Assembly (NCBI GenBank): GCA_910574865.1
Contig: CAJTDN010000007.1
Coordinates: 1-64,000 of the forward strand
Length of the DNA: 64,000 nt
From: Lachnospiraceae bacterium
Lineage (GTDB): Bacteria; Bacillota; Clostridia; Lachnospirales; Lachnospiraceae
Direction: 5' to 3'
Shown here: piece after piece, positions 1-64,000 of the stretch
How positions within the stretch are numbered: position 1 is the first letter of the stretch
Layout: every line of letters starts with the position of its first letter
Program-made: the position numbers and the translations under genes
The notes under the pieces: model-generated
The model's database searches: none
What the model was told of the DNA's origin: nothing
The model's input: only the letters and a program-made list of their open reading frames with translations

Positions 1-1
1 A

Positions 2-1602
2 ACTCAAACTTCGCACATAGATTTTAGCTATGCACCTTGAAAATTCAATATCTGGCAATGATTCAATTATCAAAGAACAGCCTTTTGGAACACTATGCTG
101 CTACTAATTGGGATTGTAGCAGGGATGGTAAGGTGCTGATGAAAGTGTCAGCCAGTTCATCTATCTTTTCATCAACAAGATCACTGTGTTCCTCTAAAAG
201 TTTCCGGAACATTTGAAGCAACATTTGAAATGCCTGCATCCATGTGATGTCAGACATTTCATCTGAAAAGTACAGAAACAGTTCTCCAAGTGAGCGGTTG
301 TCGTTTGCTTCCCTGTTTTCGATGGACAGCATCATATACCTGGTAAAAACAACTGCCGTATGGGCGGTCATTGCATCAAAAGAAAGGCAATGCCATTCTT
401 TACTGAGCCTGAGATAGCTCTTGCAGACTTTGAAGAATACTTCGATATCCCAGCGTTTTCCATAAAGGCGAATGATTTCATCTTCACATAAAGATGTATC
501 TGTTGTGATGAGGCAGAGGTATTCCTTGCGCTTATTCCGATTGCGGACATATACAACCCTGGCCGGAATCGCTTCCCCGTCCTTGATGACTTCCACATCC
601 ACCGATAAGAGGTATCTGGAACGTCCCCTGCGTTTTGTGTTCCTCTTGTAGATATCAATAAGGGAAAGTTCTTCTCCTTTGTATCGGAAGAACATCTTTG
701 GGGTTTTCTTAATCATTCCAATCACTTCATGGCCAAGATTTTTTACAGCATGAAGCGATTTGGGAGAAGAAAACCAGCTGTCAAAGAGGACATATTTTGC
801 AGGAATCCCCACTGTTTTAGCGGCTTTCAGAAGTTCCAACATAGCTTCCGTCCCTTTGGTCATAGAAAGCTTGCGGCGCTTATAACCGACGGTTCTTTTA
901 TCGAGACTGACGGCTTCATTCACACGGTTTTTCTTATTATCCGTGGATAAAAGGATACTGTTGACCGGAAGAAACGTACTTCCGTCAGTCCATCCCAGGG
1001 TTAGCATACGGAACCCGAACTTATAGGCATGTTTTGCATGGTCGTAAGTTTTTGCAAGGAGTTCCACCTTCTTGGAGCGGTTTCTTTCAAACATAGAATC
1101 ATCAATGCAGAGAACATTTTCCCTGTCTGCATGATTCAATGGGACAACGGCATCCTTGATAATTCTTGATGCAAGTATCGTTGTGAACCTGATCCAGTTG
1201 ATCTGTGTTGATTTCATAAAGCGGTATACCGTATCTTTAGCAAAAGCCGGCGTATTTCTTCCCGACAGCAGATTCATGTACATGCTTCTGTTTGAAAAGA
1301 TCAGGAGAAACAGATACTGAAAAATCTGTGTCACAGGTGTACCTTTTTTATGATAAGCGCCCGCCGTTTTCAGTGCAGACGTCACATGGAATCTGGCAAA
1401 AAATCTTTTGATAGTTTTAGAAATCTGGTTATCATTCTGGTTGTCTTGTGTTATACTGTTATTCATAGCATGAGCCTCCGTTGGTATGTTGTTTCTGGAC
1501 AATTCAATTATACCAAAAACAGAGTGTTTCATGCTATTTTATTGCCAGTTTTTATTGGATTTTCAAGGTGCATAGGCGCTTATTCAAGTGCGAAGTTTGA
1601 GT
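2..1602 (-). mobile_element. IS4-type insertion sequence, complete, with terminal inverted repeats
   Basis: The two ends are imperfect inverted repeats of about 50 bp. The left end from base 2 begins ACTCAAACTTCGCAC, and the reverse complement of the right end from base 1602 begins with the same 15 bases. Both then share TATGCACCTTGAAAAT after a variable stretch. The single gene between them is a DDE transposase on the minus strand. The left flank is outside the window, so a target-site duplication cannot be checked. The element borders the AT-rich peptide-biosynthesis island and may mark one edge of transferred DNA. Confidence 0.93.
93..1466 (-). CDS. IS4-family DDE transposase
   Basis: This enzyme cuts and joins the insertion sequence through a DDE catalytic triad. 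Visible motifs are an IDDSM-type first aspartate, the second aspartate in LFDSWFSSP, and the IS4 signature Y-x2-R-x3-E-x6-K in YGKRWDIEVFFKVCK. The frame is open from base 1532, but the better start is the ATG at 1466, which has GGAGG eight bases upstream and gives 457 residues. That is normal for the family, and the frame is unbroken, so the element may be active. No second frame or frameshift signal is seen. Confidence 0.93.
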   Translation of the reverse strand: MNNSITQDNQNDNQISKTIKRFFARFHVTSALKTAGAYHKKGTPVTQIFQYLFLLIFSNRSMYMNLLSGRNTPAFAKDTVYRFMKSTQINWIRFTTILASRIIKDAVVPLNHADRENVLCIDDSMFERNRSKKVELLAKTYDHAKHAYKFGFRMLTLGWTDGSTFLPVNSILLSTDNKKNRVNEAVSLDKRTVGYKRRKLSMTKGTEAMLELLKAAKTVGIPAKYVLFDSWFSSPKSLHAVKNLGHEVIGMIKKTPKMFFRYKGEELSLIDIYKRNTKRRGRSRYLLSVDVEVIKDGEAIPARVVYVRNRNKRKEYLCLITTDTSLCEDEIIRLYGKRWDIEVFFKVCKSYLRLSKEWHCLSFDAMTAHTAVVFTRYMMLSIENREANDNRSLGELFLYFSDEMSDITWMQAFQMLLQMFRKLLEEHSDLVDEKIDELADTFISTLPSLLQSQLVAA

Positions 1603-1744
1603 AAATAAAATTTCCGAATATGATGTACATAAGGGCGGATATGATGTGTTTGGGCGAATATTTTGCTTGGATAGAGCTTTATAATAGATGTGCTGTTTAA
1701 TCAAACATCGTTCAAAAATCAACCCAAAATCGGAATATACGGGG

Positions 1745-2092
1745 TCAATCGTCATCCGAATCCGTCACTGGTTTTGTATCTATCAAAGCTTTTGCGGTGG
1801 CGAGAAGGACTTGAAGTTGCCCTTCATCACATCGGGTTAACAAGTGATTGATTTGCAGGTATGTATCGTTTGCCAGATTTTTGTTTGGGTAAATGACCGT
1901 ATCTGCCGACAAGTTGAAGTACCGTATAACCTTTTCGAAAACTTCGTAGCTTGGATTGTTCCGAAAACGTTCCAAATCCTTTAAATAGGATAAGGAAATG
2001 TCAAGTGTTTCGGCCAGTTCGGCTTGTGTGAGTTTCTTGTCCATCCGGGCATTTCGTAATACAATGCCAAATTGTTTGGGACGGTAAATCAT
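1745..2092 (-). CDS. XRE-family DNA-binding regulator
   Basis: This 115-residue protein has a Cro/C1-type helix-turn-helix at about residues 8-62 (LRNARMDKKLTQAELAETLD, then ISLSYLKDLE). The rest is a short helical tail ending in an acidic TDSDDD. The start has AAGGAG nine bases upstream. It is transcribed away from the peptide cluster that begins 390 bp downstream on the other strand, so it is a natural candidate for the cluster's local regulator. That role is inferred from position only. It could equally be a leftover from a mobile element, since it lies next to the insertion sequence. Confidence 0.85.
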   Translation of the reverse strand: MIYRPKQFGIVLRNARMDKKLTQAELAETLDISLSYLKDLERFRNNPSYEVFEKVIRYFNLSADTVIYPNKNLANDTYLQINHLLTRCDEGQLQVLLATAKALIDTKPVTDSDDD

Positions 2093-2481
2093 GGTTGTAA
2101 TCTCCTTGGTATTAGGCTTTATGCTTTTTTCGTTGTGTACTTATGTATACAAATGTATATAGGGTATACCGGCGGTTGTGAGATAGACATACAGTTTCTT
2201 CTATATTGTGGTTGTAAAGTGGAAGCTTCGATTTAACAAAAGCATCTGCCAATACATTATATAGGAATTAGCAGAAAATTCCAAATTATATTACAACATA
2301 AGTAACGGCATGAACAACATATATGAAAAATGATGATATTTGGGTCTGCTGTTATCCACATGATTATGATGATATTAATTAAAGAATGCGATTTTTCAAT
2401 ATTTCTAAAAGTATGGTGTAACCATATTGTGTTTTGAGGGAAACGATTTAATATATAAATATTGGGAAAGGAGATTCTACA
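2093..2481. promoter_or_regulatory. Divergent control region of the XRE gene and the peptide cluster
   Basis: This 389-base AT-rich intergenic stretch has no credible ORF. Next to the XRE gene (2134-2170) it has closely spaced GTATAC/GTATAT repeats ending in the palindrome GGTATACC, which looks like an autoregulatory operator. Nearer the cluster is the palindrome TATGGT-GTA-ACCATA (2412-2426). A direct repeat ATGATGATATT occurs near 2333 and 2367. Promoter-like AT-rich sequence (TATATAAAT) precedes the AAAGGAG site of the radical SAM gene. The assignments are by eye. Confidence 0.5.
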
Positions 2482-3921
2482 ATGAAAAGGTCGAAAGAAA
2501 ATGAAATTCCCTTTGTAAAATTATTTAGAACGCCAAACGCGAACTATATTTATGATGTTCCGCAAAGTTGCATGTTGGATGTCCAAGAAGATACATACCG
2601 TTATGTTGAAAGCTTGCAAAAGGGAAAGGAAGAGCTGGTAATTCCAGAAGAGTTTTTGGAATTGCAATCACAAGGCTATCTGAAAAGCGAGAGTCCGGTC
2701 AAGGAAATCAAACATCCGTACACGGATGTCGTGGGATTTCTTTTAGAACGTAAAATGTCTTTGATGACACTTCAATTGACGCAACAATGCAATTTTCGAT
2801 GTAAATATTGCGTATATTCGGAGGGAGCAAATGTTCGGCAGCGTTCACATTCGGACGGGACGATGAGTTTTGAGACGGCAAAAAAGGCTGTGGATTTTTT
2901 GTGGGAACATTCGGTTGAAAGTGAAAGGGTTTCGATTGGCTTTTATGGTGGGGAACCATTGTTGCAATTTCCGCTGGTACAAAAGATTGCCGAGTATAGC
3001 AAGAAGAGGTTCCGGGGCAAAGAAATATTTTTTTCGATGACCACGAACGGTTCATTACTTAATGAAGAAATCATGGATTTTTTAGAAGAGAACAATGTGA
3101 GTTTGTTAATCAGCCTGGATGGTCCCCGGGAGATTAATGATAAAAATAGGGTGTTTCGCGATGGAAGAGGAACTTTTGACGCGGTTGCTAGGAATCTCGA
3201 ATTGATGAAGAAGGAACATCCTGATTATTGGAAGAAGATTCGAATTAGCATGGTTGTGGACACGAATAACGATTTAGATGAGGTGGCAAAGGTTGTTTCT
3301 GCGTTAGGAATCGAAGCGGAATATCTAAAGCCGTCCTTGATTGATTGGGAATATGATGACATACCGGAGATAGTGTCAGATGAATATTATTGCAAACAAG
3401 AATATCATCGTTTTTTGGCCTACCTTGCGCATTGGAAGCGATATCCGATGGAAAAAGTTTCGCCCGTTTTGCAGGCAGTAATCGAAACCGCTATTGATAA
3501 GGTAGAGCAAATTTCACAAAAATCGCCTTTGATGGCGTATGATGCACCATCGGGGCCGTGCAGTCCGGGACAACTGCGATTATTGGTTGACATAGACGGT
3601 AATCTTTATCCTTGTGAGAGAGTGAGTGAGACATCATCAATTGCCCATATAGGTTCGCTGGATCAAGGATTTGACATTGAAAAAGTCAGGCGTTTTTTGA
3701 ATGCGAGTTGTGTAACTCGTGACGCATGTATACATTGTTGGTGTTTTCGGTTCTGTAATCAATGTGGGAAACGCGCGGATGCAGGCGGAGAAGAACTGAG
3801 TGCACATGCAAAATTAAAATACTGTGATGCGACAAAGCATGCTGCTATAATGGAAATCAAGAATTATCTTCTTCTGAATGAGATACCGGCGTACAATAAA
3901 GAGTTTATAAATAAAGGCTAA
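2482..3921 (+). CDS. Radical SAM/SPASM peptide maturase (Cys-rich peptide, CLI_3235-like)
   Basis: This is a predicted cytoplasmic radical S-adenosylmethionine enzyme that modifies the ribosomal precursor peptide encoded at 5410. Residues 1-90 resemble the small peptide-binding N-terminal region of such maturases. The radical SAM cluster motif is C103-x3-C107-x2-C110, followed by the GGEP-type motif FYGGEPL near 154. The C-terminal SPASM region is rich in cysteine (C360, C378, C410, C416, C419, C421, C425, C428, C448), enough for two auxiliary iron-sulfur clusters. SPASM enzymes of this layout often make thioether (sactipeptide or ranthipeptide) links at cysteines, so that is the likely chemistry, by inference. 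The gene has AAAGGAG before the ATG and begins the operon. Its product most resembles the family I recall as 'Cys-rich peptide radical SAM maturase, CLI_3235 family'. Confidence 0.9.
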   Translation: MKRSKENEIPFVKLFRTPNANYIYDVPQSCMLDVQEDTYRYVESLQKGKEELVIPEEFLELQSQGYLKSESPVKEIKHPYTDVVGFLLERKMSLMTLQLTQQCNFRCKYCVYSEGANVRQRSHSDGTMSFETAKKAVDFLWEHSVESERVSIGFYGGEPLLQFPLVQKIAEYSKKRFRGKEIFFSMTTNGSLLNEEIMDFLEENNVSLLISLDGPREINDKNRVFRDGRGTFDAVARNLELMKKEHPDYWKKIRISMVVDTNNDLDEVAKVVSALGIEAEYLKPSLIDWEYDDIPEIVSDEYYCKQEYHRFLAYLAHWKRYPMEKVSPVLQAVIETAIDKVEQISQKSPLMAYDAPSGPCSPGQLRLLVDIDGNLYPCERVSETSSIAHIGSLDQGFDIEKVRRFLNASCVTRDACIHCWCFRFCNQCGKRADAGGEELSAHAKLKYCDATKHAAIMEIKNYLLLNEIPAYNKEFINKG

Positions 3922-3931
3922 GGAGTCAGAA

Positions 3932-4996
3932 ATGAAAAACGCGATTATTTATCCGTATAATGCCACACTGCTTCCGATGATAAGGCACTTGGAAGAATTT
4001 CAAAATGAATATCAGATAAGTCAGGTGGTATCCTTTCCGGGGAGTGGGCTGACTGGAAAAGATGCGGGTTATGTTTGTAATCAACCGCATGTGGGGGTGG
4101 AGGTAAAAGATTCTTTGGACATGCAGACATCCTGGTCAACGCTGTTGTTGGATGGAACTTATCTAAAGAAGGAAGGTGTTGGAAGCGAACTGATTGAAGA
4201 TGCCGTACATAATCACAAAGAGATTTTATGTTTTGAAAGTGACGAGTTAAATATCCCGGCTTGGAGGAAAGAATTATATCGTCGTTTTTCTCTATCAGTA
4301 GTTAAGGGAGAGGTAGGGGAAGATGAAATAGAGGAAGTGGGTGTCGTGCATGAGAATCCTATTCCGGTTATCTTGGTTGGCGGTTTGGTAGAGCAAGCGG
4401 ATAGTTTGGAATTGGTATGCTTATTAACGACAATACTACGTCAAAAAGGGTTAAAGGTAGAGGTGATAACGGACAAGCCGATGTATCGTCTTTTGGGATT
4501 TCATGACGTATCCACTTTGTTTAGCGGGAGGTATTCTTCGCTTGAAATAATAGAAAGAATAAATAAGTATACGTACGTGCTACAACAAAAATTTGCGCCG
4601 GATGTCATCGTGGTACATGCGTTTGACGGCATGCTTCGATATAGCAATATCGTTCCGAACGGATATGGCATAAAAACATATATGGCATGTCAGGCCATAC
4701 CGCCAGATTATTGTTTTTGTTGTGTTCCATTTGAGATGAGCAGTCCCAAAATGATAAAGACGTTAAGTGATGATTTTGCATATCGTTACGGGACGCAAAT
4801 AACAGGTGTCCATGTCAGCAATATGATTATAGATTTCATGCAGGCAATCCAGGACAGAAAACTGACATTTTCCTATGTGGACATGAAGTTTATGTGGGAT
4901 TATATGGTGGAAAATGCCGAAGAAAGCGATGTTCCGATTTTTAACGCGATTATGCAGGAAGAAAAATTGAGAAAAACCGTCGATAACATGTTTTGA
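3932..4996 (+). CDS. Peptide maturation system protein (TIGR04066-like), function unknown
   Basis: This 354-residue protein starts 10 bases after the maturase stop, behind AAGGAG. I recognise it as the conserved partner of CLI_3235-type maturases (recalled as the TIGR04066 family), which has no established biochemical role. There is no signal peptide or clear membrane segment. The sequence splits into an N-terminal part (about 1-135) opening IIYPYNATLLP and a second alpha/beta part (about 145-354) opening VILVGG. The second part contains VEVITDKP and PDVIVVHAFDG, which recall a Rossmann or P-loop-like sheet but lack a GKT/S motif. Cysteines are few (CFCC around 270). Possible roles are a scaffold, a peptide chaperone or a second modifying enzyme. 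None can be chosen from sequence. Confidence 0.8.
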   Translation: MKNAIIYPYNATLLPMIRHLEEFQNEYQISQVVSFPGSGLTGKDAGYVCNQPHVGVEVKDSLDMQTSWSTLLLDGTYLKKEGVGSELIEDAVHNHKEILCFESDELNIPAWRKELYRRFSLSVVKGEVGEDEIEEVGVVHENPIPVILVGGLVEQADSLELVCLLTTILRQKGLKVEVITDKPMYRLLGFHDVSTLFSGRYSSLEIIERINKYTYVLQQKFAPDVIVVHAFDGMLRYSNIVPNGYGIKTYMACQAIPPDYCFCCVPFEMSSPKMIKTLSDDFAYRYGTQITGVHVSNMIIDFMQAIQDRKLTFSYVDMKFMWDYMVENAEESDVPIFNAIMQEEKLRKTVDNMF

Positions 4997-5025
4997 TAGT
5001 TTGAATATACTAGGAGTTTGGTAAA

Positions 5026-5304
5026 ATGGAAAAAGAAAAGAAAGCTATCGTTTGCGAAAAAATCGAAAAGATATTGTATACATCTTTTAAGGTTGATAGT
5101 AATGGTTTTTGTACAGAGAATCGTGCCAAAAGTTTGTTTTTACCACCATTTAATCTTGACGGAATCATGTTAGTATATCTTTTTGCCGAAGTTGAAAAGG
5201 TATTTCATATTAAAATAGAACCTGAATATCTTGAAAATTATGCGTTTACAACGATTGCCGGCATTGCCGACATTGTTTGCCAAATATGTCAGGATGAGCT
5301 TTGA
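5026..5304 (+). CDS. Acyl-carrier-related protein of the peptide maturation system, lacking the carrier serine
   Basis: This 92-residue protein has the helix pattern of an acyl carrier protein, ending FTTIAGIADIVCQI, which matches the last carrier helix. At the position of the phosphopantetheine-bearing DSL motif it reads NLDGIMLVYL: the serine is glycine (G46). It therefore cannot be primed in the usual way. Families recalled as 'peptide maturation system acyl carrier-related protein' occur beside CLI_3235 maturases. The gene lies 29 bases after its neighbour, behind an AGGAG site. A non-catalytic docking or adaptor role is inferred. Confidence 0.8.
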   Translation: MEKEKKAIVCEKIEKILYTSFKVDSNGFCTENRAKSLFLPPFNLDGIMLVYLFAEVEKVFHIKIEPEYLENYAFTTIAGIADIVCQICQDEL

Positions 5305-5409
5305 TGGTGGTGATATCATGGTCTAGTTGAGAGCGTATGGGGTTCGACGTGTTATCCGGCAAACTTTTAAACTCTCTTCTAAGATATAAAAAGGAAGGAG
5401 GTGTGTGGC

Positions 5410-5595
5410 ATGAAATTAAAGAAAACTGTATCTCAGCATACGGTGGAAGCTTATGCGGTTTGCTCTTGTTCTTATGCATTAAGATGTGATTGTACGTGTA
5501 ATTGTACCAGTTTATCAGGGGCAGATAGAGCGGAAAATGAGGCACCGGATAGAGCATGGAGTGCTGCGGGAAATGTCGCCAATGGCACCGTGTAG
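5410..5595 (+). CDS. Cys-rich ribosomal precursor peptide (Clo7bot-like)
   Basis: This is the likely substrate of the cluster. It is a 61-residue peptide with a leader (MKLKKTVSQHTVEAYAV), a core with six cysteines in 15 residues (C18, C20, C26, C28, C30, C32, spaced C-x-C-x5-C-x-C-x-C-x-C), and a cysteine-free hydrophilic tail of about 29 residues. The ATG at 5410 is preferred over an in-frame GTG at 5401 because AAGGAGG lies eight bases before it. TVEAY just before the cysteines matches what I recall of clostridial 'Clo7bot' precursors. The C-x-C pattern and the SPASM maturase suggest thioether cross-links. No double-glycine leader end is seen. The long tail is unusual and might be removed or be the mature segment. 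Confidence 0.85.
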   Translation: MKLKKTVSQHTVEAYAVCSCSYALRCDCTCNCTSLSGADRAENEAPDRAWSAAGNVANGTV

Positions 5596-5632
5596 AGCGA
5601 AGCAGGGTAGTAGGTAGAGAATTTGTTTTCGT

Positions 5633-5671
5633 ACCAGGGAGAGGCTTAAGAATGGCTTCTCTCTGGTTTTT
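5633..5671 (+). terminator. Intrinsic terminator between precursor and exporter genes
   Basis: ACCAGGGAGAGGC (5633-5645) pairs with GCTTCTCTCTGGT (5655-5667), including G-T wobbles, across a nine-base loop, and is followed by a run of T. It lies within the operon, 38 bases after the precursor stop. Partial termination here would make precursor RNA more abundant than exporter and protease RNA, a common arrangement in peptide natural-product operons. Confidence 0.75.
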
Positions 5672-5694
5672 GGCTTAAAGATGGAGATATATTC

Positions 5695-7479
5695 ATGAAG
5701 TTTGAGAAAATAAAAGAATTTGGCGGGAACGTAGGCTATTGTTTGAGATTATCCTGGCAAACCTCTCCGTTGTATACGTTTTTGCGAATTGTTTCGACGG
5801 TTGTGCCGTCTATGCTGGCGGTCGTGCTTTCCTATATAGGGAAGGATGTTCTGGACGTGTTGACAAGTGGTGATTCGCAACTGCAACGGCAAAGGTTTGT
5901 TTTATTGCTGGGCATGATGTGGATTGTAAATATTTCATTAGTCATTATGCGCAATATAAGCCAATATGTGCAAGTGGTTCAGGCGGATATATTGAACGCG
6001 AAATTGTCGCAAAAGATTATGGAGAAAACGTTGGGGATGGATTTGGAATATTTCGACAATTCGGAGTATTATGACGCGCTGATTCTGGCGACCCAGAATG
6101 TCCATGCCATTATGGAAACGATTTGGCACATATTGCAAATGCTGGCGACGATTGTCACGGTTTTTATCGTGTTGATTATCTTGTGCTTACAAAACTGGTT
6201 GTATGGCGTGATAAGTCTGGTCGCGTCCGTCCCGGCGGCGATGGCGTCCATTTGGTACACGAAAGCACTCTATGACCTGGACGTGGAGCAGATTAATAAT
6301 GAACGAAAAAAAGCATATATCCAGGCGATTACGCCAGAAAAAAATTATGCGGTAAATTTGCGGCTATATGATGCCACTTCATTTTTGATGAAAAAGTATA
6401 AAGATTTATGGAAATTGACATTTACCAAAAGGAAAACGGCGCTTCGGACACGCGGCATTTTAACCGGCATGTTGAATTGTCTGCCGGAAATTTCCATGAT
6501 AATCATAGCGTTGGACATAGGCAAAAAAATTTTCCTAAATCGAATGACCATCGGCGCGTATTCGTTATATACCGGGCTGGTCGGGCAGTTATGCGGTAAT
6601 TTTTATTCATTGACGACTTCCCTTGTTTCCGTGTATGATAATCAATTAAAAATACAAAGCATATGGAAGCTTGACGGGTTTCATAACCGCATCCTGGATG
6701 AGGGAGAGGAAGAATTAAAGGATATCCAAAATATTGAATTTCGCGATGTCTGTTTTTCTTATCCGGGAACGGATGTTTTAGTGTTGAAAAATATATGTTT
6801 TTCGGTAGAAAAGGGGGAACATATCGCGCTTGTCGGGGTAAACGGTTCCGGGAAATCCACGATTATCAAATTGCTTTTACGTTTTTATGAGCCGGATTTT
6901 GGGCAAATCGCCATAAATGGAAGAAATATTTGTGAATACACCCTGCAATCATTAAGAAAAGCGTTCTCTGTATATTTTCAGGAAGAACCGAACTATTGTT
7001 TTTCTCTGCGTGAAAATATAACCATTTCAGATACGGAACAACCATCGGACGATTTGGACGAGCGGGTTTGTGAGTTGTTAAAGCGGTTCGCGCCAGATGT
7101 TTTGAAAAAAGCGCCTCGTGGTTTGGATACCCAGCTTATGCGTTCTTTATCGTCTGACGGAATGGAATTATCAGGGGGACAACATCAAAAGGTCGCGCTG
7201 GTAAGGAGTTTTTACAGACGGCATACCTGCCTAGTTTTGGACGAGCCGTCCGCAAGTCTTGACCCGGAAGCGGAATATCGGTTGTTCGCGGCCTTGAAAA
7301 AGGAGGCGATGACTACGACGATATTCACTTCCCACCGGCTTGCCAATACCCGTCTGGCTGACCGAATCATTATTATTGAACATGGGGAAATCGTTGAAAC
7401 GGGAACCCATCAGGATTTGTTGGGGAAAGATTCCAGATATAAACAATTGTTTGAATATCAAAATACCCGTGACTTTTAG
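5695..7479 (+). CDS. ABC transporter, fused permease and ATPase (peptide exporter)
   Basis: This 594-residue half-transporter most likely forms a homodimer in the cytoplasmic membrane and exports the finished peptide. An N-terminal six-helix membrane domain (about 20-310) precedes an ATPase with Walker A GVNGSGKST (381-389), signature LSGGQ (about 492), Walker B CLVLDEP and the switch histidine in FTSHR. There is no N-terminal C39 cysteine protease domain, so leader removal must be done by another protein, plausibly the subtilase encoded next. The start has GGAG eight bases upstream. The next gene begins three bases after the stop. Confidence 0.93.
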   Translation: MKFEKIKEFGGNVGYCLRLSWQTSPLYTFLRIVSTVVPSMLAVVLSYIGKDVLDVLTSGDSQLQRQRFVLLLGMMWIVNISLVIMRNISQYVQVVQADILNAKLSQKIMEKTLGMDLEYFDNSEYYDALILATQNVHAIMETIWHILQMLATIVTVFIVLIILCLQNWLYGVISLVASVPAAMASIWYTKALYDLDVEQINNERKKAYIQAITPEKNYAVNLRLYDATSFLMKKYKDLWKLTFTKRKTALRTRGILTGMLNCLPEISMIIIALDIGKKIFLNRMTIGAYSLYTGLVGQLCGNFYSLTTSLVSVYDNQLKIQSIWKLDGFHNRILDEGEEELKDIQNIEFRDVCFSYPGTDVLVLKNICFSVEKGEHIALVGVNGSGKSTIIKLLLRFYEPDFGQIAINGRNICEYTLQSLRKAFSVYFQEEPNYCFSLRENITISDTEQPSDDLDERVCELLKRFAPDVLKKAPRGLDTQLMRSLSSDGMELSGGQHQKVALVRSFYRRHTCLVLDEPSASLDPEAEYRLFAALKKEAMTTTIFTSHRLANTRLADRIIIIEHGEIVETGTHQDLLGKDSRYKQLFEYQNTRDF

Positions 7480-7482
7480 GGG

Positions 7483-8499
7483 ATGTCTAGTCAGGTCTGC
7501 TCATTTACCGCGCTGACCATGCGAAAGTGTGATGGTGGAAAGGCGGATGGGAACATGAAGGTGGCGTTAATAGACAGCGGGATTCGAAAAGATTTGTTGG
7601 CAAACGCATGTGTGATTGAGGACTTGGTTGTCGAAGAATCCGGGAATATCCGTCCGCGTACCAAAAAGGATGGTATTTTGACCGCACACGGGACGGTATG
7701 CGCGCAAATTATAGAAAGGTACACGGATTCTGTGGAATTTTGCAGTTTGCAGATTTTTCGGGACGTTAGCGAGTCGGCGACGTTTGACCAATTATCGGCC
7801 GCTTTAAGGTGGTGTTTCGTACAGAATATACCGATTGTCCACATGAGCATCGGGACCACGAGGGCGCAAGACGCGGTTCTTTTGCGGAGAATTGTCGCGA
7901 AAATGTTTGGGAACGGACAAATACTTGTCGCCGCGTATAGTAATTCATCTTATGTTTCCTATCCGGCACAGTTTGGCGGCGTTTTTGGCGTTTCGGCAGG
8001 TCATGGGTTGAGAGGGATTCAATATGAAACCGATGACGTTCGAAAAGATATGAATTTTGTTGCGTCGTCAAAGCATGTCGTGATTACGCCTACGGGTGAT
8101 AAACAAGAAACGCCTATGGCGAACAGTTTTGCGGCACCCACGGTAACGGCGGCCGTATGCCGGATTTTAAAAAGAGCGAAGTCACCAATGAACGCGTGCG
8201 AAGTTTATTATGCGCTGACTGGAAAAAAGGCTGAGCCGATGCGGCCGGACTTTATTGAGGACGCGATTATCGTCAATCCGTCAAATTGTGTGTTGCATCG
8301 GCCTTTTTTATTTTTTGAGGTTACAAAATATGTGAACTCGTTAAAGGAACTTTCAGATGACGAGAAAGAAAATCAAAGTATTGTGTACATACCAAAGAAA
8401 ACAGATGATGGAAACCCGGAAGATGATATCAGCCGCATAAAGAGGCTGTTGTACTGCGGGGATGGCGAGGGGACAAAAGCACGGGAAAGAAGATTGTAA
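7483..8499 (+). CDS. Subtilisin-like (S8) serine protease of the peptide cluster
   Basis: This protein of up to 338 residues carries a complete subtilase triad: Asp31 (ALIDSG), His69 (TAHGT) and Ser215 (ANSFAAPT), with Asn154 as oxyanion residue. It has no signal peptide and no prodomain, so it should act in the cytoplasm. Its place at the end of the operon, behind an exporter that lacks a peptidase, makes it the likely leader- or tail-cleaving enzyme. The start is uncertain. The ATG at 7483 has AGGGG immediately before it, and an in-frame ATG at 7555 begins MKVALIDSG. The last 90 residues are a less conserved tail. Confidence 0.85.
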   Translation: MSSQVCSFTALTMRKCDGGKADGNMKVALIDSGIRKDLLANACVIEDLVVEESGNIRPRTKKDGILTAHGTVCAQIIERYTDSVEFCSLQIFRDVSESATFDQLSAALRWCFVQNIPIVHMSIGTTRAQDAVLLRRIVAKMFGNGQILVAAYSNSSYVSYPAQFGGVFGVSAGHGLRGIQYETDDVRKDMNFVASSKHVVITPTGDKQETPMANSFAAPTVTAAVCRILKRAKSPMNACEVYYALTGKKAEPMRPDFIEDAIIVNPSNCVLHRPFLFFEVTKYVNSLKELSDDEKENQSIVYIPKKTDDGNPEDDISRIKRLLYCGDGEGTKARERRL

Positions 8500-8550
8500 A
8501 GCGCACTATAGGATTCCTGCGAAATATACAAAGAGCGATATCGTCCTGCT

Positions 8551-8586
8551 ATAGCGTCCGTGTTGCCTTCTGTACACCGACGCTAT
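8551..8586. repeat. Palindromic repeat A, copy 1
   Basis: ATAGCGTCCGTGT (8551-8563) pairs with ACACCGACGCTAT (8574-8586) with one mismatch and a ten-base loop. The same palindrome recurs at 12148 and 34758, with a half-copy at 16553. Here it follows the last gene of the peptide cluster but has no T-run, so it is a weak terminator at best. Confidence 0.8.
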
Positions 8587-8666
8587 GATTATATAATAAA
8601 CATGTTTTCATAAATGGAAAGATACCTTTGACAGGCAATTTTAAATGGCTGGATGGCATTACACTC

Positions 8667-8867
8667 ACGGCCAGATAGGCCGTCAATTGTAACCGTTTTG
8701 GGGTTACAGTTCAGTCCCCGGCCAATCACTACGCTGATTGGCCGGGAGGATGCACATAAATCTGGCCGATGCATCACCCGCTTTGCCATAGGCAAATTAA
8801 AATGCGGGCGATGCCTGTTACAATTTGGTCCCGCGCTGGCGTGGGGCTGAATTGTAACCGTTTTGGG
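8667..8867. repeat. Structured non-coding element between the island and glnS
   Basis: Within the gene-free stretch 8500-9060 lie three hairpins: ACGGCC/GGCCGT (8667-8683), a perfect 11-bp stem CCCGGCCAATC/GATTGGCCGGG (8717-8746), and a nested stem at 8771-8814. They are interleaved with a direct repeat AATTGTAACCGTTTTGGG at 8685 and 8850 and an inverted copy of its first nine bases at 8817. No ORF fits. It could be a degraded miniature mobile element or an intergenic repeat cassette. Repeated flanks around hairpins favour a mobile origin. Confidence 0.6.
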
Positions 8868-8898
8868 ACAGAAGCTTCAAAAAATCGAAAAGTATCAC

Positions 8899-8927
8899 TT
8901 GCCGACTTGTGGAATATATGGTAAACT
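8899..8927 (+). promoter_or_regulatory. Possible glnS promoter
   Basis: TTGCCG, a 17-base spacer and TAAACT lie 134 bases before the glnS start. The match is only fair. The rest of the leader has a small hairpin (GGGCAT/ATGCCC) but no T-box motif. Confidence 0.35.
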
Positions 8928-9060
8928 TGTGGGCATGACCGTGATGCCCGTCACACTACACTAATGCCTTGTTCCATTGACTTTCAGCAAAAGGGGACAA
9001 GACACTGGGCCGGCGTGGAGGGGCATAACGGATTTTTAACGGCGGTCGCAGGAGGAAGAG

Positions 9061-10728
<1,668 letters not shown>

Positions 10729-10732
10729 GATT

Positions 10733-12145
10733 ATGAACGAATTGACGATTCACCTCCGGCCGAAGTCGGAAATGCCCTTATATGAGCAGATTTACCAGTA
10801 TGTGAAGAAGGACATTCAGGACGGCCGGTTGAAAAGCGGGGAGCGGCTTCCTTCCACCAGGGCCTTGTGCAGGCATCTGGAAGTGAGCAGGAGCACCGTG
10901 GAGCTGGCCTACGAGCAGCTTTTGTCGGAAGGGTATATCGAGTCGCGGCCTTGCAGCGGCTATTTCGTGGCGGAAGTGGGGGGACTCTACCGTCTGGAGT
11001 CCCCGTCGCGGGGGAAAAAGGAGATTCCCCGTGACACGGGCGGGCGATTTCTTTATGACTTTACCCCGAACGGCGTGGATTTGGATTATTTTCCTTACGG
11101 CGTGTGGCGGAAGCTTTCGCGGGAGAGCCTGCTTGATGACAAGGCGGAGTTGTTTTCCCTGGGCGATTCCCAGGGGGAGCTTGGGCTTCGAAGGGCCATT
11201 TGCGATTACCTGCACCAGGCGCGGGGTGTCAATTGCGGACCCGAACAGATTGTCATCGGCGCGGGCAATGATTATCTCGTGATGCTTTTGAACACGGTGA
11301 TTGGCAACGCCCACAAGGTGGCGTTCGAGAATCCCACGTATAAGCGCGACTATCGGTTGTTCCGGACGCTTTCTTGCGACGTGTGCACGGTGGACATGGA
11401 CGCTTCCGGGATGAACGTGGAAAAACTGGCCGCCTCCGAAGCCGACATCGCTTTCGTGATGCCCTCCCACCAGTATCCGCTAGGAATCGTGATGCCGATC
11501 AAACGGCGTTTGGAATTGCTTTCCTGGGCGGGGGCGAAGGAAGGGCGTTATATCATAGAAGACGACTATGACAGTGAATTTCGTTATAAAGGCAAGCCGA
11601 TACCGGCCCTGCAGGGATATGACCGCGGGGGACGGGTGATTTATATCGGCACGTTTTCCAAGTCCATCGCGCCGGCCATCCGCATCAGTTACATGGTGCT
11701 TCCGCCGTCCTTGCTTGAAGCATACCGTCGGCGGGGCGCGTTCCTGCATTCGACCGTGTCGCGCATCAACCAGCAGGTCTTGCAGCGGTTCATGGAAGAG
11801 GGGTATTATGAAAGGCACTTGAACCGGATGCGGGCGTTGTACAAGGGCCGCCATGACGTGCTGCTTGCGGCATTAAAACAGGTGCGGGTGAAATTCCAGA
11901 TTACGGGCGAACACGCCGGCGTCCATTTGCTGCTTAGGTTTGACACGGGATGGACGGAAGACGAGCTGATTTTGCGGGCGGCCGACAAGGGGGTAAGGGT
12001 GTACGGGCTTTCGGACTACGTGGTGGGGCAGGACTCCGGCCATTTGAAGCATGGGGACACCCCTACGATAATCCTGGGGTATGCGAAAATGAAAGAAGAA
12101 GACATTATGCAGGCCGTGCGGCTTCTTGACAAGGCGTGGGGATGA
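10733..12145 (+). CDS. MocR/PdxR-type regulator (GntR helix-turn-helix plus aminotransferase domain)
   Basis: This 470-residue protein pairs an N-terminal GntR winged helix (about 10-78, with LPSTRALCRHLEVSRSTVELAYEQL) with a fold-type I aminotransferase domain. The PLP lysine is in GTFSKSIAPAIR. Such regulators control genes of vitamin B6, GABA or amino-acid metabolism; which ones cannot be told here. Only four bases separate it from glnS and its own ribosome site is weak, so translation is probably coupled. The palindrome that follows ends in CCTTTT and may stop transcription. Confidence 0.9.
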   Translation: MNELTIHLRPKSEMPLYEQIYQYVKKDIQDGRLKSGERLPSTRALCRHLEVSRSTVELAYEQLLSEGYIESRPCSGYFVAEVGGLYRLESPSRGKKEIPRDTGGRFLYDFTPNGVDLDYFPYGVWRKLSRESLLDDKAELFSLGDSQGELGLRRAICDYLHQARGVNCGPEQIVIGAGNDYLVMLLNTVIGNAHKVAFENPTYKRDYRLFRTLSCDVCTVDMDASGMNVEKLAASEADIAFVMPSHQYPLGIVMPIKRRLELLSWAGAKEGRYIIEDDYDSEFRYKGKPIPALQGYDRGGRVIYIGTFSKSIAPAIRISYMVLPPSLLEAYRRRGAFLHSTVSRINQQVLQRFMEEGYYERHLNRMRALYKGRHDVLLAALKQVRVKFQITGEHAGVHLLLRFDTGWTEDELILRAADKGVRVYGLSDYVVGQDSGHLKHGDTPTIILGYAKMKEEDIMQAVRLLDKAWG

Positions 12146-12147
12146 AA

Positions 12148-12182
12148 ATAGCGTCGGTGTGATAACTCATACATCGACGCTA
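12148..12182. repeat. Palindromic repeat A, copy 2 (possible terminator)
   Basis: TAGCGTCGGTGT pairs with ACATCGACGCTA across a ten-base loop, with one G-T wobble, and is followed by CCTTTT. The core matches the copy at 8551. It starts three bases after the MocR gene stop, so here it may serve as its terminator. Confidence 0.75.
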
Positions 12183-12205
12183 CCTTTTATGAATTGTGGC
12201 ATTTG

Positions 12206-12433
12206 TCATTCAATCTTATCGTCTGCTGGCGTTTTGTCCGCCTTTTTCAAAGGAACATAGTCACGTTCGATTATCGGTTGCAAATCCGTATCCAGGCTAA
12301 ACTCTTCATCATCCGCGGCGTGGCCGCTGCCCAAATCAATGTCCACGCGGGTCTTATGGAGGTAGGAGGCGAGCAGTCCGGCGATGGTTCCGAGAACTGC
12401 CAGCGCGGTGAGGCATTTTAAAAGTTTCTTCAA
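12206..12433 (-). CDS. Small membrane-anchored protein, unknown function
   Basis: This 75-residue protein has one N-terminal hydrophobic segment (LLKCLTALAVLGTIAGLLASYL) followed by a charged, acidic exterior or cytosolic part. The start is a TTG at 12431-12433 with GGGGAG seven bases upstream. A nearby ATG is out of frame. The cysteine at position 7 is too early for a clear lipobox. It is convergent with the MocR gene, and its 3' end abuts the palindromic repeat. It has no recognisable family and is judged real because of the good ribosome site and TM pattern. Confidence 0.6.
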   Translation of the reverse strand: MKKLLKCLTALAVLGTIAGLLASYLHKTRVDIDLGSGHAADDEEFSLDTDLQPIIERDYVPLKKADKTPADDKIE

Positions 12434-12774
12434 TGCATAACTCCCCTTTCAAAATAATTTGGCGGTGTGAAGTCGCGAAGCGAATCGCGGGAACCACACG
12501 TCATTATTCTAATACGAATCAGGAAAAAAGACAATGGTTTTTGCGAAAAGTTAAGAATTGGCGGAAAGTTAAGAATTGATTAAGGAATTAGATTGATGAA
12601 AGTGGAAAAGTGTGCTACACTATTATACTGTCATACGGAACGGCTTGTGTATCATATGTGTCAGAAGGTTTGACAAGTTTGTCATGGGGCGTTCATGCGT
12701 GGAACATGTTTTTGGGTTCTTATTTGCGGGTACGTGAAATGTACAAGGGAGCCTTTGGGGAGGTACGAGAAAAG
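12434..12774 (+). promoter_or_regulatory. Promoter region of the cardiolipin synthase gene, with direct repeats
   Basis: A promoter TTGATG (12593-12598), 17 bases, TACACT (12616-12621) is seen. Just upstream, AAAGTTAAGAATTG occurs twice (12547-12560 and 12565-12578), 18 bp apart, and a third degenerate version follows. Such phased direct repeats can be binding sites for a response regulator. The promoter overlaps the earliest possible GTG start (12610), so the gene must begin further downstream. Confidence 0.55.
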
Positions 12775-14346
12775 ATGGCGGAACACAAGGCGGTAAAAAA
12801 GGCGAAAAAAGGGATTTTGAGCGTGGTATTCAGTCGTACGGCATTGGTTGCCGTACTTATTTTATTGCAGGTCGGCGTGCTGGCGGCGTTGACGCAGTGG
12901 CCCGAGTCGTTGAGCCAGTACCAGTATCTGGCGTATATGATTCAGACGGTAATTCAGGCGGGCGTCATCATTTACATCATCAATACGAGGGGCAACCCGG
13001 AGGTCATGTGCACGTGGATTCTGTTGATTTTGGTTTTCCCGGTATTTGGCTGCCTCTTTTACATTTACGTGAGGCTGGATCTTGGCAACAGGTACATCGG
13101 AAAGAAGCTTGAGCACGAGCAGCTGCAGACGTGGCCGTACATGCGCCAGAAGAAAAGCATTATCGAGGACTTGCGGCTTAGCAAACCAGCGAACGCAAAT
13201 TTGGCATATTACATGAACCACCAGCTCCATTATCCGACATATCGCAACACGAAGGCTGAATATTACAAGTGCGGGGAGGATAATTTCCCGATTTTCCTGG
13301 AAGAACTGAAAAAGGCCAAAAGGTTTATTTTCATGGAGTATTTTATTGTCGCGGAAGGAAGGATGTGGGGCGGCATCCTGGAAGTCTTGAAGCAAAAGGC
13401 AGCCCAGGGCGTGGAGGTACGTTTCATGTATGACGGGATGTGCAGCGTTTCACTTTTGCCGTACAATTATCCAAAGGAAATTCAAAAGCTTGGAATCCAG
13501 TGCAAGATGTTTTCACCCATCCGCCCGGTGCTCACCACCAGCCAGAACAACCGCGACCATCGGAAAATCTGCGTGATTGACGGAAACGTGGGATTTACCG
13601 GCGGCATTAATCTGGCGGACGAGTATATTAATGAAAAGGAACGCTTTGGTTACTGGAAGGACAACGCCATCATGATTAAGGGTGACGCGGTGAGGAGCCT
13701 GACGCTTTTGTTCCTACAAATGTGGAACGTGACGGAGACGGGAAAGGAAGATTACGAGCGTTATCTCGTCCCGCAGGAGCGGGAATTGCACCGAGAACTT
13801 GGGTTTATCACGCCTTACGGGGACAGCCCGTTTGACAAGGAAAACGTCGGAGCGGAAGTATATTGCCATATTTTGAACCATGCCAAGAAGTACGTGCATG
13901 TCATGACCCCATACTTAATCATTGACAACCAGATGGTGGACACGCTGACGCGCGCGGCGAAAAGCGGGATTGACGTGAAAATCATCATGCCGGGCATCCC
14001 GGACAAGTGGTACGCGTTCGCGGTGGCAAAGACATATTATCGGGACCTGATTTCGGCGGGGGTGAAGATTTACGAGTTCACGCCGGGGTTCGTACATTCC
14101 AAGGTGTTCGTCTCGGATGACGACACGGCCACGGTCGGCACGGTAAATCTGGATTATAGGAGCCTGTATTTGCATTTTGAGTGCGGCTTGTTCTTTTATA
14201 ATAATCCGGTGGTGCGAAGCGTGGAGAAGGATTTTCAGGAGACGCTCCGGCAGTGTACGAGCATTTCCGTGTCGGACATCAAGAAGATTTCGCCGTTCAT
14301 GATGCTTTGCGGGAGGGTGCTTAGGCTGGTCGCGCCGCTCATGTGA
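12775..14346 (+). CDS. cls: Cardiolipin synthase (phospholipase D family)
   Basis: This enzyme joins two phosphatidylglycerols into cardiolipin at the cytoplasmic membrane. Two N-terminal membrane helices (about residues 17-85) are followed by two phospholipase D domains. Their HKD motifs are HRKICVIDGNVGFTGG and HSKVFVSDDDTATVGT. The frame is open from 12610, but the promoter lies inside that stretch. The ATG at 12775, behind GGGGAGG, gives 523 residues, near the usual length. A repeat region, not an obvious terminator, follows the stop. Confidence 0.93.
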   Translation: MAEHKAVKKAKKGILSVVFSRTALVAVLILLQVGVLAALTQWPESLSQYQYLAYMIQTVIQAGVIIYIINTRGNPEVMCTWILLILVFPVFGCLFYIYVRLDLGNRYIGKKLEHEQLQTWPYMRQKKSIIEDLRLSKPANANLAYYMNHQLHYPTYRNTKAEYYKCGEDNFPIFLEELKKAKRFIFMEYFIVAEGRMWGGILEVLKQKAAQGVEVRFMYDGMCSVSLLPYNYPKEIQKLGIQCKMFSPIRPVLTTSQNNRDHRKICVIDGNVGFTGGINLADEYINEKERFGYWKDNAIMIKGDAVRSLTLLFLQMWNVTETGKEDYERYLVPQERELHRELGFITPYGDSPFDKENVGAEVYCHILNHAKKYVHVMTPYLIIDNQMVDTLTRAAKSGIDVKIIMPGIPDKWYAFAVAKTYYRDLISAGVKIYEFTPGFVHSKVFVSDDDTATVGTVNLDYRSLYLHFECGLFFYNNPVVRSVEKDFQETLRQCTSISVSDIKKISPFMMLCGRVLRLVAPLM

Positions 14347-14356
14347 TGAGATGATA

Positions 14357-14498
14357 CCAGGGTCAAAAGGTCATGTATGACATGCCTGCATGGCAATACA
14401 TGACTTTGGGAGTGCGTAAAACACCGAAAAGAACTTCCTCTTAAATGAGCGGATTTGAGGTGTTCGGGATTGCGGGAGCACATGGTGCGTAGTAATCC
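14357..14498 (+). repeat. Dispersed repeat B, copy 1 (upstream of purA)
   Basis: The element starts with CCAGGGTCAAAAGGTCATGTAT, whose GTCATGTAT pairs with ATACATGAC after a 17-base loop. It continues through GTAAAACACCGA, the 20-base block ATGAGCGGATTTGAGGTGTT, and GGATTGCGGGAGCAC. The last two blocks recur exactly, on the other strand, at 38367-38495. It fills most of the gap between cls and purA, a 311-base stretch that holds no gene. Confidence 0.8.
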
Positions 14499-14539
14499 AT
14501 AGGTATCATCAGGAAAGTCATTATAGATGAAAAAAACGT

Positions 14540-14568
14540 TTTACATGCATGGAAATATATAGTATAAT
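14540..14568 (+). promoter_or_regulatory. purA promoter
   Basis: TTTACA, a 17-base spacer and a perfect TATAAT lie 90 bases before the purA ATG. No purine riboswitch was seen in the short leader. Confidence 0.75.
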
Positions 14569-14657
14569 CATTTCGGCATTCCTTTTTGAAGTGTCTGGAA
14601 ACGGAAGTGCCATGTAAATGATGTGGATTTGAAATGATACACAGGAGGTCGTGTAAG

Positions 14658-15938
14658 ATGGTAAAGGCAGTAGTTGGAGCAAACTGGGGTGACGAGGGCA
14701 AGGGCAAGATTACCGACATGCTCGGCAAGGAAGCGGATATTATCGTGCGGTTCCAAGGCGGGGCGAACGCGGGGCACACGATCGTGAACGATTACGGCAA
14801 GTTCGCGTTGCACACGTTGCCGTCGGGAGTGTTTTACAATCATACGACGAGCATTATCGGAAACGGGGTGGCGTTGGACGTTCCCCGATTGTTCGAGGAA
14901 GTGAAGTCCATCGTGGACAAGGGCGTTCCGATGCCGAAGATTCTGGTCTCCGACCGGGCGCAGATCGTGATGTCCTACCACAAGCTTCTTGACACTTACG
15001 AGGAGGAACGTCTGGGCGGCAAGTCCTTTGGTTCCACGAAGTCCGGCATCGCGCCGTTTTATTCTGACAAGTACGCGAAGACGGGATTCCAGGTCAGCGA
15101 GCTGTTTGATGACGTGCTTTTGAGGGAAAAAGTGGTGCGGGTGGCGGAGCAGAAGAATATCCTTTTCGAGCATTTGTACCACAAGCCGCTCTTGGATCCG
15201 GACGAGATATATAAGGAACTCCAAGGGTATAAGAAGATGGTGGAGCCGTTCGTGTGCGACGTGTCCATGTTCCTGCATAATGCACTAAAAGAGGGAAAGA
15301 ATATTTTGCTGGAAGGACAACTGGGTTCCTTGAAAGATCCCGACCACGGCATTTACCCGATGGTCACGTCTTCCTCCACGCTGGCGGCTTATGGCGCCAT
15401 CGGGGCGGGGATTCCGCCTTATGAAATCAAGCAGATTATCACCGTCTGCAAGGCGTATTCGAGCGCGGTCGGGGCCGGAGCCTTCGTCAGCGAGATTTTT
15501 GGGGACGAGGCGGACGAGTTGAGGAAGCGCGGCGGCGACGGCGGCGAGTATGGCGCGACGACGGGCCGTCCGAGGCGCATGGGATGGTTCGACTGCGTGG
15601 CGTCGAAATACGGATGCCGCATGCAGGGGACGACGGACGTGGCGTTTACGGTACTGGACGTGTTGGGATATTTGGACGAGATTCCGGTCTGCGTCGGTTA
15701 TGAGATTGACGGCAAGGTGACGACGGACTTCCCGGTTACCCACCTGCTTGAAAGGGCGAAACCGGTTTTGAAAACGCTTCCGGGTTGGGAGTGCGACATC
15801 CGCGGCATTCGGAAGTATGAGGATTTGCCACAAAATTGCCGTAAATACATTGAGTTTATCGAGGAGCAGATCGAGTACCCGATTACGATGATTAGCAACG
15901 GCCCGGGACGGGACGACATCATTTATCGGAAGAAATGA
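14658..15938 (+). CDS. purA: Adenylosuccinate synthetase
   Basis: This GTP-dependent enzyme joins aspartate to IMP in the first committed step to AMP. The N-terminal phosphate loop reads GANWGDEGKGKITD, followed by the conserved FQGGANAGHTI segment. The ATG at 14658 has AGGAGG nine bases upstream and gives 426 residues, typical for the family. An earlier in-frame start at 14634 has no ribosome site. It stands alone with its own promoter. A hairpin related to repeat B lies 100 bases after the stop. Confidence 0.97.
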   Translation: MVKAVVGANWGDEGKGKITDMLGKEADIIVRFQGGANAGHTIVNDYGKFALHTLPSGVFYNHTTSIIGNGVALDVPRLFEEVKSIVDKGVPMPKILVSDRAQIVMSYHKLLDTYEEERLGGKSFGSTKSGIAPFYSDKYAKTGFQVSELFDDVLLREKVVRVAEQKNILFEHLYHKPLLDPDEIYKELQGYKKMVEPFVCDVSMFLHNALKEGKNILLEGQLGSLKDPDHGIYPMVTSSSTLAAYGAIGAGIPPYEIKQIITVCKAYSSAVGAGAFVSEIFGDEADELRKRGGDGGEYGATTGRPRRMGWFDCVASKYGCRMQGTTDVAFTVLDVLGYLDEIPVCVGYEIDGKVTTDFPVTHLLERAKPVLKTLPGWECDIRGIRKYEDLPQNCRKYIEFIEEQIEYPITMISNGPGRDDIIYRKK

Positions 15939-16038
15939 CGAACGTCGGGCCGGGTGGTGGCTGCACCATGGGTGAACGGACAGTGGATTTGGTGGAAAAT
16001 GGTTCTATTTGTAGGTCTCCCTGCATATAAATGATATT

Positions 16039-16094
16039 GGGGTCAAGAGTTCATGTGTCTCGCGCAGGCATGAGAGGCATGGTCTTTTGGCCCC
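16039..16094. repeat. Hairpin related to repeat B
   Basis: GGGGTCAAGAGTTCATG (16039-16055) pairs with CATGGTCTTTTGGCCCC (16078-16094) with a few mismatches. The GGGTCAAxAG...CATG arm resembles the first part of repeat B, but the downstream blocks are absent. It may help end purA transcription. Confidence 0.5.
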
Positions 16095-16122
16095 GACTAT
16101 GTCTTTGCGGGAGGGAACGGAC

Positions 16123-16287
16123 ATGCAGGTGAACCAGGAGAGGCGATATGTCAATTGTATTTCCATAGAGGAGTATTTGGAAAGGAGGCAGGCGCGGGCG
16201 CGGGGGAGCGCGGAAAAAGAAGAGCATGCAAAACAAGTGGTCTTACATGCCGGAATCACGGAATGGTCGGATTTGTTTTATACTTGA
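16123..16287 (+). CDS. Small hypothetical protein
   Basis: This is a 54-residue ORF with GGGAGGG seven bases before the ATG. The product is hydrophilic and highly charged (EEYLERRQARARGSAEKEEH), with no membrane segment or known motif. It follows the hairpin after purA. The ribosome site is the main argument for it. It may be spurious. Confidence 0.35.
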   Translation: MQVNQERRYVNCISIEEYLERRQARARGSAEKEEHAKQVVLHAGITEWSDLFYT

Positions 16288-16307
16288 TTCGCGCGGGCAA
16301 CAAGGCT

Positions 16308-16523
16308 TCATGCCTCGTCGTCCCCGTCTTCGTGCCTTACCAATTTGCGGAACATTAAAAAGCCGTATAAAATGACCGGAACCAAAATCGTGGCGGCAAC
16401 GGCCGCCTTGAAGAGGCCGCTTGACAGCGGGTGGTCAATCAACGCGAAGACGAGGGTGCCCACGTACAAGAGGACTAATAGGATGGCGCCAAGGAGTGCG
16501 AGGACGCGCTTGGATTTTTTCAT
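16308..16523 (-). CDS. Small two-helix membrane protein, unknown function
   Basis: This 71-residue protein has two membrane helices (about 7-29 and 38-59) and an acidic tail, EDGDDEA. The ATG at 16523 has AAGGAAG seven bases upstream. It is transcribed towards the small ORF at 16123. Just upstream of it lies a half-copy of palindromic repeat A (16553-16565). No family is recognised. The short size and TM pair suggest a membrane stress or accessory protein, without further evidence. Confidence 0.65.
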   Translation of the reverse strand: MKKSKRVLALLGAILLVLLYVGTLVFALIDHPLSSGLFKAAVAATILVPVILYGFLMFRKLVRHEDGDDEA

Positions 16524-16552
16524 GGGGACACTTCCTTTCTGTCATAATCTAT

Positions 16553-16565
16553 ACACTGACGCTAT
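16553..16565. repeat. Half-copy of palindromic repeat A
   Basis: ACACTGACGCTAT matches the right arm of the palindrome at 8574-8586 (ACACCGACGCTAT) with one change, and the identity continues into GAT. No left arm is present. It lies in the leader of the small membrane protein gene on the minus strand. Confidence 0.5.
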
Positions 16566-16629
16566 GATACCATATTTTCCACATAAAATCATCATAATTG
16601 TGAAAAAAGAAAATTTTGTATTCTTTGTG

Positions 16630-16658
16630 TTGCAAAAATGTGAAATTTGGCATAAAAT
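16630..16658 (+). promoter_or_regulatory. Promoter of the SEC-C protein gene
   Basis: TTGCAA, a 17-base spacer and TAAAAT lie 73 bases before the ATG at 16732. Confidence 0.55.
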
Positions 16659-16731
16659 AAATAGTTATACGGCGACCGATGGATAACAATGCCCGGCCGC
16701 AAATATTCCATGGACAAAGGAGTTATTAAGA

Positions 16732-17247
16732 ATGAGTGACAAAAGCTTGCTTGAACAATGGCACGACATGGCATACAACCAGGAGCAGACGCAGGGGTGG
16801 ATGAAGAAGTTCTGGGACGAGTATTTCCAGATTGAGAAGGGGATTTACGAGCAGCTGCTTGCGAACCCGGACGAGGAAGTGACGGGAACGGTGAAAGGGC
16901 TGGCGGAGAAATATGGGCAGGAAGTTTTGACGATGGTTGGATTTTTGGACGGCATCAATGACAGCCTGAAGGAGCCGAACCCGATTGAGACGATGGACGA
17001 GGACACCCAGGTAAGCCTGGCTTTCGACAAGGAGAAGTTATACAAGAACATGGTGGACGCGAAGGCGGACTGGTTGTACGCCCTGCCGCAGTGGGACGAC
17101 ATTTTTGACAAGGAGACGCAGAAGGCGCTTTACCTGGAGCAGAAGGCGTCCGGCACGGTTCGCAAGGAGAAGAAGATTGGCCGTAACGACCCATGCCCAT
17201 GCGGAAGCGGGAAGAAATACAAGAAATGTTGCGGGAGAAACGCGTGA
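16732..17247 (+). CDS. SEC-C domain protein
   Basis: This 171-residue soluble protein is mostly helical and ends in a SEC-C zinc-binding motif, [19 protein letters not shown]. The same motif ends SecA and many small proteins that bind zinc or ribosomes. The rest (residues 1-140) is acidic and has no recognised domain. No membrane segment or signal is seen. It has its own promoter and an AAGGAG-like site. The exact function is unknown. It lies just upstream of thrS but with a 131-base gap. Confidence 0.8.
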
Positions 17248-17378
17248 ACCATGACGGGAGAGACCGCATGAAAGGCGGGCGGACGCGACACGGACGTCCG
17301 TATGGCAGACGTGCGGGGAAGCATGGGGAAGATAGAAAGATGCGAAAAGCCGCATAAGAGGAAAGGAATGATACGACA

Positions 17379-19307
17379 ATGAAAATCACTTTGAAGGACG
17401 GTTCCGTCAGGGAATATGAAAATGGCATGGCAGCCATCGACATCGCGAACGACATCAGCGAGGGTTTGGCGCGCATGGCCACGGCGGTGGAGGTTGACGG
17501 TGAAGTCATGGATTTGCGGACGGTTATCGACAAGGATTGCGAGTTGGGCATCCTGACGTTCCAGGACGAGAAGGGCAAGGGGGCGTTCCGCCACACGGCC
17601 TCCCACATCATGGCACAAGCCATCAAACGCTTGTATCCGGACGTGAAGCTGGCCATCGGGCCTTCCGTGGCGGACGGGTTTTATTATGACATTGACAAGG
17701 AAACCCCGCTGTTACAAGAGGATTTGGAGAAAATTGAGGCGGAGATGAAGAAAATCGTCAAGGAAGGATTGCCCTTGATTCGTTTCACGAAGCCGAGGGC
17801 CGAGGCCATCGAGTATTTCAAGGAAAAGGGCGAGACTTATAAGGTGGAACTGATTGAGGATTTGCCGGAGGACGCGGAAATCAGCTTTTATTCCCAGGGC
17901 GAGTTCACCGACCTTTGCGCGGGCCCGCACCTGATGTCCACCAAGCCGGTGAAGGCGTTCAAGCTGACGAGCCTGGCGGGGGCCTACTGGCGTGGCAGCG
18001 AGAAGAACAAGATGCTGCAGCGCATTTACGGGACGGCGTTTTCCAAGAAGGCGGAGCTGGACGAGTACTTGACGATGCTAGAGGAGGCGAAGAAGCGCGA
18101 CCACAGGAGGTTGGGCAAGGAGCTCGGGCTCTTCATGATGCGCGACGAGGGGCCGGGATTCCCGTTCTTTTTGCCGAAGGGCATGGTCTTAAAGAACACG
18201 CTTTTGGATTACTGGCGGGAGATTCATAAAAGGGCGGGCTACGTGGAGATTTCCACCCCGGTCATGTTGAGCCGCCATCTGTGGGAGACTTCGGGCCACT
18301 GGGACCATTATAAGGAAAACATGTACACGACGGTCATTGACGAGGAGGATTTTGCCATCAAGCCGATGAACTGTCCGGGCGGCATCCTCGTATACCAGTC
18401 GGAGCCGCGCTCTTATCGCGACCTGCCGATTCGCATGGGCGAACTGGGCCTGGTGCATAGGCACGAGAAATCCGGCCAGCTGCACGGGTTGATGCGGGTG
18501 CGCTGCTTTACGCAGGACGATGCGCACATTTTCATGATGCCGGAGCAGATCCGTGATGAAATCAAGGGCGTCGCCAGGCTGATTGACGAAGTGTACGGCT
18601 TGTTCGGGTTCAAATACCACGTGGAGCTTTCTACCCGTCCGGAAAACAGCATGGGAAGCGACGAGGATTGGGAGATGGCGACCGACGCCCTTCGGGGCGC
18701 GCTCGATGATTTGGGGCGTGATTATGTGGTGAACGAGGGAGACGGCGCGTTTTACGGGCCGAAGATTGACTTCCACCTGCAGGATTCCATCGGCAGGACG
18801 TGGCAGTGCGGCACGATCCAGCTTGACTTCCAGTTGCCGCAACGGTTCGAGATGGAGTATACCGGGGCGGACGGCGAGAAGCACCGCCCGATCATGATCC
18901 ACCGCGTGGCATTCGGTTCCATCGAGCGTTTCATCGGCATCTTGATTGAGCATTTCGCGGGCGCGTTCCCGACCTGGCTTGCACCGGTGCAGGTGAAGGT
19001 GCTGCCGATTTCCGACAAGCACATGGAATATGGGCGGAAGGTGCTTGACGAGCTGAACGCGGCCGGAATCCGGGCGGAGCTCGACATGCGGGCGGAGAAG
19101 ATTGGTTACAAGATTCGCGAGGCACAGATGCAGAAGGTTCCATACATGCTGGTGGTCGGCGCGAAGGAAGAGGAAGAGGGCAAGGTGTCCGTCAGGAGCC
19201 GCTTCGCGGGAGACGAGGGCTCGCAGGAGATTGCCGGGTTTATCGCGCAGGTTCAAAAGGAAGTCGCGGACAGGGTGGCGCGGGAGATGAAAAGCACGCA
19301 AGAATAA
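17379..19307 (+). CDS. thrS: Threonine--tRNA ligase
   Basis: This class II synthetase charges tRNA-Thr. The 642-residue protein has the TGS domain (about 1-62), the editing domain with the HTASHIMAQA motif near residue 72, the catalytic core (about 240-535) with NCPGG, and a C-terminal anticodon domain. Length and order are standard. The AGGAAAGGA site lies about 12 bases before the ATG. A T-box would be usual in Firmicutes, but the 131-base upstream gap contains no GTGGNACC motif, so control must differ here or lie elsewhere. Confidence 0.97.
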   Translation: MKITLKDGSVREYENGMAAIDIANDISEGLARMATAVEVDGEVMDLRTVIDKDCELGILTFQDEKGKGAFRHTASHIMAQAIKRLYPDVKLAIGPSVADGFYYDIDKETPLLQEDLEKIEAEMKKIVKEGLPLIRFTKPRAEAIEYFKEKGETYKVELIEDLPEDAEISFYSQGEFTDLCAGPHLMSTKPVKAFKLTSLAGAYWRGSEKNKMLQRIYGTAFSKKAELDEYLTMLEEAKKRDHRRLGKELGLFMMRDEGPGFPFFLPKGMVLKNTLLDYWREIHKRAGYVEISTPVMLSRHLWETSGHWDHYKENMYTTVIDEEDFAIKPMNCPGGILVYQSEPRSYRDLPIRMGELGLVHRHEKSGQLHGLMRVRCFTQDDAHIFMMPEQIRDEIKGVARLIDEVYGLFGFKYHVELSTRPENSMGSDEDWEMATDALRGALDDLGRDYVVNEGDGAFYGPKIDFHLQDSIGRTWQCGTIQLDFQLPQRFEMEYTGADGEKHRPIMIHRVAFGSIERFIGILIEHFAGAFPTWLAPVQVKVLPISDKHMEYGRKVLDELNAAGIRAELDMRAEKIGYKIREAQMQKVPYMLVVGAKEEEEGKVSVRSRFAGDEGSQEIAGFIAQVQKEVADRVAREMKSTQE

Positions 19308-19366
19308 AGAGGGCAGAAGCCGGGCATACTGATATCGGACTTTTTATGAAAGAAGGAGGTATCAAC

Positions 19367-19687
19367 ATGCCAGAATTAAGATGTACGGTACAGACGTGCG
19401 TTCATAACCAACAGTATTTGTGCGACCTGGACAAGATCGAGGTGGCGGGAAGGGACGCGAAAACCGCACGGGAGACTTGCTGTGACAGTTTCCGTGAGAG
19501 GACGAAAGACAGCTATAGCAATGTTACCGACAGGCAGGCGTCAGAAAAGACGGGAATCCATTGCAAGGCGACGGATTGCGAGTACAACAAGGATTGTGAC
19601 TGCCATGCCGGGCGCATCAGCGTGGAAGGCGGCAATGCCTGCCATTGCGAAAACACGGAATGTGCGACGTTTAGTTACAAGGGTTAA
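19367..19687 (+). CDS. DUF1540 protein with two Cys-rich repeats
   Basis: This 106-residue protein is made of two copies of the small cysteine-rich DUF1540 motif. The first has cysteines in CTVQTCVHNQQYLC and ETCCDSF. The second has CKATDCEYNKDCDC and NACHCENTECATF. The spacing suggests metal binding. Members are common in spore-forming Clostridia and their role is not known. The ATG at 19367 has AAGGAGGT six to seven bases upstream. A strong hairpin follows seven bases after the stop. Confidence 0.85.
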   Translation: MPELRCTVQTCVHNQQYLCDLDKIEVAGRDAKTARETCCDSFRERTKDSYSNVTDRQASEKTGIHCKATDCEYNKDCDCHAGRISVEGGNACHCENTECATFSYKG

Positions 19688-19694
19688 GCATTTA

Positions 19695-19723
19695 GGAAGG
19701 GTCTGTCAGGGACAGACCCTTCC
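19695..19723 (+). terminator. Terminator after the DUF1540 gene
   Basis: GGAAGGGTCTGTC (19695-19707) pairs perfectly with GACAGACCCTTCC (19711-19723) over a three-base loop. Only two T bases follow, so it may be leaky or act as a 3'-end stabiliser. Confidence 0.7.
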
Positions 19724-19759
19724 TTGGCTTAGTGAAATAAAGAAGAGGTGGAGGGTGAA

Positions 19760-21184
19760 ATGGAAAATAAAGAAGAAAAAAAGACGGGAGAGAGAAGCGG
19801 GTATTACATAAAGAGGCCGCAGTTAAAAGGCAGGGGGCCTTCAAAACTGCGCCAGCAGTTTCGCCAGGGAATGGCACTTTTTGTCGTAATCCTCGCTTGT
19901 ATCCTCGTGTATTTCGCATTGCTCCGTTTTGACGACATTTTGGGCATGGCGTTCAAGATTGGGAATGTCCTGCGCCCGGTCATCTACGGGCTGGCAATCG
20001 CGTTCCTCTTGAACCCGATCGTGAAATTCGTGGAGAGGCATTTGCTTTGCTTGTTCGAGAAAAAGATGCCGGAGTTTAAAAAGAAGCAGGAGACGGCGCG
20101 GGGGCTCGGCGTGCTGGCGGCGATTTTCGTCTTGCTCGCGGTCATCGTGGCGCTGTGCAACATGATGATACCGGAACTGTACCGCAGTGTCGTGAACATG
20201 ATCAGCACGGTCCCGACACAATTGAACGACGCGATTGAAGCCATCACGAAGATGACTTCGAACGACACCACGCTGGGCCAGGTGTTCACCGTGGTGCTGA
20301 CACAGGCCACCGACTTCATCCAGCAGTGGCTGCGTACCGACTTGATGGAGCAGGCCAACAAGCTGATGTCAAACGTGACCGCCGGCATGATCAATGTCGT
20401 GAGCGAGCTGCTAAACTGGGTGCTGGGACTCATCGTGTCTGTTTACGTGTTGTTTGGAAAGGAGGTGTTTTCCAAACAGGCGAAGAAAATTATTTACGCG
20501 CTTTTCAAGCCGAGGGACGCCAACCTGATCCTCCACCTGACGGGCAAGAGCAACGAAATTTTTTCCGGATTCATCATCGGGAAAATTATCGACTCGCTGA
20601 TAATCGGCGTGCTTTGCTTTATCGGTCTGAGCATTTTGAAGATGCCGTATACCTTGCTGGTGAGCGTGATTGTCGGCGTGACGAACGTCATTCCGGTGTT
20701 CGGCCCTTATATCGGGGCGATTCCAAGCGCGATTTTGATTTTGCTTTCCAATCCGAAAATGGGACTGTACTTCATCATCTTCGTCCTGGTCTTGCAACAG
20801 ATTGACGGAAATATCATCGGACCGAAGATACTGGGAAATTCCACCGGGCTTTCCTCGTTCTGGGTCATTGTCGCCATTACCCTGGGCGGGGGATTGTTCG
20901 GCATCGTCGGGATGCTTTTGGGAGTTCCGACTTTTGCCGTCATATATTACGTGGTTTCCATGGTCATCAACCACAAGCTGGAGCGGCGCAAGCTGCCGAC
21001 GATGACGGACAGCTATGACACTTACAGCTACGTGGACGACAATGGGGAATACGTGCATTCGAAGCACAACGAGGTGCTCAAGGAACAAAGAAATGACGGG
21101 GAGGAAAAGGAATTTGCCGAGGAAGGCGGCGATGCCATGAAGGAAAGGGGAAAAGGGGAAGATGCCGATTCGAGTACAAAATGA
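19760..21184 (+). CDS. AI-2E family membrane permease
   Basis: This 474-residue integral membrane protein of the AI-2E transporter family (PF01594) has about eight helices between residues 30 and 400. The central conserved region includes GKIIDSLIIGVLCFIGL and the GGGLFGIVGMLLGVP motif. Family members export autoinducer-2, move sodium and protons, or have unknown substrates; the substrate here is open. The C-terminal 70 residues are hydrophilic and charged. GGAGG lies five bases before the ATG. The 3' end overlaps metA by 23 bases, so the two are co-expressed. Confidence 0.88.
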   Translation: MENKEEKKTGERSGYYIKRPQLKGRGPSKLRQQFRQGMALFVVILACILVYFALLRFDDILGMAFKIGNVLRPVIYGLAIAFLLNPIVKFVERHLLCLFEKKMPEFKKKQETARGLGVLAAIFVLLAVIVALCNMMIPELYRSVVNMISTVPTQLNDAIEAITKMTSNDTTLGQVFTVVLTQATDFIQQWLRTDLMEQANKLMSNVTAGMINVVSELLNWVLGLIVSVYVLFGKEVFSKQAKKIIYALFKPRDANLILHLTGKSNEIFSGFIIGKIIDSLIIGVLCFIGLSILKMPYTLLVSVIVGVTNVIPVFGPYIGAIPSAILILLSNPKMGLYFIIFVLVLQQIDGNIIGPKILGNSTGLSSFWVIVAITLGGGLFGIVGMLLGVPTFAVIYYVVSMVINHKLERRKLPTMTDSYDTYSYVDDNGEYVHSKHNEVLKEQRNDGEEKEFAEEGGDAMKERGKGEDADSSTK

Positions 21185-22118
21185 TTTGCCGGTGAAGGAG
21201 ATATTGGAGAGGGAGAATATTTTCGTGATGGACGAATACCGGGCCGCGCACCAGGAGATTCGCTCCCTCAGCATCGGGCTGTTGAACCTGATGCCGCTCA
21301 AGGAGGACACGGAACTGCAGATTTTGCGGTCGCTTTCGAACACGCCGTTACAGACGGACGTGACATTCGTGCGGGTGACGAGCCACGTGTCAAGAAACAC
21401 CTCCACCAGCCACATTTATAAGTTTTACGAGCCGTTCGAGAACATCCGCAGGCAGAAGTTCGACGGATTCATCATCACCGGCGCGCCGGTGGAGCAGATG
21501 CCGTTCGAGGAGGTGGACTATTGGGAGGAACTGAAAGAAATCATGGACTGGACGACCACCAACGTGACTTCCACGCTCCACCTTTGCTGGGGGGCGCAGG
21601 CGGGCATTTACCATCATTACGGCATTGACAAGGCGCCGCTTCCGGAAAAGAAGTTCGGCGTGTTCGCCCACCATGTGCGAAACCGCAAGACCCCGCTTTT
21701 GCGCGGGTTTGACGACGTGTTTTACGCGCCGCACTCCAGGCACACGGAGGTGCCGCGGGATGCGCTGGAGGCGGATAAGCGGATTACGATTCTGGCCGAC
21801 TCGCCACAGGCCGGCGTGTTTTTGTGCATGGCGCAGCGGGGGCGGCAGATTTTCGTGATGGGGCATCCCGAGTATGACCGGATGACGTTGGACGGCGAGT
21901 ACAAGCGGGATTTGGGCAAGGGATTAAAAATCCGGGTGCCGGTCAATTATTACCCGGATGACGACCCGAACCAGAAGCCGCTTTTGCAGTGGCGTTCGCA
22001 CGCGAACAATTTGTACACGAACTGGGTCAATTATTACGTGTACCAGGCCACGCCGTATGACTTGTACGGGACGCCGAATTTAAGCGAACGGATACGGTTT
22101 CCGGAGGCGGAAGCGTGA
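21162..22118 (+). CDS. metAA: Homoserine O-acetyltransferase, MetA type
   Basis: This enzyme activates homoserine for methionine synthesis. The 318-residue sequence is a full MetA with the nucleophile cysteine in HLCWGAQAG and the conserved FAHHV and MGHPEYD motifs. Residue 111 is glutamate (GAPVE). In this family glutamate there goes with acetyl-CoA and glycine with succinyl-CoA, so acetyl-CoA use is predicted despite the 'succinyltransferase' name often given. It overlaps the upstream permease gene by 23 bases, so no SAM riboswitch can sit directly before it. None was seen. Confidence 0.93.
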   Translation: MPIRVQNDLPVKEILERENIFVMDEYRAAHQEIRSLSIGLLNLMPLKEDTELQILRSLSNTPLQTDVTFVRVTSHVSRNTSTSHIYKFYEPFENIRRQKFDGFIITGAPVEQMPFEEVDYWEELKEIMDWTTTNVTSTLHLCWGAQAGIYHHYGIDKAPLPEKKFGVFAHHVRNRKTPLLRGFDDVFYAPHSRHTEVPRDALEADKRITILADSPQAGVFLCMAQRGRQIFVMGHPEYDRMTLDGEYKRDLGKGLKIRVPVNYYPDDDPNQKPLLQWRSHANNLYTNWVNYYVYQATPYDLYGTPNLSERIRFPEAEA

Positions 22119-22226
22119 TTTTGGGGTAAAGATACCTTTAACTTCCAACATTGTTTTTATGTGAATTCACGTGTTTTATGGCGAAACGGGTAGTGAACGG
22201 TGTGGTATTTAAGAAAGGAGCTTTTG

Positions 22227-24206
22227 ATGGAACGAAAGATTGAGATACGGGAAGGCAAGGTGCCAAAGCGGGTTTCGGACATGTTGTACGGCTTGTTTCT
22301 GGAGGACATCAATTTTGCCTGCGACGGCGGCTTGAACGCCAACGTCCTTTGTAACAACAGCTTTGACGGCTGGTACATGAAGCCGGGCGTGGTGGAGAAG
22401 GATTGCCGCAAGGCCCCGGAAAAAGTCGTGCCCCACATGGAGGGCCTGCGGTTTTGGGAAACCAGCGGGCTGGTGGACATGGGTTCGAAAAAACCATTGT
22501 GCGCGGCCAGCGAGTATGCCCGCATCCGGGACGGGGCGGTGCTCAAAAATTACGGCTATAATGGAAACGACATTGTCACCGGACGTTGCGCCATTTCCAT
22601 CGTGGAAGGGCATACATACCAGTTTTCCGGTTTCTTTGACGCGTCCGGTTATGAGGGCGAGGCGTGCGTCTATGTCGAGGATGAAAACGGCGTGCCTCTG
22701 ACAGAGAAGAAGTGCATGGCTTTGTCCTCCGGGGGGTGGCAGGAGCGCGTGGCGGACCTGGCCGGGGTGAAAACGGCCTATGGACGATTCGTGCTGGAAA
22801 TCAAAGGCGCGGGCGAGCTGGACGTGGACTATTTGTCCTTCCTGGACACGGATTACTGGGGCGCGGGCGACCCGAAATGGTCGCAAGGGAAGCTGCGCAA
22901 GGATTTGGTGCAGGTGCTAAAAGAGCTGCACCCGAAGTTTTTGCGGTTTCCCGGCGGCTGCATCACGGAGGGGGCCGCGCTTGGAAATGAATACAAGTGG
23001 AAGAACACGCTGGGGCCGCTTCACGAGCGCGTTTCGGATTATAATCTGTGGGCGCTGCGCACGACGGCCGGGTATAACCAGTCTTACGCGGTGGGATTTT
23101 ACGAGTATTTCCTGCTCTGCGAGGATTTGCAAATGGAGCCGTTGCCCGTCACCTGGGCGGGAACGAGCTGCCAGTTCCGCACGGGCGTGCCGATTGACGC
23201 GTCTTCCGAGCAGTATGAAAAAGAAGTCATCCGGAACGTTTTTGATTTGATCGAGTATGCGAACGGCGACCCGGAGAAAAGCGAATGGGCGAAAAAGCGG
23301 GCCGATGCCGGACATCCGGAGCCGTTCGGGCTCAAATATATCGGGTTTGGCAATGAAAACTGGGGCGACCATTATTGGAACGGCTGCCGGCGGATTTATC
23401 AGTTGATAAAGGAGCACCACCCGGAAATCACCCTGGTGTTTTCCGCCAATCCGTTTTACGGCATCCCGGACTTCCACAAAAATTGGAAGACCATCCGCAC
23501 GGAAATGCCGGATGCGCTTTTGGACGAGCATTATTACCGCTATCCGAAATGGTTTTATAAGATGCACAAGGTGTACGACAAGTACCCGCGCACGAGCGCG
23601 GGCGTGTTTGCCGGCGAATATGCCTGCAACATGAAGCTTTCCGCTCCCAACGTGTTCGAGAGCGCGCTTTCGGAGGCGGCTTTCCTGACGGGTATCGAGC
23701 GCAACGCGGATTTGGTGAAACTGTCCTCTTACGCGCCGCTCTTTTCTTTGGTGGACGGGGCGCAGTGGGAGCACAACATGATTAATTTCTCGCCGCGCGA
23801 GGTGCTAAAGACGACCAATTACCTGGTGCAGTATTTGTACATGAACAATGTCGGCACGCGGATATTGGAAGCGGAGGGAAGCGGGAAGCACGGGCTGTAT
23901 TACTGCGCGACGGCGGACGGGAAGTTCGTCTATGTCAAAGTGGTCAATGCCGCAAGAAAGGCAAAGAAATTCGTACTTGATTTGGAGGGGATATCGGGTG
24001 GCGGAAGCGAACCTATAGAATTTGCGGGCGCGCAGATGCAGTATATCCATTCGGAAGACTTGCGGGCGAGGAATAATCTTACGTTCGACGGCAAGCCGGA
24101 GTACCAGGTGGAAATCCGGCAGAAAAGAATCGCGATGAATGGAAACAAAATCGAGATGGCGTTGCCGGGGCAGACCGTCGGCGTGGTTCGGGTGAAGATG
24201 AAGTGA
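22227..24206 (+). CDS. Alpha-L-arabinofuranosidase, GH51
   Basis: This retaining glycoside hydrolase removes arabinofuranosyl groups from arabinan or arabinoxylan fragments. The acid/base glutamate is in GFGNENWG and the nucleophile glutamate in FAGEYAC, both within the (beta/alpha)8 domain. A C-terminal beta-sandwich follows from about residue 520. At 659 residues it is longer than many GH51 enzymes because of an N-terminal beta-rich extension (about 60-190), which may bind carbohydrate. No signal peptide is seen, so it acts on imported oligosaccharides. A palindrome GTGAATTCAC (22161-22170) upstream could be an operator. Confidence 0.93.
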   Translation: MERKIEIREGKVPKRVSDMLYGLFLEDINFACDGGLNANVLCNNSFDGWYMKPGVVEKDCRKAPEKVVPHMEGLRFWETSGLVDMGSKKPLCAASEYARIRDGAVLKNYGYNGNDIVTGRCAISIVEGHTYQFSGFFDASGYEGEACVYVEDENGVPLTEKKCMALSSGGWQERVADLAGVKTAYGRFVLEIKGAGELDVDYLSFLDTDYWGAGDPKWSQGKLRKDLVQVLKELHPKFLRFPGGCITEGAALGNEYKWKNTLGPLHERVSDYNLWALRTTAGYNQSYAVGFYEYFLLCEDLQMEPLPVTWAGTSCQFRTGVPIDASSEQYEKEVIRNVFDLIEYANGDPEKSEWAKKRADAGHPEPFGLKYIGFGNENWGDHYWNGCRRIYQLIKEHHPEITLVFSANPFYGIPDFHKNWKTIRTEMPDALLDEHYYRYPKWFYKMHKVYDKYPRTSAGVFAGEYACNMKLSAPNVFESALSEAAFLTGIERNADLVKLSSYAPLFSLVDGAQWEHNMINFSPREVLKTTNYLVQYLYMNNVGTRILEAEGSGKHGLYYCATADGKFVYVKVVNAARKAKKFVLDLEGISGGGSEPIEFAGAQMQYIHSEDLRARNNLTFDGKPEYQVEIRQKRIAMNGNKIEMALPGQTVGVVRVKMK

Positions 24207-24278
24207 TGGCGATACCACGCGGTGTGAAGCAACTCGTGGATATCATGGTGTCAGAGAAGAGTATGGGGTAAAGAGAAG

Positions 24279-24791
24279 ATGCAGAGAATAGCGAAGTTTC
24301 AAAAGGTAAGCAGGGAGCGTTTCGTGGCCGACTGGACGGGAACGTTTAAGAGCACCACGGCACGGGAGGCGGAGGTGGTTTATGATCAGGTCAGGCTGCC
24401 GAGGCGTGCGACGGCCGGTTCGGCCGGGTACGATTTTTTCACGCCGGCCGGGATTGCATTAAACCCGGGCGAGACAATCAAAATTCCGACGGGAATCCGG
24501 GCCTGGATGGAGCCGGGCTGGGTGCTTAAATGCTACCCGCGAAGCGGCCTGGGGTTCAAATACCGGCTGCAGCTTGACAACACGGTCGGAATCATTGACA
24601 GTGATTATTTTTATTCGGACAACGAAGGACACATGTTTATCAAGGTGACGAACGACGGCCATGAAGGGAAGACGCTCACTCTGGAAGCGGGGGACGGCTT
24701 CGCCCAGGGCATTTTCGTGGAGTACGGGATTACCGTCGACGACGAGGCGACCGAGGTGAGAAACGGCGGGTTCGGGAGCACGACGAAGTGA
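24279..24791 (+). CDS. dut: dUTP diphosphatase (trimeric dUTPase)
   Basis: This enzyme hydrolyses dUTP to dUMP and pyrophosphate, which keeps uracil out of DNA. All five dUTPase motifs are visible in order: SAGYDFF, PRSGLGFK, the uracil pocket LDNTVGIID, the fourth motif GFAQGIF, and the glycine-rich RNGGFGSTTK at the C-terminus. At 170 residues it is slightly long owing to an N-terminal extension of about 30 residues. A GGTAAAGAGAAG stretch precedes the ATG. It lies 72 bases after the arabinofuranosidase gene. Confidence 0.93.
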   Translation: MQRIAKFQKVSRERFVADWTGTFKSTTAREAEVVYDQVRLPRRATAGSAGYDFFTPAGIALNPGETIKIPTGIRAWMEPGWVLKCYPRSGLGFKYRLQLDNTVGIIDSDYFYSDNEGHMFIKVTNDGHEGKTLTLEAGDGFAQGIFVEYGITVDDEATEVRNGGFGSTTK

Positions 24792-24995
24792 ACGGGCGCG
24801 AAACGGCGGGGGCGGGCGATTTGCCAAATGGCGCGAAACGGCCCGCTTAAGTGTCGCAAGACGCATAATTTAAAAAAAACGGGAAATTCTATCCAACATA
24901 AAGAAGGTGAAATTGCGAAAGTACCTTGGTAGGGAGCGGTTTCATGGATCAAGATAGTGAAAATGGTGGTTGGCACCGGGAGGGATAGAATTTCA

Positions 24996-26384
24996 ATGAA
25001 GGCAAAGATTACTGGACAAGTAGGAACGAATTTTGACGAGAACATCGCACAGATGGAGAAGATTCTCCCCGTGAAGGAGAGCTTCGACATCATCCGCAGG
25101 GATATCACGGTCGCGGGGAAACGTGCGGTGTTCTTTTTTATTGACGGGTTCACGAAGGACGAGACGATGCTGAAAATCATGGACTCCATGTTCCGCATCA
25201 CGAAGGACCAGATGCCGCAGGACGCGACGGCGTTTTCCCGGCAGTTCATTCCTTACGTGGAGGTGGACATTGTAAAGGATTATGACGCGGTCGTGCGAAA
25301 CGTCCTCTCCGGCATGAGCTGCCTCTTTTTGGAAGGATTCGAGGTCTGCATCGCCATCGACTGCCGGACGTATCCGGCCAGGGGCGTGGACGAGCCGGAC
25401 AAGGACAAGTCGCTCCGCGGTTCGCGCGACGGCTTCGTGGAAACCGTCGTGTTCAACACGGCGCTCATCCGGCGGCGGATCCGTGACCCGCACCTGGTGA
25501 TGGAGATGGTGGAGGCGGGGGAGGCCTCGCGGACGGACATCGCCATCTGCTACATGAGCGACCGCATCGAGCCGGAAATGCTGGACAAGCTTCGGGGCAT
25601 GATCAGCAACGTGAAGATTGACGCGCTGACGATGAACCAGCAGAGCCTCGCGGAGGCGCTCCTGAAACGGAAATGGTACGACCCGTTCCCGAAATTCAAG
25701 TTCTCCGAGCGGCCGGACACGACGGCGGCCTGCCTGCTGGAGGGAAAAATCGTCATCCTCGTGGATAATTCACCGTCGGCGATGATCCTGCCCACCTCCA
25801 TTTTCGACATGGTGGAGGAGGCGAACGATTATTATTTCCCCAAGATTACCGGCGTGTACCTGAAGTTTTCACGGGCGTTGATTTCTCTCGGGACGGTGTT
25901 TCTGACCCCGGTATTTTTGCTTTTCATGCAGAACCTGGAATATTTGCCGGAAATATTCGAGTTCGTGGCGATACAGGACACGGTCAACATCGCCCTGATT
26001 TACCAGTTCCTGATTTTGGAACTGTCCATCGACGGCCTGCGGCTGGCCGCCTTGAACACGCCGAACATGCTGAGCACGCCGCTTAGCGTCATCGCCGGTA
26101 TCGTGATGGGCGAGTTTTCCGTCAAGTCCGGGTGGTTTAACAGCGAGGTGATGCTCTACATGGCGTTCGTGGCCGTGGCCGACTACACGCAGCCGAACTT
26201 CGAGCTGGGCTACGCCCTCAAGTTCATGCGCCTGACGCTGTTAATCTTGACGGCGGCATTCAATTTCGTCGGGTTCGTCATCGGCTGCCTGATTTGCATC
26301 GGCGCGGTGATATTTAACAAGACGATTACCGGGAAGAGCTTCTTGAACGCCACGGTGCCCGCGAAGCGGCGGAAGCGTCAGTAA
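24996..26384 (+). CDS. GerA-family spore germination protein, SpoVAF-like
   Basis: This is a membrane protein of the spore inner membrane, from the family of germinant receptor A subunits and SpoVAF. The N-terminal cytoplasmic half (to about 280) has FDIIRRDITVAGKRAVFFFIDGF and the family motif EGxxVILVDNSPSAMILP. About five membrane helices follow. SpoVAF assignment is favoured over a germinant receptor because no B and C subunit genes lie beside it. The frame is open from a GTG at 24957, but the ATG at 24996, behind GGGAGGGA, is a better start. Confidence 0.8.
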   Translation: MKAKITGQVGTNFDENIAQMEKILPVKESFDIIRRDITVAGKRAVFFFIDGFTKDETMLKIMDSMFRITKDQMPQDATAFSRQFIPYVEVDIVKDYDAVVRNVLSGMSCLFLEGFEVCIAIDCRTYPARGVDEPDKDKSLRGSRDGFVETVVFNTALIRRRIRDPHLVMEMVEAGEASRTDIAICYMSDRIEPEMLDKLRGMISNVKIDALTMNQQSLAEALLKRKWYDPFPKFKFSERPDTTAACLLEGKIVILVDNSPSAMILPTSIFDMVEEANDYYFPKITGVYLKFSRALISLGTVFLTPVFLLFMQNLEYLPEIFEFVAIQDTVNIALIYQFLILELSIDGLRLAALNTPNMLSTPLSVIAGIVMGEFSVKSGWFNSEVMLYMAFVAVADYTQPNFELGYALKFMRLTLLILTAAFNFVGFVIGCLICIGAVIFNKTITGKSFLNATVPAKRRKRQ

Positions 26385-26727
26385 GGCTGGCGGACACTTC
26401 AACAGGGGAGTGGCGGGGCGGATGCTTGGATGGAATTGATTTTTTTGGAATTGGATTTTTTGGAAAAAAGGGTTGACATCCATGGGGAAATGTGTTAGAT
26501 TAATCAAGCATGAGAAAAAGAAAGCAGAGTATCCGCTCTCACCATGGCATAATCGGGTGACCATGGTTCGATATTGATTGACGGGACGCGTCCACGAGGG
26601 CGTGCTTGTTATGAAGGTTGAGAGTGGATACGGTGTCCACTCTTTTTTTCGTAAAGGAACGGCCGGAAATTTTTGGGGACGTTCCGCAAGGGGCCTGAAG
26701 GAATTCATGTGACGGAGGTATAGGACA
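26385..26727 (+). promoter_or_regulatory. infC operon leader: promoter and transcription attenuator
   Basis: The promoter is TTGACA (26473-26478), 17 bases, TAGATT. The leader ends in an intrinsic terminator: AGAGTGGA (26621-26628) pairs with TCCACTCT (26636-26643) and is followed by seven T. An upstream segment GTATCCGCTCT (26529-26539) can pair instead with AGAGTGGATAC (26621-26631), which contains the terminator's left arm, so the two structures exclude each other. Between them ACCATGG/CCATGGT forms another stem. In Firmicutes the infC-rpmI-rplT leader is controlled by ribosomal protein L20, so an L20-responsive attenuator is likely. Confidence 0.85.
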
Positions 26728-27234
26728 ATTAGCGAGTTGATGATTAACGAACAAATCAGAGACAGAGAAGTTCGTCTGATTGGTGAGGATGGGGAACAGT
26801 TGGGAATTATGTCTGCCAGGGACGCTTACAAAAGGGCGCAGGAGGCGGAGCTGGACTTGGTGAAGATTGCCCCGATGGCAAAGCCGCCGGTCTGCAAGAT
26901 TATCGATTACGGAAAGTATAAGTACGAGCTGACCAGGAAGGAAAAGGAAGCCAAGAAGAAGCAGAAGATTGTGGAAATCAAGGAAGTACGCCTTTCCCCG
27001 AACATCGATACGAATGACCTGAATACCAAAGTGAATAACGCGAAGAAGTTCATCACCAAGGGAAACAAGGTGAAGGTGACTTTGCGTTTTCGCGGCAGGG
27101 AGATGGCGCACGTACAGCAGAGCAGGCACATTCTGGATGATTTCGCGGGCCTGCTTTCGGACATCGCCGTAATCGAGAAGCCCGCGAAACTGGAAGGCAG
27201 AAACATGAGTATGATTTTAACCGTAAAACGTTAA
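26728..27234 (+). CDS. infC: Translation initiation factor IF-3, probable ATT start
   Basis: IF-3 checks start codon and initiator tRNA on the 30S subunit. The protein has the usual N-domain ([14 protein letters not shown] type), a lysine-rich linker and the C-domain with [18 protein letters not shown] at 26714-26719 is eight bases before an in-frame ATT at 26728. The ATG at 26740 and TTG at 26737 lie too far from it. An AUU start is a known feature of infC that allows self-regulation. With it the product has 168 residues. It is first in infC-rpmI-rplT. Confidence 0.95.
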
Positions 27235-27271
27235 AAGAATAGGCAAAGCACGCATAAAGGAGGATATTATC

Positions 27272-27469
27272 ATGCCAAAAATGAAAACAAGCAGGGCGGC
27301 CGCAAAGCGCTTTACAAAGACGGGTACGGGAAAGCTGAAAAGAAATAAAGCTTATAAGAGCCATATCTTAACGAAGAAGACGAGCAAGAGGAAGAGGAAT
27401 CTGAGGAAGTCCGCGATTATGGACGAGTCAAACGTAAAGAACATGAAGAAGATTTTGCCGTACTTATAA
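27272..27469 (+). CDS. rpmI: 50S ribosomal protein L35
   Basis: This 65-residue basic protein of the large subunit begins [14 protein letters not shown], with [18 protein letters not shown] typical of L35. AAAGGAGG precedes the ATG. It is the middle gene of the infC-rpmI-rplT operon, 37 bases after infC. Confidence 0.97.
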
Positions 27470-27510
27470 GGGGCGGCGACAGACTGGTGTAAGAATAGGA
27501 GGATTAAGAA

Positions 27511-27867
27511 ATGGCACGTATCAAAGGCGGAATGAACGCAAGGAAGAAACATAACAGGGTATTGAAGCTGGCAAAGGGATATAGGGGAGCACGTTCGAAG
27601 CAGTATAGGGTCGCGAAGCAGTCCGTGATGAGGGCGCTCGCTTCTTCTTATGCGGGCAGGAAACAGCGCAAGCGCGAGATGCGGAAACTCTGGATTGCCC
27701 GTATCAACGCGGCGGCGAGGTTAAACGGCTTGTCTTACAGCAAGTTCATGCATGGATTGAAACTGGCGAACGTCGACATCAACAGGAAGATGTTGGCGGA
27801 GATGGCGGTGAGCGATAAGGAAGGATTCGCGACGTTGGCCGGTGTGGCAAAGGAGAAGTTGGCATAA
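27511..27867 (+). CDS. rplT: 50S ribosomal protein L20
   Basis: This 118-residue basic protein binds 23S rRNA early in assembly and, in Firmicutes, represses its own operon by binding the leader RNA. The start [23 protein letters not shown] and the RNA-binding [21 protein letters not shown] stretch (here [15 protein letters not shown]) are standard. AGGAGG lies seven bases before the ATG. It is the last gene of the operon. Confidence 0.97.
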
Positions 27868-27915
27868 AGTTGGAGATTGATTTCCATAAATCTATATTAG
27901 GTTAAAAAAAATCAA

Positions 27916-27944
27916 TTGACAATTTTCTCATAAGATAGTATTAT
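27916..27944 (+). promoter_or_regulatory. tRNA-Leu promoter
   Basis: A perfect TTGACA, a 17-base spacer and TATTAT. The predicted first transcribed base (about 27951) coincides with the base of a hairpin (27952-27973) with a GTAA tetraloop. Confidence 0.85.
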
Positions 27945-27978
27945 ATCATTTGTGGCATGAGTAATCATGCTACGGTTT

Positions 27979-28062
27979 GCGGAAGTGTCGGAACTGGCAG
28001 ACGAGCAAGACTAAGGATCTTGTGGCATTCGTGCCGTGTGGGTTCAAGTCCCATCTTCCGCA
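27979..28062 (+). tRNA. tRNA-Leu (anticodon AAG)
   Basis: The acceptor arm GCGGAAG pairs with CTTCCGC. The anticodon stem CAAGA/TCTTG encloses the loop CTAAGGA, giving AAG, which reads CUU. The long variable arm (GTGGCATTCGTGCC) is typical of leucine tRNA, and the T arm has GGTTCAAGTC. CCA is not encoded. Confidence 0.95.
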
Positions 28063-28068
28063 TACTAT

Positions 28069-28112
28069 GGCGCGGAGCCGAATCATGGTGGTTCAGGCTT
28101 CGCGCCGTTTTG
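28069..28112 (+). terminator. tRNA-Leu terminator
   Basis: GGCGCGGAGCC (from 28069) pairs with GGCTTCGCGCC and is followed by GTTTTG. A second, weaker hairpin ending in TTTTTT lies at 28134-28180. Confidence 0.7.
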
Positions 28113-28242
28113 CATGTTGGACCAAGAGTGCCGGACACCACAAAGCGGGCGCGCACAGTGGGCGTTTTCTGGTGTTTTTTTAGCTTTGGGAATAAAACCG
28201 GGATAGAAAAGAAAAAAAGTTTTTGAAAATACAAATTTGGGA

Positions 28243-28271
28243 TTGCAAAATTGAGCGTGCTGGTGTATCAT
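28243..28271 (+). promoter_or_regulatory. Chemoreceptor gene promoter
   Basis: TTGCAA, a 17-base spacer and TATCAT lie 63 bases before the ATG at 28334. This is a vegetative-type promoter. No sigma-28 flagellar motif was seen. Confidence 0.6.
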
Positions 28272-28333
28272 AGACACAGTATGGAATGCTCATGTGACAG
28301 CATTACTAGTTGAAATGGAAGGGATGTGCACTT

Positions 28334-29983
28334 ATGAAAAAGAGTATTAAAAAGGCCGTGGCAATTCGGGTGATTGCCTCTCTCGCCGCCACGCTCTTGT
28401 TGAGTTTCGCGACGACGTTCAATGTCTTTAACATCAAGAACACCCAGGCGGATGCCGCCTCGGCCAACGCCGTGCTAGACAAGGCGGAGCGTGCGGAGAC
28501 CGCACATTATAAATGGGCATCTAATTTGAGTAACGCCTTGTATGCGGATACGGAGTTTACCGGCAGTATCGATCCGACGACTTGTGTTTTGGGCCAGTGG
28601 ATTTATGGCGAGGCCGGCACGGACGATACGGACATTCTGGCGCTGCGTACCCAGTTGGAGCCGCTACATAAGGAATTGCATGAGTCGGCGACGTACGTGT
28701 TGGAATTGATGGAGGACGATCCGGCTGGGGCGCAGGAGTATTATCAGAATACCATCCAGACCAACCTTTCCACATTGGTGGGGATACTGGACGACGTGAT
28801 AGAGCGGAGCACGTCTTTGAGCGAGAAGACCGAGACGCGCATGGAGCAGACAATTTTGAGCATGAACGTCATCAGCCTGGTCTGCCTCGTGTTGGCCCTG
28901 GTCTGCCTGATTAGTCTGGTCATGTACGTGTTGCGCCGCGTGATTGCGCCGATTATCGACATTACCAACAGTAGCAGGGTTCTACAGGAAGGGCATCTGG
29001 ATTTGGACTTGTCATATAGCTCCGAAGATGAACTGGGTGATTTGGCCAGTACCTTAAAAAGATCCATGGAACTGATTGAGAGTTACGTGAAGGACATTAA
29101 CCGTATTATGAGCGAGCTTTCGAATGGAAATTTCAACGTGCGGACCTCTGCGGATTATATCGGGGATTTCACATCCATCCAGACTTCGATTGACAGCTTC
29201 ACGACCACCTTGTCCGGTGCGCTGGATCAGATTGGCCAGGCCGAGCGCCGCATTTCAACGAATGCGGAACAGCTTTCCAGCAGTTCGCAGTCGTTGGCGC
29301 AGGGGGCCACGGAGCAGTCCGCGTCTATCCAGGATTTGTACAGGGTATTGGATGACTTGTCCAATAGGGCGAAGGATAACGTGGAAGTGGCCTCCAAGGC
29401 CCAGGAGCATGCCCGCCTGACGGGTGAGCAGGTTTCCGCCAGCGGCGAGCAGATGGAGCAGATGGTTTCCGCGATGACGGATATCAGCAACACTTCGAGA
29501 CAAATCGGGCAGATTATTGGCACGATTGAGAACATCGCGTTCCAGACGAACATTCTTGCTTTGAACGCGGCGGTCGAGGCGGCAAGGGCCGGTTCGGCAG
29601 GAAAGGGCTTTGCAGTGGTGGCTGACGAGGTACGCAGTCTGGCGGCCCAGTCCGACCAGGCGGCCAAGGCAACGAAGGAATTGATTGACAATTGTGTCAG
29701 GGCGACAAATCGAGGAAGCGAGATTGTTGACGATGTTTCTGGTACGTTGAACAAGACATTGGATTTGGTGACGAATTCCAATAGCGATATCGGTATCATC
29801 GCCGACGCGGTACGGGGCGAGGCGGAGTCCATCATGGATGTTACCGAGAGCATCAAGCAGATTTCCGCTGTTGTCCAGACGAATTCGGCCAGCAGCGAGG
29901 AAGCGGCGGCGGTCAGCACGGAGTTGTTTGACCAGGCTCACTTGCTACAGTCACAAACCAACCGGTTCCAGTTGAAACGTTAG
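28334..29983 (+). CDS. Methyl-accepting chemotaxis protein with an extracellular CZB-like zinc domain
   Basis: This 549-residue chemoreceptor has a membrane helix at about 11-33, an external sensor, a second helix near 175-200, a HAMP domain and the signalling hairpin with the invariant [29 protein letters not shown]-type tip. The sensor carries H58-x2-W61, C84-x-LG-x-W89-x-Y91, H112 and H116. This is the His/Cys pattern of the CZB zinc domain, which is usually cytoplasmic and C-terminal. Zinc or oxidant sensing is therefore inferred. The ATG at 28334 has GGAAGGG ten bases upstream. A TTG at 28310 is the only other in-frame option. Confidence 0.88.
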
Positions 29984-30091
29984 GGAATTGTGTTTTCAAA
30001 CGCACGGTTTCGCAGCTGTTTGGGCGGCTCCCGTGGAAAGTAATCTCGTGCCGTGGGTTGAGGTTGAAATGTTTGAATCTGAGCATGGAAG

Positions 30092-30126
30092 AGGGTTATC
30101 ATTGAATTTGGATGATGGCCCTTTTT
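30092..30126 (+). terminator. Terminator after the chemoreceptor gene
   Basis: AGGGTTATCAT (30092-30102) pairs with ATGATGGCCCT (30112-30122) with two wobbles, then five T. Immediately after it is a perfect 14-bp hairpin (30128-30162) without a T-run. Confidence 0.75.
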
Positions 30127-30175
30127 AGTGCCGGTATGCGGATGGCGCCCGCATACCGGCACAATGTTTAACCAA

Positions 30176-30209
30176 AACGGGGCAGGTGGTAAATTCACCT
30201 TGCCCCGTT
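30176..30209 (-). terminator. Terminator of the minus-strand activase gene
   Basis: AACGGGGCA-GGTG pairs with CACCTTGCCCCGTT with a single bulge. Read on the minus strand, TTTTGG follows, 48 bases after the activase stop. It may also act on the plus strand. Confidence 0.65.
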
Positions 30210-30256
30210 AGTTATGATAGGAAACTCTTTTTTCACGCTTTTCTTTTTGTCATTCC

Positions 30257-33200
30257 TTATGCAAACGCGTCCGTCAGTGACCCGTTGTTCGTCGTTCCAC
30301 TCGTTGTTACTTCCGTGTCCGTCCGTCTTGCCGGCTGCGTGCCTTGTGCTTCGGTGGCCAGTTCGTTTTCCAGGTTCTTGTTCGCGGTCGAGAGCATTAG
30401 TTTGATGCGGTTCAACTGGTTTACCTCGCTGGCACCCGGGTCGAAGTCGATTGCCACCACGTTGGATTGTGGATATAACCTGCGCAGTTCCTTGATGACT
30501 CCCTTGCCGACGACATGGTTGGGCAGGCAGGCGAACGGCTGCGTACATACGATGTTGCCCGCGCCATAGTGAATCAGTTCCAGCATTTCTCCGGTCAAGA
30601 ACCATCCTTCACCGGTCTGGTTGCCGATGGAGACGATTTCAGAGGCCATTTCCGCCAGCCGTTCAATTGGCGTGGTCGGTTCAAAATGTTTGCTGGCCCT
30701 ATAGGCCTTGTTGGCGGGGGCGCGGAACCATTCCAACAACCTGATGCCCAAATCGGCAATCTTGGCCTTTGATTTGGCAAAGCCAAGGTCGGATACCTTG
30801 AAGTGCTGGTTGTAGAAGCAGTATTGCAAAAAGTCCAGCAAGTCTGGCACGACCGCCTCGGCCCCTTCCTTTTCCAGGAGCTCGACAAGGTGGTTGTTGG
30901 CCGCGGGCAGGAATTTCACCAAAATCTCGCCCACCACGCCGACGCGCGGTTTGCGGACGTCAAGCGTCTCGATTTCGTCAAATTCCCGAATGATGTCGGC
31001 ACACATTTTCTTGAACGCGCGGCGGGAGGGGTATCCCTTGGACACGAATGTCTTGCATTTTTCCACCCATTTGCGATGCAGCGCGTCCGTCGTGCCGGGA
31101 ACGGCCTCATAAGGGCGCATTCGGTAGACGCATTTCATGAAGACGTCCCCAAATACCAGGCCATAGATGCCGCGCAGCACCAACGGCGGGGTGAGGCGAA
31201 AGCCCGGGTTGCCTTCCAGTCCGCTCAGGTTCAAGGAGATGACCGGAATGTGCGAATAGTTCGCCTTTTTTAACGCACGGCGGATGAATCCGATGTAGTT
31301 GGAGGCGCGGCAGCCGCCTCCTGTTTGCGTGATGATGATGGCCAGTTTATCGGTGTCGTAGCGGCCCGACAATATCGCGTCCATGATTTGGCCTACGACG
31401 ATTAAGGAAGGATAGCAGGCGTCATTGTTCACGTATTTTAATCCGACGTCCACCGCTTGTTTGTTGTCGTTTGGCAGAACCTCGAGCCGGTAACCGGAAG
31501 CACGGAATGCCGACTCGATGATTTCAAAATGAATCGGCGACAATTGCGGGCAGAGGATGGTATAGTTTTGCTTTTTCATTTCCTTGGTGAATGGAACTTT
31601 TTCTATGGCCGCGGAAGCAACGGTACGCTTTTCCTTGCGCCGCTCGCGCACGCGGATGGCAGCCAGCAGGGAACGTACCCGGATGCGGGCCGCGCCGAGG
31701 TTGTTGACCTCGTCGATTTTTAGTGAAGTATATATTTTGTCCGAGTTGGTCAGGATGTCCGCCACCTGGTCCGTGGTCACGGCATCCAGCCCGCAACCGA
31801 ACGAGTTCAACTGGATCAAGTCCAGGTTGTCGACGGTCTTGACGTAGTTTGCCGCCGCGTACAAGCGGGAATGGTACATCCACTGGTCCATCACGTTGAG
31901 CGGGTGTTCCGCGGGGTTCAAGTGTGAGATGGAATCTTCCGTCAGCACGGCGACGTGGTAGGACGTAATCAGTTCCGGCAGGCCGTGGTTGACCTCGGGG
32001 TCGATATGGTATGGCCTTCCTGCCAGCACGATTCCACGGTTTCCGGTCTTTTTAAGGAATGCGAGCGTTTCTTCCCCCTTTTTTCGCATGTCGTTTCGGC
32101 AATTCTCCAGTTCCACCCATGCGGCGTGCACGGCGGACCTGATTTCCTCCGCGGTTAGCGAAAACTTTTCGGAAAGCTCGTCAATCAGTTTGAAGGAAAT
32201 GGTGTCCTCGTTCTCGAAATTCAAGAACGGGTGAATGAAGTCCACTTCGCCTTTCACGATGGAGTCCATGTTGTTCTTGATGTTCTCCGGGTAGGAGGTG
32301 ACGATGGGGCAGTTGTAGTGGTTGTTCGCTTCCGTAAATTCTTTCCGCTCATATGGAACCGAGGGATAAAAAATGTGCTCGATTCCTTGGTTAATCAGCC
32401 ATTGCACGTGTCCGTGCGCCAACTTGGCCGGATAGCATTCGGACTCGCTGGGGATGGACTCGATTCCCAGCTCGTATATTTTCCGGGTCGAGGCCGGGGA
32501 GACCACGACCCGGAATCCCAGCTTGTTGAAAAACGTGAACCAGAACGGGTAGTTTTCATACATGTTGAGCACGCGCGGGATGCCGATGGTTCCCCGCCCG
32601 GCCTCATCCTCGGGAAGCGGCTCGTATCCAAAATAACGATTCAGCTTGTAGGCAAAGAGGTTTGGCATTTTGTGGTCTTTTTTCTCCTTGCCGATTCCTT
32701 TTTCACAACGGTTTCCGGTGACGAACCTGCGTCCGCCGCTGAAATGGTTGATGGTCAGCCGGCAGTTGTTGGTGCACCCCTTGCATTTGGACATCGTGGC
32801 AGAATACGTGAGCGCCTCGAGATCCTCGGCAGAAAGCATGGTCGTCCCCTCGCACTCCGTATATCGTTCGCGGGCAATCAAGGCCGCCCCGAACGCCCCC
32901 ATCGTGCCGGCGATGTCCGGACGGATGGCTTCGCAATTCGCAGTTTTTTCAAAGCTCCGCAACACGGCGTTGTTGTAAAACGTTCCGCCTTGCACGACGA
33001 TGTGCCGTCCAAGTTCGGAGGCGTCGGACACCTTGATGACCTTGAACAAGGCGTTCTTGATGACGGAATAGGCGAGCCCGGCGGAGATGTCGGCCACCTC
33101 GGCCCCTTCCTTCTGCGCCTGCTTCACCTTGGAATTCATGAATACGGTGCAGCGTGTGCCAAGGTCGATAGGGTGCTTGGCGAACAACGCTTCCTTTGCG

Positions 33201-34624
33201 AAATCTTGTACGGAATAATTCAATGATTTGGCAAACGTCTCGATGAACGAGCCGCATCCGGAGGAGCACGCCTCGTTCAGTTGCACGCTGTCAACGGTCT
33301 GGTTTTTGATTTTGATGCATTTCATGTCCTGTCCGCCGATGTCCAGGATGCAGTCCACGTCCGGCTCGAAATATGAGGCGGCATAATAGTGGGAAATGGT
33401 CTCGACTTCGCCCTCGTCAAGCAAAAGGGCGGCCTTGATCAACGCCTCCCCGTAGCCGGTGGAGCAGGAGTGCACGATTTCCACGTCTTCCGGCAGCTTC
33501 GCATAAATGTCCTTGATGGCGGCGATGGACGTTCCCAACGGGTCGCCGTTGTTATTTTGGTAAAATGAATACAACAAGGAACCGTCCTCGCCGACGAGGG
33601 CGGCCTTGGTCGTCGTGGAACCGGCATCGATTCCCAAAAACGCTTTTCCCGAATAGGAGGAAAGCTCTTTCATGGGAACCTGGTGGCGGTCATGGCGGGC
33701 GGTAAAACGGGCATAGTCTTCCTGGGACTCGAACAGGGGTTCCATCCGTTCCACTTCGAACTCCATCTGGATTTTGCCGTCCAGCCGCGCCCGCATCTCG
33801 CTTAGTGCTACGAATTCTTCCTTTTTGGAGTTCAAGGCGGAGCCGATGGCGGCGAACAAGTGCGAGTCGTCCGGCGCGATGACGTGTTCGTCATCCAATT
33901 TCAGCGTGCGGATGAAGGCGGCGCGCAGTTCGGACAAGAAGTGCAACGGGCCGCCGAGGAACGCCACGTGCCCCCGAATCGGCTTGCCGCAGGCCAGCCC
34001 GCTGATGGTCTGGTTGACGACGGCCTGGAAAATGGAGGCGGCCAAGTCCTCCCTGGCGGCCCCGTCATTAATCAAGGGCTGTATGTCGGTTTTGGCAAAG
34101 ACGCCACAACGCGCGGCGATGGAGTAGAGGGCGTGATAATTTTTGGCATACCCGTTAAGGCCCGAAGCGTCCGTCTGGAGCAGGGAAGCCATCTGGTCGA
34201 TAAAGGAGCCCGTGCCCCCGGCGCAGACCCCGTTCATCCGTTGTTCCACGTTTCCGCCCTCGAAATAAATAATCTTGGCATCCTCGCCGCCAAGTTCGAT
34301 GGCGACGTCGGTCTGCGGCGCATAAGACTGCAGGGCGCTCGACACGGCGATGACTTCTTGCACGAAGGGCACGTTCAAGTGGTTTGCCAGGGAAAGCCCG
34401 CCCGAGCCGGTGATGACCGGGGCGGCCCAGGTGTCGCCGAGTTCGCTTACCGCTTTCCCGAGCAGGTCGGAAAGCGTCTCCTGGATGTTTGCAAAATGCC
34501 GCTTGTAGTCGGAGAACAACACATGGTTATCGGCGTCCAGGACGGCAATCTTGACCGTCGTGGAGCCGATGTCAATCCCTAAGGTATGTGATTTGTCATG
34601 CGTATGTAATTCGTTTTGGTTCAT
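30257..34624 (-). CDS. Giant acyl-CoA dehydratase activase-like protein (two activase domains fused to a dehydratase-like region)
   Basis: This 1455-residue cytoplasmic protein combines two ASKHA ATPase domains of the BadF/BadG/HgdC type with a C-terminal part related to 2-hydroxyacyl-CoA dehydratase subunits. Domain one has [11 protein letters not shown] (about 15) and CAGGTGSF (C134). Domain two has [11 protein letters not shown] (about 329) and CSSGCGSF (about 454). The cysteines match the site where the activase dimer holds a [4Fe-4S] cluster. A DUF2229-like region with [13 protein letters not shown] follows, then NNDACYPS and GGGCRASNY motifs. Such proteins are widespread in gut Clostridia and their substrate is unknown. 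It may work as a self-contained two-electron or ATP-driven electron donor. Confidence 0.85.
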
Positions 34625-34757
34625 GGTATCCCTCGTTTCTAAAAAATTTATCCGTGGGCGGCCTTGACGGTGTCACGGGCTTCCCTGGCACGGCAAAAAG
34701 CCGTATTGGTAATTTATATTATGGTGTTAGAAATAAAATGTGAAAAGGTGCATACAG

Positions 34758-34812
34758 ATAGCGTCGGCGCACAGATGGCAACACGCCTCAACCCATCTCC
34801 ACACCGACGCAT
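34758..34812. repeat. Palindromic repeat A, copy 3
   Basis: ATAGCGTCGGCGC (34758-34770) and ACACCGACGCAT (34801-34812) form the outer arms. An inner stem AGATGG/CCATCT is present, so this copy has a longer stem-loop than the others. It lies between two divergent genes, so it is not simply a terminator. The rest of the 436-base gap 34625-35060 holds only the promoter below. Confidence 0.7.
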
Positions 34813-34973
34813 TGTCAGTCGTTATTTCATGCAACCGGCCTTAAACGTGCATCACGGTGATTATACGACAAAATGTGAAAAAAGGCAATTGGCATTATGC
34901 TCCAGATTTTGAAAAATCATGAATTTAATCTGGGAAATTTATCTAAACTATAGAAAAAAAGGGTAACATGTGT

Positions 34974-35002
34974 TTGACAAACCACCCCGTAGACAGTACA
35001 AT
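34974..35002 (+). promoter_or_regulatory. Promoter of the rhomboid-like gene
   Basis: A perfect TTGACA, a 17-base spacer and TACAAT lie 58 bases before the TTG start at 35061. Confidence 0.8.
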
Positions 35003-35060
35003 GATACAAGGAAACATGAAGAGGCGGTCTTGTGATTAAAACAAAAAGGAGAGATGAGGT

Positions 35061-35927
35061 TTGAACAAATGGTTGAATAAGCTGGAGAAAAAAATTGGGC
35101 GTTACGCGATTCCAAATTTGACGATGTACTTGATTGGGGCATATATCATCGGATATGGAATACAGCTTTTCTTGCCAGATTTATACCAGTGGATCATGTT
35201 AAACCCCGTTTATATTCTTGGGGGACAAGTGTGGAGGGTTATTTCGTGGGTATTGGTTCCACCTAGCGGGAACCCGTTGACGATTATCATCATGTTAATC
35301 TTTTATTATTCCGTGGGAACGTCATTGGAGCGGAGCTGGGGAACATTTCGTTATAATGTATACATGTTCTCGGGAATTTTGTTCACGGTCGTCGGATCAT
35401 TTGTCCTATATGCATATTATGCCCTGACGGTACGGGATTCGACGGTGGTTTTTATTACGGTGACGGCATCGTGCATGTTTTTTAGCACGTTTTACATTAA
35501 CATGTCCATTTTTCTGGCATATGCGGCCATGTTTCCCGACATGGAAGTCATGTTTTACTTCATATTGCCTATCAAGGTGAAATGGTTGGGAATTGCTTAT
35601 GCCGTGATTTTGGCGCTGGATTTCCTGCGTGGCAATGCCGCCATCCGCATCGTCATTATCGCGTCGCTCTTGAACTTTATTTTGTTTTTCTTGTCCGGCC
35701 GAAACCTAAAGGCCTATACTCCGAAAGAGCAGATGCGCAAGCGGAAGTTCAAAAAGCAGGTTGAGCGGCCGAAGATGCGCTATGCCAATGGCGCGAAGCA
35801 CCGTTGCGCGGTTTGCGGGAGGACGGAGGTGGACGCTCCCGATTTGGAATTTCGGTTCTGCTCCAAGTGCAAGGGAAATTACGAGTATTGCAACGAGCAT
35901 CTGTTCACGCACGAGCATGTCAAGTAG
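35061..35927 (+). CDS. Rhomboid-like membrane protein with zinc-ribbon tail, probably inactive as protease
   Basis: This 288-residue protein has about six membrane helices (20-220) with rhomboid-like order, then a basic linker and a zinc-binding tail. The tail pattern is C-x2-C ... C-x2-C-x4-C with two histidines (CAVCG, CSKCKGNYEYC, HLFTHEH). The usual GxSG catalytic serine motif is missing: the corresponding helix reads TVTASCMFF. It is therefore likely a pseudoprotease that binds membrane clients. The start is TTG with AGGAG about ten bases upstream. It has its own promoter. Family assignment is by overall pattern and moderately sure. Confidence 0.65.
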   Translation: MNKWLNKLEKKIGRYAIPNLTMYLIGAYIIGYGIQLFLPDLYQWIMLNPVYILGGQVWRVISWVLVPPSGNPLTIIIMLIFYYSVGTSLERSWGTFRYNVYMFSGILFTVVGSFVLYAYYALTVRDSTVVFITVTASCMFFSTFYINMSIFLAYAAMFPDMEVMFYFILPIKVKWLGIAYAVILALDFLRGNAAIRIVIIASLLNFILFFLSGRNLKAYTPKEQMRKRKFKKQVERPKMRYANGAKHRCAVCGRTEVDAPDLEFRFCSKCKGNYEYCNEHLFTHEHVK

Positions 35928-36079
35928 GGGCGTGGAAAGTGCGGGGAACAAGGCATGGCCCGCGTGCACGTGGGTGGCGTGCAAAAGACATATGGCGTGA
36001 AACGGGGCGCGTGGGGATAGAAGCGGAAGTATGGAGGGAATGAAAGTCCCGGGACAAAAAGAACAGGAGGTTGACATAA

Positions 36080-37519
36080 TTGAAAAAGACAAAGGTGATT
36101 TGTACGATGGGGCCGCGCACGGACGACAAGGAGGTGATGCGCGGCCTGGTACGGTGCGGCATGGACGTGGCGCGGTTCAATTTTTCCCATGGGAATTACG
36201 AGGAGCATAGGCGGCGCATGGACATGTTGAAGCAGATGCGGGCGGAGGAAGGAGCCAACGTGGCCATCCTTTTGGACACCAAGGGGCCGGAAATCCGCAC
36301 CGGGGTCTTGCAGGACGGGCGCAAGGTAGTGCTGGAACCGGGCGCGACGTTCGTATTGTCGGCGGAGGACGTGGTGGGAACGAAGGAGAAAGTGTCCATC
36401 ACCTATCCGGGACTCGTGCAGGACATTGAAAAAGGCAAACGGATCCTGGTGGACGACGGGTTGATCGAGCTGGAGGTGACGGGAAAGAACCAGAAGGAGA
36501 TTATCTGCCGCGTCGTCAACGGCGGGGAATTGGGCGAGCGAAAGGGTGTCAATGTGCCAAACGTCGCGGTTCGGCTTCCCGCCCTGACGGAAAAGGACAA
36601 GGAGGATGTCCGGTTTGGCGTGGAGCAGGAGGTGGACTTTATCGCGGCCTCGTTCGTGCGCAACGCGGAGTGTATTTTAGAACTCCGCGCATGGCTGAAG
36701 GAACTGGACGCGCCTTATATCCCCATCATTGCCAAGATTGAGAACGCGGAGGGCATCAGCAACATCGACGAGATTTTGCGTGCTGCGGACGGCATCATGG
36801 TCGCGCGTGGCGACCTTGGGGTGGAGATTGCGGCCGAGGAGGTGCCATATTTGCAGAAGCAGATGATACGAAAGGCGAACGCGAGCTTCAAGACGGTCAT
36901 TATCGCGACGCAGATGTTGGACTCCATGATTCGCAATCCGCGTCCGACCAGGGCAGAGGTGACCGACGTGGCAAACGCGGTGTATGACGGAACCGATGCC
37001 GTGATGCTGTCCGGCGAGACGGCGGCGGGCAAATATCCGGTGGAAGCCCTGCAGATGATGGTGCACGTTATCGAGAGCACGGAAAAGCACTTGGATTATG
37101 ACTTGTTTTTAAGCCGGGCGGGAGAACGGTTGAAATCCGGCATTTCCAGTGCCATTGCCTATTCATCGGTGCTGGCGGCGGAAAACCTGCACGCGAGGTG
37201 TTTGATTGCCCCGACGGTTTCCGGGGCGACGGCCCGCGTCATGTCGAATTTGAAGCCGAGGCAGGAGATTCTTGGTATCACGCCGAACGAGCGGACGCTG
37301 CGGCGGATGTCCATTTATTGGGGCGTACGGCCGTTGAAGTCGCTGGAATTTAAGACGACGGAAGACATTTGCGACGGGGCCATCGAGATTGCACGCGTGA
37401 AAAAGTACGTGGACGAGGGCGACGTGGTCGTTTTGACGGCGGGAATCCCCTCCACGAACGTGCAGGGTGAGAAACATAAGGCGAGCAACATGATGCGCAT
37501 CGCCGTGGTGTCGCCATGA
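36080..37519 (+). CDS. pyk: Pyruvate kinase
   Basis: This enzyme converts phosphoenolpyruvate and ADP to pyruvate and ATP, the last step of glycolysis. The N-terminal TKVICTMGPRT, the K+ and Mg site region ARFNFSHG, and the signature IIAKIENAEGISNIDEI (catalytic lysine in AKIE) are present. The C-terminal allosteric domain is complete, but the extra PEP-utiliser domain found in Bacillus enzymes is absent (479 residues). The start is TTG with AGGAGG nine bases upstream. Confidence 0.96.
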   Translation: MKKTKVICTMGPRTDDKEVMRGLVRCGMDVARFNFSHGNYEEHRRRMDMLKQMRAEEGANVAILLDTKGPEIRTGVLQDGRKVVLEPGATFVLSAEDVVGTKEKVSITYPGLVQDIEKGKRILVDDGLIELEVTGKNQKEIICRVVNGGELGERKGVNVPNVAVRLPALTEKDKEDVRFGVEQEVDFIAASFVRNAECILELRAWLKELDAPYIPIIAKIENAEGISNIDEILRAADGIMVARGDLGVEIAAEEVPYLQKQMIRKANASFKTVIIATQMLDSMIRNPRPTRAEVTDVANAVYDGTDAVMLSGETAAGKYPVEALQMMVHVIESTEKHLDYDLFLSRAGERLKSGISSAIAYSSVLAAENLHARCLIAPTVSGATARVMSNLKPRQEILGITPNERTLRRMSIYWGVRPLKSLEFKTTEDICDGAIEIARVKKYVDEGDVVVLTAGIPSTNVQGEKHKASNMMRIAVVSP

Positions 37520-37641
37520 GCACTTGGGGGGCGTGTTTTGGCCGCTTAGGTGCGAGGCATTCCGCCGCCGTTAGCGAGGTGTTGCCGAGGCTTACCAGGG
37601 GGGGCGCCATGAGCATTTGGCGGGCGTGAGGAGGTATTTAG

Positions 37642-38355
37642 TTGAAAAAGGTACAATGGCTTCCAGGCTTCTTGTTCGCGGTCTCCCTGCTTGTGATTTT
37701 ATTAATCAGCAGTTTTGAAATCGCGATGTACGCGGATTTTGGGTTTTACCAGGAGGAATATGAAAAATATGGCGTGCTCGCCGACTTGGACATGACGATG
37801 GAGGACGTGATGCACGTGACACGGGAAATGATGGCATACCTGCGTGGAAACCGGGAAAACTTGAGTGTCACGGCGACCGTCGGGGGAAGGGAACAAGACT
37901 TTTTCAACGAGCAGGACCGATTCCATATGGGGGAGGTGCAGGGATTGTTCCTGGGCGGCCTCGGGCTTCGAATCGGGGCTGTTGCCGTGGCGGCGGCGAG
38001 CCTTATGGCCCTGCTGTTTTTGAAGGCGGACGTGTTGCGAATCCTGTCCCGTGCATACCAGGTCACGGTGGGCATCCTGGCGGCGTTTCTGGCCGTTCTG
38101 GGAATTGCCGTGGCGAGAGATTTCAACGCGGTGTTCACGTTGTTCCACGAGATTTTCTTCGACAATGACTTGTGGATGTTCGACCCGGCCGAGGATTATA
38201 TGATTCGCATGTTGCCGGAAGGGCTGTTTTTTGACTTCGTCCTGCGCATTGGCGGCTTGTTCGTGGCGGGACTCATCTTCGTGATGGTGGTCTTTTGCGG
38301 TTTGCGGTGGTGTGCGCACAAAGGCCGTGGCGAGGCGCGGGCGGCAAAGGCATGA
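37642..38355 (+). CDS. TIGR01906 / DUF1461-type integral membrane protein
   Basis: This 237-residue protein has four membrane helices (about 7-29, 108-128, 135-155, 195-220). The family signature is recognisable: a DVMHVTREMMAYL loop after the first helix, and FHEIFFDNDLWMFDP with MLPEGLFFDF before the last. Function is unknown for the family, which is common in Firmicutes. The start is TTG with GAGGAGGT seven bases upstream. It follows pyk by 122 bases that contain a short direct repeat. Confidence 0.85.
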   Translation: MKKVQWLPGFLFAVSLLVILLISSFEIAMYADFGFYQEEYEKYGVLADLDMTMEDVMHVTREMMAYLRGNRENLSVTATVGGREQDFFNEQDRFHMGEVQGLFLGGLGLRIGAVAVAAASLMALLFLKADVLRILSRAYQVTVGILAAFLAVLGIAVARDFNAVFTLFHEIFFDNDLWMFDPAEDYMIRMLPEGLFFDFVLRIGGLFVAGLIFVMVVFCGLRWCAHKGRGEARAAKA

Positions 38356-38366
38356 AGCCAAAAGCC

Positions 38367-38495
38367 GATTGCTACACACTTCGTGCTCCCGCAATCCTAA
38401 AACACCTCAAATCCGCTCATTTTTTACGAAAAATGGCTGCTTATCGGTGTTTTACGGGTTCAAAAGTTATACATGACTTTTTTGACCCTGGCATC
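38367..38495 (-). repeat. Dispersed repeat B, copy 2 (upstream of purL)
   Basis: Read on the minus strand this matches the repeat at 14357: CCAGGGTCAAAA with a following hairpin, GTAAAACACCGA, the exact 20-base block ATGAGCGGATTTGAGGTGTT, GGATTGCGGGAGCAC, then GTGTGTAGCAATC. The orientation relative to the following purine gene is opposite to copy 1. On the plus strand its end (ACTTTTTTGACCC) might act as a weak terminator for the preceding gene. Confidence 0.8.
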
Positions 38496-38522
38496 AGCAA
38501 AATATAAAACAAAGGAGAGGCA

Positions 38523-41500
38523 ATGATGAGTGATGTAAGACGTGTCTATGTGGAAAAGAAGGCGGATTTTGCCGTACAGGCGAAGGAGTTGTCCCATGAA
38601 ATCCGTCATTATCTTGGCATCAGGTCGGTGACGGGGGTGCGCGTGCTGATTCGTTATGACGTGGAAAACATTTCCGACGGAACCTTCGAGACGGCTTGCC
38701 GGGGCGTGTTCGCGGAGCCGCCGGTAGATGTCCTGTACCGGGAGGAGTTTGTGAAGAACGAGGCGGACCGGGTGTTTTCCGTGGAATATCTGCCGGGGCA
38801 GTTTGACCAGCGCGCGGATTCCGCAAAACAATGTGTGCAGTTTATCAAGGAGGACGAGGATCCGGTCATTAAAACGGCGACGACCTACGTGATCGAGGGG
38901 GCAATCTCGGACGAGGAATTCGCGGCCATCAAGAGCCACTGCATCAATCCGGTAGATTCCCGCGAGACGGGCCTTGCAAAGCCGGACACGCTGGTGACGG
39001 TATTTGACGAGCCGGAGAACGTGAAGATTTTCGAGGGCTTTTGCCAGATGGCGGAGGGCGAACTGAACAAGCTGTACGGTTCGCTGGGGCTGGCCATGAC
39101 GTTCAAAGATTTCAAACATATTCAAAACTATTTTGCGGGGGAGGAAGGGCGCGACCCGTCGATGACGGAAATCCGCGTGCTTGACACGTACTGGTCCGAC
39201 CATTGCCGTCACACGACGTTTTCCACGGAGTTGAAAAACGTGAAGTTTGATGACGGCGATTACCGTGAGCCGATTGAGAATACTTACAAGAAGTATCTGG
39301 CGACGCACAGTGAGATTTTTGCCGGACGCGAGGACAAGTTCGTCTGCCTGATGGATTTGGCCCTGATGGCGATGCGCAAGCTGAAAAAGGAGGGGAAGCT
39401 TGCCGACCAGGAGGAGTCTGACGAGATTAACGCCTGCAGCATCGTGGTGCCGATACAAGTGGACGGAGTAGAAGAAGAGTGGCTGATTAATTTTAAGAAT
39501 GAGACGCACAACCATCCGACCGAGATTGAGCCGTTCGGAGGGGCGGCGACTTGTCTTGGCGGTGCGATTCGTGACCCGCTTTCGGGACGTACTTACGTGT
39601 ATCAGGCGATGCGCGTGACAGGGGCGGCCGACCCGACCGTGTCCGTGAAGGAGACATTGAAGGGCAAGCTCCCGCAGAAGAAGCTGGTGCGCGGGGCGGC
39701 CAAGGGATATAGTTCCTATGGCAACCAGATTGGACTGGCGACGGGATTGGTGAAGGAGATTTATCACCCGAATTATGTGGCGAAGAGGATGGAAATCGGC
39801 GCGGTGCTGGGGGCGGCCCCGAGACGGGCGGTCATTCGCGAGACTTCCGATCCGGGCGACATTATCATTTTGCTCGGCGGGCGTACCGGGCGCGACGGCT
39901 GCGGCGGCGCGACGGGGTCTTCAAAGGTGCACACCGAGGAGTCCATCGAGACTTGCGGGGCGGAGGTGCAGAAGGGGAACCCGCCGACCGAGCGCAAGAT
40001 TCAGAGGCTGTTTCGACGGGAAGAGGTCAGCAGGCTGATCAAGAAATGTAATGATTTCGGCGCGGGCGGCGTTTCCGTGGCCATCGGCGAACTGGCGGAA
40101 GGGCTGACGGTGGATTTGGACAAGGTGCCGAAAAAGTATGCCGGCCTGGATGGCACGGAAATCGCCATTTCCGAGTCGCAGGAGCGTATGGCGGTAGTCG
40201 TGGATCCGAAGGACGTTAAGCAGTTCATGGCCTATGCCGAGGAAGAAAACCTGGAGGCGACGGAGGTGGCGGTCGTGACAAAATCGCCGCGTCTGGTACT
40301 TGTCTGGAGGGGGAAGGAAATCGTCAACATTTCCCGCGCGTTTCTCGACACGAACGGGGCGCACCAAGAGACTGACGTGGAGGTGGAAATCCCATCCAAG
40401 GCCGATTCTTTATTCGTGCGCGAGGAAGTGGGCGACGTGCGCAAGAAGTGGCTGGCGGTTCTTGGGGATTTAAACGTCTGTTCGCAAAAGGGACTGGTGG
40501 AAATGTTTGACGGCTCGATTGGCGCGGGTTCCGTCTTCATGCCTCACGGCGGGTGTTATCAGATGACGGAGACACAAACGATGGTGGCGAAGGTGCCGGT
40601 GGTGGACGGGACGACCGACAGCGTGTCGATGATGAGCTATGGATTCGATCCCTATCTGTCGAGTTGGAGCCCATACCACGGCGCGATATACGCGGTGGTG
40701 GAGTCGGTGGCGAAAATCGTGGCTTCAGGCGGCGACTACCGTAAGATTCGCTTTACGTTCCAAGAATATTTCCGCCGCATGACGGAAGACGCGAGGCGTT
40801 GGGGCCAGCCGTTCGCGGCATTGTTGGGCGCGTATGACGCGCAGCTTGGTTTCGGCCTGCCGTCGATTGGCGGCAAGGACAGCATGTCGGGAACATTCCA
40901 GGATATCGACGTGCCGCCGACGCTCGTTTCGTTCGCGGTGGACATGGCGACGGGAAAGGACATTATCACGCCGGAACTTAAGAAGGCAGGAAACAAGCTG
41001 GTCTGGCTTCGCATTGAGCGGGATGATTATGACTTGCCGAAGTACGGGCAGATTAAGACACAATACGGGAAGTTTGCAGATGACATTCACGCCGGAAAAA
41101 TCGTCTCGGCATACGCCTTGGATCGTCACGGCGTCGTGGCGGCGGTCAGCAAGATGGCGTTCGGTAATGGCATGGGCGTGAAATTGGAGCATAACCTGGA
41201 CGCGAGGGATGCGTTCGCCCCGGCGTTTGGAGATTTGGTTGCGGAAGTTCCGGCAGACCAGGTCGGGCAGCTTTCGATTACCTATACGTTGATTGGCGAA
41301 GTGACGGACGACAAGGCATTTTCTTATGGAAACGTGCGCATTTCGCTTGACGAGGCCGTGGAGGCGTGGACCAAGACGCTGGAGGGCGTGTTCGCGACCA
41401 AGTCGGCATCTGACCATGATGAAAAGCTGGAAGCGAAGCCGTTTGATACGAGGGACGTTCATATTTGCAGCCACAAGATTGCCCGGCCGACCGTGTTCAT

Positions 41501-42281
41501 CCCGGTATTTCCGGGTACGAACTGCGAGTACGACAGCAAGAAGGCCTTTGAGCGGGCTGGCGCGAAGGTGATTACGCGGGTGTTCAAAAACTTAAGCGCG
41601 GCAGGCATCCGCGAGTCCGTGGAGGAATTTGAAAAGGCCATTAGTCAGGCGCAGATGATTATGTTTCCGGGTGGCTTTAGCGCGGGTGACGAGCCGGACG
41701 GTTCGGCAAAATTCTTCGCGACGGCGTTCCAGAACGCCAAAATCAAGGAAGCCGTGGAGAAGCTTTTGCAGGAGCGGGACGGCCTGGCGCTGGGAATCTG
41801 CAATGGATTCCAGGCTTTGATTAAATTGGGACTGGTGCCGCACGGGCGCATCGTCGGACAAGATGAGGCATCCCCAACCTTGACGTACAACACGATTGGC
41901 CGTCATATTTCCAAAATGGTCTATATCAAGGTGGAGACGAACAAGTCCCCGTGGCTTGCGTTGGCCGATTTGGGCGGCGTGTACACGAATCCAGCCTCGC
42001 ACGGCGAAGGCCGTTTCGTGGCCGGCGAGGAGTGTCTGCAAAGTCTGTTCGAAAACGGCCAGGTGGCCACGCGTTATTGTGACCCGGATGGAAATATCAG
42101 CATGAGTGAGGAGTGGAACGTCAACGGCTCGTACATGGCCATCGAGGGAATCACCAGTCCGGACGGGCGCGTGCTGGGCAAGATGGCACACTCCGAGCGG
42201 CGCGGGCGCGGCGTGGCAATCAACATATACGGCGAGCAGGATTTGAAATTGTTCGAGTCAGGCGTAAAGTATTTTCAATAG
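38523..42281 (+). CDS. purL: Phosphoribosylformylglycinamidine synthase, single-chain
   Basis: This enzyme makes FGAM from FGAR, glutamine and ATP in purine synthesis. It is the large form in which the synthetase and the class I glutaminase (PurQ-like) are one 1252-residue chain. The ATP-binding part has HNHPTEIEPFGGAATCLGG. The C-terminal glutaminase has FPGTNCEYD and the cysteine nucleophile in LGICNGFQAL. AAGGAG precedes tandem ATG codons at 38523 and 38526. It is not in a purine operon here: the neighbour upstream is a membrane protein and tRNA genes follow. Confidence 0.96.
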   Translation: MMSDVRRVYVEKKADFAVQAKELSHEIRHYLGIRSVTGVRVLIRYDVENISDGTFETACRGVFAEPPVDVLYREEFVKNEADRVFSVEYLPGQFDQRADSAKQCVQFIKEDEDPVIKTATTYVIEGAISDEEFAAIKSHCINPVDSRETGLAKPDTLVTVFDEPENVKIFEGFCQMAEGELNKLYGSLGLAMTFKDFKHIQNYFAGEEGRDPSMTEIRVLDTYWSDHCRHTTFSTELKNVKFDDGDYREPIENTYKKYLATHSEIFAGREDKFVCLMDLALMAMRKLKKEGKLADQEESDEINACSIVVPIQVDGVEEEWLINFKNETHNHPTEIEPFGGAATCLGGAIRDPLSGRTYVYQAMRVTGAADPTVSVKETLKGKLPQKKLVRGAAKGYSSYGNQIGLATGLVKEIYHPNYVAKRMEIGAVLGAAPRRAVIRETSDPGDIIILLGGRTGRDGCGGATGSSKVHTEESIETCGAEVQKGNPPTERKIQRLFRREEVSRLIKKCNDFGAGGVSVAIGELAEGLTVDLDKVPKKYAGLDGTEIAISESQERMAVVVDPKDVKQFMAYAEEENLEATEVAVVTKSPRLVLVWRGKEIVNISRAFLDTNGAHQETDVEVEIPSKADSLFVREEVGDVRKKWLAVLGDLNVCSQKGLVEMFDGSIGAGSVFMPHGGCYQMTETQTMVAKVPVVDGTTDSVSMMSYGFDPYLSSWSPYHGAIYAVVESVAKIVASGGDYRKIRFTFQEYFRRMTEDARRWGQPFAALLGAYDAQLGFGLPSIGGKDSMSGTFQDIDVPPTLVSFAVDMATGKDIITPELKKAGNKLVWLRIERDDYDLPKYGQIKTQYGKFADDIHAGKIVSAYALDRHGVVAAVSKMAFGNGMGVKLEHNLDARDAFAPAFGDLVAEVPADQVGQLSITYTLIGEVTDDKAFSYGNVRISLDEAVEAWTKTLEGVFATKSASDHDEKLEAKPFDTRDVHICSHKIARPTVFIPVFPGTNCEYDSKKAFERAGAKVITRVFKNLSAAGIRESVEEFEKAISQAQMIMFPGGFSAGDEPDGSAKFFATAFQNAKIKEAVEKLLQERDGLALGICNGFQALIKLGLVPHGRIVGQDEASPTLTYNTIGRHISKMVYIKVETNKSPWLALADLGGVYTNPASHGEGRFVAGEECLQSLFENGQVATRYCDPDGNISMSEEWNVNGSYMAIEGITSPDGRVLGKMAHSERRGRGVAINIYGEQDLKLFESGVKYFQ

Positions 42282-42345
42282 GATTGTCAGAAAATAGGTA
42301 TATTTTGCAAGAATTTAACAAAAATAGAAAAATGTAAAAAAGTTG

Positions 42346-42375
42346 TTGACATTTGTAGGGTAATGATTGTATAAT
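42346..42375 (+). promoter_or_regulatory. Promoter of the tRNA-Val/tRNA-Met unit
   Basis: A perfect TTGACA, an 18-base spacer and a perfect TATAAT. An 11-bp hairpin (42382-42407) begins at the predicted start of transcription. Confidence 0.88.
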
Positions 42376-42432
42376 AGTAAAGCGGGTTGCGGACAACCGC
42401 GACCCGCACCAATTGAAATCCAATTGCAGGAC

Positions 42433-42505
42433 GGGGTCTTAGCTCAGCTGGGAGAGCATCTGCCTTACAAGCAGAGGGTCATAGGTTCGAGCCCTATAGG
42501 CCCCA
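42433..42505 (+). tRNA. tRNA-Val (anticodon TAC)
   Basis: The acceptor GGGGTCT pairs with AGGCCCC. The anticodon arm CTGCC-TTACAAG-CAG has TAC in the loop. The T arm reads GGTTCGAGCCC. No CCA is encoded. Confidence 0.95.
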
Positions 42506-42555
42506 GGGATTCCTTGTCTGGCATGTTTGGATTGGTGGTTTTACTATTATAATGT

Positions 42556-42629
42556 GGCGGAATAGCTCAGTTGGCTAGAGCACACGGTTCATACCCGTGG
42601 TGTCGCTGGTTCAAATCCAGTTTCCGCTA
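42556..42629 (+). tRNA. tRNA-Met (anticodon CAT)
   Basis: The acceptor GGCGGAA pairs with TTCCGCT (G-T at the end). The anticodon stem CACGG/CCGTG encloses TTCATAC. It looks like the elongator form. It shares a transcript with tRNA-Val. A lysidine-modified isoleucine tRNA is the only alternative and seems less likely from the body sequence. Confidence 0.9.
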
Positions 42630-42660
42630 CTACAGAAAGGCTCTGGAAAAGAGCGGCGGA

Positions 42661-42690
42661 AAACTCTCATTTACGAGAGTTTTTCTTTTT
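42661..42690 (+). terminator. Terminator of the tRNA unit
   Basis: AAACTCTC (42661-42668) pairs perfectly with GAGAGTTT (42675-42682), followed by TTTCTTTTT. Confidence 0.88.
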
Positions 42691-42906
42691 GGCCGAAAGC
42701 AACTTAATGAAAGCGAGCCATGGGCGAAGCTTGAATTTAGTGCGAGGCCGTTCTTTGAGATTGGCGAGACTGAAAGTCGAGTTTAGCGAAAAGAACTTCC
42801 TTAGAAGTCAGGCTTGGCGAAAAGGACTTCCTGGAAAATGTCGGTGGGAGAAGGCATGCGTTTCATGCCCGCGACGCGCAAAATTCAGAATACGAAGGAG
42901 AAACCA

Positions 42907-43584
42907 GTGTATACGAAGCTCGTGAATTTGTTAAAATTAACCGTAAGCGCCTATTTTGTCTTCGTGGGCGTGGAGCTTGTCAAAATCATGATGGACCAGA
43001 GGCCGGAGGACATGACGAAAAAACTTCTGATTGCGACCGTCTTTTTGGTGGTCGGCGCGGGATATTTCGTGTGGACGTTGGGACGCATGTCGGGGAGGCT
43101 TCGAAAAAAGGCGGCTGAAGTTTGGGCGGGGTGGCAGGAAGAGGCCAGGCAGGAAGCGAAAAGGCAGGAGGCGAAGCGGCAGCTGCGGGAAGCGAAGCGG
43201 CATAAAGGCGGGAACCGGGACAGCTCGATGTTTCGTACGGCTCCGATGGAACCCGTGGGAGAGAGCATCCAGGGAACGATTACGATTAAGAATGACATGA
43301 ATGGAAGCGTGATGCACGACGTGGGTGAAAGCGCGGTGGAACAAGTCGTGCCCGATTCATGGGACGACGTGACCAAGGCCATGTGGCTGGACGAGGAAGA
43401 GGGGGAGGATCCCCTCCAGCGTTATTGGCGTAATCCGGGAGCAGTGGAGGACGAGCCGGAAGCGCCGCCCGAGTTGTTGAAGGACACACAGAAGCTTCCG
43501 GTCATCTCGCAGGACACGCAGGAAATATTGGAGGCGGCAGATGGGGCGACAAGGGTGATTCCGCGGGTTTCCGGGACGGAATGA
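42907..43584 (+). CDS. Two-helix membrane protein with long charged tail, unknown function
   Basis: This is a protein of about 225 residues. Two membrane helices at its start (LTVSAYFVFVGVELVKIM and LLIATVFLVVGAGYFVWTL) are followed by a long cytoplasmic region. The tail begins with an alanine/glutamate/arginine-rich helix, likely coiled coil (EEARQEAKRQEAKRQLREAKR), and then an acidic, disordered-looking stretch with DTQK and DTQE repeats. The frame is open from 42814, but a GTG at 42907 with AAGGAG six bases upstream is the best start. No family is recognised. It is followed after 20 bases by ispF. Confidence 0.7.
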   Translation: MYTKLVNLLKLTVSAYFVFVGVELVKIMMDQRPEDMTKKLLIATVFLVVGAGYFVWTLGRMSGRLRKKAAEVWAGWQEEARQEAKRQEAKRQLREAKRHKGGNRDSSMFRTAPMEPVGESIQGTITIKNDMNGSVMHDVGESAVEQVVPDSWDDVTKAMWLDEEEGEDPLQRYWRNPGAVEDEPEAPPELLKDTQKLPVISQDTQEILEAADGATRVIPRVSGTE

Positions 43585-43604
43585 CGGATAGGAGGAGTTA
43601 GATT

Positions 43605-44168
43605 ATGCGGGTAGGCATGGGGTATGACGTGCATAAATTGGCGGAAGGCCGGAAATTGATTCTCGGCGGCGTGGACATCGCGCATGAAAAGGGGTTGCTC
43701 GGACATTCGGACGCCGACGTGCTTGTACACGCGGTGATGGACGCGCTTTTGGGCGCGGCGGCCCTTGGGGACATCGGAAAGCATTTTCCGGACACGGATG
43801 AAAGGTTCAGGGGAATTTCCAGCATCCGTCTTCTGGAGCACGTGGCGGGGCTTTTGGAAGAGAGGGGCTATATCGTGGAAAATGTCGACGCGACAGTCAT
43901 CGCCCAGAGGCCGAAGCTGCGTCCTCATATTGACGAAATGTGCCGGAACATGGCGGCCGCGCTGGGGGTGGAGCAGGAACAAATCAACGTCAAGGCGACG
44001 ACTGAGGAAGGGCTTGGCTTTACCGGAAGCGGCGAGGGGATTTCCGCCCAGGCGGTCTGCTTGTTGGAAAAGGCGACGAATTATGGCAGTTTTGACGTGA
44101 CGCCCGGGAAACGTCCGTGTGACGTGTGCGAGGGATGCGCGGTTTTAAGGGAGGACAATGAAGCTTAA
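43605..44168 (+). CDS. ispF: 2-C-methyl-D-erythritol 2,4-cyclodiphosphate synthase with Cys-rich C-terminal extension
   Basis: This enzyme closes the cyclodiphosphate ring in the MEP isoprenoid pathway. The zinc site is in GYDVH and [17 protein letters not shown], and the family motif [10 protein letters not shown] is intact. The core ends near residue 160, as usual. Here it runs on to 187 residues with a tail containing CDVCEGC, three cysteines in seven residues, which is not part of the usual enzyme. AGGAGG precedes the ATG. The 3' end overlaps the next gene by 11 bases. Confidence 0.95.
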
Positions 44169-45429
44169 GAAGTTAGACGTTTTGGAACATGGAAGGACGA
44201 GAAGGCTGTGGGAGGAAGTGTTTTCGGAGGATACCGGGGCCTTTTTGGATTATTATTATTTTTTGAAAACGAGGGACAATGAAATCTACGTGCTAGAGGA
44301 AGACGGGACGATTTTTTCCATGCTCCACTTGAATCCGTACCAGGTGAAGGTGGGAGAAGGGGCGTTTGCGGCACATTACATCGTGGGCGTGGCGACGGCC
44401 GAAAAGCATCGCGGGCGCGGGTTCATGCGGAGGCTGCTCGTGCACGTCATGGAGGAAATGTACCGGCGCAAGGAGTGGTTCACGTTTTTGATGCCTGCCG
44501 CGGAGGAGATTTACGCGCCGTACGATTTTCGCTTTATTTACGTCCAGGGGCATGAGGTTTTGCCGGTGAAGGAGGGCGGGCAGGATCCCGTGTCGGCGAG
44601 TGCCGGAAAGAAGGACCACGTGCCGGCGAAGATGGAAAAGAAAGATTGCGCGTCGGCAGGGAGCGGGGCGCCGGTCCTTTACATGGACGCTGGCCTTTCC
44701 GACGCGGCGGAGATGGCGGCGTTTTTTGAGGAGCATTTTGCCGCGCGGTGGCAGGTGCTCGCGGTTCGGGACGAACCATATTACCAGAGACAGGTTTTTG
44801 AGCAGCAAAGCGAAGGGGGCGGCATTCGCCTTTTGCGGGCACAAGAAGGATTGGTCGGCATGTTTTCGTATTCCCGGGAGGACGAGCTGGAGATTTTGGA
44901 ACCCCTTTATTTGCCGGAATATGAGGAGGCCTTTCACAAGGCCGCGCGGGGTCTGGCAGGCGAGGGACAATCCGAGATAAAAGTTTACGCGCCGGCCAAG
45001 CCGGTCGGGGAAAAAGGCGGGATTGATGTGTCGGTCGTGAAACAGGACGGCCTTCATGCGCCGGGCGGGGAGGGAAAGCCGTTGATCATGGCGCGGCTTT
45101 TACACCCGGAATACGTGTTGGCGGCGATGCGGGTAAGGGAAGGGTATGACATGGATTGTTCGTTCGCGGTGCTGGATTCGCTCCTTGTACAAAACAGCCG
45201 TATTTGGCGGATTTGCAGTGGGGGAACGGACGCGGGCAGGATTCGCGTAAGGGAGACGGAGGATTCGGAAGGCGTGCTGACGATTGCGGCCTTGACCAGT
45301 TTCTTGTTTGGAATGAAGTCGATAGAAGAGGTGGAATCGGAGGACGGCGTTTTTTTAAGCGCGCGGTTGAGGGAGGAATTGCGAAAACTGGAGCCGTTGG
45401 AACAGGTGTTTTTAAACGAGGTGGTGTGA
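44158..45429 (+). CDS. GNAT-family acetyltransferase, Eis-like architecture
   Basis: This is a 423-residue protein. The N-terminal GNAT domain has the acetyl-CoA loop in [17 protein letters not shown] (about 75-92). A central linker (about 140-175) is low-complexity, with repeated KKD and S/A stretches. The second half resembles the second GNAT-like and sterol-carrier-type portions of Eis-like proteins. Substrate is unknown; amines or antibiotics are typical for the group. Translation is coupled to ispF by an 11-base overlap. The next gene is far enough away (T-box leader) to be a separate unit. Confidence 0.75.
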
Positions 45430-45478
45430 CGGCGGGGATGAATAGTAACGTATTGGGAAATATTCTTTCAATTTAAGG

Positions 45479-45507
45479 TTGACAAAGGTTCGGGTTTTGC
45501 ATATCAT
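45479..45507 (+). promoter_or_regulatory. Promoter of the cysE-cysS unit
   Basis: A perfect TTGACA, a 17-base spacer and TATCAT just upstream of the T-box leader. Confidence 0.8.
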
Positions 45508-45529
45508 AGGTATCGTGAAGGGAAAAATG

Positions 45530-45853
45530 CGGGGAACGAAGAGAGTAGCGGTCGGGAAGCTTTCAGAGAGAAGCCGCCGTTGGGTGGAAGCGGTTTTAAG
45601 TGAAACAATCGTGAAGTGCATTCGGGAGCAGACCTTGTGAATGAGGGACGCCTTGCGGCGGCCGGTGAAGCCACGTGGGACGTGGATTGCCGCCCGCAAG
45701 GGAGGTAGCGGGGTACGGGTGACGGACGTTATCAGTCAGTGAGGGAAGGCAGACGGGCGCGTCATGACGAACATGTCATGCATGGTGCGTTTGCCTTTAC
45801 AAGAGTGGAACCGCGGAAGAAAACTTCGTCTCTTGACAGAGCCGGAGTTTTTT
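45530..45853 (+). ncRNA. T-box riboswitch, cysteine specifier (TGC)
   Basis: The leader has the T-box sequence AGAGTGGAACCGCGG (45802-45816) and a terminator AAACTTCGTCTCT / AGAGCCGGAGTTT followed by six T (45821-45853). In the stem I region GTGAAGTGCATTC offers TGC (45617-45619), a cysteine codon followed by A, as the specifier. Uncharged tRNA-Cys should therefore switch on cysE and cysS. The long gap 45430-45932 is filled by this element. Confidence 0.92.
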
Positions 45854-45932
45854 GCATTACAAGGTTACTTTTCCCATACCCCGGAAAGGGAAACTGCCCG
45901 TGAAAAGTAACCATACGGGAAAGGAGTTGCAT

Positions 45933-46634
45933 ATGGGTTTTATTTCCTATATAAGGGATGAAATAAAAGTCGTGCGTGAGCGCGACCCGGCCATCAAGTC
46001 GAACATGGAAGTATTGCTTTATCCCAGTTTCAAGGTGATTTTGCATTACCGTGTCGCACATAAGCTGTATTTGAAAAAGCATTATTTTCTGGCGAGGTGG
46101 GTTTCCCAGCGTGCGGTGAGGAAGACCGGCATCGAGATTCATCCCGGGGCGACGATTGGCAAAGGGCTGTTTATCGATCACGGAAGCGGCGTTATCATCG
46201 GTGAGACGGCCGTCTTGGGCAACAACGTGACGCTTTACCAGGGCGTGACGCTCGGGGGCACGGGAAAGGAGCAGGGAAAGCGCCATCCGACCCTGGAGGA
46301 CAACGTTATGGTCAGCGCGGGGGCGAAAATCCTCGGGTCATTCACCATCGGCGAGAATTCCAAGATCGGGGCGGGATCCGTCGTCCTCAAGGAGGTGCCG
46401 CCCAACTGCACGGTGGTCGGCGTGCCGGGACGCGTCGTGCGGATGGGAGAAAAAAAGATTCCCCGCGCGGACATGGACCACGTGCATTTGCCGGATCCGA
46501 TGTTGCAGGACATCCGGGAACTGCAAAACGACAACATTCGGCTGCATGGCGAACTGCTGGAGATGGAGAAACGATTGAAGGAACTGACGGGGGCTTCAAA
46601 ACGAAGCGACGCGTGCGAGGCGGCCGGGGCGTGA
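45933..46634 (+). CDS. cysE: Serine O-acetyltransferase
   Basis: This enzyme makes O-acetylserine, the carbon skeleton for cysteine. The left-handed beta-helix hexapeptide repeats run from about residue 65 ([20 protein letters not shown]) to 165, and the catalytic histidine is in [10 protein letters not shown]-terminal helix of about 40 residues follows. The ATG at 45933, behind AAAGGAG, is preferred to an earlier frame start at 45852 that lies in the T-box terminator. It is the first gene after a cysteine T-box, which fits its role. Confidence 0.95.
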
Positions 46635-46718
46635 AGGACGGGCGCGAGGGCGGGGCCGCCCTTCACACGGCCACTTCGCCACACGCGCGGACAGGAGACA
46701 AGAGAAAGGTGGATGATA

Positions 46719-48128
46719 ATGATGAAGCTGTATAATACGATGTCAAAAAGGAAGGAAGAATTTGTTCCCCTGGAGGAAGGGAAGGTAAAGATGTACGTCT
46801 GCGGGCCGACCGTGTATAATTATATCCACATCGGGAACGCCCGCCCGATGATCGTGTTCGACACGGTCCGGCGGTATTTTGAGTACAAGGGTTATGACGT
46901 CAATTACGTGTCCAATTTCACGGACGTGGACGACAAGATTATCAAGAAGGCGAACGAGGAGGGCGTGAGCGCGGACGAGATTTCCAAGCGTTACATTGCC
47001 GAGTGTAAAAAAGACATGCAGGGGATGAACGTCAAGCCCGCCACGAAAAGCCCGCTGGCCACCGAGGAAATCGGCGGCATGGTGGAACTGGTTCAGGCAT
47101 TGGTCGAGAAAGGCTTTGCCTATGAGAAAAACGGCACGGTCTATTACCGTACCAGGAAATTTGCAGAATATGGGAAACTTTCGCACAAGAACCTGGACGA
47201 CTTGCGCTCCGGCAACCGTTCGCTCCTGGTAAGCGGGGCCGACGAGAAGGAAGACGCGTTGGACTTCGTGCTTTGGAAGCCGAAGAAGGAAGGGGAGCCG
47301 GCATGGGAATCCCCGTGGGGCGAAGGCAGGCCGGGATGGCACATCGAGTGTTCGGAAATGTCCAAGAAATATCTCGGTGAGCAGATTGACATCCATGCGG
47401 GCGGCGAGGACTTGATATTCCCCCACCACGAGAATGAAATCGCCCAGAGCGAGGCGGCGAACGGGAAGGAATTTTCCAAATATTGGATGCACAACGCGTT
47501 TTTAAATATTGACAATAAGAAGATGTCCAAGTCGCTCGGCAACTTTTTCACCGTGCGGGAAATCAGCGAGAAATATGATTTGCAGGTTCTGCGGTTCTTC
47601 ATGCTCAGCGCGCATTACAGAAGCCCGCTCAATTTCAGCGCCGAGTTGATGGACGCGGCCAAGAACGGGCTGGAGCGGATCGTGACGGCGGCGCAGAATT
47701 TGCGGTTTTTGAAGGAGACGGCGAAGGCGGGGCGGATGAGTGGGGAGGAGACGGAAGCGTTTGCAAAGACGCGCGGGTTCGTGGACATGTTCGAGAAGGC
47801 GATGGAGGATGACTTTAACACGGCGGATGCCGTCGCGGCGGTTTTCGAACTCGTGAAATATGCCAATACCACGGCAAACGGGGAAAGTTCGAGGGAGTAC
47901 GTGCAGAAACTGTATGAACTGCTCGCGAGGCTGACGGACGTTCTTGGCATCATCGTGGAGCAAAAGGAGGAAATTTTGGACGCGGAAATCGAGGGCCTGA
48001 TTGCAAAGAGGCAGGCGGCGAGGAAAGAACGCGATTTCGCGCGGGCCGACGAAATCCGTGCCGAACTACTTGAGAAGGGCATTGTATTGGAAGACACGAG
48101 AGAAGGAGTAAAATGGAAGAAGGCGTGA
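46719..48128 (+). CDS. cysS: Cysteine--tRNA ligase
   Basis: This class I synthetase charges tRNA-Cys. The HIGH motif is CGPTVYNYIHIGNARP, whose first cysteine also binds zinc together with the WHIECSEMS cysteine and nearby histidines. KMSKS is intact (NKKMSKSLGNF). At about 469 residues it is standard. Several ATGs (46713, 46719, 46722) lie close together behind AAAGGTGG and the exact one is unsettled. It shares the T-box controlled transcript with cysE and overlaps mrnC by 16 bases. Confidence 0.96.
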   Translation: MMKLYNTMSKRKEEFVPLEEGKVKMYVCGPTVYNYIHIGNARPMIVFDTVRRYFEYKGYDVNYVSNFTDVDDKIIKKANEEGVSADEISKRYIAECKKDMQGMNVKPATKSPLATEEIGGMVELVQALVEKGFAYEKNGTVYYRTRKFAEYGKLSHKNLDDLRSGNRSLLVSGADEKEDALDFVLWKPKKEGEPAWESPWGEGRPGWHIECSEMSKKYLGEQIDIHAGGEDLIFPHHENEIAQSEAANGKEFSKYWMHNAFLNIDNKKMSKSLGNFFTVREISEKYDLQVLRFFMLSAHYRSPLNFSAELMDAAKNGLERIVTAAQNLRFLKETAKAGRMSGEETEAFAKTRGFVDMFEKAMEDDFNTADAVAAVFELVKYANTTANGESSREYVQKLYELLARLTDVLGIIVEQKEEILDAEIEGLIAKRQAARKERDFARADEIRAELLEKGIVLEDTREGVKWKKA

Positions 48129-48562
48129 AATACGAATTTCGTGATTGTTTTGAAGAGGCACTGGGCTTCGGGGAGGCGGATATCGGCTCGTATTCGCCCC
48201 TCGTGCTGGCCTATGTCGGGGACACGGTGTTCGATTTGATGATAAAGAGCATGGTTGTCAACGAGGGAAACCGGCAAGTGCAAAAGATTCACGAGCGGGC
48301 GAGCCGTTACGTGCAGGCCTCGGCCCAGTCACAGATGATGCGCGTCATCCAGCCGCTGCTTTCCGAGGAGGAGCACGCCGTGTTCCGGCGGGGAAGGAAC
48401 ACAAAGTCAGTGACCCCGGCCAAGAACCAGTCCATCACCGACTATCGGCGCGCGACCGGGTTTGAGGCGTTGGTCGGCTACCTTTACCTGAAAAAGGAAT
48501 ATGGCCGGCTGGTACAGCTGGTGAAAATCGGGCTTGACGAGACGGAGTCCGCATGGCAATGA
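48113..48562 (+). CDS. mrnC: Mini-ribonuclease III
   Basis: This small RNase III lacks a dsRNA-binding domain and matures 23S rRNA ends in Firmicutes. The 149-residue protein has the catalytic signature in LVLAYVGDTVFDL and RRATGFEALVGYLYL. It overlaps the end of cysS by 16 bases and precedes rlmB by 18, the usual cysS-mrnC-rlmB order. Confidence 0.94.
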   Translation: MEEGVKYEFRDCFEEALGFGEADIGSYSPLVLAYVGDTVFDLMIKSMVVNEGNRQVQKIHERASRYVQASAQSQMMRVIQPLLSEEEHAVFRRGRNTKSVTPAKNQSITDYRRATGFEALVGYLYLKKEYGRLVQLVKIGLDETESAWQ

Positions 48563-48580
48563 GAAAAAGGAGGGACGGAC

Positions 48581-49351
48581 ATGCAAAAAAATCGTGACGG
48601 GGAAAAGGACGGGCGTGACTTGTCCTTGCAAATCGAGGGACGAAACGCCGTCCTGGAGGCATTTCGTTCGGGACGGACGATTGACAAGCTGTTTGTGCAG
48701 AAAGGGTGTCAGGACGGCCCGGTGCAGACGATTGTCAGGGAGGCGAAGAAGCGGGACACGATTTTGGAATTCGTGGACAAGGAGCGGCTTTCGCGCTTGT
48801 CCGTGACCGGGAGGCACCAGGGGGTCATCGCTTTCGTGGCGGCCTACGAGTACGCCGAGGTGGAGGAAATGCTCGCGTTGGCAAAGGAGCGCGAAGAACC
48901 GCCGTTCTTGATTTTGCTTGACAATATCGAGGATCCGCACAATTTGGGAGCCATCATCCGCACGGCGAACCTGGCGGGGGCGCATGGGGTAATTATCCCG
49001 AAGCGCAGGGCCGTGGGGCTGACGGCGGTTGTCGCCAAGACCTCGGCGGGGGCGCTAAATTATACGAAGGTGGCAAAGGTGACGAACCTGGCCCGGACCA
49101 TTGAGGAGTTGAAAGAAAAGGGGATTTGGTTCGTCTGCGCGGACATGAAAGGCCGGACGATGTACGAGGCGGACATGAAAGGCCCGATCGGGCTGGTCAT
49201 CGGCAGCGAGGGGGAGGGTGTGGGAAGGCTTGTGAAGGAGAGCTGCGACTTCACGGTCGGCATCCCGATGAAGGGACAGATTGACTCGCTTAACGCGTCG
49301 GTGGCTGCCGGAATTTTAGCCTATGAAATCGTCCGCCAGCGGATGTCGTAG
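48581..49351 (+). CDS. rlmB: 23S rRNA (guanosine-2'-O-) methyltransferase, SpoU family
   Basis: This SAM-dependent enzyme methylates a guanosine ribose in 23S rRNA. It has an N-terminal substrate domain (to about 95) and the knotted SpoU domain with NIEDPHNLGAIIRTA, GSEGEGV and IPMKGQIDSLNASVAAGI. At 256 residues it is typical. GGAGGGACGGAC precedes the ATG. Its 3' end and the start of sigH nearly abut, so it belongs to the cysS unit. Confidence 0.94.
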   Translation: MQKNRDGEKDGRDLSLQIEGRNAVLEAFRSGRTIDKLFVQKGCQDGPVQTIVREAKKRDTILEFVDKERLSRLSVTGRHQGVIAFVAAYEYAEVEEMLALAKEREEPPFLILLDNIEDPHNLGAIIRTANLAGAHGVIIPKRRAVGLTAVVAKTSAGALNYTKVAKVTNLARTIEELKEKGIWFVCADMKGRTMYEADMKGPIGLVIGSEGEGVGRLVKESCDFTVGIPMKGQIDSLNASVAAGILAYEIVRQRMS

Positions 49352-49376
49352 GATAATGCCGGGGATGGAGGGCGTG

Positions 49377-49988
49377 ATGAAGAAGTATGAAGCGATACCG
49401 GACGAGCAATTGATTGTTAGATTGCGCGACGGCGAGTCGGAAATCATGGATTTTTTAATGATCAAGTATAAAGAGATGGTGCGCAGGAAAGCGAAGGAAA
49501 TGTATTTGATCGGCGGTGAAAACGACGACTTGATACAAGAGGGGATGATTGGGCTTATCAAGGCGGTGAGGGACTTCGACTTGTCCCAGGGGACTTCCTT
49601 CGCCAGCTTCGCCGGACTGTGCGTGTCCAGACAGATGTATTCGGCGATACAGGCGTCGAGGCGGCAGAAGCATTTTCCTCTGAATTCCTATGTTTCTCTA
49701 TATGACAGCAGGGAGGGGCAGGGAGAGGATTCCGCCCTCCCGTTGATCGACACGATTGAGCCTGGGGTGGAGAACGACCCGGAGGCTCTTTATTTCGGCA
49801 AGGAGTCCACCCAGGCGCTGATTGCGCGCCTGGAGGAGAAATTGAGCGATTTGGAAAGCAAAGTCTTGTACCTGCACCTGACGGGCGCGGACTATCGGAC
49901 CATCGCGAACATATTGGACAAAAGCCCCAAGGGGATAGACAACGCCTTGCAGCGGATCCGTGGCAAGGCGGTGAAGTTGCTGGAGTGA
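49377..49988 (+). CDS. sigH: RNA polymerase sporulation sigma factor sigma-H
   Basis: This 203-residue sigma-70-type factor starts transcription of early sporulation and stationary-phase genes. Region 2 contains GGENDDLIQEGMIGLIKAVRDFD and region 4 contains VLYLHLTGADYRTIANIL with a helix-turn-helix. The ATG at 49377 has GGAGGG upstream. An earlier frame start at 49323 overlaps rlmB. Position after rlmB is the same as in other Clostridia and in Bacillus. The organism is thus probably spore-forming, in line with the germination protein at 24996. Confidence 0.95.
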   Translation: MKKYEAIPDEQLIVRLRDGESEIMDFLMIKYKEMVRRKAKEMYLIGGENDDLIQEGMIGLIKAVRDFDLSQGTSFASFAGLCVSRQMYSAIQASRRQKHFPLNSYVSLYDSREGQGEDSALPLIDTIEPGVENDPEALYFGKESTQALIARLEEKLSDLESKVLYLHLTGADYRTIANILDKSPKGIDNALQRIRGKAVKLLE

Positions 49989-50101
49989 GGGGGGGCGTGC
50001 CGGGGGCGACGTATCGACGCGAGGAGAAGCGGGAAGTAAGGCCGCCCACGCAGAGGATACTGCTAGATTTAAAATCCGTATACCAACGCCATGAAAGGCA
50101 T

Positions 50102-50136
50102 AAAAAATCCCAGAAACGTGAAGTTTCCGGGATTTT
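50102..50136 (-). terminator. tRNA-Thr terminator
   Basis: On the minus strand AAAATCCCGGAAAC pairs with GTTTCTGGGATTTT across a five-base loop, followed by a T-run (plus-strand A-run 50102-50107), just after the tRNA. Confidence 0.9.
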
Positions 50137-50137
50137 A

Positions 50138-50210
<73 letters not shown>

Positions 50211-50245
50211 ATCTGCGTTGCATGCATTCCACATGCAACGCTACT

Positions 50246-50274
50246 AGTTTACAATAGAGCGCAAAATTTGTCAA
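50246..50274 (-). promoter_or_regulatory. tRNA-Thr promoter
   Basis: On the minus strand: TTGACA (50274-50269), a 17-base spacer and TAAACT (50251-50246). A perfect 9-bp hairpin (50240-50216) begins at the expected transcription start. Confidence 0.8.
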
Positions 50275-50378
50275 TCCTTTTTTGAAAAATATTTTATTTC
50301 GTGACATGGGCCATTCATGCTTTTACAATTGGGCGCGCGCCCCCGTGAATAGCAATTGGAAGCACGCCCGGGGCGACG

Positions 50379-50825
50379 TCATAGCTCATCGGAGTCCAGC
50401 ATGACGGTGAACGGCCCGTCATTGGTCAGCGAGACTTTCATGTCCGCCCCGAAACGTCCCCGTTCCACGACGGGAACGTTCTCCTTGCATTTTGCGATGA
50501 CATACTCGTAAAGCGCGTCCGCCTTGTCGGGAGAGCCGGCGTTCGTAAAGCCCGGGCGGTTTCCGCGCCTGCAGTCCGCGTAAAGCGTGAATTGGGAAAT
50601 CAAGAGCAGCTGCCCGTCCACGTCGGAGAGGGAAAGGTTGGTCTTCCCGTCCTGGTCTTCGAAAATGCGCAGGCCCACGAGCTTGCGGACGAGTTTGTCG
50701 GCGACTTGTCCGTCGTCATCCCTGGCGATACCGACCAGTACCAAGAGGCCCTTCCCGATTTGCCCGATTACTTCCCCGTCCACGGACACGCTTGCCCCGG
50801 TCACGCGTTGGATTAAAAATTTCAT
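50379..50825 (-). CDS. dtd: D-aminoacyl-tRNA deacylase
   Basis: This enzyme removes D-amino acids and glycine mischarged on tRNA. The two active-site motifs are present: [17 protein letters not shown] and the C-terminal [14 protein letters not shown]. At 148 residues it is the standard length. The ATG at 50825 has GGAGG a few bases upstream (plus-strand CCTCC at 50836). It forms its own minus-strand unit opposite the rimP operon. Confidence 0.95.
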
Positions 50826-51090
50826 GATGGAATCCCTCCTAGAAAAAATATGTAAAATAATGAAGTAAAACCCGATGCTTGAACGGGCGGGTACTATTTT
50901 AGTGGTTTTTGCATGAAATGTCTAGGAAAATAATTGTTTTTTACTCTTTTTTCATTGCTGGGCACGCCGTAGGCCTTTTGGCCTTGAAAAAAGAGCAATG
51001 ATTCATTTCTTTCGCTTGTGCTATCGCCATGGTCGGAATATCGTATGTCCTAGGTGGCGTTTCCTGGGTGGGGGGACGGGAGGAAATAAT

Positions 51091-51423
51091 GTGAGAACTT
51101 TTACAAAAGAAGAACTGAAAACCTTAAGACTGTCAATTACGGAATTACTGGAGTTCGTACGGTGTGTGAAGTGGAAGGACGAGCCTTATTTTTACCGTTT
51201 TCTTGACAACATGAAAAATAATATCGAAATTTACCTTTACACGCAGAGTGGGGAGGTGGGCCTGCTGTGCGAGATTTTGTCCCGTGACTGGCAGGCGGCG
51301 AACAACCGCCTCACCGGAATCCCGTCCTGCGAGTTGATGCCGGAAAAGGAGGGCGTGTGGCATTTGCATTGTAAATATCGGGAACTGGTGGCCGACGTGG
51401 GAAGGTATTTTTTGGAAAAATAG
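51091..51423 (+). CDS. Hypothetical protein
   Basis: This soluble protein of 110 residues starts at a GTG with GGAGG seven bases upstream. Frame-open sequence back to 50998 has no ribosome site. It has no membrane segment and two or three cysteines (CVKW, CEIL, C-x-YREL), and it ends HLHCKYRELVADVGRYFLEK. No family is recognised. It sits between dtd and the rimP operon and has a promoter for the next unit directly behind it. Confidence 0.6.
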   Translation: MRTFTKEELKTLRLSITELLEFVRCVKWKDEPYFYRFLDNMKNNIEIYLYTQSGEVGLLCEILSRDWQAANNRLTGIPSCELMPEKEGVWHLHCKYRELVADVGRYFLEK

Positions 51424-51442
51424 AGATTTTTTTGAAAATCCC

Positions 51443-51526
51443 TTGATTTTCCGCGAGTTAAGTGCTATACTTGCCTACAGTTACATAAAGATGCCGGTGG
51501 AAGAGTGAACGAAAAGTTCACTCTTC
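51443..51526 (+). promoter_or_regulatory. rimP-nusA operon promoter and leader hairpin
   Basis: The promoter is TTGATT (51443-51448), 17 bases, TATACT (51466-51471). The leader holds a perfect 11-bp hairpin GAAGAGTGAAC/GTTCACTCTTC (51500-51526) followed by TTTGTT, which may be a weak, NusA-sensitive terminator. In Bacillus the nusA operon is known to be self-regulated by NusA-stimulated termination in its leader. The same is inferred here. Confidence 0.6.
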
Positions 51527-51569
51527 TTTGTTCGATGGCAGGAAAACGGATGGGAAAGGAAGTTGGGAC

Positions 51570-52037
51570 GTGTCAAGAAGAGAAGAATATGAACGGCAAA
51601 CGGAGGAACTCCTTATGCCGGTCGTGGCCGGGTTCGGTTTCGAACTGGTGGACGTGGAATACGTGAAGGAGGCGGGGACGTGGTATCTGCGGGCTTACAT
51701 TGACAAGCCGGGCGGTATTACCGTGGACGATTGTGAGAATGTCAGCAGGACGTTTTCGGATGTCCTGGACGAGAAGGACTATATTGAGGACAGTTACATT
51801 TTCGAGGTGAGTTCGCCCGGGTTGGGGCGGCCGCTGAAGAAGGAGAAGGATTTTCAGAGAAGCCTGGGGGAGGACGTGGAACTGCGAACGTTCCGGGCAA
51901 TCGAGAAACAGAAGGAGTTTGCCGGAACCCTGCATGCCTTTGACAAGGGGACGGTGACCCTTTCTTACGGGGACGGCACGTTACAGACATTTGAGAGAAG
52001 CGACATCGCGCTGATACGTCTGGCGTTGGATTTTTAA
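51570..52037 (+). CDS. rimP: Ribosome maturation factor RimP
   Basis: This protein assists maturation of the 30S subunit. It has 155 residues from the GTG at 51570, which has AAAGGAAG upstream. The earlier TTG at 51528 lies at the leader hairpin. The N-domain contains VVAGFGFELVDVEYVKEAGTWYLRAYIDKPGGI, typical of RimP, and EVSSPGLGRPL marks the linker to the C-terminal SH3-like domain. It opens the rimP-nusA-infB operon. Confidence 0.94.
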   Translation: MSRREEYERQTEELLMPVVAGFGFELVDVEYVKEAGTWYLRAYIDKPGGITVDDCENVSRTFSDVLDEKDYIEDSYIFEVSSPGLGRPLKKEKDFQRSLGEDVELRTFRAIEKQKEFAGTLHAFDKGTVTLSYGDGTLQTFERSDIALIRLALDF

Positions 52038-52065
52038 AGATAAATTTAGGGAGGATAAGAGAAAA

Positions 52066-53238
52066 ATGAACACAGAACTAATGGAGGCCCTGACAATTTT
52101 GGAAAAGGAAAAGAACATCAGCCGGGAAAGCATGCTGGAGGCGATTGAAGGTTCCTTGCTCAGTGCCTGCAAAAACCATTTTGGGACATCGGACAACATC
52201 AAGGTGGTCATGGATAAGGAGACTTGCGACTACGCCGTGATCGCGGAAAAGCAAGTCGTGGAAGAAGTGCTCGATCCGGCGTTGGAAATCACGCTGGAGG
52301 ACGCGGAAAAGATCGATTCCAACTTGCAGGTTGGCGATGTCGCGCAAGTGCGTGTGGAGTCGAAGTCGTTCGGACGGATTGCCACGCAGAACGCGAAGAA
52401 CCTGATTTTACAGAAAATACGCGAGGAGGAGCGAAAGGTCGTTTTTGACCAGTATTTTGAAAAGGAGAAGGATATCGTGACCGGCATCGTGCAGCGCTAT
52501 GTCGGGAAGAACATCAGTATCAACCTGGGAAGGGCCGACGCCATGCTGACGGAAAGCGAGCAGGTGAGGGGCGAGCATTTCAAGCCCACCGACCGTATCA
52601 AGCTGTACATCGTGGAGGTGCGCAACACCCCGAAGGGACCGAAGATCCTGGTGTCCCGCACGCATCCGGAGCTGGTGAAGCGCTTGTTTGAGGCGGAGGT
52701 CGCCGAGGTGAGGGACGGGACGGTGGAAATCAAGAGCATCGCCCGCGAGGCCGGGTCGCGTACCAAGATGGCGGTCTGGTCCAATGACGAGAACGTGGAT
52801 GCGGTGGGCGCCTGCGTGGGATTGAACGGGGCACGCGTGAACGCGGTGGTGGGCGAACTCAAGGGTGAGAAAATCGACATCATCAACTGGAGCGACAACC
52901 CGGCGCTTTTGATTGAAAACGCGCTGAGCCCGGCGAAGGTGATTTCCGTCATGGCGGATCCCGACGAGAAGATGGCCAGCGTCATCGTTCCCGACTACCA
53001 GCTGTCGCTGGCAATCGGGAAAGAGGGACAGAACGCCAGGCTGGCGGCCCGCCTGACCGGTTACAAGATTGACATCAAGAGCGAGACGCAGGCAATCGAG
53101 TCAGGGGAGTTGCCCGAGGACTACATGGAGCAGATGGGTGCCATGGACGAGGAAGGATATGTCGGAGAATATGACGAGGCGTACGACCCGTACGAGGGAT
53201 ACCCGAACGCGCCCGAGTTTTACGAAGTGGAAGAATAA
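52066..53238 (+). CDS. nusA: Transcription elongation/termination factor NusA
   Basis: This RNA polymerase-binding factor affects pausing and termination. The 390-residue protein has the N-terminal domain, an S1 domain (about 135-200) and two KH domains (GACVGLNGARVNAVVGEL and AIGKEGQNARLAARLTGYKI). It ends in a short acidic, tyrosine-rich tail, as in other Firmicutes, without the acidic repeats of enterobacteria. It lies 28 bases after rimP, behind GGGAGG. Confidence 0.96.
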   Translation: MNTELMEALTILEKEKNISRESMLEAIEGSLLSACKNHFGTSDNIKVVMDKETCDYAVIAEKQVVEEVLDPALEITLEDAEKIDSNLQVGDVAQVRVESKSFGRIATQNAKNLILQKIREEERKVVFDQYFEKEKDIVTGIVQRYVGKNISINLGRADAMLTESEQVRGEHFKPTDRIKLYIVEVRNTPKGPKILVSRTHPELVKRLFEAEVAEVRDGTVEIKSIAREAGSRTKMAVWSNDENVDAVGACVGLNGARVNAVVGELKGEKIDIINWSDNPALLIENALSPAKVISVMADPDEKMASVIVPDYQLSLAIGKEGQNARLAARLTGYKIDIKSETQAIESGELPEDYMEQMGAMDEEGYVGEYDEAYDPYEGYPNAPEFYEVEE

Positions 53239-53385
53239 GCGGGGCGGATTCCGGCGGCAAAGCGCGAGCAGGACGGGAGCGGGCCGGGACGCGCGTCACG
53301 CGGCCGTAAGAGAGGCGGCCATGTGGAGGCCGGACTTGGAAAACGGCGGCCATGGGCCAGGAAAGAATCAAACGAGGTGAGAGGA

Positions 53386-53664
53386 TTGGCTGTAAAACGA
53401 AAGGTGCCCTTGCGGAAATGCGTGGGTTGCGGGGAAATGAAACCCAAGAAGGAAATGTTGAGGATCCTGCGGACGGAGGAGGAAGGCTTTTTGCTGGACG
53501 CGACCGGCAAGAAAAACGGCCGGGGGGCGTATTTGTGCCACGCGGCGGAGTGCTTCCAAAAGGCGGTAAAGGGCAGGGGGCTGGAACGCTCGTTCAAGCA
53601 GGCGATTCCAACGGAAGTGTATGAACGTCTGGAAAAGGAGATGAGTGCGGTTGATGCGAGATAA
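53386..53664 (+). CDS. rnpM: YlxR family RNA-binding protein (RnpM)
   Basis: This 92-residue protein has the YlxR fold with RKCVGCGEMKPKKEMLRI and NGRGAYLCHAAECF. The Bacillus homologue binds RNase P RNA and modulates it. The TTG at 53386 with GAGGTG six bases upstream gives the usual length. The frame is open further upstream (53323) without a ribosome site. The operon position between nusA and the L7Ae-like gene is conserved. Confidence 0.9.
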   Translation: MAVKRKVPLRKCVGCGEMKPKKEMLRILRTEEEGFLLDATGKKNGRGAYLCHAAECFQKAVKGRGLERSFKQAIPTEVYERLEKEMSAVDAR

Positions 53665-53968
53665 AGTATTGTCCCTCGTGGGTCTCGCGACAAAGGCGGG
53701 GCGGTGCGCAAGCGGTGAATTCATGACGGAGAGGTCGGTCAAGTCGGGAACGGCTGCACTTGTCATCGTGGCATCGGATGCTTCAGAAAATACAAAAGGC
53801 ATGTTTCGAAACATGTGTGAATTTTATAAAGTTCCAATTTATTTTTATGCAGATAAAGATACCTTAGGGCATGCAATGGGAAAAGAATTCCGTGCATCTC
53901 TGGCAATATTGGACGAAGGATTTGCAAAGGGAATTCAAAAACAGATGGAAAGGAACACGATTGCATAA
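53654..53968 (+). CDS. rplGA: L7Ae-family ribosomal protein (YlxQ)
   Basis: This small K-turn RNA-binding protein of about 104 residues has the L7Ae pattern [18 protein letters not shown] and [16 protein letters not shown]. An in-frame GTG at 53645 is an alternative start; AAGGAG lies nearer to it, so the start is open. It overlaps the end of rnpM. The role in this position is not settled in the family. Confidence 0.88.
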
Positions 53969-53984
53969 GGAGGTAGGAAAGAGT

Positions 53985-56900
53985 ATGACGAAAATGAGAG
54001 TACACGAGCTGGCGAAAGAACTGGGATTGGAGAGCAAGGAACTGGTAGACATCTTGGTGAATAAAAAGAAGGTAGACATAAAGGGGCACATGAGTTCCAT
54101 CGAGGACGAGGTGGCGGCCGCCATCCGCAAGGAGTTTGGAAGGAATGCCGCAGGCAAGGCAGGACAAGGCGAGAAGGATGGCGTGGCCAAGGCCATGCGG
54201 GATGAAAAGAAGAACGTGGCCAAGGCCGTGCAGGATGAAAAGAAGGACGTGGCCGCGCAAGTCGAGAAAGACGGCGCGAACAAGACCTCCCAGGCAGGGA
54301 AGGATGACGCGGCCAAAGTGGCGAAGGCAGGGAAAGATGGTGTAAAGGACGTGGTGCAGTCGGGGAAGAGTAATGACGGGAAGAAGCCGGAGGAGGAAAA
54401 GAGGCAGGTGCCGGACACGGCGGTAAGCGCGGACGAGGCGGCCGAATCCGCTCCCAAGAAGAAGACCATCATGCAGGTGTTCCGCCCCCAGAATTCCAAG
54501 AGCGGAAGGATGGGGAACCGCCAGGGAAACAAGGCGCAAGGCCAGGGACAAGGACAGCGTGGCGCGAAACAAGGGCAGCAGTCCCAGAAGTCGCAAGGCG
54601 GTGGCCAGGGTGAGAGGCGTTCGGGCAACGGGTCGTCGAGGCCGTCCAGGAATTCCCGCGGGAACCGTTCGAAAGGCCCGGCGGTGGAAATGCGACCGAG
54701 GATTCAAGTGTCCGTACAGACCACCGCGCAGAAGGAAGCGGCGATGCGCCAGCTGGAGATGGAGCGGATGAACGCGGAGGCCCAGCTGCAGAAGGAAATG
54801 GCGGCCAAGGCCGCGGGCATGCCGAAGGCTGAGAAGACAGAACAGGCGGGCCGCGTACAAGGCACGGAGCACGTGCAGAACGCGGATTTCCAGGAACGCC
54901 GCCGCGCGGAACGTGCGCAGTCCCTTGACGGGCAGGGGCGCGGCCAGAGCGGGGAACGTGGAGAGCGCGGAGGCCGTGGAGACGGCGTGCAAAACGCGGA
55001 ACGTGGCGGACGCGGGGAGCGCGGCCAGAACGGAGAACGCGGCGGGCGCGGGGAGCGCGGCCAGAACGGAGAGCGCGGTGGACGCGGCCAGAACGGAGAA
55101 CGCGGCGGACGCGGGGAGCGCGGCCAGAACGGAGAACGTGGCGACCGTAGGCAAGGCGGATTTGGCGGGGACCGCAGGCAAGACGGGGATCGCCAAAATC
55201 GCGGGAACCGTTTCCAAGGAGGCCAGGGCGGACGTTCCCAGGGCGGAGACGCGCAGGGTCGTGGCGGCGCGAGGCCGTTTGACAGAAATGACCGCGGAGA
55301 CAGGCAAGGCGGCGGACGCGGGGACCGTTCCCAGGGAAGGCCGGGAACGCGCAGGGACGACCGTGACTCGATTTCGACGCCAATCACGGAACAGCAGAAG
55401 AGCCAGAGGAACAAGGGCAAGGACAAGGAGAAAGATTACAAGAAGAGGGAGCTGCGTGATTCGGAGTTTGAAAACAAAGGGAAAAAGGGTAAGCTGAACA
55501 AGCAGGCGGCGGAGGTGAAGAAACCGCAACCGAAGAAGGTGGAAGTGGAGGAAATCAAGCAGATTATCCTTCCGGAAGTTTTGACCATCAAGGAACTGGC
55601 GGACAAAATGAAAATCGTGCCGTCCGTCATCGTGAAAAAGTTGTTCATGCAGGGCAAAATCGTGACGGTGAACCAGGAAATCGATTATGACACCGCGGAA
55701 GAAATCGCGATGGAGTTTGACATCCTTTGCGAGAAGGAAGAAGTCATAGACGTGATTGAGGAACTGCTCAAGGAGGAGGACGAGGACGAGGCGACGATGG
55801 AGAAGCGTCCGCCGGTGGTCTGCGTCATGGGCCATGTCGACCATGGCAAGACCTCGCTTTTGGACGCCATCCGCCATACGAACGTGATTGACCGCGAGGC
55901 CGGTGGCATCACGCAGCACATTGGCGCCTACGTGGTGGAAGTGAACGGCGAGCGTATCACGTTCCTCGACACCCCGGGGCACGAGGCGTTTACCGCCATG
56001 CGCATGCGCGGGGCGAATTCGACCGACATCGCGATACTGGTCGTGGCGGCCGACGACGGCGTGATGCCGCAGACGGTCGAGGCCATCAACCATGCGAAGG
56101 CCGCGGGCGTGGAAATCATTGTCGCGGTCAACAAGATTGACAAACCGAGCGCCAACGTCGACCGCGTGAAGCAGGAAATGACGGAATACGGGCTGATTGC
56201 AGAGGATTGGGGCGGCAGCACGGTGTTCGTGCCGGTATCGGCGCATACGGGCGAGGGAATCCAGGAGCTTTTGGAGATGGTTCTCTTGACTTCCGAGGTG
56301 ATGGAGCTGAAGGCGAACCCGAACCGCGCGGCCAGGGGGCTGGTCATTGAGGCGCAGCTTGACAAGGGCAAGGGTTCGGTGGCGACCGTCCTGGTTCAAA
56401 AGGGTATTTTGCATGTGGGCGACGCCATCGCCGCGGGCAGCGCGCACGGAAGGGTGCGTGCGATGATGGACGACAAGGGCAGGCGGGTCAAGGAAGCCGG
56501 ACCGTCAACCCCGGTGGAGATTCTGGGGCTTGGCGACGTCCCGAACGCGGGCGAGGTGTTCGTGGGCTGCGTGACGGAGAAAGAGGCGAGAAGCTTCGCG
56601 GAGACGTTCATTTCCCAGAACAAGGTGAAGCTTTTGGAAGACACGAAGTCCAAGATGTCCTTGGATGACTTGTTCACGCAGATTAAGGAAGGCAACTTAA
56701 AAGAGTTGAACATCGTCGTGAAAGCCGACGTGCAGGGATCCGTGGAGGCGTTGAAACAGAGCCTTTTGAAGCTGTCCAACGAGGAAGTGGTCATCAAGAT
56801 CATCCATGGCGGGGTCGGCGCGATTAATGAATCCGACGTAAGCCTGGCATCCGCTTCCAACGCCATCATCATCGGCTTCAACGTCCGTCCGGACGTGACC

Positions 56901-57308
56901 GCGAAGGAAATCGCGGATCGGGAAGGAGTGGATTTGCGCCTGTACAGGGTGATTTATAACGCCATCGAGGACGTGGAGGCCGCGATGAAGGGCATGCTTG
57001 ACCCGATATTCGAGGAGAAGGTGCTTGGCCATGCGGAAGTGCGCCAGACGTTCAAGGCTTCCGGTGTCGGAACGATTGCGGGCTCCTATATCCTGGACGG
57101 GATTTTCGAAAGGAACTGTACCGTGCGCCTGACACGAGACGGCATCGTGATTTTTGACGGCCCGCTGGCATCCTTGAGACGTTTCAAGGATGACGTGAAG
57201 GAAGTCAGGGCAGGCTATGAATGCGGTTTCGTGTTCGAGAACTTCAACGACATCCAGGAGGGTGACCTGGCCGAGGCGTATAAGATGGTAGAAGTGGAGA
57301 GGAAATAA
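53985..57308 (+). CDS. infB: Translation initiation factor IF-2 with a long RGG-rich N-terminal region
   Basis: This GTPase brings initiator tRNA to the ribosome. The protein has 1107 residues from the ATG at 53985, which has AAGGAGG eleven bases upstream. The N-terminal IF2 helical domain is followed by a lysine/alanine/glutamine-rich part and then a tract (54950-55380) dominated by RGG, ERG and QNG repeats. A second N-domain and the G domain follow, with [12 protein letters not shown] (about 615), DTPGHEAF and NKID. Domains II to IV are complete. IF-2 N-terminal regions are normally variable, but the RGG-like repeats here are extreme. Confidence 0.96.
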
Positions 57309-57344
57309 TAAGGGTAAAAAAGTGCCCATGATAGGAGAATTTCA

Positions 57345-57716
57345 ATGAGAAAAAACAGTATCAAGAACACGAGGGTGAACGCCGAAGTACAGCGGGAGCT
57401 TTCAAACATCCTGCGCGGGGGACTGAAAGATCCCCGTGTGGCACCGATGACCTCGGTGGTGGCGGTTTCGGTCGCGCCGGACTTGAAGACCTGCAAGGCG
57501 TATGTCAGCGTGTACGGCGACGAGGCGGCGCGGCGTGACACCATCAAAGGGTTGCAGAGCGCAGAAGGGTATATTCGGCGGGAACTGGCAAGAACCCTGA
57601 ACATGCGCAACACGCCGGAGATTACCTTCGTGCTGGATCAGTCCATCGAGTATGGCGTGAACATGGGCAAGAAGATTGACGAGTTGACCAAGAATTTGAA
57701 AGACGGTGAAGAATGA
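57345..57716 (+). CDS. rbfA: Ribosome-binding factor A
   Basis: This 123-residue KH-fold protein binds the 30S subunit late in assembly and in cold conditions. Motifs are RVNAEVQRELSNILRGGLKDPRV and the beta-sheet stretch TCKAYVSVYGD, with a C-terminal EITFVLDQSIEYGVNMGKKIDEL. It is 36 bases after infB and overlaps the next gene by four bases (ATGA). Confidence 0.95.
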   Translation: MRKNSIKNTRVNAEVQRELSNILRGGLKDPRVAPMTSVVAVSVAPDLKTCKAYVSVYGDEAARRDTIKGLQSAEGYIRRELARTLNMRNTPEITFVLDQSIEYGVNMGKKIDELTKNLKDGEE

Positions 57717-58678
57717 TGATACATCTGGCGGAAATTTTATCTGGAAAGAGGACGGTGGCATTGGGCGGACACGTGCGCCCGGACGGCGACTGTGTCGGTT
57801 CCTGCATGGGACTTTACCATTATTTGAAAGAATGTTACCCGTCCCTTGACGTTGACGTGTACTTGGAAGATGTTCCGGAGACGTTTCGCATTTTGAAGGG
57901 GACGGAGGCCGTGAGGCACGAGGTTCCAAGCGGGGTGAATCCTATCTATGATTTGTTCATCTGCCTGGATTGCGGGGACAGCGCGAGGCTTGGCTTTAGC
58001 GCCCCCCTTTTTGAAGAAGCGGGAGAAACCTTGTGCGTGGACCACCATGTGAGCAACCAGTCCTTTGCCAACCGCAATTATATCGTGCCGGACGCCAGTT
58101 CCACCTGCGAGCTGGTATTCAACTTGTTGGACGTGGACAAAATCAACCTCGCCTGCGCGGAGTGCCTCTATGTGGGAATGGCACATGACACGGGCGTGTT
58201 CCAGTATGCCTGCACGGCTCCCGAGACGATGGAAGCGGCGGCGCAGCTTTTGCGCAAGGGCGTGGACGGGAACCGTTTGATTTACCACACGTTTTATGAA
58301 AAGACGTTCGTCCAGACCCAGATTTTGGGCAAGGCGCTCTTGGAGAGCATGCTGGTTCTTGACCGGCAGTGCATCGTTTCTTACGTGACGGCCAAGGAAC
58401 TGCGTTTCTTCGAGGCCGTTCCCGCCGACTTGGACAGCATCGTGAGCCAGTTGCGTTACACGAAGGGGGTGGAGGTCGCCATCTTCTTATACGAGCTTAA
58501 ATTCCAGGAGTTCAAGGTCAGCCTGCGATCGGGTGACAAGGTGGATGTCAGTCGTGTGGCGAAGTATTTTGGCGGCGGCGGGCACGTGCGTGCGGCCGGG
58601 CTTACCATGAAGGGAACGGCCCACGACGTGATCACGAATATATTGGAACAGGTTGCATTGCAGCTGGAAAAGTCATGA
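57713..58678 (+). CDS. nrnA: DHH-family phosphoesterase, NrnA type (oligoribonuclease / pAp phosphatase)
   Basis: This enzyme degrades very short RNA and 3'-phosphoadenosine 5'-phosphate. The DHH domain motifs are present: GHVRPDGDC, CLDCGD, and VDHHVSN. The DHHA1 domain ends with GGGGHVRAAG. At 321 residues it matches NrnA of Firmicutes. It overlaps both neighbours by four bases, so the group rbfA-nrnA-truB is tightly coupled. Confidence 0.93.
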   Translation: MMIHLAEILSGKRTVALGGHVRPDGDCVGSCMGLYHYLKECYPSLDVDVYLEDVPETFRILKGTEAVRHEVPSGVNPIYDLFICLDCGDSARLGFSAPLFEEAGETLCVDHHVSNQSFANRNYIVPDASSTCELVFNLLDVDKINLACAECLYVGMAHDTGVFQYACTAPETMEAAAQLLRKGVDGNRLIYHTFYEKTFVQTQILGKALLESMLVLDRQCIVSYVTAKELRFFEAVPADLDSIVSQLRYTKGVEVAIFLYELKFQEFKVSLRSGDKVDVSRVAKYFGGGGHVRAAGLTMKGTAHDVITNILEQVALQLEKS

Positions 58679-59778
58679 TAAACGGAATCATTAACATATA
58701 CAAGGAAAAGGGATTTACTTCGCACGACGTGGTGGCGAAGCTTCGCGGCATCACGCGGCAGAAGAAAATAGGCCATACGGGGACGCTTGATCCGGACGCG
58801 GAGGGCGTGCTCCCGGTTTGCCTGGGAAAGGCGACCAAGGTGTGCGGCGTCTTGACGGACAAGGATAAAATTTATGAGACGACGCTTCTTCTGGGCGTTG
58901 AGACCGACACGCAGGACGTAAGCGGACGGGTCGTGAGAGAGTGCGATACGATACGGCTTACAAAAGAGATGGTGGAACGGTGCATTTGGGGCTACATAGG
59001 GGAGTATATGCAGGTTCCCCCCATGTATTCGGCCTTGAAGGTAAATGGAAGGAAGCTTTACGAATTGGCGCGCGAAGGCAAGGAAGTCGAGCGTAAGGCG
59101 CGGAAGGTGACGGTTTATGACATCCGCGTTTTGGAAATGGAACTGCCGCGTGTGCGCATGGAGGTGCATTGTTCCAAGGGAACGTACATCCGCACGCTCT
59201 GCCATGATATCGGGACTGCGCTTGGCTGCGGGGGTTGCATGGAAAGTCTTTTGCGGACGAAGGTGAGCCAGTTTACGTTGGCAGAAAGCGTGTGCCTTTC
59301 GCAGGTGGAAGAATACCAGAGACAAGGAAGACTGTGGGAACTCGTTCTGCCGGTGGATGAAATGTTTGCATCGCTTAAGGAGGCTTTCGTGCGTCCTGGG
59401 TACATTTCCCACGCGTGTAACGGGAACGCGCTGACAACGGGACAGGTAGTCTTTGCAGGGAGCGAGCCGGACGTGGGAGGGCTTTTTTCGGAAAAGTCAA
59501 AAGGGATTTTGCAGGACGGCGAGGGCGTGAGGATTTACCTTCGCTCAGGTGAACCGCGCCAGGCAAATGGCAAGCCGGTGGACGGCGCGTATTTGCCGAA
59601 TGGAGACGCGCCTTTGAGTGAGGACGGCATGCGCACGTTGGAAACGGTTTCGGGCCGCGTGTTTGTCGGCATTTATCGGTATGACGTGAAGAAGGGCCGC
59701 CTGGTTTTAGAAAACATGTTTTTGGACGGAGAAGAAGCGGATAAATTAAGGAAAAACGGATATGCAATGTTTAAATGA
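58675..59778 (+). CDS. truB: tRNA pseudouridine(55) synthase
   Basis: TruB makes the conserved pseudouridine in the T loop of tRNAs. The catalytic aspartate is in GHTGTLDPDAEGVLPV. The RNA-binding region QVPPMYSALKVNGRKLYELAREG is standard. The protein is 367 residues, about 60 longer than many TruB proteins, with a C-terminal region that includes a PUA-like segment and ends at EEADKLRKNGYAMFK. ATGA overlap with nrnA and a 17-base overlap with ribF show coupling. Confidence 0.94.
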   Translation: MINGIINIYKEKGFTSHDVVAKLRGITRQKKIGHTGTLDPDAEGVLPVCLGKATKVCGVLTDKDKIYETTLLLGVETDTQDVSGRVVRECDTIRLTKEMVERCIWGYIGEYMQVPPMYSALKVNGRKLYELAREGKEVERKARKVTVYDIRVLEMELPRVRMEVHCSKGTYIRTLCHDIGTALGCGGCMESLLRTKVSQFTLAESVCLSQVEEYQRQGRLWELVLPVDEMFASLKEAFVRPGYISHACNGNALTTGQVVFAGSEPDVGGLFSEKSKGILQDGEGVRIYLRSGEPRQANGKPVDGAYLPNGDAPLSEDGMRTLETVSGRVFVGIYRYDVKKGRLVLENMFLDGEEADKLRKNGYAMFK

Positions 59779-60685
59779 ACTGGAAGCCTATCAGGACGGC
59801 CGGAGGGCGGCCGTAACCTTGGGAAAGTTTGACGGGCTGCACCTTGGACACCAGAAATTAATTGAGAAGGTAAGGCGTTATCAGTCGAATGACGTGGCCG
59901 GCGTCGTCTGCGCGTTCGACATGGGCAACGCTTCTTTGCTGACGGGCAGGCAGCGGAGGGAACGGCTGGAAGGACAAGTCGACTACCTGATTGCATGCGC
60001 GTTTACGAAGGAGCTTCGCGAGATGGAGGCCGAAAGCTTTATCGAGGAGATTTTGATCAAGCGCATGAAGGCCGTCCATGTCGTCGTGGGAAGCGATTTT
60101 GGCTTTGGCCATCGGAAACGTGGCGACGTGGCGATGTTGGAGGATTATGCGAGGCGTGGCAGGTTTTGCCTGGACGTGGTGGAAAAGGAGCAGTACCAGG
60201 GCAGGGTAATCAGTAGCACTTACATTCGCGAGGAACTGGCAAAAGGCGACGTGGGGCAGGCGGCAAGGCTTTTGGGCTACCCGTACGAGGCGCATGGCAC
60301 GGTGGAGCACGGCAGGCGGCTTGGCAGGCGGCTTGGCTTCCCGACGATGAACATGTTGTGGGAGGAGCAAAAGATTGCCCCCCGCTTTGGCGTGTACGCC
60401 TGCGAGGTGCTCATTGACGGGACATGGCGGCAGGGAATCTGTAACGTGGGAATCAAGCCGACGGTGACGGACGAGGAACGGCTCCTCGTGGAGTCGCACG
60501 TGTTTGATTATCAGGGGGACGTTTACGGGAAGGCAATTTTGGTTCGGTTTTGTGAGTTTGAAAGGCCGGAGATGAAATTCGCTTCCGTGGAAGAACTAAA
60601 GGCGCAGGTGGAGAAGGACATTCGGTACGGGCGGGACTATTTTGCCGGATATGGCAGGGGCGTCGGCGCGGGACGCGCCTGGTAA
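59762..60685 (+). CDS. ribF: Bifunctional riboflavin kinase / FAD synthetase
   Basis: This enzyme makes FMN and then FAD. The N-terminal nucleotidyltransferase has GKFDGLHLGHQKLIEK, and the C-terminal flavokinase has RRLGFPTMNM and the VGIKPTV motif. At 307 residues it is complete. It overlaps truB by 17 bases, as is usual in Firmicutes, and is the last gene of the rimP operon before a 96-base gap. Confidence 0.95.
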   Translation: MQCLNELEAYQDGRRAAVTLGKFDGLHLGHQKLIEKVRRYQSNDVAGVVCAFDMGNASLLTGRQRRERLEGQVDYLIACAFTKELREMEAESFIEEILIKRMKAVHVVVGSDFGFGHRKRGDVAMLEDYARRGRFCLDVVEKEQYQGRVISSTYIREELAKGDVGQAARLLGYPYEAHGTVEHGRRLGRRLGFPTMNMLWEEQKIAPRFGVYACEVLIDGTWRQGICNVGIKPTVTDEERLLVESHVFDYQGDVYGKAILVRFCEFERPEMKFASVEELKAQVEKDIRYGRDYFAGYGRGVGAGRAW

Positions 60686-60781
60686 GCGGCCTGGGGACAC
60701 CGGACGGGCGGGTACGGATGGGAACGTGTTCGGGGGAGCACTCCTGCGATGGATTCAGAAGAGGGATGAAGGTACGAGACG

Positions 60782-62437
60782 ATGGACATGAGCACGGTAT
60801 TTTTGTTGTTTGGCGGGTTGGGACTGTTTTTGTTTGGCATGAAGCTGATGAGCGACGGGCTGGAGCAGATGGCGGGTGACCGGATGCGTTCGGTCTTGGA
60901 GTTTTTCACGAAGAACCGTTTTATCGGGACGATGGTCGGGATTATTTTTACCGGCATCATCCAGTCGTCGAACGCGACCACGGTCATGGTCGTGAGTTTC
61001 GTCAATTCCGGCCTGATGGACTTGTACCAGGCCACCGGCGTGATTTTGGGAGCCAATATCGGAACGACGGTGACGGGGCAGCTGATTGCGTTCAATCTTT
61101 CGGACATCGCGCCCTTGTTCGTCATCATCGGCGTCGTGATGTACATGTTCCTCAACAAGAAATGGGTGAAGAAGCTGGGCGTCGTCATTCTCGGCTTCGG
61201 CATCTTGTTCATGGGACTTTCCACGATGTCGAACGCCATGACGCTGCTAAAGGAGTCGCCCCAGCTCGTGAGCCTCGTCCAGCTGCTGAAAAGTAATTTG
61301 CTGGCGGTCTTTGTCGGCTTTTGCGTGACGGCGGTGCTGCAGAGTTCTTCCGCCGCGGTGGGCATCCTCATGTTGATGGTGGGGCAGGGCCTGGTTCCTT
61401 ATGAATTGAGCTTTTTCCTTATCATGGGCTGTAACATGGGATCGTGCGTCTCCGCGCTGGTGGTCAGCTTAAGCGGGAAAAAGGACGCGAAGCGGGCGGC
61501 GTCCATCCACGCGTTGTTCAACGTCATCGGCACCATTATCGTTTACGTCATCCTGATGATTGGGCTGCGCCCCATCGCGGACGGGTTGCTCGCGTTTTCC
61601 GGCGGCGATTTGAGCCGGGCGGTGGCCAACGCCAACTCGCTGATTAAGATATTTGAGGTAATCGTCCTCTTCCCGTTCATGGGCTGGATTGTCAAGGCGA
61701 CGTACCTGATTATCCCCGGTGAGGACGCGAAGCCGGAGGATGCGTTCGAGCTGAAATATATCGGCAAGGGAACGATGACGACCTCGACGACGGCCGTCAT
61801 CGACGCCATCCACGAGCTGCAGCACATGGGCGAGGTGGCACTAAATAACCTGCGGCTGAGCATGGAGGCGCTTGCCGGGAAAGATGAGCAAAAAGCGCGG
61901 ATAGTGTATAAGCAGGAGGCGTACATTGATTACATGAACCAGGAAATCACGAACTACCTGGTGAAAATCAATGAGATGGATCTTCCTTCTGCCGACGCCA
62001 AAAAGCTGGGCGGGCTGTTCCACGTGGTAAACGATATCGAGCGAATCGGCGACCACGCGGAAAACTTTGCCGATTCGGCGATGGAGCGAATCAACAAGAA
62101 GATATCGTTCAGTGAGAAAGCGGTTAAACAATTGCAGGAAATGACGGAAATGGTTCTCAAGGTGCTGGAGTACTCGCTGGACATGTTTTCCAACCAGAAC
62201 CTTGAGCATATGCGGGAAATCGTCAGGCTGGAGGACGCGGTGGACGAGTACGAGAAAAAGCTTCAGCGTTCCCATGTGAAACGCCTTTCCAAGGAGAAGT
62301 GCACGCCGGAGGCCGGGATGCTTTATTCGGACGCTCTTTCCGGGCTGGAGCGCGTGGCCGACCATGCCACCAACATCGCGTTCGCCATCATGGAGTCGGA
62401 GAGCGTGGATGACTTCGAGGATGACGGGGAGGTGTGA
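60782..62437 (+). CDS. Na+/phosphate cotransporter family protein with PhoU-like domain
   Basis: This is a 551-residue protein with about nine membrane helices. The two inverted halves of the NptA family each carry a QSS motif (QSSNATTV and QSSSAAVG), which bind sodium and phosphate. The C-terminal 200 residues resemble PhoU, a helical regulator of phosphate uptake (NDIERIGDHAEN motif twice in related form). Sodium-driven phosphate uptake is likely, though some members may export phosphate. ATGs at 60782 and 60788 are both possible. It is not obviously co-transcribed with ribF. Confidence 0.9.
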   Translation: MDMSTVFLLFGGLGLFLFGMKLMSDGLEQMAGDRMRSVLEFFTKNRFIGTMVGIIFTGIIQSSNATTVMVVSFVNSGLMDLYQATGVILGANIGTTVTGQLIAFNLSDIAPLFVIIGVVMYMFLNKKWVKKLGVVILGFGILFMGLSTMSNAMTLLKESPQLVSLVQLLKSNLLAVFVGFCVTAVLQSSSAAVGILMLMVGQGLVPYELSFFLIMGCNMGSCVSALVVSLSGKKDAKRAASIHALFNVIGTIIVYVILMIGLRPIADGLLAFSGGDLSRAVANANSLIKIFEVIVLFPFMGWIVKATYLIIPGEDAKPEDAFELKYIGKGTMTTSTTAVIDAIHELQHMGEVALNNLRLSMEALAGKDEQKARIVYKQEAYIDYMNQEITNYLVKINEMDLPSADAKKLGGLFHVVNDIERIGDHAENFADSAMERINKKISFSEKAVKQLQEMTEMVLKVLEYSLDMFSNQNLEHMREIVRLEDAVDEYEKKLQRSHVKRLSKEKCTPEAGMLYSDALSGLERVADHATNIAFAIMESESVDDFEDDGEV

Positions 62438-62485
62438 GGATGCTGGCCAGGTTGAAGATGGAGCTGGCAAGCACATTTCTGGGAG

Positions 62486-62572
62486 GTGAAGTCTTTCAGG
62501 CTTCATATAAATTATGACGAGGAAAAATGCGCGGAACTGTTGGAACAAATGGAATTGGCAAGGGAGGAATGA
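62486..62572 (+). CDS. Short ORF coupled to the Uma2 gene
   Basis: This is a 28-codon ORF starting at a GTG directly behind GGGAG and ending RLHINYDEEKCAELLEQMEL-AREE just before a TGA four bases upstream of the Uma2 ATG. The product is acidic and helical. The tight spacing, and the fact that the Uma2 ribosome site lies inside it, suggest translational coupling. It could also be the remnant of a longer gene, since the frame closes just upstream at 62453. It was judged by context only. Confidence 0.35.
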   Translation: MKSFRLHINYDEEKCAELLEQMELAREE

Positions 62573-62575
62573 CCA

Positions 62576-63151
62576 ATGGCCTTACCGGCAAAAAAAGAGC
62601 AGTACACTTTCGCGGACGTTCTCACCTGGGATGAGGGCGAGCGTGTCGAAATCATCAACGGTGAAGCGTTTATGATGGCAACGCCATCCAGCCGGCACCA
62701 GGAGTTGAGCGGCGAGCTGTTTCGCCAGCTGGCCAATTTTCTGGTGGGGAAGCGATGCAAGGTTTATCCCGCCCCGTTTGGTGTCCGGCTGTTCGAGCGG
62801 GACGGTGACAAGCCGGAAGATGTTGACACGATTGTTGAACCGGACATTTCCGTGGTATGCGACCGGGGCAAGATAGACAAGCGCGGCTGTAAAGGAGCAC
62901 CAGATTTGATTATTGAAATACTCTCTCCCTCCACCCGGCGGCATGACCGGCTTGTAAAGCTGAATTTGTACCAGCGGGCGGGAGTTTTGGAATATTGGAT
63001 GGTAGATCCGGACAATCAGTCTGTCCAGGTGTTCACATTGGACGGTGGCATGTTGAAAATCCGCGAAGATTATGGGGCGGAAGATATTGCAAAGGTCAAT
63101 GTTCTGGAGGGCTGCTTCATTGAATTGGAAAAGGTCTTTTCTGAGGGGTGA
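62576..63151 (+). CDS. Uma2 family (PD-(D/E)XK) nuclease-like protein
   Basis: This is a 191-residue protein with the nuclease fold. The likely catalytic residues are in EIINGEAFMM, VEPDISVV and LIIEILSPST (the D...E-x-K-like set). The family (PF05685) is found singly or in large expansions in many bacteria, and its biological role is not known. GGGAGG lies eight bases before the ATG, within a short upstream ORF. It is separated from rpsO by 156 bases. Confidence 0.85.
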   Translation: MALPAKKEQYTFADVLTWDEGERVEIINGEAFMMATPSSRHQELSGELFRQLANFLVGKRCKVYPAPFGVRLFERDGDKPEDVDTIVEPDISVVCDRGKIDKRGCKGAPDLIIEILSPSTRRHDRLVKLNLYQRAGVLEYWMVDPDNQSVQVFTLDGGMLKIREDYGAEDIAKVNVLEGCFIELEKVFSEG

Positions 63152-63182
63152 ATTCACAAAACTAAAATGTTAAATTTCGCAC

Positions 63183-63307
63183 TTTACAAGCGGGAGGATA
63201 CGTGCTATACTTTACCCGTGTGAAATCAGCCGGCGTTCGGTGACTGGAGGACTCCACCATCGCTTAATGCCAGGCGGTTACCAGAATATTAAAGGAGGAT
63301 GCAAGAC
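63183..63307 (+). promoter_or_regulatory. rpsO promoter and structured leader
   Basis: The promoter is TTTACA (63183-63188), 17 bases, TATACT (63206-63211). The leader can fold: GGCGTT pairs with AATGCC, enclosing TGGA-GGAC-TCCA with GGTG/CACC nearby. S15 represses its own mRNA by binding the leader in several bacteria. This structure is a candidate site, by inference. Confidence 0.6.
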
Positions 63308-63574
63308 ATGATTTCCAAAGAGAAGAAACAGGCGATTATCGCGGAATATGGAAGAAGCGAGGGCGACACGGGTTCACCGGAGGTGCAGATTGCGATTCTG
63401 ACGGCCAGGATTAACGAGCTGACCGAGCATTTCAAGGCAAATCCGAAGGATCACCATTCCAGAAGGGGTCTTCTGAAGATGGTCGGCCAGAGGCGCGGGC
63501 TTTTGGCGTATTTGAAGAAGGTTGACATCGAGAGATATCGTAGCCTGATTGAGAGATTGGGTCTGAGAAAGTAA
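63308..63574 (+). CDS. rpsO: 30S ribosomal protein S15
   Basis: This 88-residue protein binds 16S rRNA helix 22 and helps form a subunit bridge. It contains [50 protein letters not shown], the whole S15 signature. The ATG at 63308 is nine bases after GGAGG; an ATG at 63299 abuts the ribosome site and is not likely used. The gene is followed by a strong terminator. Confidence 0.97.
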
Positions 63575-63623
63575 TTAGGGTGCGCGGCCAATGGCCGCAC
63601 GTCATAATGGAATGAATCACGAG

Positions 63624-63665
63624 AAAAGCGTCATGCAAGAGGTTTATCGATTGCATGGCGCTTTT
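63624..63665 (+). terminator. rpsO terminator
   Basis: AAAAGCGTCATGCAA (63624-63638) pairs with TTGCATGGCGCTTTT (63651-63665) with one wobble, across a 12-base loop. The end of the T-run is immediately followed by intron sequence. Confidence 0.9.
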
Positions 63666-63666
63666 G

Positions 63667-64000
63667 GTGTGCGCCCGGCGGCGTACGTTTCTAACCGGTG
63701 AAAGTCTGGAATCCGCCCGGTAGTGGGAAGGATATAGCCGAAGGCAAGGGTGTCCATCGTGAGGTGGAATCTGAAGGAAGCCGGATTTCGGGGAAAATAC
63801 TAACCCGGAGGGCAAACCTCTGGTCTGACGAACAGAAACCACATACGAGGTTATGTACGAGGGTAAGGCTACAAACCAAGTCAAAGCCCGATAACTACAC
63901 GGAATCGTGCGTGGTAAATGCGGCAGATGGATGGAGGGAAAGAAACGCGTGGTATCCGGGGAGGTCTTAACCTTTTTCGTTCCCCGCGTTATCCCGTTCA
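63667..64000 (+). mobile_element. Group II intron, 5' part, class IIC type (cut by the window end)
   Basis: The element opens GTGTGCGCC-CGGC, the group II 5' boundary, right after the rpsO terminator. Internal blocks match what I recall of the Oceanobacillus iheyensis group IIC intron: CAAGGGTGTCC, GTGGAATCTGAAGGAAGC, GGTCTGACGAACAG, GAGGGAAAGA and CCGGGGAGGTCT. These are domain I to III landmarks. The exact 5' base could be 63667 or 63669. No reverse transcriptase is seen before the window ends. It should follow downstream if the intron is complete. Confidence 0.85.

Follow-up and report, generated by a model that had tools for sequence, protein, structure and literature searches.

Layout of the locus and its relatives

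The 64,000-nucleotide stretch analysed here (the window) carries at 2482-8499 six intact open reading frames, all in the same direction and spaced by 3 to 105 bases, as an earlier note on this DNA had reported. The features of this part of the window are the following:

2..1602, reverse strand: IS4-family insertion element, a flank outside the pathway (NF049925, 608 bits for the ORF at 93-1532)
2482..3921, forward strand: radical SAM/SPASM maturase, CcpM family (479 aa; TIGR04068, 469.6 bits, cut-off 500)
3932..4996, forward strand: TIGR04066 partner with a modelled DUF1611/DgcN fold and a degenerate P-loop (354 aa; TIGR04066, 165.8 bits, cut-off 200)
5026..5304, forward strand: predicted ACP-fold protein without the phosphopantetheine Ser (92 aa; TIGR04069, 45.1 bits, cut-off 70)
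5391..5401, forward strand: ribosome-binding site of the precursor gene, AAGGAAGGAGG, read in the sequence
5410..5595, forward strand: precursor peptide (61 aa; TIGR04065, 18.9 bits, E 0.0013, cut-off 26; its relatives lie beside related maturases)
5633..5667, forward strand: hairpin and T-rich tail 3' of the precursor gene (14-pair stem, then TTTTGGCTTA)
5695..7479, forward strand: ABC exporter, permease plus ATPase (594 aa; Pfam ABC_membrane and ABC_tran)
7483..8499, forward strand: subtilisin-like protease, QhpE-like (338 aa; NF049966 QhpE, 96.5 bits, cut-off 165)

The four family models that the earlier note had named (TIGR04065, 04066, 04068 and 04069) proved to be the best models for precursor, partner, maturase and carrier-like protein, each matched below its curated cut-off. 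These matches mark the locus as, in practice, a divergent member of the CcpM/CLI_3235-type RiPP clusters; the scores of the first three proteins, together with that of the precursor, argue against a chance assembly. The six genes probably serve to produce a small Cys-bridged peptide of a known kind, which is also cut and exported. The earlier note had also joined CLI_3235 with Clo7bot, and this has to be corrected: the Clo7bot maturase has a separate model, TIGR04334 (cut-off 600), which was absent from the 25 best-scoring of the 81 models matched by the window maturase; the lowest of these 25 reached 64.7 bits, versus 469.6 for TIGR04068. A literature search for "Clo7bot" and "lachnocin" found no paper.

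We surveyed the neighbourhoods of 78 loci retrieved by maturase similarity and holding 83 maturase units (loci carry L numbers below); the identical proteins of L110 and L111 were both counted, and the TIGR04066 counts omit proteins of 200 aa or less. In 78 of the 83 units the maturase is followed by a TIGR04066 protein or fused to one. An ORF resembling the precursor (at least three Cys, and E ≤0.1 with our own profile) lies near 67 of them. Relationships were drawn from a quick version of the tree. In the uncultured Lachnospiraceae clade L070 and L072-L077, maturases are 44-49% identical to that of the window; L072 scored above the TIGR04068 cut-off (510.9 bits), L073 and L076 below it (494.5 and 429.4). 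The precursor gene directly follows the ACP-fold gene in L070, L072, L073 and L077, as in the window, whereas it lies upstream of the maturase in L076. Four of the five close relatives examined (L070, L073, L075 and L077) carry in addition a permease of 1014-1087 aa together with an ABC ATPase of 222-234 aa, a pair missing from the window and from L072.

The earlier note described such systems as having no characterised product. One has in fact been published: SacP23 of Paenibacillus polymyxa #23, the product of a TIGR04068/66/69 cluster, expressed in Bacillus subtilis (PMC10731318). Like the window, this cluster comprises a CLI_3235-family precursor, also of 61 aa, the TIGR04068, TIGR04066 and TIGR04069 proteins, an ABC transporter and a subtilase; it has in addition an ECF sigma factor and one unknown gene (PMC10731318). 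In L106, a near relative of the SacP23 cluster, the precursor gene precedes the maturase gene, whereas in the window it follows the ACP-fold gene.

Maturase, precursor and export proteins

TIGR04068 was by far the best model for the window maturase, in practice a member of that family. On the distinction between sactipeptide and ranthipeptide (Cys thioether to an alpha, beta or gamma carbon), the RumMC and PapB models scored much like each other (202.8 and 207.5 bits). The earlier assignment as a SPASM maturase holds: the CxxxCxxC motif (C103, C107, C110) and seven Cys of the SPASM region are invariant in 19 aligned relatives. The best PDB match of the maturase family profile was 5wgg (E 1.4e-54), with an alignment starting at profile position 5. 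We take 5wgg to be CteB and the N-terminus of CteB to be an RRE; the N-terminal stretch of the maturase thus appears to align to the leader-binding end of CteB.

TIGR04065 was the only model matching the precursor, whose ATG at 5410 lies downstream of AAGGAAGGAGG. The peptide begins with a leader (MKLKK..HTVEAYA), followed by the six Cys that had been noticed before (positions 18, 20, 26, 28, 30 and 32) and by a tail without Cys; the leader motif and the CxC are shared with relatives. The hairpin located 3' of the gene has a folding energy of -28.6 kcal/mol (z -2.85; 2 of 200 shuffles equally stable), and terminator-like sites are frequent in the region, with 12 observed versus 5.6 expected. 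An Rfam search of positions 1-12200 gave no match. The hairpin is a possible attenuator lowering transcription of the exporter and protease genes.

The exporter and the subtilase were both recognised correctly by the earlier note. The exporter is MsbA/ABCB-like; its match to TIGR01193 begins at model position 160, and the Pfam search returned no peptidase model, a C39 peptidase domain being absent. In the protease, alignment to subtilisin showed a complete Asp/His/Ser triad, and inspection by eye showed no signal peptide. Its score below the NF049966 cut-off keeps it out of the QhpE class, but its sequence resembles QhpE and it would probably work in the same way. QhpE acts in the cytoplasm, where it cuts the leader off cross-linked QhpC ahead of export (PMC7876137). 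The qhpC-F system of quinohemoprotein amine dehydrogenase and the window share a SPASM maturase, a cytosolic subtilisin-like leader peptidase and an ABC exporter; unlike in the window, the substrate is an enzyme subunit, and the accessible part of the report does not name a TIGR04066 or ACP-like partner (PMC7876137).

We propose the following mechanism, which we regard as reasonably probable. The N-terminal domain of the maturase would bind the leader through its MK-L-KK...VEAY region, and the enzyme would then use some of the six Cys to form thioether links, a chemistry that we infer from the family; the accessible parts of the literature naming these models gave no solved cross-link of any CcpM enzyme. 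The TIGR04066 and ACP-fold proteins would act as a non-catalytic docking pair holding maturase, precursor and protease together. By the precedent of QhpD/E/F, leader removal in the cytoplasm would fall to the QhpE-like subtilase, and export of the product to the transporter without peptidase domain. The family matches, conservation of the neighbourhood, the maturase Cys, all of them kept, the fold of the partner, the Lys and Ser losses and the fusions described below are consistent with this scheme, as are a protease without visible signal peptide, an exporter without C39 domain and the precedents of QhpE and SacP23. The below-cut-off scores for all four models weigh against it. The idea of the earlier note, a peptide cross-linked, cleaved and exported, is supported.

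The TIGR04066 partner and the ACP-fold protein

TIGR04066 was the only strong model for the partner protein, which had no Pfam match at E 0.1. Its AlphaFold model (pLDDT 95.2) was compared with known structures using Foldseek: the top seven matches all belonged to the DUF1611 family (E 1.2e-10 to 1.1e-7, TM normalised to query length 0.55-0.63), which assigns to the modelled protein the DUF1611/DgcN (PF07755) fold. At the P-loop position the window protein reads GLVEQADSLE, the Lys being replaced by Ser. This Lys is absent in all 20 scored members of the maturase clade of the window and likewise in L070 and L072-L077, but is present in 54 of the 78 TIGR04066 proteins outside protease fusions, L106 among them (loop GLNERTHKLN, 425 bits). 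The protein is thus probably a pseudo-enzyme scaffold, a claim that is firm for the window clade and does not extend to the TIGR04066 family as a whole.

A comparable loss is seen in the small protein encoded next. The profile of its family matches solved ACPs (E 3.8e-8) with the Ser column aligned, and the window protein has a Gly at the phosphopantetheine Ser position; judged from sequence, it is an ACP fold lacking this Ser. The term "carrier-like" used earlier finds no support: despite the ACP fold, the Ser needed to carry anything is absent. Ser is kept in 8 of the 71 family sequences (HMM score at least 19); L079 8329, one of the eight, is possibly an ordinary ACP. Within the CcpM systems it occurs in 4 of 50 with the P-loop Lys and in 3 of 20 without, and the four TIGR04066 proteins with Gly-Lys all go with carriers lacking Ser. 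A pairing of Lys and Ser states within these systems was rejected, the counts being uncorrelated; it holds only between system types, and the Fisher value is therefore not used as evidence.

Natural fusions point to physical links among the docking partners. Fusion partners of TIGR04066 are the maturase in L054 and L139 (726 aa, one genome), the ACP-fold protein in L078 (465 aa) and a QhpE-like protease in 15 loci by our own profiles, three of which were also recovered by NCBIfam. In ten of these protease fusions (L056-L059, L062, L063, L066, L069, L166 and L167) the P-loop and the carrier Ser are both intact. Like the window, these systems have a maturase, an ACP-fold protein, a QhpE-like protease and a TIGR04066 domain, but with protease and TIGR04066 in one chain; of the nine maturases tested (L063 left out), eight are nearest to TIGR04463 or to the Clo7bot model TIGR04334, with scores below cut-off, and that of L069 is nearest to PapB. 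The five remaining, lachnocin-type fusions (L060, L061 and L168 by NF038170; L065 and L169 by maturase and P-loop likeness only) have a maturase related to that of the window and a degenerate P-loop, and two small profiles found no ACP-like protein in the retrieved stretches.

The pair could instead still be catalytic, for example acylating the N-terminus freed by the protease, with the acyl group on CoA or on the carrier. Among the closest folds is 7xrj, titled N-acetyltransferase DgcN; no useful publication on DUF1611 or DgcN was found, so that this role is taken from the title of the PDB entry. The ten intact sister systems point the same way, as does the resistance of SacP23 to Edman degradation (PMC10731318), since a non-catalytic pair leaves this blocked N-terminus unexplained. 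However, an N-terminal cross-link or cyclisation would also block Edman degradation, and the loss of both the P-loop Lys and the carrier Ser argues against catalysis in the window cluster, where we consider it improbable.

The authors of the SacP23 study assigned the TIGR04066 protein to self-immunity (PMC10731318), and no other candidate immunity gene was noticed in the window cluster. A soluble DUF1611 fold, fusions to maturase, carrier or protease and the position after the maturase in nearly all units speak against this role, for which the separate large permease and ATPase of four of the five close relatives examined would be better suited; we give it very little credence.

We thus retain the docking scaffold; its ancestor, we infer, was an enzyme that bound NTP or CoA, together with the carrier of that enzyme. 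A bolder scenario, which strikes us as unlikely though worth stating, is that the ancestral pair was a DgcN-like acyltransferase and a phosphopantetheine carrier, the enzyme transferring an acyl group from the carrier to the peptide N-terminus freed by the fused protease; intact systems would still make N-acylated cross-linked peptides, with stagewise decay in CcpM and only a scaffold left in the window clade. The novelty lies in two proteins that accompany Cys-rich peptide clusters predicted in many genomes and had no assigned role: both now receive a fold and a likely ancestry, along with a test. Whether a cluster has an extra catalytic step or uses a scaffold would be predictable from its P-loop and carrier Ser: both are intact in the ten protease fusions and mostly degenerate in CcpM, and the lachnocin-type carrier was not found. 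The fusions also suggest binding partners, a help for reconstituting these peptides.

Product and state of the cluster

By analogy with SacP23, which was active against 5 of 8 Gram-positive strains and against none of 3 Gram-negative ones (PMC10731318), we regard a bacteriocin as the likeliest product. This role is taken from one published relative, belonging to another clade. A signal or surface-acting peptide without antibacterial function is a less probable alternative that deserves consideration: core sequences vary greatly across the precursor family, and a reference title in PMC8326336 ties SCIFF-derived ranthipeptides to quorum sensing in Clostridia, whereas the one tested relative known is inhibitory and the patchy distribution of the cluster (1 of 12 genus genomes) fits a bacteriocin better. 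The SacP23 mass of 3404 Da was matched within 1.2 Da by four precursor fragments with zero to two links (starts at residue 12 or later, 0 to n links allowed), so that it says nothing on cut site or links; a similar search with the L106 precursor gave two fragments within 1.5 Da.

The IS4 element is bounded by perfect 15-nt inverted repeats (2-16/1588-1602), and the contig starts within it. When the first 9060 bases were compared with about 9 kb preceding glnS in six genus relatives, a single 49-base match (86%) was obtained, and the insertion boundary could therefore not be drawn. An insertion element on one side, together with the missing permease and ATPase, could indicate a decaying cluster that makes nothing. 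We judge this very unlikely: L072 likewise has no permease, all six frames are open, and the conserved Cys of the maturase and the triad of the protease are all kept.

Cluster membership and gene neighbourhoods

The six open, co-directional genes that the earlier note had described between 2482 and 8499 (forward strand) were borne out. Searching their products against the NCBIfam models of the clostridial CLI_3235 systems that the note had named returned the anticipated model as the best one for four of them, but all four scores stayed below the cut-offs: 469.6 bits for the maturase (TIGR04068, cut-off 500), 165.8 for the partner protein (TIGR04066, 200), 45.1 for the carrier-like protein (TIGR04069, 70) and 18.9 for the precursor (TIGR04065, 26). 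Since the maturase of L072, a close relative of the window's, reached 510.9 bits against TIGR04068, the cluster is, by sequence, a divergent member of the TIGR04068-type systems and not a look-alike. It adds one more example to a type of cluster already described. The protease was nearest to QhpE (NF049966, 96.5 bits for a cut-off of 165) and retained the subtilisin triad. NCBIfam and Pfam model searches found no C39 peptidase domain in the ABC exporter. A strong hairpin of 14 pairs with a T-rich tail (z -2.85) separates the precursor and exporter genes; a hairpin behind the precursor gene is a common means of holding precursor transcripts in excess. Divergent from the cluster, 1745-2092 (reverse strand) encodes a small helix-turn-helix protein (HTH_3), a possible regulator.

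Genome contigs were scanned with the maturase alignment, and the 78 loci compared here represent the 80 top-ranking matches from a longer list. TIGR04066 adjoined or was fused to the maturase in 78 of their 83 maturase units, with an ACP-fold protein near 69, an exporter near 55 and a protease near 53. When only the 49 units flanked by over 6 kb on both sides were considered, these counts were 48, 44, 35 and 33, all four proteins occurring together in 28. The units without TIGR04066 were L071, cut by a contig end, and four more distant maturases (L140, L142, L146 and L147). Precursor-like ORFs were present near 67 of the 83 units; CxC occurred in 70 of 71 distinct candidates and the strict leader motif [VIL][EQ][AS][YFM] in 36. 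The precursor profile was seeded with the window precursor; TIGR04065 serves as the independent test. At L069, positions 12076-12644 hold four short ORFs in tandem (43-47 aa, starting MKKP and ending YYG.CE.CN.CN-like); these are likely to be multiple precursors served by a single PapB-like maturase, in a system that has a protease-TIGR04066 fusion. Two near-copies of a 45-aa ORF at L060 (6371-6508 and 6683-6820, ...TV(R/K)TLDCHCGCEG...) are probable lachnocin-type precursors. Four close relatives encode membrane proteins of 1014-1087 aa, FtsX-like by eye, near an ABC ATPase of 222-234 aa:

L070, 13171-16320, FtsX-like membrane protein
L073, 11368-14631, FtsX-like membrane protein
L075, 13520-16714 and 17113-20289, two FtsX-like membrane proteins
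L077, 3060-6104, FtsX-like membrane protein

This module, possibly for immunity or a second export route, is absent from the window.

Fold and P-loop of the TIGR04066 partner

The AlphaFold model of the partner (pLDDT 95.2, alignment of 58 sequences) was compared with the PDB using Foldseek. The seven best matches all belong to the DUF1611 family (TM 0.55-0.63 by query length); they include 2obn, whose own title states DUF1611, and 7xrj (titled N-acetyltransferase DgcN) and 2g0t, which we take to be members. The sequence profile likewise ranked 2g0t first (E 0.0011), and the P-loop columns of the two were in register. Pfam DUF1611 exceeded its cut-off in all ten protease fusions of the type with an intact P-loop and in none of the three lachnocin-type fusions scanned (L060, L061, L168); at E 0.1 it matched 7 of the 58 proteins of alignment A3, and did not match the window protein. 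The P-loop motif decays along this series too: of 15 protease fusions, ten carry a GTSSxQGKFT-like sequence and the remaining five GLNK or SSSK; of 78 further TIGR04066 proteins, 54 have the lysine and 4 have Gly-Lys; the window reads GLVEQADSLE. In a quick maturase tree the window fell within a group of 21 (SH-aLRT 95), and the lysine was absent from 20/20 scored TIGR04066 proteins of this group, window counted. Its loss is therefore a property of the clade, which the window's cluster marks as a variant of the known systems, rather than an oddity of one genome. Five further lysine-less proteins occur elsewhere on the tree.

The carrier-like protein and a scaffold proposal

The TIGR04069-family profile matched solved ACPs (best E 3.8e-8), and the ACP attachment serine aligned to a column mostly without serine (29 Pro, 24 Ala, 8 Ser, 5 Gly, 2 Asp and one each of Glu, Thr and Val; n = 71). 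With Gly at this column in the window, the carrier-like protein beside the lysine-less partner lacks the serine there and in most relatives. All ten protease-fusion systems with an intact P-loop, two of which (L166, L167) were added once the pattern had shown in the other eight, also had an ACP-like protein carrying [DE]S[LIM]. In the remaining five fusions a search with two small profiles of the stretches retrieved found no such protein; the three of those five that were scanned (L060, L061 and L168; the other two are L065 and L169) matched the lachnocin maturase model. Lysine and serine states did not correlate within CcpM systems, so the claim is limited to differences between system types.

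The TIGR04066 domain is fused to the maturase at L054 and L139 (one genome), to the ACP-fold protein at L078 (one genome) and to the protease at 15 loci; every other intracellular protein of the set, precursor excepted, is thus joined to it somewhere. Because of these fusions to each partner and the lost catalytic residues, we infer that it acts as a scaffold; for the maturase and for the carrier, the fusion was seen in a single genome each. What the comparisons show directly is the genes and their neighbourhoods, the fusions, the residue losses and the folds, one of them from a predicted model. The maturase, whose nearest solved relative is 5wgg (presumably CteB), would form the thioethers, with the TIGR04066 and ACP-fold proteins as a docking pair. 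By analogy with QhpE and QhpF, as described in PMC7876137, the protease would take off the leader in the cytoplasm and the ABC protein would export the peptide. An immunity role for TIGR04066, assigned by the authors of SacP23 (PMC10731318), is not favoured by the present evidence. Comparison with sister systems turns two roles so far unexplained into a testable proposal.

Published relatives, distribution and genomic setting

The Paenibacillus polymyxa SacP23 cluster, of the same kind as the window's, yields a peptide purified from culture supernatant that is heat-stable, of 3404 Da and blocked at its N-terminus, and that inhibits 5/8 Gram-positive and 0/3 Gram-negative strains (PMC10731318). 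Compared by eye, the precursor at L106 (Paenibacillus sp. BJ-4) and the published SacP23 sequence differ at three positions, final Tyr aside. A similar five-gene cluster has been published from Roseburia intestinalis L1-82, with no precursor recognised (PMC4573289); another CLI_3235 precursor appears in PMC7343975, and PMC8326336 gives background on thioether chemistry. The portion covered of the literature naming these models mentions neither a TIGR04066-DUF1611 link nor the missing serine.

At E <= 0.001, and with the window's genome counted each time, TIGR04066 was found in 25 of 299 genomes sampled from the family, 22 of 391 from the class and 1 of 12 from the genus (7 of the 12 near complete). 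GC is 0.37-0.48 in the cluster versus mostly 0.50-0.60 further right. The cluster was likely gained by transfer. The contig starts inside an IS4-family element (2-1602, perfect 15-nt inverted ends), and the left neighbourhood of the cluster is therefore lost. The stretch before glnS (8500-9060) differs from six genus members, and partly among those six too; it is perhaps an insertion hotspot. A dispersed repeat at 8702-8858 (and 8633-8695), without a match in Rfam, gave 49 matches in its own genome with a 371-base query, self included. Of these, 22 extend over 150-175 bases (80-93% identity) and 11 correspond to a 60-base segment. The repeat holds inverted arms at 8817-8836 and 8839-8858.
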